From a virus, in IMG/VR virus record IMGVR_UViG_3300030331_005883, positions 1 through 28,232 of that record: a DNA stretch of 28,232 nt; one strand, 5' to 3'. Below are positions 1-28,232 of the stretch, in pieces. The number at the start of each line of letters is the position of its first letter. Position 1 is the first letter of the stretch. Made by a program: the position numbers and the translations under genes. Below the pieces are notes generated by a model. That model was given only the letters and a program-made list of their open reading frames with translations, made no database searches and was not told where the DNA came from.

Positions 1-1580
1 CCATAAGAAACACTAGAGTTGGATAACTTAGCATTTCCTATCGAACCTGCTAACTTACTTGCTGCGATAGAACCTGCCAACTGTGCATTGGTTATGGTAC
101 CACTAAGACTGCTTGTAGGATAGTTTGTAGCGTCACTCAAATTGAATGCTGGCGTAGCATCAGTTGCACCAAGTGTAAGAGTAACACCACCCACACTCAT
201 GGTTGAGTTTGCTAAGTATGCATTTGCAATAGCAGTTCCCTGCCATACACCCGTGCTAATGGTACCAAGAGAAGTAAGAGAACTATTGACAACACTCGAT
301 CCTAGTGTGGTTGATGAGAGTATTGTTGCTGTATTGGATTTCAATACCTTGCCACTTGCTAAGTCAATATTTTCTGATGATGTCCATGAGTCGGTGGCAT
401 CTACCCAATTCCAAGTCTTATCTCCATCTCCACTGTCAACCGTAATACCTGCACCATCTGCTGCAGCATCATTCGCTGCACCCTTGGCAATCTCGATATT
501 CTTGTCCTCCACTGTCATGGTGGACGTATTGATGGTAGTAGTCGACCCATCCACCTGCAAGTTACCAGTGACAGTCAGATTATTTGCTATGGTAACATTA
601 TTAGGCAAACCAATAGTAACTGTTCCCGAACTCTCGGCCACATCAACCTCATTACCTGTACCTGCGAATGTGATAGTTCCACCTAATGCTGTCGCAGTTG
701 AGTTTGATCCATCTGACACAGTGATGGTGCTGTTTGCCAATTTACTGTTTGCAATTGATCCAGCTAGTTGTGCATTGGTTATTGTTCCGCTTAGACTGCT
801 GGTGGGATAATTTGTAGCGTCACTTAGATCAAAAGCAGGTGTTGCATCAGTGCCACCTAACGCAAGAGATATACCACCAAAAGATACAGTGCTATTAGAT
901 AATAATGAATTACCTATCGATCCAGCAAGTTTTGATGCAACAATGGAACCTGCGAGTTGTGCATTTGTGATGGTGCCTGTCAGACTGCTTGTAGGGTAGC
1001 CTGTAGCATCGGAGAGATCAAAAGCTGGTGTTGCATCTGAAGCACCTAATGCTAGTGATATACCACCAAACGACACCGTACTATTCGCTAACTTAGCATT
1101 TGCTATTGAACCTGCTAACTGTGCATTTGTGATGGTGCCTGTTAGACTACTAGTGGGATAACCTGTAGCATCGGAGAGATCAAAAGCTGGTGTTGCGTCT
1201 GAAGCACCTAATGCTAGTGATATACCACCAAATGACACAGTGCTATTTGCCAACTTAGAATTTGCGATAGAACCTGCTAATTGTGCATTTGTGATGGTGC
1301 CACTAAGACTACTTGTAGGATAATTTGTGGCATCACTTAAATCTAATGCTGGAGTGGCATCTGCTGCCCCAAGTGCTACTGTTACACCACCAAATGATAC
1401 TGTGCTATTTGCTAAACTACTATTTTCTAACGCAGTGTTGAATGTTGTTGATCCATCTATTACAATATTTCCATGAATTCTAACGTCAGACTTAAAAGTA
1501 GAGACACCAACAAATGTTGATATTCCAGAGATGGTCTGAGTTAGTCCACCTATCTTGGATAAAACTCTTCCTCTTGACAT
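1..1580 (-). CDS. Repetitive tail-fibre-like structural protein, 3' part cut off by the window edge
   Basis: The frame is open from an ATG at 1578-1580 down to the left edge, about 526 residues, so the C-terminus is missing. After a short N-terminus (MSRGRVLSKIGGL) comes a run of repeats of about 54 residues from about residue 52. Each carries a core like SLTGTITNAQLAGSIAN; five cores are visible, with spacings of 162, 162, 189 and 687 bases. The long gap holds a different module, about residues 330-412, with NLTVTGNLQVDGSTTTI and a later DKTWNWVDATDSWTSSENI stretch, a pattern I know from marine T4-like phage fibre proteins. Composition is rich in Ser, Thr, Ala, Gly and Asn, as in trimeric beta-structured fibres. 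It follows the 648-residue fibre gene by 32 bases, with late promoter motifs between. Most likely a virion fibre or appendage subunit; no receptor-binding domain is visible in the part present. Confidence 0.8.
   Translation of the reverse strand, partial: MSRGRVLSKIGGLTQTISGISTFVGVSTFKSDVRIHGNIVIDGSTTFNTALENSSLANSTVSFGGVTVALGAADATPALDLSDATNYPTSSLSGTITNAQLAGSIANSKLANSTVSFGGISLALGASDATPAFDLSDATGYPTSSLTGTITNAQLAGSIANAKLANSTVSFGGISLALGASDATPAFDLSDATGYPTSSLTGTITNAQLAGSIVASKLAGSIGNSLLSNSTVSFGGISLALGGTDATPAFDLSDATNYPTSSLSGTITNAQLAGSIANSKLANSTITVSDGSNSTATALGGTITFAGTGNEVDVAESSGTVTIGLPNNVTIANNLTVTGNLQVDGSTTTINTSTMTVEDKNIEIAKGAANDAAADGAGITVDSGDGDKTWNWVDATDSWTSSENIDLASGKVLKSNTATILSSTTLGSSVVNSSLTSLGTISTGVWQGTAIANAYLANSTMSVGGVTLTLGATDATPAFNLSDATNYPTSSLSGTITNAQLAGSIAASKLAGSIGNAKLSNSSVSY
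951..1274 (-). repeat. Two near-identical 162-bp tandem repeats within the left-edge fibre gene
   Basis: The unit at about 951-1112 is followed by a copy at about 1113-1274. Over the best-matched 81 bases (1000-1080 against 1162-1242) I see only about five differences. A more diverged copy lies at about 1275-1436, and further ones lie to the left. The period is exactly 54 codons, so the repeat keeps the frame of the fibre gene. Confidence 0.75.
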
Positions 1581-1586
1581 AACGGG

Positions 1587-1593
1587 TATTTAG
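1587..1593 (-). promoter_or_regulatory. CTAAATA late-promoter-like motif before the left-edge fibre gene
   Basis: The minus strand reads CTAAATA six bases before the ATG at 1580. This is the form of late promoter used by T4-like cyanophages. The distance is short for a transcribed leader, so the TATAAATA at 1610-1617 may be the main element and this one chance or secondary. Confidence 0.4.
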
Positions 1594-1609
1594 AAATCCT
1601 AATCTTTTA

Positions 1610-1617
1610 TATTTATA
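1610..1617 (-). promoter_or_regulatory. TATAAATA late promoter for the left-edge fibre gene
   Basis: The minus strand reads TATAAATA, identical to the T4 late promoter consensus recognised through the gp55/gp33/gp45 system. It overlaps the stop of the 648-residue fibre gene (TAA at 1613-1615) and lies 29 bases before the next ATG, leaving room for a leader of about 20 bases. Confidence 0.65.
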
Positions 1618-3559
1618 CTTCAGTTAGACTGATTTTATATTTCTTACCTGTGACATTATTCAGTATGAATATATTCTCATCTCCCTCTTGAAGTGTCCAA
1701 CTCCCAGATGTACCATCAACATCATTGACTCTCTGACCTAGATTTGAAAAATGCATGTCGTTAGCGTATATATCAGATCCATATATTGAATTAAATTTAT
1801 ATGTGCTTGAGCCTAAATTTCTAATTCCATTTACATCTGGTGTGATATTTCCTTTCAATGATACATTTGTGACAGTGACGCTTGGGTCACCTGTCAAACC
1901 AGTTGAAGGACCGTTGAACGCTGCAGCAGTAAGGGTATTTGTTGATGGGTTATACTTAAGATCAGAATCAGTTCTAAGTGTCTCCCCACTTCCACCAGCA
2001 GTGTCAACAAAAGTAACGAAGTGATCAGCAGCTGTGGTCTCTGTAGCTGTTATGTCTATGGTTGATGTGGTTACGTTAGTCAGAGCAGAACCATCTAACA
2101 CTGGTAAAGCACCAGATAAATTGCTTGATGCAACAGTGCCTGTGAATGATGTTGCTGACAATTCACCTGTTGATGCATTAAATGTCAAGGCAGTATTTGA
2201 CTTTATCTCTTGATTACCTGTGGAATTGCCTGCAAATAAAATGTGTGTAGATGTATCTGAGTTATCTGATGCAACATTCACTTGTGTAGCAGGACCTATA
2301 AGTGACCCTACAAATGATGTATAAGTTGCTGTGGTACCACTGACATTTGTCATGGTATTATTACCTGTAGAGGTAACATTACCTGTAATATTTCCAGTGA
2401 ACGTACCTGCTATTGCACCAGTCCCAGTGATGGTAGGTGATGTTAGTGTTTTGTTGGTAAGTGTCTGTGTGCCAGTGTCAGAAACGAGTGTTGCGTCAGC
2501 ATTACCAATAATTGAACCACCAGGCAATGTCAATGTATTTGATGCAGCAACACTATGATCAGCAGCAGTAATTATCTGACCATGAGAATTCACGTGACAA
2601 TTAAGTTGTATTTTTCCTTCTTCTGATGAATCATCTCCACGAATCTCAATGATTGAAGTGGCAGATTCAATTATTACGTTTCCAGAGGATGAAATTACTG
2701 TACCTGTCAGGTTACCAGTGACATTTCCTGTTACATCTCCTGTCAAAGGACCTGTGACATTTCCAGTCAAATTACCAGTGACATTACCAGTGACATTACC
2801 AGTGACATTACCAGTAACATTACCTGTGACATTTCCTGTTAAGTTTCCATCAAATATTGGTGCTGATGCAATACCACTGACATTCAAATGCTCAACATAA
2901 AAAGGTGAATCGGGGGATAGTGATGCTATACCAACGCTAGGTTCACTAACTGTTAGACCTACCCCAAGTCTAATAATGTTTATATCATTGAGTAATTCAA
3001 AACCTTGTGCATCTTGAAACTTTATTTTTGAATCTGCAATGGAAAATATTGATGTAATACCTGATGCGGATTGACCAACAGGCAACTCCATTACCGATAA
3101 ACCTGCTCCCACTCTTACCGTAGTTACTCCAGTGCTTACAGTAAACTCATTTGCATCTGAAAAATCTAATGTATTCTTGTTTATGGTAACTGTAGAAACA
3201 CCAATTTCTATCGTACCCCCAACACCAATACTCTTTTTTGTTTCTGTTACTACTACACCATTACCTTCAAAGTTCACTGTAGTAGTGGATCCACCAAAAC
3301 CGACGGGAGTAATACCTTGATCTTGTACTGTAATACCAAACGCTGAACCACCACCACTACCACCTACGGGTGGTGCTGCCCAGAATCTTTCTCCATTTGT
3401 ATTACCATATAATATAAACTCATTATCGGTTGGTAGACCTAAACTAGGTTCTGCCTCTTCCAGACCAAGAAAGGACGGGAATCCATTTGTTTGATTTCTA
3501 AATGTTGATAAACCAGCATAACTGGTTACACCAACCTTGCCTGAAAGTAGTCTTCCCAT
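1613..3559 (-). CDS. Tail-fibre-like structural protein with NVTG repeat (648 aa)
   Basis: A long Ser/Thr/Gly/Asn-rich protein with no enzyme motif. Residues 1-70 form a short unique head (MGRLLSGKVGVTSYAGLSTF). Residues 75-225 repeat a pattern of the type GVTTVRVGAGLSV. Residues 239-286 are twelve tandem copies of N-x-T-G, mostly NVTG. The C-terminal part has the stretch NGIRNLGSSTYKFNSIYGSD and ends in GSWTLQEGDENIFILNNVTG and KKYKISLTEV, endings I associate with marine T4-like phage fibre and virion proteins. The ATG overlaps the stop of the upstream 112-residue gene as TAATG, and a GGAG lies 11 bases before it, so the two are probably translated together. Role inferred: fibre or appendage subunit, with the repeat as a thin shaft. 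Which T4 fibre it corresponds to cannot be told. Confidence 0.75.
   Translation of the reverse strand: MGRLLSGKVGVTSYAGLSTFRNQTNGFPSFLGLEEAEPSLGLPTDNEFILYGNTNGERFWAAPPVGGSGGGSAFGITVQDQGITPVGFGGSTTTVNFEGNGVVVTETKKSIGVGGTIEIGVSTVTINKNTLDFSDANEFTVSTGVTTVRVGAGLSVMELPVGQSASGITSIFSIADSKIKFQDAQGFELLNDINIIRLGVGLTVSEPSVGIASLSPDSPFYVEHLNVSGIASAPIFDGNLTGNVTGNVTGNVTGNVTGNVTGNLTGNVTGPLTGDVTGNVTGNLTGTVISSSGNVIIESATSIIEIRGDDSSEEGKIQLNCHVNSHGQIITAADHSVAASNTLTLPGGSIIGNADATLVSDTGTQTLTNKTLTSPTITGTGAIAGTFTGNITGNVTSTGNNTMTNVSGTTATYTSFVGSLIGPATQVNVASDNSDTSTHILFAGNSTGNQEIKSNTALTFNASTGELSATSFTGTVASSNLSGALPVLDGSALTNVTTSTIDITATETTAADHFVTFVDTAGGSGETLRTDSDLKYNPSTNTLTAAAFNGPSTGLTGDPSVTVTNVSLKGNITPDVNGIRNLGSSTYKFNSIYGSDIYANDMHFSNLGQRVNDVDGTSGSWTLQEGDENIFILNNVTGKKYKISLTEV
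2702..2845 (-). repeat. 12-bp tandem repeat coding (NxTG)12
   Basis: Twelve consecutive 12-base units encode NLTG, NVTG (x5), NLTG, NVTG, PLTG, DVTG, NVTG, NLTG. Several central units are identical at the base level (ATTACCAGTGAC on the plus strand, about 2771-2810). This is a coding microrepeat and is likely to vary in copy number by slippage. Confidence 0.9.
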
Positions 3560-3897
3560 TACTTAGCGTTCTCCAGTACACTAACTATGCATTTTTGTGT
3601 GTTCAAGAAATCACCCTTGATCTTGAGCACGTCACCTGTTTCTAATACTAATCTTCCATCAATGAATGACATGGCATCTTGATGAGGAATACGTCCTAAT
3701 TCTATGATAGGAGTATCGACTGAATCTCTACTGTGATATACACTGAATGAGGTTACAGATGAACTTGTCCCTACGTTTGCCACATTGCCATAGATGATTA
3801 GCGATGAAACACCTGCAGGGCATGTGTATATACCAACCTTACTTGTTGTAAGGGTATGTGTAACAGTCTTGAATTTATTTAATGGTATCGCAGCCAT
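3559..3897 (-). CDS. Small beta-rich virion protein, function unknown (112 aa)
   Basis: The 112-residue product begins MAAIPLNKFKTVTHTLTTSK and is dominated by alternating hydrophobic and polar residues typical of a beta-sandwich; no catalytic motif is visible. It sits between two fibre genes. Its ATG follows the upstream stop directly (TAG then ATG, 3895-3900), its stop overlaps the next ATG as TAATG, and a GGAGG lies about ten bases before the start, so it belongs to the fibre operon. From context it may be a fibre connector, fibre cap or decoration protein. I do not recognise a T4 equivalent. Confidence 0.6.
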   Translation of the reverse strand: MAAIPLNKFKTVTHTLTTSKVGIYTCPAGVSSLIIYGNVANVGTSSSVTSFSVYHSRDSVDTPIIELGRIPHQDAMSFIDGRLVLETGDVLKIKGDFLNTQKCIVSVLENAK

Positions 3898-6276
3898 CTA
3901 TAGGTTACCTCCGAGAGCGATAATGAGTGGAGTGAGTTGAGCTTGTATGCTCTTTTTAAATGAATCACCTGATATATCACCAGTTTGCTGATTGATGGTG
4001 AAGTTATCACCAACCTTCAGATTGCCTCTCTCATCCGTGGATGTGTAAACAACCTTACCACCTTGCTCAGAAATTGCTTGGTTTGCAGGTATCGCAACAC
4101 CACCCTGAGCTGGTAATGATGTGTTGATATTAGTTCCTGAACCCACATGCTCAAATGTGTATGAAGATGCAAGTATAAGTGATTGTCTAGCGAATGGCAC
4201 TGTTGAACCAACACCCACAGATGATGGTAGTGTTTGATCAATCGTGATTGTAGAAACACCAGCTGTAACAGGTGTCGCACTATTTATAGTAAAATAAGAT
4301 GGTTCCATCGTAGCATTCGCTACTGCAGTAACACCAGATTGAGGTGCAGCAATTGAAATTGTTGGTGCTGCTCTGTATTGAGAACCAGATGCACTTACTT
4401 CAATAGAGGTTACACTTCCAAACCCACTTATTACAGCAATACCCTCTGCAGTTATACCACCTGGACCTGTGGGATCTGCTATGGTAACTACGGGAGGGTT
4501 TGTGTTTGTATATCCTGAACCTGCATTAGTCACAGATATACTTCTTACTTCATTGAATAATTCCCCTATGTAGAATGCCTGACCTGTAAAAGGTCTATGA
4601 GTTAGACTTCCAACAACCACTTGGTTGTCCTCTGCATTTGCTATCTGTGACAGTGCACCAGTTTCCCTTACAGTTCCTACTCCAGATGCTACTAAACCTC
4701 TCACACCGAACGATGCATTAGAGTTGTTTACATCACATTGTCCTCCTGATGTCGCTGTAATAGCTGCAACATTATTAATAGTAAAGAGGGATACTAATTG
4801 AGCATAACCATTATTACTGATAGTAATACCGATACCCCCTTGATTGTACTGAGTATATGAATCAACATTCATCGACTTCAACCCACCAATCACACTTCCA
4901 TCTATTTTCATTCCAATTGAATTTGGAACAAAGTTTGTGCAATTTCTCACATATGGTGATTGTGTGATTATCCCTGCGATTCTTTTATGTGATCCAGCAT
5001 CACCAACATTTATTGTAAATGTGTCATCGGTTGTTGCAGTTATAGCGGTAAAAATACCAGCAATAGGATCAGTTGATCTTGGATAGGGGTGTATGGTGGC
5101 ATGTTTATCTTGATCACAAGTAAATGCTATGCTATTAGTAACAATACCCACTGTATCACTCACTGTCAAACCATGAGATGATTTTGTAATGACTGTTGTC
5201 CCTGTGAGTGGATCGTACGATACGAATGTGGGGGTTATTGATGCCCCAGTGTGCCAATTAGGTCCAACCTTGACAGCGTTTGTAGCACCATAACCAGCAA
5301 CAAATTTATGTCTATTTGCTACCCCCTCTGGAGGAAATGCTATGATAGCACCCGTGTTTGCAGCACCAACAAATGAAAGGTTCTGTATCAGTGTACCATT
5401 ATTGACATGAAATAGATCTTTACCCGTATTAGATGGTATAATCTGTGTGTTTCTCATGTCATCACCATCTATGGTGACATTTCTAGGTATGAATACTGGA
5501 TTATTCTCTTGATATATCCCTGCTGATACTCTTATATTAGTTCCAGTCTGTGCCAAAGTGCAAGCAGCACCAATTGTTCTTTTTGCAGTCTTGAGAGTGA
5601 ATCCATCATTATTATCATTTCCGTCCTCATTGACGTGAAGTATATTAGTAACACTGGCACCTGCACCGACCCATACCAATTCTCCTGTCTCACTTGCTGC
5701 TAGAATACTCTTAGCAATACCAACTTCACCTGTTGAGTCTAAAAATGTTCCACCAATCTGTACAAAACCATTAGCACTATCACCTGGTGCTCTTGCAACT
5801 TGTAAAAGATATTCAGGAAGTGTGGTGCCTATACCAACACGTTTATTAGTTGGGTCAAAAACAAAGTTATCAGCACCACCAAATTTACTGTTTGTTTTTT
5901 TAAATTGTAATGAATTAGTTGCGTCTGACGCATTTGTGAATATTTCTGCAGTGGTAGACCATGAAACACCTGATCCTGATCCAGTTGATATTATTACCTG
6001 TCCATCTGTCCCTGCACCTGAATTATTATCCTTGATCGCCCCACCAAAAAAAGCATCACTTGTCACATCCAACCCGTTCAGTGGTTGTGTGCTACCTATA
6101 CCAACTTGACCTGCTGCTAATATGCCATCGAAATTAGCAGTTGTTGCCACGTCAAGACCAAACTTAGCATCAGTTTTACCGATACCAGTTTTATTTGTTT
6201 GAGCATCAACAACTAGAGCGTCTTCACCGACCTCCAGTCCTTTCTCGACAGCAAACTTCTTATTTACTGATGCCAT
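3898..6276 (-). CDS. Tail-fibre-like structural protein with pectin-lyase-like segment (792 aa)
   Basis: Residues 1-165 contain repeated GIG-type motifs (VGIGSTQPLNGLDV, VGIGTTLPEYLLQV) common in marine myovirus fibre proteins. Residues about 210-330 resemble a right-handed beta-helix or pectin-lyase fold: HVNEDGNDNNDGFTLKTAKR, then IPRNVTIDGDD and a GTLIQNLSFVGA rung. Residues about 578-660 carry two GSGY-type repeats (AGSGYTNTNPPVVTI and a degenerate GSQYRAAPTISI). Residues about 700-775 form a C-terminal domain also present in the 1891-residue neighbour (SSYTFEHVGSG, then KVVYTSTDERGNLKVGDNF). The ATG is preceded by TAGGAG with 11 bases of spacing and by a GATAAATA late promoter. Likely a fibre or spike subunit that binds, and could possibly degrade, surface glycan; no catalytic residue set is visible. 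Confidence 0.75.
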   Translation of the reverse strand: MASVNKKFAVEKGLEVGEDALVVDAQTNKTGIGKTDAKFGLDVATTANFDGILAAGQVGIGSTQPLNGLDVTSDAFFGGAIKDNNSGAGTDGQVIISTGSGSGVSWSTTAEIFTNASDATNSLQFKKTNSKFGGADNFVFDPTNKRVGIGTTLPEYLLQVARAPGDSANGFVQIGGTFLDSTGEVGIAKSILAASETGELVWVGAGASVTNILHVNEDGNDNNDGFTLKTAKRTIGAACTLAQTGTNIRVSAGIYQENNPVFIPRNVTIDGDDMRNTQIIPSNTGKDLFHVNNGTLIQNLSFVGAANTGAIIAFPPEGVANRHKFVAGYGATNAVKVGPNWHTGASITPTFVSYDPLTGTTVITKSSHGLTVSDTVGIVTNSIAFTCDQDKHATIHPYPRSTDPIAGIFTAITATTDDTFTINVGDAGSHKRIAGIITQSPYVRNCTNFVPNSIGMKIDGSVIGGLKSMNVDSYTQYNQGGIGITISNNGYAQLVSLFTINNVAAITATSGGQCDVNNSNASFGVRGLVASGVGTVRETGALSQIANAEDNQVVVGSLTHRPFTGQAFYIGELFNEVRSISVTNAGSGYTNTNPPVVTIADPTGPGGITAEGIAVISGFGSVTSIEVSASGSQYRAAPTISIAAPQSGVTAVANATMEPSYFTINSATPVTAGVSTITIDQTLPSSVGVGSTVPFARQSLILASSYTFEHVGSGTNINTSLPAQGGVAIPANQAISEQGGKVVYTSTDERGNLKVGDNFTINQQTGDISGDSFKKSIQAQLTPLIIALGGNL

Positions 6277-6301
6277 TTACCAGTGCACTCCTAAGTATTT
6301 G

Positions 6302-6309
6302 TATTTATC
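6302..6309 (-). promoter_or_regulatory. GATAAATA late promoter for the 792-aa fibre gene
   Basis: The minus strand reads GATAAATA, one base off the T4 late consensus. It overlaps the stop codon of the 1891-residue gene (TGA at 6308-6310) and lies 25 bases before the ATG at 6276, with TAGGAG between promoter and start. Confidence 0.6.
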
Positions 6310-9300
6310 AACTAATACGCATGATATAAGCGATAGCATAATATGGAGGTAGGTTAGCGTTAGTCACGCTTGATGAACCTGCAGGTGCTGCAGCAGTCAA
6401 TGAAAGACTTCCACTCTGACCAATTTGGTCACCTGATGTAGAACCTGGTGTTGAATTATTTGCTGCAAAATCCTGAACACCCGTGCTGTCTAATATGTAA
6501 CCACCTGCTGCATCAGCAAGAACAGCACCACTTGTTTGAGTAGAGTGTCTCACTGGGTGACCATGACTTCCACCCGTAGCAGTGTGAGTGTGTGTTGGCA
6601 CAATAGCATCCGCACTACCACCCGTGGTATCAGCAGCATAGGCAGAACCACGACCAACAACAAATTTATCAATTAAATTTGGCGTACCATTAGTTCCATC
6701 ACATAAGTTCCAGTTAGAGGGCACAGCAGCATTTGTACCTGACCACATGATAATACCACCAATAGGTATGGTACCATTACCAACAAAGTCACCAGCAGTG
6801 CAAGTTCCAGAGATGTTAGCATCATCTGTTGATGTCAATTGTTCTGCCTGAACTGTGCCTGATATGGTTGCAGTGCCTGCAGTCACAGTGCCAGTGGCTT
6901 GTACATTTGCAGTAGCAATAAGATTTACACCTTGAACATCTCCACCTGCTTGTATTTTATCGTCAGCAATGATATCATCAGTTGAATGAAAGTGCTCCGC
7001 AGTTGTAATACCAGTAACAGATAAGTGTCTACCAACAGTGGCATCGACACCAACCGAGGCATTATTATCAACATTAAGTGTGTGAGATGTTAATGTTGAT
7101 CCAGCAAATGTAAGAGCAGAACTGTCTTGCAATTCACCACTTGCACCTATGGTAACAATACGACCCTGTGTCAGATCATCTACCTTCAAGCTTCCAACAC
7201 TTGAGTTACCAGCAACTGTCAAATCTTCACCAGTGTCACATATAGTAACTCCAATCGCTACATTATCCACAGCATAGTGTTCTTTGCCATTTTCCACAGA
7301 GACAAGACCAAAACGTTGCCACTTCTCTGTGCCTGTCTCATTTGTTTGAACCCAACCAATGTATCCACCTCTGTTTACACTGGTAGCAAATAATATATTA
7401 TCACCTGTTTGTGATGAGGGTGGTTCAGTTTCTTGAATACCTACAAATACCTGTTTACCTATTGATCCAGTTCTATTTCCTCTAAACTTGACATCAATCA
7501 AATCAGTATTTGCATTACTGTAAAAGTTTTGATTGATAGTCAAGTTATCAAATGACGCTGTTGTTGGCAACTGTGCGGTGGGTGCAGACACTGATGTGGT
7601 ATCAAATTCATCAATGGTTGATACTTCCTCTCCAGTAAGGGCATCAATTTTCTTACGTCCTATAAAGAATTCACCCTTATCATTCATAGCAGTGTAAACT
7701 ACTAATCCACCACGTGTTTGCTCTGATTGTGCTAATATTTGCTCATCATTATCAAGAACTCTATCTTGAACCTGAGGCATAGCAGTTGAATAGTTACCAG
7801 GTCCAAAACCAACATACTCAAAAGTATGTCCTGAAGCACGTATCAATGAATTTCTACGTGTCTCTACTGGTATGACCTTAATCTTAAGTGCTGCTACATT
7901 CTTGAGGTGTGATGTTGCATTAGTTCCTAACGCACCTCGTATAATCTTAGTTCTATTTTTATCTGTGATTCTTACTATTTCATTTTCTATTTGTAGGTAA
8001 TCACCTCTTTTGAGCATGCTCCTATCTTTTAGGATAATTGAAGTAGAGGTAGATGTAAGTGCACTATTCAATTCAGTGGTAAATCCACCGTAAATAGGCA
8101 TGGATTGATTGAATCCTTTTGCACTAATACCTGATCCATGTGCTACAGCAGACGCTCCTACAAAAGATGGTTGTGACGCTGTTTTTCCTATATTGATCTT
8201 CATTGAAGACCCATATCCAACTCTATCAGTGACAGTGTGTGTTCCATTATAAACAGAGTTTGCACCTGATATGACAATCTCATCACCTCTTCTTAGACCA
8301 ATATCAGAACTCAAAGTGATTGTCGCAATACCACTCAATCTATCATGTAAGATATTAGTCACAGCAGTAGAGACACCAACATGATAGATAAATCCACCAG
8401 ATGTGGAGAAATCATTGTCAGCTGAACCATTATACTCTAATTGTTTAGGGTCATCTACACCTGTGATTCTTTGTATTCCATTGTAGGCATCACTTCCAAC
8501 TCCAATGACTTGGATCGCATCACCTGTAGAATCGTTTATAGTGCCCACTGTAAGAGCACAATCTGTAACAGATCCAGATGGTCTGAATGGTACGCCTTTT
8601 ACTTGAAGCACATCACCAACTTCATATGCTGAACCATAATTGTTAATATCTACACCTGTGATTGTACCACTAGCACCAACAGTTACGTCAATCGTAGCAC
8701 CTCTTCCACTTCCACCGACAAGTGGTATGTTGTAATAAAACTCAGCATTACCACTACTTGTACCATATCCAATACCACCTGTATTATTACTGAACCCTGT
8801 TATACCATTTAATCCATGCTCTACATTGGTGTCGAGAATAATATTTCCTGTGTCATGTGATCCTCCTGTAATACCTACACCAATATTTGATTCTTCAAAG
8901 AAACTGTGTACAAGTTCTTTTGTAATGCTATTTTTAGGATCATTTGTAATTACTTGTCCTATTTTTTCTCTAAGAGCGTGGGAAACTGCTGCATCTGGGT
9001 CAAAAGTAATATTATCTTTATCAACTCTTGGTCTAAGGTTATTAATGTTTTGAGCAAAAAAGTTTGCACTTGTTGAGAAAGGTGTAACGCCTGGTTGTGA
9101 GATATATCCTAAGACAGTCAGGTCATATATTCCATCTTGTATATCTTTCTTAAACTCCTGAACTTCCTCATTGTTGAATATTTGATATGTTTTATTATAT
9201 TCTCGTTTTGTGAAGAATGGGGCAAATGTTCTTCCTGATCCTACAATAGATTGATCATGTCTGGTGTATGGAACATTAGCAGTTATTGTGCTTATTCCAC

Positions 9301-11983
9301 CTGGATTTGTATTGATTCCAATATTAAAAATGGTATCACTGGTTGTGCCTGTAACCTCAAATATTCCATTGAAACCAGAATTATCCTCACCATTTTCATT
9401 ATTACCACTCCTTACCCTACTTATTTCGACTATATTACCAACACTCAATCTATGTGGACTCTGTGATGTTATGATACCAGAGTTACTACCTGAATCCCAA
9501 GTAGCATCTACGATAGCATTATTAGTTCTAAGGTTCGATACTGAGGTTAAGTCTGTGTTATCATTTCTATAGAAAGTATCATCTATAAGTGTTGCTGATT
9601 CTTGTAATGAGAATCCATTAGTAGGTGCTGACGCTGTAGTGGAATCATCAGGCACAACAAATCTTATACGATATATCTTCTCTAGATCCTTTCTTGTATC
9701 AGGAGTTCTTACTATGAATGAGTTGTTTGTATCTACCGATACTACACCCTGATTGAGAACAATTGCTGCACGTAGTGAGTTAGCAGCACCCACATTGACA
9801 TACCAACCATCAGTAGTATCATACTGTATTGGATGACCTGGTTCACCAGGTTCCTTGCCATCAACAGTAGAAACTATTCTTATCTTTCCACCTAAGTTGT
9901 TTAGACCAGTGAGATTACTGCCAGCTGTTGCATTATTGAATGTTGTAGCAATTTTTATTTTGTCATCATCTAATCCAGCAGTTATTGCAAAATAATCTCT
10001 GTCAGATTCTATATTGTCAGGTAAAGACCCATCATCTGAGTAAAATCTTATCTTTTCACCAGTATTAAATTTATGATCATCCTCTAAAGTTATGATATTA
10101 CTGGTGATAGAGTTGATACCAGAATTACTACCAACAAATATTTCTTTCCTACCTGATGCCCACGTGTCAGTATCACTGAGAGGACCTGGCATCAAAATAT
10201 CAGCACCATAAACAATATTTTGTATGGAACAGAATAACTTGTCTCCTACCTTATTTCCAATCGTAAATCCACTCGCTGTTTTGACAGGCACAGTGTCTTT
10301 TACTTTAAAACCAGACAAGAATAATTTAGTATCTGTAGAGACACCTATTGTTGCTTGAACATCCAAAGAAATCCAGTTTACATCCTCTTCTTTATTAAAA
10401 GTCTTTTTAGGTGGTATTATACTTGTGATATATGCCTTATCATCTTTGATGAAAGCCTGTGATTTGAATCCATCAGACTCAAGAGCAGTATGTCCAAAGT
10501 TTGAATTAGAGTTTGTAAGTGATATGTCACCACCAGACTCAGTAACAAACTGCTTCGCATAACCCACAGCAAAACAAGATACAATCTGTAGTACAGAGTC
10601 TCTTGTCACCTTGATGTGGAAGTTCTCATACTCTGGTTTATACAGTGCCAGACCATCAGTGTGTAGAGTGACTGACGTACCAAGAGTTGCTTGGTCTTGC
10701 CATGTACCTGAAGTTTTGTTATATTTTACAAACGCATTGTCATCTTTCTGTAATCCTATACCTGTGAACTGTGCACAGACCATAGATTTGAAACCAGTTG
10801 CCTTACTACCATCTGACAACATACCACACATTCCAAACACCGAACGTAAAGAACAGTTGAACACATATGGTGATGCAGAGGTAACACTATCACTCTCTAC
10901 GATAACTATTGGAGCAAGACCTGTTAGTGATGGAGTAGCAGTGGATGGGGGAGCGACTGGAACTGTGTAAGTAAATGATGTGGTGCTTAGAACCTGTGCA
11001 ACCACATGACTACCATCATAATCACTATTGCTGACACCATTGATGATGATTGGTGTCTCAACATTGAGGTTATGTTCCGTCTTTGTGATTACAGTAACCA
11101 CTGTGGTTGCAGTAGCAGACGACGCATCTGTACCAGAGAATATGTCCTGTATCTCAAGATCACCTAGTCTAGATATAGCACCAACAATTCTTGACTCATC
11201 AATAGTTTTTTGAAAGTCTAAATTAGCAGGGTAATTTGGTAGAGGTCTACCACTATTAGTTCCATAAGCAAGTGTCAACTTAGCATAGTACATGTCTAAG
11301 TCGGTATTTCCTTTACCCTCGACTATATTATTACCATCAGCATATTCAAAGCAAGTGAGTTTATGGTGTGAAAAATTCGGAGCAAATACATTATTTGTAT
11401 AATCCTTGAACACTCTATCTGCAGGGTCACCATCAAATAAACTAAAATTAAAGAAGAAACAACCACCAGTCACTCTGAAAATTGCAGTTCTTTCAATATT
11501 ATTGTTATCTGGTTGTGGTATGAATTTTGGTCTTATCTTTGTTTTTCTTAGATCTTGACCTATAATTGAGGTACCTCTAGGTAGTATTATACCACCATGT
11601 ATAGAGTTGAAGTGATATAATACATTATCTGGGTCTTGTATATCAAACTTTGTTCCAATGGATAATTGACTAATTGATGCTGCTGTGCCATTTACATCAG
11701 TAACATTACCACTATTATCAATAACAAAACCTGGTCTATTATCAATAAAGTGTGTGCCTGGTGACACTAATATTGTGGTCTTATCAAACTTATCGTTATC
11801 TTTCCCTAACTGATATGAGAATCTTGCAGACTCTATCAGTGCTCTCTGTATAGTTTTGAACGGACGAGTTCTGGAATTACCAGTATTACTAACGTCATCT
11901 GTTGCATCAAGTTCCTCAGGATTGACGTATATTACGTTACCCTGTACATTTTTTAGAAAATTTTCAAGTCTACTAAGTGGCAT
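6308..11983 (-). CDS. Giant tail-fibre/spike protein with C-terminal tail-collar domain (1891 aa)
   Basis: The largest gene here. Residues 17-60 (VIYVNPEELDATDD, then GNSRTRPFKTIQRALIESA) open a pectin-lyase-like beta-helix region reaching roughly residue 480. The middle, about 480-1380, is beta-rich with GITT/GVST-type repeats and one GSAY-type repeat near residue 1110. Residues about 1380-1460 are homologous to the C-terminal domain of the 792-residue neighbour (SGHTFEYVGFGPGNYSTAM, GGLVVYTAMNDKGEFFIG). A repetitive stalk follows. Residues 1739-1891 are a phage tail-collar domain as in T4 gp12 (GGIIMWSGTNAAVPSNWNLC followed by DG, then DKFVVGRG). It has a His cluster HTHTATGGSHGH at about 1798-1809, like the metal-binding His of gp12. 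AAGGTAGG stands just before the ATG. Likely a baseplate-attached receptor-binding fibre doing the work of the T4 short fibre. Confidence 0.8.
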   Translation of the reverse strand: MPLSRLENFLKNVQGNVIYVNPEELDATDDVSNTGNSRTRPFKTIQRALIESARFSYQLGKDNDKFDKTTILVSPGTHFIDNRPGFVIDNSGNVTDVNGTAASISQLSIGTKFDIQDPDNVLYHFNSIHGGIILPRGTSIIGQDLRKTKIRPKFIPQPDNNNIERTAIFRVTGGCFFFNFSLFDGDPADRVFKDYTNNVFAPNFSHHKLTCFEYADGNNIVEGKGNTDLDMYYAKLTLAYGTNSGRPLPNYPANLDFQKTIDESRIVGAISRLGDLEIQDIFSGTDASSATATTVVTVITKTEHNLNVETPIIINGVSNSDYDGSHVVAQVLSTTSFTYTVPVAPPSTATPSLTGLAPIVIVESDSVTSASPYVFNCSLRSVFGMCGMLSDGSKATGFKSMVCAQFTGIGLQKDDNAFVKYNKTSGTWQDQATLGTSVTLHTDGLALYKPEYENFHIKVTRDSVLQIVSCFAVGYAKQFVTESGGDISLTNSNSNFGHTALESDGFKSQAFIKDDKAYITSIIPPKKTFNKEEDVNWISLDVQATIGVSTDTKLFLSGFKVKDTVPVKTASGFTIGNKVGDKLFCSIQNIVYGADILMPGPLSDTDTWASGRKEIFVGSNSGINSITSNIITLEDDHKFNTGEKIRFYSDDGSLPDNIESDRDYFAITAGLDDDKIKIATTFNNATAGSNLTGLNNLGGKIRIVSTVDGKEPGEPGHPIQYDTTDGWYVNVGAANSLRAAIVLNQGVVSVDTNNSFIVRTPDTRKDLEKIYRIRFVVPDDSTTASAPTNGFSLQESATLIDDTFYRNDNTDLTSVSNLRTNNAIVDATWDSGSNSGIITSQSPHRLSVGNIVEISRVRSGNNENGEDNSGFNGIFEVTGTTSDTIFNIGINTNPGGISTITANVPYTRHDQSIVGSGRTFAPFFTKREYNKTYQIFNNEEVQEFKKDIQDGIYDLTVLGYISQPGVTPFSTSANFFAQNINNLRPRVDKDNITFDPDAAVSHALREKIGQVITNDPKNSITKELVHSFFEESNIGVGITGGSHDTGNIILDTNVEHGLNGITGFSNNTGGIGYGTSSGNAEFYYNIPLVGGSGRGATIDVTVGASGTITGVDINNYGSAYEVGDVLQVKGVPFRPSGSVTDCALTVGTINDSTGDAIQVIGVGSDAYNGIQRITGVDDPKQLEYNGSADNDFSTSGGFIYHVGVSTAVTNILHDRLSGIATITLSSDIGLRRGDEIVISGANSVYNGTHTVTDRVGYGSSMKINIGKTASQPSFVGASAVAHGSGISAKGFNQSMPIYGGFTTELNSALTSTSTSIILKDRSMLKRGDYLQIENEIVRITDKNRTKIIRGALGTNATSHLKNVAALKIKVIPVETRRNSLIRASGHTFEYVGFGPGNYSTAMPQVQDRVLDNDEQILAQSEQTRGGLVVYTAMNDKGEFFIGRKKIDALTGEEVSTIDEFDTTSVSAPTAQLPTTASFDNLTINQNFYSNANTDLIDVKFRGNRTGSIGKQVFVGIQETEPPSSQTGDNILFATSVNRGGYIGWVQTNETGTEKWQRFGLVSVENGKEHYAVDNVAIGVTICDTGEDLTVAGNSSVGSLKVDDLTQGRIVTIGASGELQDSSALTFAGSTLTSHTLNVDNNASVGVDATVGRHLSVTGITTAEHFHSTDDIIADDKIQAGGDVQGVNLIATANVQATGTVTAGTATISGTVQAEQLTSTDDANISGTCTAGDFVGNGTIPIGGIIMWSGTNAAVPSNWNLCDGTNGTPNLIDKFVVGRGSAYAADTTGGSADAIVPTHTHTATGGSHGHPVRHSTQTSGAVLADAAGGYILDSTGVQDFAANNSTPGSTSGDQIGQSGSLSLTAAAPAGSSSVTNANLPPYYAIAYIMRIS

Positions 11984-12013
11984 TACCTACCTTCTGACAC
12001 CATTCCTTCAACT

Positions 12014-12021
12014 TATTTATA
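12014..12021 (-). promoter_or_regulatory. TATAAATA late promoter for the giant fibre gene
   Basis: The minus strand reads TATAAATA, the exact T4 late consensus, in the 52-base gap before the 1891-residue gene. It is 30 bases from the ATG at 11983, and AAGGTAGG follows it as a ribosome binding site. This is the best-placed late promoter in the window. Confidence 0.75.
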
Positions 12022-12035
12022 CCCTACCAGATTCC

Positions 12036-12596
12036 TTAGAATCCTTTCTTCTCATTACGTCTCTTATGTTGGGGATTCTTTATACTATGTGGGACATCCC
12101 AAACCAAAGAAACTCTGTCCACCTCACCAATATTCACAGCACCATGTGGTATTTTATTATGAAACCAAAAGAATGTGCCAGGTTCTACAATCATAACCTC
12201 ATTACCTACTGTATATTCATATGTTCCAGCAAGTGATAAATGATATCTATCTTTGTCAAGATAATAAGTTCCCCTATCAATATGTGTATTGACTCTATTA
12301 CCAGGTTGGAGTCTAAAAAATGCTGCTCTCCCCGTCTCTTTTATATTATATTTTTTCCAAAATTTTCTCACAGAAGTGAACTTATCATACATTTGAGTTT
12401 TGATTTGTCTGTCAACATTATGTGGATCTTCACCTCTCTGTGCTTTTGCCATGACGAGTGGTAAAAAACCATAGGGATTTTTATCACCTGCGATTCCTTT
12501 TTGTCTGGCAACCCAATTCCAATCCTCTTCAGTGATTTGATCTAAAAATGGTTTTGTGTCAATGCCTGTTTTAATAATCTTGATGTTTTTGTACAT
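12036..12596 (-). CDS. Aspartyl/asparaginyl beta-hydroxylase-like Fe(II)/2OG dioxygenase (186 aa)
   Basis: The C-terminal half matches the aspartyl/asparaginyl beta-hydroxylase family, Fe(II)- and 2-oxoglutarate-dependent hydroxylases. In order: FFRLQPGNRVNTHIDRG with the H-x-D iron ligands (His105, Asp107), RYHLSLAG, WFHNKIPHGAVNIGEVDR with the distal iron ligand His151 and the 2OG-binding Arg161, then SLVWDV. All key residues are present, so it should be active. The N-terminal 90 residues are less recognisable. I start at the ATG at 12596, giving a 2-base gap to the upstream stop; a TTG two codons earlier would overlap it. The substrate may be a residue of a phage or host protein, but nothing here shows which. 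Late expression with tail genes makes a virion or host-surface target possible. Family call firm; substrate unknown. Confidence 0.8.
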   Translation of the reverse strand: MYKNIKIIKTGIDTKPFLDQITEEDWNWVARQKGIAGDKNPYGFLPLVMAKAQRGEDPHNVDRQIKTQMYDKFTSVRKFWKKYNIKETGRAAFFRLQPGNRVNTHIDRGTYYLDKDRYHLSLAGTYEYTVGNEVMIVEPGTFFWFHNKIPHGAVNIGEVDRVSLVWDVPHSIKNPQHKRRNEKKGF

Positions 12597-12598
12597 AA

Positions 12599-12937
12599 TC
12601 AAATTCGTGGTATTCTTTGCACTAATGGCACTATGTCTGACTCAACTTTTTCTACTATCTGATCTATAATGTTTATATCTATATCCATAAAAGGTGGAGT
12701 GATACCTAGTAATCTCAATAATCCATCAACAAACAAAGCTAGTGTGGTAAACCCAAGTATCATACTAATTATAGTAGCGTCACGATTATGCTTTGCCATT
12801 GATTCTTCATCTATGCGTCTTGCTTCATCCACAGCATCTTTGATAAGTTTATCAACTTCATTTTTTGTATAAAATTGACCTACAACAGGCACGTCGTGAA
12901 ATTTTATATCTGATAAAGGTAATTTTACTTTAGACAT
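12599..12937 (-). CDS. Small single-span membrane protein, function unknown (112 aa)
   Basis: From the ATG at 12937 the product starts MSKVKLPLSDIKFHDVPVVG. It has a charged amphipathic helix at about residues 26-51 (KNEVDKLIKDAVDEARRIDE), one hydrophobic span at about 54-79 (ATIISMILGFTTLALFVDGL and onward), and a short acidic amphipathic tail. An earlier ATG at 12958 has GAGGAG only four bases before it but would overlap the upstream gene by 29 bases. The chosen ATG has AAGGTGG and overlaps by 8. Placement among late accessory genes, the small size and the single span are compatible with a holin-like or virion membrane-interaction role, but no holin family is recognised. The call rests on membrane topology only. 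Confidence 0.6.
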   Translation of the reverse strand: MSKVKLPLSDIKFHDVPVVGQFYTKNEVDKLIKDAVDEARRIDEESMAKHNRDATIISMILGFTTLALFVDGLLRLLGITPPFMDIDINIIDQIVEKVESDIVPLVQRIPRI

Positions 12938-13115
12938 AGACCACCTTGATTGTGTCATCGATCTCCTCTGCTACTTTAGCGACTTCAAGAACTCTCATGA
13001 ATTGATCAACACTATCACACTCTATTTTTTTGATGTCTGCATCAGAACCATAGATTCTGAACCATCTACCAGACAGAGAGATTTCTAGGCGGTCAACGTA
13101 TTGATCGGTAAACAT
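12930..13115 (-). CDS. Small protein of unknown function behind its own late promoter (61 aa)
   Basis: The 61-residue product starts MFTDQYVDRLEISLSGRWFR and continues as a mixed alpha/beta sequence with an acidic C-terminal helix (MRVLEVAKVAEEID). The frame is open further upstream, but only to a TTG at 13178 that overlaps the sulfotransferase-like gene. That extension would place the CTAAATA late promoter inside the coding sequence, so the ATG at 13115 is preferred. No Shine-Dalgarno sequence is visible, and the leader would be only about ten bases. Its end overlaps the membrane-protein gene. I do not recognise a family. Confidence 0.55.
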   Translation of the reverse strand: MFTDQYVDRLEISLSGRWFRIYGSDADIKKIECDSVDQFMRVLEVAKVAEEIDDTIKVVYV

Positions 13116-13127
13116 AGTATTAGAAGT

Positions 13128-13144
13128 TTTATTTAGTATAGCAC
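13128..13144 (-). promoter_or_regulatory. Late promoter, 17-bp element GTGCTATACTAAATAAA
   Basis: The minus strand reads GTGCTATACTAAATAAA, with the CTAAATA core at 13130-13136. The same 17 bases recur without a mismatch at 23068-23084 before gp26. It lies in the gap after the sulfotransferase-like gene and would drive the 61-residue gene, the membrane protein and the hydroxylase. Confidence 0.7.
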
Positions 13145-13174
13145 AGCGAGACTCAAAGTCAAATAATAAACGGA

Positions 13175-14059
13175 TCAAGACGGTGTTGGGATATATTCAC
13201 CCCAAGTAACTGGTGTGCGACCAAAAGTTTTAGAAAAATCACCATAAACATGATTCATACGCTCTAAACAATACTCATAAGTAAATTTATCCATTTCAAC
13301 TTTATCAGAATTCCATTGATCTTCTAATAAAATATAATGAGGTGCCTTTGTTCCTCTTTCTGGATAATATGCATTTTCATGTAATCTAGTTATATTAAAA
13401 TTAAGAAAATCAGACAAATCTTTTACTCTGCTTGGATCAGACCAAAGTTCTTCCATCACTATCATATGAACTTTATCTTCACCAAAAACATTACTAAATT
13501 TACGATAAATTTCTGAATAATATACGTTAATTTCCATTTGACCTTGAACACAATATTTTATACATTGTATTGGATCTCTTAATTGAGCAATATCTTCATT
13601 GTCAACAAATGGATTATGATTCAAAGAGGAAAATAATCTACGAATTGGATCCCTAAAAATCATGGTTATTTTTATGTCAAAAAAATCACCAATTTTATTT
13701 TTCATATCATATAAAAATTTCTCAGTCAAACAAACATTTAGATTACAAAAATCAGCGACTGCTTGATATTCATCTTTTACATGTTCCCAAAGACTCATAT
13801 AATATTTGGTATATGTGTCAAGTGATCTAACACCCTCTAGTATCTTCCAATTATGTTTGTCAACTGTTTGAGGTGGTTTAAAAATTGGATTATCAGGTCT
13901 AAGAGATATGTTAGTATTCTCTTGTAAATTATACAGATACCAATTTTCTTTACATAATCCAGTATGTGCGTAATTGTGATCTACAGATAAAGTATAATGT
14001 AAGGGTGATGTTGCACTCCATGCAGTGCCAACATTCAACAATAATGTAGGTTTAGGCAT
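13175..14059 (-). CDS. Sulfotransferase-like protein (294 aa)
   Basis: The layout is that of a PAPS-dependent sulfotransferase. An N-terminal strand and loop (LLLNVGTAWSATSPLHYTL, residues 6-24) sits where the 5'-phosphosulfate-binding P-loop should be. A strand plus IFRDPIRRLFSS (about residues 134-145) matches the 3'-phosphate-binding motif with its conserved Arg and Ser. Between them are helical segments rich in aromatic residues. The P-loop Lys or Arg expected before S/C-G-T-T is Trp14 here (W-S-A-T-S), so normal catalysis is doubtful. The ATG at 14059 overlaps the upstream stop as TGATG; a TTG one codon earlier is not needed. No signal peptide or membrane span is seen. It lies between baseplate genes and the accessory island. 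It could modify a host or virion glycan or small molecule, or be a binding-only relative. Confidence 0.65.
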   Translation of the reverse strand: MPKPTLLLNVGTAWSATSPLHYTLSVDHNYAHTGLCKENWYLYNLQENTNISLRPDNPIFKPPQTVDKHNWKILEGVRSLDTYTKYYMSLWEHVKDEYQAVADFCNLNVCLTEKFLYDMKNKIGDFFDIKITMIFRDPIRRLFSSLNHNPFVDNEDIAQLRDPIQCIKYCVQGQMEINVYYSEIYRKFSNVFGEDKVHMIVMEELWSDPSRVKDLSDFLNFNITRLHENAYYPERGTKAPHYILLEDQWNSDKVEMDKFTYEYCLERMNHVYGDFSKTFGRTPVTWGEYIPTPS

Positions 14060-14871
14060 CAAATGTCAGTTGTACGGTATTGTGCATCATCATCATCCTC
14101 TTGTTCTTGATCATTCACTATTTTGTCACCAACATATAAATCGTTATCATCTCCTTTTACTCCCTCTACGACAACTTTATCCACATCAATTCTCTCTGCA
14201 TGCACCTGATAGTATGCATCAATCTTACCACCTGCTTGATTTCTTATGTAAACTCTTTTACCATACTCTATCCTATCTACGAATAATTCTTGAAATGCAC
14301 CTATTGGTGTAAGTGTGACTGTGATTGACTCTTTATCAACAAAATTCTGCCAATAGTCTGGTAATTCTATAATACCATCTACAGACACTCTACCACGCAC
14401 ATATATTGCATGTTCAGGTCCTTCCAAACATCCATGCTGAAGATAATGACCGTCTATATTGGGGTGATTTACTCGGAATAATTTTCTGATTCCTACAATT
14501 GAACTTGTCCATGAAGCTTTACCATTGACATGTAGTGTACCGTTTATAACTACATTTCCCGTATTAACAGTGTTACCAATAACATTTACAGCAAGTGGAC
14601 TTTTACCAAGCACATGCACATCACCCTCCACATCAATAGCACATGTTGGGATTTTTGGAACAAAAGGTGGTAACCCTCCAATACCAGGTGCTGCCACATT
14701 CAAAATACCTTTTGCCAGTGGTGTATGAGCACCCATGAACGTAGGTCCACATACATCAAGAGTTCCGTCAAATGGTCTGTCACCTTTTAGTGTCAGGAAA
14801 GACGCATCAGTTTTCGGAAGTTCAGGTCCAATATAAATTTTATGTGAATCAATATCAGGAATCGCTGCCAT
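14059..14871 (-). CDS. Virion structural protein, spike/fibre-like with conserved C-terminal domain (270 aa)
   Basis: Residues 1-110 are glycine- and proline-rich beta repeats (TLDVCGPTFMGAH, CAIDVEGDVHVLGKSP, GNVVINGTLHVNGK). Residues about 125-235 form a compact domain: KLFRVNHPNIDGHYLQHGCL, EGPEHAIYVRGRV, IELPDYWQNFVDKESITVTL, then YYQVHAERIDVDK. I recall this pattern from C-termini of phage tail proteins of marine T4-like viruses. The tail is highly acidic (NDQEQEDDDDAQ). The gene follows the 196-residue spike-like gene by two bases, in the hub operon. Role inferred as a baseplate or spike component. The position just after the gp5-like gene suggests a piece of the central spike complex, but an adhesin is also possible. 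Confidence 0.6.
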   Translation of the reverse strand: MAAIPDIDSHKIYIGPELPKTDASFLTLKGDRPFDGTLDVCGPTFMGAHTPLAKGILNVAAPGIGGLPPFVPKIPTCAIDVEGDVHVLGKSPLAVNVIGNTVNTGNVVINGTLHVNGKASWTSSIVGIRKLFRVNHPNIDGHYLQHGCLEGPEHAIYVRGRVSVDGIIELPDYWQNFVDKESITVTLTPIGAFQELFVDRIEYGKRVYIRNQAGGKIDAYYQVHAERIDVDKVVVEGVKGDDNDLYVGDKIVNDQEQEDDDDAQYRTTDI

Positions 14872-14873
14872 AA

Positions 14874-15464
14874 TTACAAATTAATAAGAAGTTTCTTTAT
14901 ATATGCCTTCCACGCTATTGGATCTAATTTACTTACCGATTCACTTATCCTTATAGTCTGACATGAAATAACATTCCAACCTCTTGAGACTATCAACATT
15001 TTATCTTTAGCATCATGAGTTATATTTCCACCAACGACCATAAAATCTTTTTTAGTTTCAAATCTTATGTCAGCAGCAGCATTTACATTGATACCCACAC
15101 CTTCAGCAGTATATGACTCCATTATAATTTTATCTGCCTGTAACCTCAATATTTTTCCAGCATTTATTGTAATATTTCCTTCAGCATCAATCATTAGAGG
15201 TGAATTTGGGCAAGTACAACTTATACTTGAACCTGCTTTTTTATTTTCCTCTCCCCCAGTTTTAGCACCCTTTGATTTGCTACCTTGTAATTGAAAACCA
15301 CCATCTGTAAATAATCTGAGTGTGCAATCACCATGTGAGGCATTCAACCTTACATCTGCAGGTCTAAGAACATCTTTTTTCTCATTACCCAAGACCACAC
15401 GACCAGCTTCATTATGCTGAATAATAATCGGGGGAACAATAGTTTTTTTTCTTGATTCAGACAT
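14874..15464 (-). CDS. Beta-helical spike-like baseplate protein (196 aa)
   Basis: The N-terminal 40 residues are basic and extended. The middle holds two Cys close together (SCTCPNSP). From about residue 90 the sequence is a regular run of short beta repeats (MIDAEGNITINAGKILRLQA, then IIMESYTAEGVGINV, then DIRFETKKDFMVVGGNI), much like the triple-stranded beta-helix of VgrG and gp5 needle domains. The ATG overlaps the stop of the gp5-like gene as TAATG, so its translation is tied to that gene. I infer that it provides the needle part that T4 carries within gp5. No lysozyme motif is present. The fold is judged by eye only. Confidence 0.5.
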   Translation of the reverse strand: MSESRKKTIVPPIIIQHNEAGRVVLGNEKKDVLRPADVRLNASHGDCTLRLFTDGGFQLQGSKSKGAKTGGEENKKAGSSISCTCPNSPLMIDAEGNITINAGKILRLQADKIIMESYTAEGVGINVNAAADIRFETKKDFMVVGGNITHDAKDKMLIVSRGWNVISCQTIRISESVSKLDPIAWKAYIKKLLINL

Positions 15465-17494
15465 TAATAAAATCTAGGACAACTAATGATAGTAATAATT
15501 TGTGCATCAGGAACAATTGGATCAGAATACACTTCACGTTTTACAAATCTTACTATTGGATTTACCCTTGCACCCACACCAGTTTCTGACTCAACCACAA
15601 GTGGAGGTATGGTGGATAAACCTTGATCTATTTTACCACTGGCACCAATTATTCTACCATTTTCAATGATAGGTGTCAAAATTTGACCACTATCACTAAC
15701 TATTGTATCACCTTCTTTGTAACCTGCACCAGTTGACACCACATCTACACCAACTACCTCACCTATAACTTCAAATCCCTCAGTATCAGAAATTCCATCA
15801 CCTGACAGATAATTGGATCCACCATTTGTGATGATTATATTGACAACTTTTTCATCCTCTACAATAGCAGTTGCAGTAGCTCCCCTTCCTATATCACAAT
15901 CATCGACTATGGATACGAATGGAGGTTCGGTGTATCCTAAACCTGTGTCTTGCATTCTTACACCTATCACCTCACCGATCTCATTTACAACTGCATCTGC
16001 TGCTGCACCCAATCCACCTCCACCAAAAATTACTACTCTAGGTGGAAAACACTTTTTAGATCCAGTGCTACACCCATCCACAAGACCAGCTAAAGGTGAT
16101 CCTCCACTCGGTGATCCAATAGTTGTACCTATACCCACATTTGGAAATGTCATGTTTACTAAATCATCAGCGATATTTTTTACTGTGCTTAGTTTTGATA
16201 CTTTATCTAATATACTATCTAATTTTACAACATTTTTTGGTGTAGGACCTACGTTTATCATAAAATCCTCTTTAGGAGGACATTTCGGATTTGTGCAAGA
16301 AAATAATGCAATACCAGCATTTAATTTACCCAGTGCTCCTGATAACATGCTTGATACATTAGGCATTGCTGCACCAGTTATACCACTTAGACCACCTAAA
16401 ATAGGTCCTATTGCAGATTGTATGTTAGACATCACGCCAGAAATCAACCCACCTAAAAATTGTTCTGCAGCACAGAGTGGGACATTTATCAATTTTCCAA
16501 GCAATTCTTTGAGGAATTTTCCAACAAAACTCTTGAGTCCATTCAATATATTCTCCATAGCACACAAGAAACCCTCTTTCAATTCATTTGCTGCTATACT
16601 TTCAGCTAAAAAAGTAGGAGATAAAAAGTTTAATCTTTTATCAATTATTTTATTAATTTTTTCAAACGCCTCATATCTTACACCTCTTATCACACCCGAC
16701 ATTGCACCAGATATTTCAGTTGATGCCTTATCAATTAGATCATCTATGTCTACTGTCTTTCCAAGCATAGGATCAATGTACCCACCTGAAAATTTCTCAA
16801 GTTTACTTATTATATCAAATAAATTTTTCATTGTCTTTGTAACTTTACCCATCTTTTCCTTGTCATCCTCACATTCACCAGATGATAAAGTTATCTCTCT
16901 TCTTTGATTGTCTAATTCTTTTTGAATAGTTTTTACTAATTTTTTCTTATCATTCGTTGCATATCCACTACTATTAGAGACATTCCCACTTGTTTTTACT
17001 ACTTCTCCAAATGCTATGGCAGTTGCATCTGCATTGTTGATAAGTGTGTCTGCAGATAAAGCACCGAAACCAGTTGTCCCTTTTTTAAGTGCTTCTTTAT
17101 ATGAAACTATGTCATTGATATTGTAGTTTGCATAAAATGCACCTATTACTACTGGTTGTTGTGCTTCTTCTCCGTCAAGAAAAAACCCAATAACCATCTC
17201 ACCACCCTGTAAAGCAAACGATGTGCCCGTATTATTATTACCTGCACCGAATTGAGGTGCAACTAAAAAGTGTGCCCATGGTAAATTTTCATCAGAAATA
17301 CCCCCCTCTTTCTCATTTTCATGAGGGTGGTATCCCAATATTCTTATCTTTGCTCTGAAACCATTCTCAAAGTTTTGATCATTTCCAAAATCATTTTCAG
17401 TTCTCCACACGCTATCGGGAGCAACTTGTGCTATGAACCATTGAAAACCATCTTTACCAATGAATGATATATCAGTGTGTCTTGTTTCAAGCAT
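15464..17494 (-). CDS. 5: gp5-like baseplate hub/central spike protein with OB fold, no lysozyme domain (676 aa)
   Basis: Residues about 13-122 resemble the gp5/VgrG N-terminal OB fold: FRAKIRILGYHPHENEKEGG, then LPWAHFLVAPQFGAG, then GGEMVIGFFLDGEEAQQPVV with IGAFY. In T4 this domain sits on the gp27 trimer. Residues 170-330 are helical and charged; 330-400 are Gly/Ala/Leu-rich. A Cys-containing stretch follows (FSCTNPKCPPKED). Residues about 513-620 carry repeats of the type DTGLGYTEPPFVSIV, NGGSNYLSG and STGAGYKEGDTIV. I see no T4-type lysozyme domain, so cell-wall cutting must come from elsewhere or be absent. It starts as TAATG with the upstream 75-residue gene. Called hub because of the OB fold and its place two genes after the gp27-like gene. 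Confidence 0.7.
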   Translation of the reverse strand: MLETRHTDISFIGKDGFQWFIAQVAPDSVWRTENDFGNDQNFENGFRAKIRILGYHPHENEKEGGISDENLPWAHFLVAPQFGAGNNNTGTSFALQGGEMVIGFFLDGEEAQQPVVIGAFYANYNINDIVSYKEALKKGTTGFGALSADTLINNADATAIAFGEVVKTSGNVSNSSGYATNDKKKLVKTIQKELDNQRREITLSSGECEDDKEKMGKVTKTMKNLFDIISKLEKFSGGYIDPMLGKTVDIDDLIDKASTEISGAMSGVIRGVRYEAFEKINKIIDKRLNFLSPTFLAESIAANELKEGFLCAMENILNGLKSFVGKFLKELLGKLINVPLCAAEQFLGGLISGVMSNIQSAIGPILGGLSGITGAAMPNVSSMLSGALGKLNAGIALFSCTNPKCPPKEDFMINVGPTPKNVVKLDSILDKVSKLSTVKNIADDLVNMTFPNVGIGTTIGSPSGGSPLAGLVDGCSTGSKKCFPPRVVIFGGGGLGAAADAVVNEIGEVIGVRMQDTGLGYTEPPFVSIVDDCDIGRGATATAIVEDEKVVNIIITNGGSNYLSGDGISDTEGFEVIGEVVGVDVVSTGAGYKEGDTIVSDSGQILTPIIENGRIIGASGKIDQGLSTIPPLVVESETGVGARVNPIVRFVKREVYSDPIVPDAQIITIISCPRFY

Positions 17495-17721
17495 TAGTCG
17501 TCATACATCAAGCACTCAGGTTCGTCTGGATGCATATCACAAAATAATTCTAAAGCATTTGGATCATGATGATCACCTGCTTCAATTTCGTCATGATGAT
17601 GATCAACATACTCTTCAAGTTCATGTAACTCGTCAAGTGTGTGTCTCCTCATTGGTTCTGAGGTTTTTGGATCAGCAAGAAGTTCTTTGTCGTGCTGAAT
17701 GTGATCTTCGATTGTTTTCAT
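17494..17721 (-). CDS. Small acidic His-rich protein, function unknown (75 aa)
   Basis: The product is very acidic and rich in His. It has EEYVDHHHDEIEAGDHHDPN around residues 36-55, then ELFCDMHPDEPECLMYDD at the C-terminus with two Cys. The first half is a charged amphipathic helix. The His, Asp and Cys arrangement looks able to bind a metal, but no named motif is present. It is set between the gp27-like and gp5-like hub genes, one base after the former and overlapping the latter as TAATG, so it should be made together with the hub. I recall similar small proteins from marine T4-like phages without a function. It may be a hub assembly factor or a small hub part. Confidence 0.6.
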   Translation of the reverse strand: MKTIEDHIQHDKELLADPKTSEPMRRHTLDELHELEEYVDHHHDEIEAGDHHDPNALELFCDMHPDEPECLMYDD

Positions 17722-17722
17722 T

Positions 17723-19009
17723 TTACTCGTGTATGGTAAATGAATCTCTTACGAGAGTGAGTCCAGTAAAATCCCCATCTGGATTACCTAATTCATGAGA
17801 TAATCTTGCAATCATGTAAATGCCACTTTCAGGTGAGTTTTTTGCTATACTCCTGTCAGTATTTAGGTTAGGAAATTTGAGGTTTATTAATCTTCCTACT
17901 CTAAGTGAAAGATTCATTGGTATTGTAATATCAAGCGACTGTGAGAATAAAGAGGAGTATCTAGCAGCAGATTGTGCTTGAAGTCTTGCTTGATCTTGAG
18001 GTGCGTCTGTGCCTGTCCCACCTGCACTTACTGATGTTGTGCCAGTATCTATTACACCCAAAATAATTCTAGAGGGTGGGTTTTTATACTTCAGTGGAGT
18101 TACATCCTCATCATTCGCTTTTTCAACATTCTGATTATACTTAAAATTATTAAATTCTACATCTCTTGTAATAAGATTGAAATACCAATTATTTGAACTG
18201 TATGAACCCAATCTAAGTTTCTTTATAATATCATGACTTTCTCTAAAACTAGGGTCACTTGCTAACATAAAATTATTTTTTGGATCTAAACCAGATTTGA
18301 AAGGAGTCATCTCATACGTAAATACTTCATAATCCTCTGATTTTTGTTTAGGGTTTTTATGTGGTACTTGTTGATTGAATATTTTATCAATACTTCTAAA
18401 ATTATATCCATCAAGTGTTTCATAAAATAAAAATCCAGCAGAACCTGTTGTCGCTGATCCTATACCTACAGTTTCAGGTATTGATTTACGACATAAATCT
18501 GCGATGCATTTGAAAGGTCTTCTATAATTACCAAAAAACCTACACTCATTTGTAGATTTATCAAATTCAAATAATTTTTTATCAATAATTTCTAATATTT
18601 TTTCTACAGATTGATGAATTTGATTATCATACCTTTTTGTAACTCTTGTAGTATGATTAGAAAGAGCACCATCCCTTTCACATGTGAGTGTGTATATTTC
18701 TTTTTTACTGTTTATCGTGTGTCCTGTAATGTTTGTTATAACTAAATCCAATTCAACCTCTCCCTTTTGACTTGGATGCTCATATCTTAATTTCACACCT
18801 GATCCACTTCTAACAGGTAATTTATTAATAATACCCATTGCGTCCAATACACTTATGTCAACGTGTATTGACGGATCTAAAATATCCTCATAATACTTGA
18901 CATATGATAATTGGGCTCCTAACTCTAAAAAATCTCCACCCCTATCATCAGGAAATACTTTGAATTCCTTTATAACATGACCTTTTGTCCAAATTTTGTT
19001 TTTGTTCAT
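17723..19009 (-). CDS. 27: gp27-like baseplate hub protein (428 aa)
   Basis: Residues about 27-150 match the tail-hub (gp27/VgrG N-terminal) pattern: LSYVKYYEDILDPSIHVDIS, then GIINKLPVRSGSGVKLRYEH, then ELDLVITNITGHTINSKKEI, then RVTKRYDNQIHQSVEKILEI. This forms the ring that T4 gp27 provides between the tail tube and gp5. The C-terminal third (ITIPMNLSLRVGRLINLKFP, then SPESGIYMIARLSHEL) looks like a second hub barrel. Its length is near that of T4 gp27 (391). The ATG overlaps the upstream tape-measure-like gene by four bases (ATGA). Family call from pattern and position; sequence similarity to T4 itself is low. Confidence 0.7.
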   Translation of the reverse strand: MNKNKIWTKGHVIKEFKVFPDDRGGDFLELGAQLSYVKYYEDILDPSIHVDISVLDAMGIINKLPVRSGSGVKLRYEHPSQKGEVELDLVITNITGHTINSKKEIYTLTCERDGALSNHTTRVTKRYDNQIHQSVEKILEIIDKKLFEFDKSTNECRFFGNYRRPFKCIADLCRKSIPETVGIGSATTGSAGFLFYETLDGYNFRSIDKIFNQQVPHKNPKQKSEDYEVFTYEMTPFKSGLDPKNNFMLASDPSFRESHDIIKKLRLGSYSSNNWYFNLITRDVEFNNFKYNQNVEKANDEDVTPLKYKNPPSRIILGVIDTGTTSVSAGGTGTDAPQDQARLQAQSAARYSSLFSQSLDITIPMNLSLRVGRLINLKFPNLNTDRSIAKNSPESGIYMIARLSHELGNPDGDFTGLTLVRDSFTIHE

Positions 19010-20769
19010 GCCGTTAGTGTAAGATCAAACATTAAGTTTGCAGCAACTGCGTCAAATGGGTTTGTCATTACTATCGTGCCACCACCATCTACATTTATAA
19101 CAGGTGGAGGAGTGGTTTGTTGATTATCATTTTTATTGCCACCCAATAAGAATATGTTACCCGTAGATGCTTGAGCAATATTGGTGCTATCTTGTGGTTC
19201 TATATTTTGACTCAATAAATCAGATGACAACGGAGATTTTTTCAATCTTGGTATAATTTTCAATAATTCATCAAGAGATTTCGTTTCATCTTTTGTAAAA
19301 TCAGGTGTAATTTTAGTATTCTTACCCCCACTCATTCGTTTTAATCTTTTTTCAATCACTCTTAAGAGTTTATCTGCTGTTTCCATTTGTTTTGGAGATA
19401 GTAATCCTTTTTCTTTGAATCCTTGTATTACATCAAAAACCATATCTGTATTTTTCTTGATTGCTTGCAAAGATGTGCCCTCTAAACCTTCTTGATCTTT
19501 TATAAATTTTCTCAATAATTTAACTGAACCCTGTATATCTGATTTTTGTCTGAATAATTTACCAAAATCCTTGAATAATGCTTCAGCATCTTCAGATTTT
19601 TGTGCCTTTTTATTTAATTCTTTTATCTGTTCAATAATTTTTTTGAAATCTACTCTCTCTTTTATTATGTTAGTTGTCTTTTTAATTTTTGCTGGTGCTC
19701 CTTTCTGACCAGGTATTACAGTGCCTCTTTTAGTCAAAAAGGGAGACTTACTTATTCTTTCAATTAATTTTTGTTTTGAGATATCTTTTTTCAGTATTGA
19801 TAGTTGTTTTTCGAGTGGTAATTTTTGAAATGATATTGGTTTTTTCTTCACCAATACAAGTATTTTTTGATAGGTTTTTGCATTAATATTACCTTTTCTA
19901 AATTGAAATGCTGCAAGTGCTATCAAACCTGAAGCAGCAAGCACTCTTGCTGTTTTTTTGACAGCAGGTCTTTGGAAAAATGGCACTGGTGGTCGAGGTC
20001 TACGTCTTCGTGCACCCACAACCTCTTCATCATCGTCACGTCGTAAAACTAATAAGGGTGCTGCATCTTCAAATTTATCCAGTGCTTTGTCAAAATCATC
20101 TAATGCTTCTGAAAACAATGTTTTTTGGGATCTTAATAAAACTCTTTCCTCCTCGAATTGTCTACGTCTATTGGCACCTGTAAACAAATCTGCTATTCTA
20201 CCACCCGCTAAACTTCCTATAATTGCTCCACCTGCACCACCTACGATGGTGCCCACAGGTCCTGCGAAAGACCCAAAAAAAGCACCTGCTTTAGCACCTG
20301 CAAGCGAACCTGCTAAACCACCTGCAGCACCCACACCTGCCTGCACATTTGATTGACCCTCTGCACGTCTACCTACAAAATCAAGTCCAGTTCCCACTGC
20401 AGCAAGAGGTCTTGCAAATCTACCAAATCTACCAACCCTAGATAAATTAGATGTGCCTTTTTGCATTCTTAGAAGTTGACTTGGAGACTTTGGTGTTCTT
20501 CTCAATCCCCTTCTAAGTAAACCCCCTCCACCACCGAGACCAAGTAATCCAAGTGCACCGCCTAATACGCCTCCTTTTTGTGTCCCTTTATCTCTTGACT
20601 CTAAGTTTTTTAGTGTACGACCTCTTTCTTCTACGATTTTTCTTTTAAGAACAAGAGATCTTTTTTCTAAATTTCTTTCAATTCTATTACTTTCTAATAA
20701 ACTTCTACTTAAAAAGATTGATGATCTTGATAAAGCACCAGAAATATTTCTAATTTTTTGTTCTATCAT
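19006..20769 (-). CDS. Tape-measure-like tail protein, gp29-like (587 aa)
   Basis: The first 60 residues are basic and helical (coiled-coil-like). Residues 66-92 and about 141-196 are Gly/Ala-rich hydrophobic stretches (GGVLGGALGLLGLGGGGG; AGAFFGSFAGPVGTIVGGAG), a usual feature of tape-measure proteins that enter the host membrane. A basic Pro/Arg patch (GARRRRPRPPVPFF) and a further hydrophobic span (ARVLAASGLIALAAFQF) follow. Residues about 290-520 are Lys-rich helix. The end is beta-like (VINVDGGGTIVMTN). The 587-residue length is close to T4 gp29 (590), the tape measure and hub protein, and the place just before the gp27-like gene fits. It overlaps both neighbours by four bases. Since a second similar protein precedes it, which one sets tail length is open. 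Confidence 0.5.
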   Translation of the reverse strand: MIEQKIRNISGALSRSSIFLSRSLLESNRIERNLEKRSLVLKRKIVEERGRTLKNLESRDKGTQKGGVLGGALGLLGLGGGGGLLRRGLRRTPKSPSQLLRMQKGTSNLSRVGRFGRFARPLAAVGTGLDFVGRRAEGQSNVQAGVGAAGGLAGSLAGAKAGAFFGSFAGPVGTIVGGAGGAIIGSLAGGRIADLFTGANRRRQFEEERVLLRSQKTLFSEALDDFDKALDKFEDAAPLLVLRRDDDEEVVGARRRRPRPPVPFFQRPAVKKTARVLAASGLIALAAFQFRKGNINAKTYQKILVLVKKKPISFQKLPLEKQLSILKKDISKQKLIERISKSPFLTKRGTVIPGQKGAPAKIKKTTNIIKERVDFKKIIEQIKELNKKAQKSEDAEALFKDFGKLFRQKSDIQGSVKLLRKFIKDQEGLEGTSLQAIKKNTDMVFDVIQGFKEKGLLSPKQMETADKLLRVIEKRLKRMSGGKNTKITPDFTKDETKSLDELLKIIPRLKKSPLSSDLLSQNIEPQDSTNIAQASTGNIFLLGGNKNDNQQTTPPPVINVDGGGTIVMTNPFDAVAANLMFDLTLTA

Positions 20770-22142
20770 GCTAATCCCATCCCTGCTCCTAATGCGTTAG
20801 CACTTACAAATTTATCAATAGCACCACCACTACTTGTAAATTTAGTTCCCACGCTTACAAATGTTGGAGTCGCAGTCAAAGCTGAGAATCCTGAAGAATT
20901 AGATTGTGAATCTTCTTGACTTAAATCGACTATCATATCATTTACTCCTTGCTCACTTGCATTTCGATCATTTTCATTTTTTGTAAAATTATTATTAATG
21001 AAATCAAAACTTAAATTACCCAAATTTGAAAAATTATTGATAAAATTTGAACCTATATCACCAAATGCCACATTTTGTGATTGATTATTATTCATAATAA
21101 ATTCACTTCCACTAAATGAATTGTCAATCATTGAGAGATCATCATTTTCTGTTTTATTTTTATTAAACATATTAAAGAACTTATCAATAAACTTTCTTGT
21201 TTCAAACCCTGCTCTTACATCAAATGGCATTTCATCTATTTTTCTTACCTCACCAGTTGCAGTATTTTCTGCAAAATCAGACGGATTTAAATCAGGATTA
21301 TTAATTACTTCATCTCTAGTGAGCACATCTCCTTCATTGTTTTTGTCATCTTCATCTAATTCATCTGTAATATCTTCATCAATGACACCTTTACCCTTTC
21401 TTTTTCTTTCTAAAGAGATATTGGATAATATACTATCAAATCGTGCTATTACTACCCTAAATCTATCAACATCAGGTTTGTTTATTGTTTCTGCACCTCT
21501 GATAGTTCTAGTAGCACTTAATTGTCTTCTTCTATCGGCAGTTTGATTAGAGTTTATGAGACCAGGTAATATCAATGATGCAGCGAGTGCAGCAGTGATG
21601 AGCAGAGGATTTCTAAGTTTTGATGCACCTGCAACTCTTGTACCCAAGGTGCCTGCACCTGCACCTCTACCTAAAAGACCACTTTTTACAAGTCTTGTTG
21701 TAACAACTGTAGATATAACACCAAGAATCTCAGGTGTAAGCAATGCAGCAGCACCTCCGATACCTGCAGCACCCTCACCTATATTTCCTTGTAATATTTG
21801 AGATATACCTACTGCACCAAGTGCCCCTGCTGCTAACTGTCTTCCCAAACCGCTATTTACATTTTGAAGATTTCTCGAATCCTTTTCTAAAATTTTCTTC
21901 TCTTCTGCATAATATCTTTTTTTAGCTGCAATATCTTGTCTTATCAAATCCTCCATTGTATCCATACTGCTATTCACTGTCTGGAATTGACTTAAGATTC
22001 TACCAAACATCCTCCGTTGAGGTCTTTCTATCTCTACTACATCCTCTTCAACCTTAGATAACCTTTCAAATATGGTATTTACCCTACGATTGATGGCAAT
22101 CATGGGTGTCAATGATTCTACTCGTCTACCAGGTGTTTGCAT
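20766..22142 (-). CDS. Tape-measure-like or hub-associated tail protein (458 aa)
   Basis: The architecture parallels the next gene. A charged helical N-terminus with coiled-coil character occupies about residues 15-95 (NTIFERLSKVEEDVVEIERP and onward). Gly/Ala-rich hydrophobic segments lie at about 102-150 (LAAGALGAVGISQILQGNIG) and about 175-195 (NPLLITAALAASLILPGLI). Then comes an acidic stretch (DEDITDELDEDDKNNEGD), an Asn/Phe-rich linker, and a Ser/Gly-rich tail. No enzyme motif is seen. The ATG lies 17 bases inside the 65-residue gene, with no clear ribosome binding site, so translation is likely coupled. It sits where the tape measure follows the tail assembly chaperone in many phages. 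It could be one half of a divided tape measure or a hub scaffold. Confidence 0.45.
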   Translation of the reverse strand: MQTPGRRVESLTPMIAINRRVNTIFERLSKVEEDVVEIERPQRRMFGRILSQFQTVNSSMDTMEDLIRQDIAAKKRYYAEEKKILEKDSRNLQNVNSGLGRQLAAGALGAVGISQILQGNIGEGAAGIGGAAALLTPEILGVISTVVTTRLVKSGLLGRGAGAGTLGTRVAGASKLRNPLLITAALAASLILPGLINSNQTADRRRQLSATRTIRGAETINKPDVDRFRVVIARFDSILSNISLERKRKGKGVIDEDITDELDEDDKNNEGDVLTRDEVINNPDLNPSDFAENTATGEVRKIDEMPFDVRAGFETRKFIDKFFNMFNKNKTENDDLSMIDNSFSGSEFIMNNNQSQNVAFGDIGSNFINNFSNLGNLSFDFINNNFTKNENDRNASEQGVNDMIVDLSQEDSQSNSSGFSALTATPTFVSVGTKFTSSGGAIDKFVSANALGAGMGLA

Positions 22143-22323
22143 TAGCTGCTTGTTTTTGCTGTGCTTCTAACTTTTGTTTCTCAAGGTATTTCACCAAGTA
22201 ATTCACATAAACATCTCTTTCCCATGGCATCATTGCCTCTATATCACTTAGTGACCACTTATGATGTTGCATAAGTGAGAAATTAGTTTCCAACATTGCA
22301 TCAATGCTGGTGTGATATAGCAT
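22126..22323 (-). CDS. Small tail/hub assembly chaperone-like ORF, perhaps expressed as a gp26 frameshift extension (65 aa)
   Basis: The 65-residue product has KWSLSDIEAMMPWERDVYVN around residues 22-41 followed by a helix (YLVKYLEKQKLEAQQKQ). The pattern (W-S-x-x-x-I-x-x-M-x-x-W-E-R-x-x-Y) is common in small phage proteins placed between a chaperone and a tape measure, including the T part of G/GT proteins. T4 gp51 is a possible counterpart, but I cannot confirm that. Its ATG overlaps the gp26 stop as TAATG and has no Shine-Dalgarno sequence. A slippery heptamer just before the gp26 stop puts this frame in reach by a -1 slip. Both free product and fusion are possible. Confidence 0.6.
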   Translation of the reverse strand: MLYHTSIDAMLETNFSLMQHHKWSLSDIEAMMPWERDVYVNYLVKYLEKQKLEAQQKQAANANTW

Positions 22324-23048
22324 TATACGAAAAAACTTGACAAACCCTCAATTACAACTTCAGAATCTTTTTTAGTTTTGGGGTTGTGCACACTCCCTTT
22401 GTATTGTAATTTAGGCATAGTTGCAAAGAATTCTTCAATAAGTGAAAATTGTTTAGAATTCAATTGCTCAACAAATTTTGTCAACTCTTTTTTTGTACAA
22501 TCACCTGCTGACCACGCTTCATCAATAGTAAAAATCGTGTCTATACAATCAATTACAGTATCAAATGCCTTATCAATTCTTTCATCACTTTCAAGGGCGG
22601 TGCCTGTAAAATTATTATCCAAAAATTGTTGCATTGATGGATACTTCATCTTAATTGTGATATCATCATTAATTTTGATCATGTCAGTGTGACCATCAGG
22701 TACATCTAAATTGATCTCAGACAATTGAATGGTAAGAGGAACTTTAGTTTCATTGTCATCTTGACATGTTACTAAAAGATCTACAGACTCACCAATTGAT
22801 TTACCTCTTATATTCAAAAACAAATACTCTAATTCAAAACTAGGAAGTTTTTCAACATCAACACCACGTGTAACTATACAGGATTTCAATACACTTTTTA
22901 GTGTGGCACTGATATTTGCATCATTTCCACTCTCAAGAGCAATAAGTAAAACTTTTTCCTCTTTTACAAGAAAAGGTCTATATTTTACTTTTTTACCTGT
23001 AATAAGTTGCAATTCAAATGTAGGTGCAACGACCTTGGGTAAAGGCAT
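22323..23048 (-). CDS. 26: Baseplate hub assembly protein gp26 (241 aa)
   Basis: The N-terminus (MPLPKVVAPTFELQLITGKK, then VKYRPFLVKEEKVLLIALES) is characteristic of the T4 gp26 family of hub proteins. A helical middle, a beta segment (VPLTIQLSEINLDVP, then ITIKMKYPSMQQFLD) and a C-terminal helix pair (KKELTKFVEQLNSKQFSLIE) follow. T4 gp26 (208 residues) acts in hub assembly. Here the product is 241 residues and ends EVVIEGLSSFFV. Position first in the hub operon, behind a CTAAATA late promoter and before the tape-measure-like genes, fits a tail assembly chaperone. No good ribosome binding site is seen before the ATG. The end of the gene contains the slippery T TTT TTC described separately. 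Confidence 0.8.
   Translation of the reverse strand: MPLPKVVAPTFELQLITGKKVKYRPFLVKEEKVLLIALESGNDANISATLKSVLKSCIVTRGVDVEKLPSFELEYLFLNIRGKSIGESVDLLVTCQDDNETKVPLTIQLSEINLDVPDGHTDMIKINDDITIKMKYPSMQQFLDNNFTGTALESDERIDKAFDTVIDCIDTIFTIDEAWSAGDCTKKELTKFVEQLNSKQFSLIEEFFATMPKLQYKGSVHNPKTKKDSEVVIEGLSSFFV
22329..22335 (-). other. Candidate -1 ribosomal frameshift site T TTT TTC
   Basis: In the gp26 frame the last codons are AGT TTT TTC GTA TAA. The heptamer T TTT TTC fits X XXY YYZ. A -1 slip there continues as CGT ATA ATG into the 65-residue frame with no stop, giving a 307-residue fusion. None of the other TAATG junctions in the window carries such a heptamer. Confidence 0.5.
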
Positions 23049-23067
23049 AATATTATTATTCAGTGAC

Positions 23068-23084
23068 TTTATTTAGTATAGCAC
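23068..23084 (-). promoter_or_regulatory. Late promoter, 17-bp element GTGCTATACTAAATAAA, before gp26
   Basis: Identical over 17 bases to the element at 13128-13144, core CTAAATA at 23070-23076. It lies in the 44-base gap between the end of the gp54-like gene and the gp26 ATG, 21 bases before that ATG. It should start the long hub transcript. Confidence 0.75.
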
Positions 23085-23092
23085 AAATCGTT

Positions 23093-24046
23093 TTAGAAAC
23101 CTTGCCTTACAAATTCATTTTGAGTGTCAAGAATTTGCTCTCTGGTGAATGGTTCTGATTTTCGTAATTTTTTCTTTGATAATTTTTTATTCTTTTTGGT
23201 TTTTATATTCTTATTACTACTTTGACTTTCATTTTCTTTTACTTTTGCATCTGGATTTCTTACATTTTCTGGCGTTGCATCTGATTCTGCATAGACTGCA
23301 CCTTTTCTTGCTGCTCTTTGAGTGAAATATTGCTCATAATTGAAAGTTATGGTGGTTTTTATGAGCTCTGCTCTTCCATATGCTAATGGTGCAGCAACTA
23401 TGCTAGTGGGGAAGGCATTCATGATATGATATGTAATAGCACTAGGTAGTTGTAAATTAAATCTGCTAGTTTTATTCAATTTATTAAAATCATCAGTTGT
23501 ATCTTTACTAAAAGCGGTTATCTCTATATTACACTTATATGTCTTTGGATACTGCATTCTCCTAAATGCTGCACCTGCTGAATGATTTATTCTTTCTTCT
23601 GTGCTCGTACCAAAAGTGCCATCATCAATTCTAGTTGGTGATATAAATTCCATCCAAGCGTTGAATACTTCGTTTGTGTAGTAATCAGTTTGTGAATAAA
23701 ATGTAAGTATGACATCAGGAAATCTTCTAAATGTGGCATAGTTTTGTGACAAACCCTGTCTAAGACCATCTACTTTACCTGATTGTATGTCTGAACCTGG
23801 TAATACTGCCTCAGAGCAAAATAGTGCAAGATACTCGCCAGGATTGAACGTGCCACCATTTTGATCAAAAAAACCATGTTGGTTTATAAATTGCCTTAGT
23901 CTGTCGTTTCCAGCAAAATTTATCAATACATCGTAATTATTATTCAACGCAGGTGTGATATTACCAAACTTTGTCGTTGGATCAGTTAGATTTACTGTTG
24001 GTAAGTAAAATCTACCAGATCTAAACGCATCTGCCCTCTGTGCCAT
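23093..24046 (-). CDS. 54: gp54-like baseplate tail-tube initiator (317 aa)
   Basis: The 317-residue length matches T4 gp54 (320), which caps the baseplate hub and nucleates the tail tube. Visible features are an N-terminal region (AQRADAFRSGRFYLPTVN), a tube-like beta core (YLALFCSEAVLPGSDIQ, PDVILTFYSQTDYYTNEVFN, then CNIEITAFSKD) and TTITFNYEQYFTQRAA. Spacing and order suggest the gp19-like tube fold that gp54 shares with the tube protein. The C-terminal 45 residues are an unusual Lys-rich tail (NKNIKTKKNKKLSKKKLRKS). It is divergent from gp4 across 28 bases. No late promoter of either form is seen on the minus strand before it. It could instead be another tube-fold protein, since gp48, gp54 and gp19 are related. 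Confidence 0.65.
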   Translation of the reverse strand: MAQRADAFRSGRFYLPTVNLTDPTTKFGNITPALNNNYDVLINFAGNDRLRQFINQHGFFDQNGGTFNPGEYLALFCSEAVLPGSDIQSGKVDGLRQGLSQNYATFRRFPDVILTFYSQTDYYTNEVFNAWMEFISPTRIDDGTFGTSTEERINHSAGAAFRRMQYPKTYKCNIEITAFSKDTTDDFNKLNKTSRFNLQLPSAITYHIMNAFPTSIVAAPLAYGRAELIKTTITFNYEQYFTQRAARKGAVYAESDATPENVRNPDAKVKENESQSSNKNIKTKKNKKLSKKKLRKSEPFTREQILDTQNEFVRQGF

Positions 24047-24053
24047 CTAAATA
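24047..24053 (+). promoter_or_regulatory. CTAAATA late promoter for the gp4-gp53 operon
   Basis: The plus strand reads CTAAATA directly next to the gp54-like start codon and 21 bases before the gp4 ATG at 24075. A start about six bases downstream would place it within the left arm of the hairpin at 24053-24072. Confidence 0.6.
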
Positions 24054-24072
24054 TAGTATGATTACATACTAT
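24053..24072. promoter_or_regulatory. Perfect 8-bp inverted repeat in the divergent gp54/gp4 gap
   Basis: ATAGTATG, four bases ATTA, then CATACTAT: arms at 24053-24060 and 24065-24072 pair without mismatch. It fills most of the 28-base gap between the two divergent start codons and overlaps the end of the plus-strand promoter core. It could be a protein-binding operator or a leader hairpin. Confidence 0.55.
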
Positions 24073-24074
24073 GT

Positions 24075-24509
24075 ATGTCATATAAAGGGAAATACAGACC
24101 TAAAAACCGTCAAAAGTATAAAGGCGACGTGGGAGAAGTCGTATATAGGTCACTGTGGGAATTGAAATTCATGAAATACTGTGACACCAATAATAAAATA
24201 TTGAAGTGGTCATCTGAAGAAATAATAATACCTTACAAATCACCTGTTGACAATAGAGTGCATAGGTATTTTCCCGATTTTTATGTCAAGTACAAGGATG
24301 TTAAAGGAAAGATAAGAGAAAAAGTTGTTGAAATTAAACCTGCAAAACAAGTCAAAGAACCAAAGATGCAAAAAAGAAGAACAAAAAAATATGTGTCAGA
24401 GGTTTACACTTATGCTACAAATCAAGCAAAGTGGGCAGCAGCAGAAAATTTCTGCAAGGATAGAAGGTGGGAATTTCAGATATTGACGGAGAAAGAACTT
24501 GGAATATAA
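24075..24509 (+). CDS. 4: Head completion protein gp4, nuclease-like (144 aa)
   Basis: The product starts MSYKGKYRPKNRQKYKGDVG and keeps the features of the T4 gp4 family of head completion proteins. It has a PD-(D/E)xK nuclease-like core: Glu29 in SLWELKFMKYC, Asp68 in YFPDFYV, and Glu86 and Lys88 in VVEIKP, followed by a basic region. In T4, gp4 acts late in head maturation so that tails can join. The putative catalytic residues are all present, so activity on DNA is possible. No ribosome binding site is seen; a second ATG four bases earlier is out of frame. First gene of the plus-strand operon, overlapping the next frame. Confidence 0.8.
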   Translation: MSYKGKYRPKNRQKYKGDVGEVVYRSLWELKFMKYCDTNNKILKWSSEEIIIPYKSPVDNRVHRYFPDFYVKYKDVKGKIREKVVEIKPAKQVKEPKMQKRRTKKYVSEVYTYATNQAKWAAAENFCKDRRWEFQILTEKELGI

Positions 24510-24912
24510 AAGTATATTTCCTACATCCGTTGTCGTAGGTCAACCTATTATAGGAGAAGTCATGTTATATCAATACTCTGCAAAATATGCTCAACAATTA
24601 CCTTTCTATGACAGAAATCCTATGACATATATTGTGGCGATGGAAGGTAATGCTTTTTATGGTGTGAATTTACACTACACCAAACCAATGAACAGATCTG
24701 GTGTTTTAGATTATATTATAGGTGATAATGATTTTACTAAGTTAGACGGATATAATAAATACCTAAGATCTTATGTTCAAAGCATGTTTTTACATCTAAA
24801 AGGAGAAGATTTAGATAAAGCATTGAGCATGCGTCTAGAAAAGTTTGTCACTGATCTGGGAAGTATAGAAATTCGACGTACAAATCAACAGATTAGGAGA
24901 TTATCGAGATGA
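24499..24912 (+). CDS. Conserved phage protein of unknown function with LPFYDRNP motif (137 aa)
   Basis: Around residues 26-60 the sequence reads YSAKYAQQLPFYDRNPMTYI, then GNAFYGVNLHYTKP. This is a pattern I recall from small proteins of many tailed phages without a firm function. The C-terminal half is helical and ends basic (IEIRRTNQQIRRLSR). The longest frame begins at a TTG (24499) with GGAG seven bases before it and overlaps gp4 by 11 bases. An ATG at 24562 has TAGGAG with excellent spacing and gives 116 residues. I keep the TTG because the IIGEVMLYQYSAK part looks like one continuous conserved block. Its place between gp4 and the gp48-like gene suggests head, neck or baseplate assembly. 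Confidence 0.6.
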   Translation: MEYKSIFPTSVVVGQPIIGEVMLYQYSAKYAQQLPFYDRNPMTYIVAMEGNAFYGVNLHYTKPMNRSGVLDYIIGDNDFTKLDGYNKYLRSYVQSMFLHLKGEDLDKALSMRLEKFVTDLGSIEIRRTNQQIRRLSR

Positions 24913-26507
24913 GTAAGAAAAAAAATACACCTATATCGATACTCGGTAAGAACAAACCTCTCACAAAAGTAATATACTATCAGATTGGGGGGGTTAGTTA
25001 TAGGGAGACCATAAGTCTTGATAAAGCAAATGGTACTTTTGGTAAATCACTTATGATTGAAGAGAAATTCTTCCCTATGAATAGAGCAATGGCAACTGCA
25101 GATTGGAGATCAGTGAACAATGAAGAAAAACTTAAAAAAATTCAGGACAATGAAGATAGAGCAAATGCATATGGTGGATACTTAGTAAGTTTACAGGGTA
25201 TAGATGGTTTAGAAGAGGCACTTGATAAATCAGATATGGATCAATTCATAGATTCTTTCGCAGATGGGGAAACGTGGAAAAATATTCCATTACCTAATGC
25301 AAAAAGTAAAACACAAGATCCTAAAGAGGGTGCTACAACTACAAAAATAGAACCCTCAGATATATTTGGTGATTACAAAGATATATTTAAAAAACATATG
25401 AAGTATCCAAGAGATATGTTTATTGGTAGAGGGTTTGGTTTTGATGAATCTGGTTTAAGTAGGGGAACACCTACTATTGGAGGTGGTGAAGGATCACAAG
25501 ATTATGTGTTTATTGAACAATTCATATACAAAGCACCTCAAGCGGTTACAAACACAAAAACAGACGCAACATTTGAAACTGGTGGTCGCACAAGAACACC
25601 TAATTTAGTGACTGGTGGTTTAGGGAGAAGAACTAATTTGGGAGATCCGATGGGCAGTTGTATATTACCAATACCAAATAAATTATCAGTTAGTCAGGGT
25701 GTCAATTGGGGTGAAGGTAGAGCAAATGCAGTTCAATTATCGGCATTTCAAGGTGTAAATAATGTTTTGTCAGATACCTTTAAGGAAAAAGGTGCTAATT
25801 TAGTAAAACTTTTGGGAGCTGGTCTAAATGAAGGAAGGGAAACTTTTAATGCTTTGAGAAAAGATATTAATGAAGCAGGGGAAGGAGGAGGTGCACGTGC
25901 ATCTACAGTGTTAAACGCAGTGGTCGCACGTTCAATTCTGAGTAGGATTGGTATAAATGTTGATGTTGATCAATTTATCACAAGAGAAACAGGTGCTGCA
26001 ATAAACCCAAATTTAGAACTTTTATTTGGAGGACCTCAACTAAGAACTTTTTCATTTGTTTTTAATTTTGCACCCAATGATCAAGATGAAGCGAAAACGG
26101 TAAGAATGATTCAAAGATGGTTCAGACAGGGTATGTTGGCACAAAAAACTACAGCAGGTGTTGGGGGAGGATCGTTATTTCTTGGATCACCTAATATTTT
26201 TAGAGTTTGTTATAAAAATAATAATAGAAGAATCAAGGGTTTAAACACTTTTAAGATTTGTGCGGTTACGTCAGTCGAAATTGATTTTACTCCCGACAAT
26301 GTTTATCAATCATATGATGATATTGACGCAATATCACAACCTGTAAGATCTTCTATGGCAGTTACATTTAATGAGTTGACACCAATATTTGCTAATGATT
26401 ACAATTTAGATGAAGATGAACAGGGTAACCTTGACCCCTCACTCTCTGATTTAGGATTCAATATTAGTGGTGAAAATAAAATTACGGAGGATGATTTAGG
26501 ATTCTAA
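24909..26507 (+). CDS. 48: gp48-like baseplate tail-tube cap protein (532 aa)
   Basis: The C-terminal part, residues about 370-500, has RTFSFVFNFAPNDQDEAKTV followed by RMIQRWFRQGM, then SPNIFRVCYKNNN, then FKICAVTSVEIDFTPDN and SSMAVTFNELTPIF. This is the pattern of T4 gp48, which with gp54 closes the baseplate hub and starts the tube. The N-terminal 180 residues are charged and without recognised domain, and the middle is Gly-rich, so the protein is longer than T4 gp48 (364). It overlaps the preceding gene by four bases (ATGA), with AGGAG nine bases before the ATG, and ends as TAATG with gp53. Convergent function with the divergently placed gp54-like gene supports the call. Confidence 0.65.
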   Translation: MSKKKNTPISILGKNKPLTKVIYYQIGGVSYRETISLDKANGTFGKSLMIEEKFFPMNRAMATADWRSVNNEEKLKKIQDNEDRANAYGGYLVSLQGIDGLEEALDKSDMDQFIDSFADGETWKNIPLPNAKSKTQDPKEGATTTKIEPSDIFGDYKDIFKKHMKYPRDMFIGRGFGFDESGLSRGTPTIGGGEGSQDYVFIEQFIYKAPQAVTNTKTDATFETGGRTRTPNLVTGGLGRRTNLGDPMGSCILPIPNKLSVSQGVNWGEGRANAVQLSAFQGVNNVLSDTFKEKGANLVKLLGAGLNEGRETFNALRKDINEAGEGGGARASTVLNAVVARSILSRIGINVDVDQFITRETGAAINPNLELLFGGPQLRTFSFVFNFAPNDQDEAKTVRMIQRWFRQGMLAQKTTAGVGGGSLFLGSPNIFRVCYKNNNRRIKGLNTFKICAVTSVEIDFTPDNVYQSYDDIDAISQPVRSSMAVTFNELTPIFANDYNLDEDEQGNLDPSLSDLGFNISGENKITEDDLGF

Positions 26508-27166
26508 TGAATTATTTCGATTTATTTCCAGATGTAGAATTACCATCTTTCTCCGATAAGAGGACTTCTAGTTTAGATTTTATAAGACTTAAAAATCTAT
26601 TTAAGAGAGGTAAAGTAAGAGATGACATTTATGGTAATGTCACTGCTTTTGCAAAATATTTGGTGCTTGATGGTGAGAGACCTGATACTGTTGCTAGAAA
26701 ATTATATGATGATGAAAATTTAGATTGGGTAATTTTATTATCAAACAATATTATCAATGTTCAAGATGAGTGGCCAATGGGTCAATATGATTTTCAGAGA
26801 TATTTGGATAATAAGTATAGTAGAGATCAACTTGGCGAAATTCATCATTATGAAACAAATGAAATTCGTAATCTAAATGGTATCTTATTACTTCAAGAAG
26901 GATTAGTCGTAGATGCAGATTATACTTTTAAGTATAGTGAAAATGATGGCACCATTAAAACTGTGAATAGTGTAAAATCAATTTCAAACATACAATATGA
27001 AATTGACAAAAATGATGCAAAAAGATCAATAAACACATTGAGAAAAAAATATCTTGGAATTATCATTGACGATATGAAGGAAATAATGACTTATACAGAT
27101 AGTTCACAATTTATCAACCGAAAGTTGAAAAAGGGTGATAATCTTAGAATCGCAGAACCTAGATAA
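26507..27166 (+). CDS. 53: Baseplate wedge protein gp53 (219 aa)
   Basis: The diagnostic stretch of gp53 is present at about residues 60-82: DTVARKLYDDENLDWVILLS followed by NNI. In T4 the matching part is a small folded domain of the wedge that joins wedge sectors into the hexagonal baseplate. The N-terminus (MNYFDLFPDVELPSFSDKRT) and the C-terminal helices (IDDMKEIMTYTDSS) fit the family; length 219 against 196 in T4. It begins with TAATG at the end of the gp48-like gene and has TTAGGA seven bases before its ATG. It is the last gene of the operon, with a terminator 23 bases after the stop. Confidence 0.8.
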   Translation: MNYFDLFPDVELPSFSDKRTSSLDFIRLKNLFKRGKVRDDIYGNVTAFAKYLVLDGERPDTVARKLYDDENLDWVILLSNNIINVQDEWPMGQYDFQRYLDNKYSRDQLGEIHHYETNEIRNLNGILLLQEGLVVDADYTFKYSENDGTIKTVNSVKSISNIQYEIDKNDAKRSINTLRKKYLGIIIDDMKEIMTYTDSSQFINRKLKKGDNLRIAEPR

Positions 27167-27188
27167 AAACCTTAAGGGCGATTTTTTG

Positions 27189-27213
27189 GCGGAGTTTTTT
27201 TTCCGCTTTTTTT
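27189..27213 (+). terminator. Hairpin plus T-run terminator after gp53
   Basis: GCGGA (27189-27193) pairs with TCCGC (27202-27206) over an 8-base T-rich loop, followed by seven T. It stands between the convergent gp53 and dioxygenase genes. A CCTTAAGG palindrome at 27170-27177 followed on the minus strand by T could add stop activity for the other direction. Confidence 0.65.
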
Positions 27214-27233
27214 GAAACTAAAAGTCATTTTTG

Positions 27234-27785
27234 CTACAGGTAATGCACACCGATGTGATATGCAATTGATACTCTATCTTCCAGTGACCTGTTCACATCT
27301 ACGTAGTGTATGAGGTTGCTGTTGAAAAATACTCCTCTATTAGTTTGTGGTGTGAAATACATGGCATTATAGTCTTTCTTTGTTATAGTGCATGTATTCA
27401 TGAACTTATTTGGATATGGATTCATTACAATCAAATCACCTGAGTTCTCATTCGCTTTTAACCAAAAAGCACCACTAAATTCACCAACAGTATGATGATG
27501 CATTGTGTTTGATGCACCAAAGGGATTGATGTTACAAAATAATTTGTTGAAGTTGACCCAATAAGGTTCCTCTATTTGATAGTGCTTGATATATTTTCTA
27601 AACTCTCTTAAAATTACATGTTTGATAGGATGATCTATATCTTTTTGCCAACCACCCATATTTGAGTTACCATCTGACTCAGGACAGGTTTTTTGTAAAT
27701 CATATACGTAAGATAAACAAGAGTCTACGACAGATTGATCTCCATCGTAGACTCCTATTGTCTCTTCAAATGAGACGTATTGCAT
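27234..27785 (-). CDS. 2OG-Fe(II) oxygenase-like protein (183 aa)
   Basis: The sequence resembles the small phage 2OG-Fe(II) oxygenases common in marine T4-like viruses (a TIGR02466-type pattern). It has WVNFNKLFCNINPFGASNTM followed by HHHTVGEFSGAFWLK (His96-98), SGDLIVMNPYPN, then NRGVFFNSNLIHYVDVNRS with distal His160, and EDRVSIAYHI with Arg171, expected to bind 2-oxoglutarate. The jelly-roll order is complete. The ATG overlaps the gp32 stop as TAATG, so it is translated with gp32. Substrate unknown; a nucleotide, a protein residue or a small molecule are all possible. Unlike the hydroxylase at 12036-12596 it is tied to a DNA replication gene rather than to tail genes. Confidence 0.7.
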   Translation of the reverse strand: MQYVSFEETIGVYDGDQSVVDSCLSYVYDLQKTCPESDGNSNMGGWQKDIDHPIKHVILREFRKYIKHYQIEEPYWVNFNKLFCNINPFGASNTMHHHTVGEFSGAFWLKANENSGDLIVMNPYPNKFMNTCTITKKDYNAMYFTPQTNRGVFFNSNLIHYVDVNRSLEDRVSIAYHIGVHYL

Positions 27786-28232
27786 TACTCTTCTGCTAGA
27801 CGTTGAAAGTATGATAGTGCATCGTCATCAGTGGTTGCGTTAGCAGTCACTGGTTCTGGTGGTGCAGTTACTATCTCCTCCTCTTCAGTTGCAACCTCTG
27901 GTGCTACTGGTGGACGTGACGTATTCAACACAGAGTTCAATCTCTTCTCAAGATCTCCATATGATTTGAACTGATCAGCAGCAGTAAACTCTTCTAAAGA
28001 GTATTGCTTCTTCCAGATCGCCTCAAGAGCGTCATCATCATCTAGGAGTGCACTGGTAGCAGAGAACTCAGATGAATCGTAATTACGATAACCTGCAACA
28101 TTCTTTGCCTTCAACTTGAAGTTAGCACCCTTCCAAAAATCGAACGGATCGATTGCTTCTTCATCCTCGAACTCAGGTTGCATTGCTGCTGTGAGTTTGT
28201 CAAAGATTTTCTTACCAAACTTGTATAGAAAT
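27785..28232 (-). CDS. 32: Single-stranded DNA-binding protein gp32, 5' part beyond the window
   Basis: The frame is open to the right edge. Reading in from the edge it gives FLYKFGKKIFDKLTAAMQPE, then DPFDFWKGANFKLKAKNVAG followed by YRNYDSSEF, then SALLDDDDALEAIWKKQ and DQFKSYGDLEKRLNSVL. This is the C-terminal part of the gp32 OB-fold core. An acidic tail (TEEEEIVTAPPEP, then TTDDDALSYFQRLAEE) corresponds to the gp32 tail that contacts replication and recombination proteins. The Met at 28183 is internal, not the start. gp32 coats single-stranded DNA at the replication fork. The Zn-binding region would lie outside the window. Confidence 0.9.
   Translation of the reverse strand, partial: FLYKFGKKIFDKLTAAMQPEFEDEEAIDPFDFWKGANFKLKAKNVAGYRNYDSSEFSATSALLDDDDALEAIWKKQYSLEEFTAADQFKSYGDLEKRLNSVLNTSRPPVAPEVATEEEEIVTAPPEPVTANATTDDDALSYFQRLAEE

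Follow-up and report, generated by a model that had tools for sequence, protein, structure and literature searches.

Comparative evidence for a probable programmed -1 frameshift linking gene 26 to a gp51 domain in uncultivated marine T4-like phages

Xu, Hendrix and Duda reportedly showed in 2004 that the -1 frameshift of tail-assembly-chaperone genes is conserved in long-tailed phages. A 2016 review names T4 as the exception to the wide conservation of this G-T frameshift in long-tailed phages (PMC5009743). Tail-assembly chaperones of T4-like phages were identified by Vladimirov, Gautam and Davidson (Virology 2022), a study represented here by its title and by two papers that cite it. According to the PRFect paper it concerns T4-like phages that, rather than frameshifting, carry one short gene and one long fused gene (PMC10885494), and a 2025 paper cites it for poly-T slippery sequences known in T4-like TAC-N genes (PMC12846349). 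As portrayed in these citing papers, the chaperones form the same short/long pair as the one analyzed here, whereas the title puts the emphasis on a route without frameshifting, which agrees with T4 itself and not with the window (the whole 28,232-nt stretch of viral DNA under analysis). The first-pass annotation of the window knew of no such site described for T4-like phages; to the extent that the citing papers convey it, a literature on their chaperones and poly-T sites does exist (PMC10885494, PMC12846349), and this earlier work limits the novelty of the present findings. The same strategy was deduced, from the same kind of comparison, for the chaperone locus of Vandenendeviridae and Andersonviridae, which are likewise myoviruses but belong to other phage families and have the stated motif GTTTTT (PMC12846349). 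What is added here is the scale of the conservation, the relatives in which the extension ORF has no start codon, and gp51 as the extension domain in the marine group.

Comparison with related sequences lends strong support to programmed -1 frameshifting at the 3' end of gene 26 in the window, and we put at roughly 0.93 the probability that gene 26 and the 65-residue ORF that follows it form a single tail-assembly-chaperone locus expressed in this way. The locus would place abundant uncultivated marine T4-like phages together with lambda and P2 in how the chaperones are produced.

The gene 26-gp51 junction

The 3' end of gene 26 (minus strand) reads GAG GGT TTG TCA AGT TTT TTC GTA TAA TG, so that a single sense codon (GTA) separates the heptamer T TTT TTC from the stop (Table 1). 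A -1 slip at 22335-22329 would change the reading to TTT TTT CGT ATA ATG, and this frame is open to 22126, giving a predicted fusion of 240 + 2 + 65 = 307 aa. Both the perfect in-frame slippery heptamer and the stop-free reading into a 307-residue product had been proposed by the first-pass annotation, and recomputation returned the same site and the same length. In searches of PHROG profiles the 65-residue ORF matches the family "baseplate hub assembly catalyst" (gp51) and, at E 0.016, more weakly the final 40 positions of phrog_150. The weaker match is what would be expected if some gp26-family proteins end in this domain, as T4 gp51 does. The window thus holds both traits of the T4 gp26/gp51 family, the T4_baseplate domain and the gp51 C-terminal domain.

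Table 1. Features of the gene 26-gp51 locus in window coordinates
Feature	Coordinates	Strand	Basis
Tail-tube-like protein, upstream of gene 26	23093..24046	-	PF23849 Phage_TTP_2 E 4.8e-14; phrog_45 E 3.9e-22
Gene 26, putative short tail-assembly-chaperone isoform (TAC-N, gpG-like), 241 aa	22323..23048	-	PF12322 T4_baseplate E 2.8e-65; phrog_150 E 1.3e-70
GAGG, Shine-Dalgarno-like, candidate stimulator	22346..22349	-	10 nt upstream of the heptamer; stimulator role inferred
Slippery heptamer T TTT TTC, in frame	22329..22335	-	Sequence; invariant in 79/79 readable close relatives
TAATG, in which the gp26 stop overlaps the start codon (ATG) of the 65-aa ORF; candidate re-initiation site as a rival or additional route	22321..22325	-	78/78 scored clade loci
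gp51 C-terminal domain ORF, 65 aa, -1-frame extension of gp26 (gpT-like)	22126..22323	-	phrog_634 E 3.4e-23
Predicted gp26-gp51 fusion (TAC-NC, gpGT-like), 307 aa	22126..23048	-	Open -1 frame; homology to full-length T4 gp51
458-aa ORF, overlapping the end of the gp51 ORF	20766..22142	-	No convincing Pfam or PHROG match
587-aa tape-measure-like protein	19006..20769	-	phrog_794 tape measure E 4e-11

The resemblance to lambda gpG/gpGT extends to a short ORF lying between the tail tube and tape measure genes, a -1 heptamer near the stop of this ORF, an extension ORF that in many relatives has no start of its own, and short and long isoforms with a common N-terminus, here predicted. Differences are the heptamer itself, G GGA AAG in lambda versus T TTT TTC in the window, and the protein family, T4_baseplate (PF12322), for which neither sequence nor fold comparison gave a significant match to known lambda-type chaperones. 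Comparison of gp26 with solved structures by sequence gave no match, and a fold search with a gp26 model gave no significant match; its top 20 hits include the HK97 chaperone 2ob9 (E 0.6) and B. subtilis YqbN 3klu (E 3.8), neither of which is significant, so that a shared fold is no more than hinted at. The gene order tail tube-26-51-tape measure is that of lambda-type loci, with the 458-aa ORF intervening before the tape measure. The earlier analogy to lambda G/GT agrees with this order and with the domain logic, and the accompanying claim that tape-measure-like genes lie downstream holds for the second of the two ORFs (587 aa) and not for the adjoining 458-aa ORF, for which 50,697 phage records contain no relative.

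Most ribosomes would terminate at the TAA to yield gp26, the short isoform, while a fraction would slip by -1 on T TTT TTC, with tRNA-Phe re-pairing from TTT/TTC to TTT/TTT, and continue to yield the 307-aa long isoform. If lambda gpG/gpGT is a guide to function, the N-terminal domain common to both isoforms would coat the tape-measure protein, the C-terminal domain found in the 307-aa isoform would recruit tail-tube subunits, and neither isoform would need to remain in the virion. The slippage event, its efficiency, its stimulation by GAGG and these protein contacts are what we infer for the locus.

Conservation of the slippery heptamer

Among 8,811 codons of window genes, in-frame T TTT TTC occurs once, at the end of gp26, and gp26 is the only window gene with any of the scanned slippery heptamer classes ≤12 codons from its end. 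In the first 236 related loci the heptamer is present at 232 gp26 ends, with T TTT TTT at one more, although among the 558 other Phe-Phe dipeptides of these loci TTT TTC is the least used of the spellings (23/558); where other Phe-Phe dipeptides are preceded by a pyrimidine, the combination of a preceding T with TTT TTC is found in 9 of 204. Wider scans gave in-frame T TTT TTC or T TTT TTT in 258/278 sequences, the window included. These counts are of related sequences and not of independent events, the control for kinship being the other columns of the same alignments.

By that control the site stands out. The two Phe codons of the heptamer have zero synonymous diversity in 80 close and in 125 cyanophage-like sequences. 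Most other gp26 codons vary synonymously among the close relatives, and in the cyanophage-like set the two Phe codons are the only zero-diversity columns of the 207 scored (median 0.46), a second Phe-Phe pair inside gp26 being synonymously variable. The codon before the Phe pair is AAT, AGT, TCT, GAT, GCT or GGT (N, S, D, A, G), its final T being invariant despite the changing amino acid. The slip site is thus conserved beyond amino-acid need, as judged from both synonymous diversity and codon spelling. Conservation above synonymous expectation was the prediction attached to the proposed frameshift, and loss of the T-run in close relatives keeping both genes had been named as the observation that would count against it; all 79 readable close relatives retain the heptamer.

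An invariant T-run might equally be looked for if RNA polymerase, rather than the ribosome, slipped on it. However, in T TTT TTC the run is exactly six T, the flanking base before it is never T and the one after it is C, and a single codon phase (X XXY YYZ) is held, which RNA polymerase does not require. Runs of six T slip poorly in bacterial RNA polymerase, and we consider transcriptional slippage scarcely credible as the explanation of this site.

The region upstream of the heptamer contains a candidate stimulator of ribosomal slippage. The Glu codon of the GAG GGN motif (22344-22349, minus strand) is GAG in 80/80 close sequences, compared with ~32% GAG elsewhere. GAA is the common Glu codon, and yet GAG is invariant at this position in the clade, suggesting a possible internal Shine-Dalgarno stimulator. 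The spacing between GAGG and the heptamer is close to that which stimulates -1 frameshifting in E. coli dnaX, and GAGG may act on slippage from 10 nt upstream. The motif as such was discarded as proof of a stimulator because Glu-Gly codons impose a purine-rich match whatever their spelling (synonymous expectation 1.0), leaving the preference for GAG over GAA as the only feature that exceeds background. As for the downstream stem-loop that had been suggested as a further stimulator, the window sequence folded singly can form a hairpin of 9 bp at a distance of 18 nt past the heptamer (z -1.9). Across 25 aligned close relatives this hairpin is not retained, the consensus energy being -1.1 kcal/mol and no base pair having changed on both sides, and 26 cyanophage-like sequences yielded no structure.

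Start codons and re-initiation

The -1 frame gives an uninterrupted extension of 56-69 aa in 251/251 loci not cut by a contig end, and past the gp26 stop it varies in a codon-like manner, with the third position the most variable. In 37 loci there is no ATG, GTG or TTG ahead of the conserved core, and in 23 more only GTG or TTG is present; in the 37 start-less loci separate initiation cannot make the product of the -1 ORF. Most clades other than that of the window have no TAATG at the gp26 stop. The cyanophage-like set has none, 17 of its 124 members having no ATG at all before the core, and every scored locus of two more distant scans is without an ATG before the core.

These data bear on termination-reinitiation at TAATG, which the first-pass annotation had named as the competing explanation. 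Taken alone, re-initiation would yield a separate 65-aa protein and reduce the T-run to a chance spelling of Phe-Phe. Its attraction is that all 78 loci scored in the window's clade have TAATG, and that a Shine-Dalgarno motif seems not to be needed there, gp26 itself having none. The invariant TTT TTC codons and the invariant T before them are nevertheless left unexplained, T4 makes the gp51 C-terminal domain only within a long protein, and this explanation fails for the relatives with no ATG, GTG or TTG before the core. We therefore regard re-initiation alone as very improbable. The lack of a ribosome binding site before the 65-residue ORF, noted earlier, is real but uninformative, since the start of gp26 is also without a Shine-Dalgarno motif (0/80 in the window's clade), and it was dropped as evidence for frameshifting. 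Energy-based scoring of Shine-Dalgarno sequences at the starts was likewise uninformative, the gp26 control also scoring poorly.

A compatible variant of the frameshift explanation is that both routes operate in the window's clade, with gp26, the fusion and a free gp51 domain initiated at TAATG all being made. The ATG overlaps the stop in all 78 scored clade loci, so that re-initiation is possible there, and heptamer and TAATG are each invariant in the clade. However, the linker is conserved in any case, and the invariant ATG thus need not be a start, and TAATG is missing from most other clades. We hold this dual use to be conceivable but rather unlikely, the slip on T TTT TTC remaining the favored source of the gp51 domain with or without it.

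Distribution among phages and the two-gene arrangement of T4

The arrangement of gp26 followed by a -1 ORF is found in the Kyanoviridae isolates S-SM2, P-SSM2, ACG-2014d and S-CRM01, in the cyanophages Sf-FR1 and MED4-213, and in Straboviridae outside the T4 group (Cronobacter S13 and Aeromonas Aeh1). It extends to Vibrio D486, Stenotrophomonas YB07 and Pseudomonas Astolliot, to Sinorhizobium phiN3 (site T TTT TTT), to Rhizobium IC12 and RHph_I46 (T TTT TTG in place of the usual spelling), to the marine AG-345-E15 and to many uncultivated contigs; in the Vibrio, Rhizobium, Stenotrophomonas and Pseudomonas phages the site is T TTT TT(C/T/G). As read from these sequences, the slip site, with its apparent gp26 fusion, appears to be fixed in the window phage and, the T4 group itself aside, in nearly all of its relatives. 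Ackermannviridae have the non-canonical A/G ATT TTC and yet keep the -1 ORF, as do Vibrio K357 and VPALA with CTT TTC and no canonical heptamer, and the -1 ORFs of all these phages share a related core, MPWHL or TPWHF. At the Ackermannviridae junction there is no ATG in Salmonella-type phages and a TAATG in Dickeya-like ones. None of the isolate records examined that have the -1 arrangement annotates a joined gene, and the gp51 domain is unannotated in the records of ACG-2014d, S13, Aeh1, Marshall and VPALA. Sullivan et al. (2010) described cyanophage gp51 as lacking its first ~200 residues and Aeh1 as lacking gp51 (PMC3037559); the truncated appearance of the former and the missing gp51 of the latter arise because the domain sits in the -1 frame.

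Among the hub assembly chaperones listed for T4 are gp26 and gp51, the latter being required but absent from the particle (PMC3004832). They are homologous to the short and long proteins predicted here and share the C-terminal domain: T4 gp26 (208 aa) consists of the T4_baseplate domain alone, and gp51 (249 aa) of the T4_baseplate domain plus the C-terminal domain that in the window lies in the -1 frame. Since T4 carries the full-length fused gene 51, a gp26-gp51 fusion is a natural protein. In contrast to the window, T4 has two separate full genes, which are divergently transcribed, with no slippery site at the end of either gene 26 or gene 51. Phage 44RR is alike, while in EC-F2 the long gene comes first and the short gene after it is probably gp26. 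Judging by gene structure, T4-type phages encode the short and long forms as two genes and the predicted frameshift phages encode them in one overlapping locus. In a gp26/gp51 tree the T4-type short and long domains fall apart from all frameshift lineages with support of 96/98, although long branches mean that this split does not fix the timing of the duplication. A broader scenario, in which T TTT TTC frameshifting is the widespread state of the tail-assembly chaperones of the T4 superfamily, T4 26/51 is a derived duplication that took its place, and the window's clade makes three products with GAGG as stimulator, is speculative and, taken whole, unlikely. The locus offers a test of how duplicated genes replace a frameshift pair, as in T4.

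Several other ORFs of the window were noted alongside the locus. A 75-aa ORF with abundant His, Asp and Glu residues (17494-17721, minus strand) immediately precedes a 676-aa ORF that weakly matches gp5-OB, and a 648-aa ORF (1613-3559, minus strand) with a run of GNVTGNVTGN repeats is probably a fibre-like protein. On the plus strand, a 144-aa ORF (24075-24509) with a TnsA-like endonuclease N-terminal domain (PF08722, E 5.5e-24) lies in a region where cyanophages carry the head-completion gp4.
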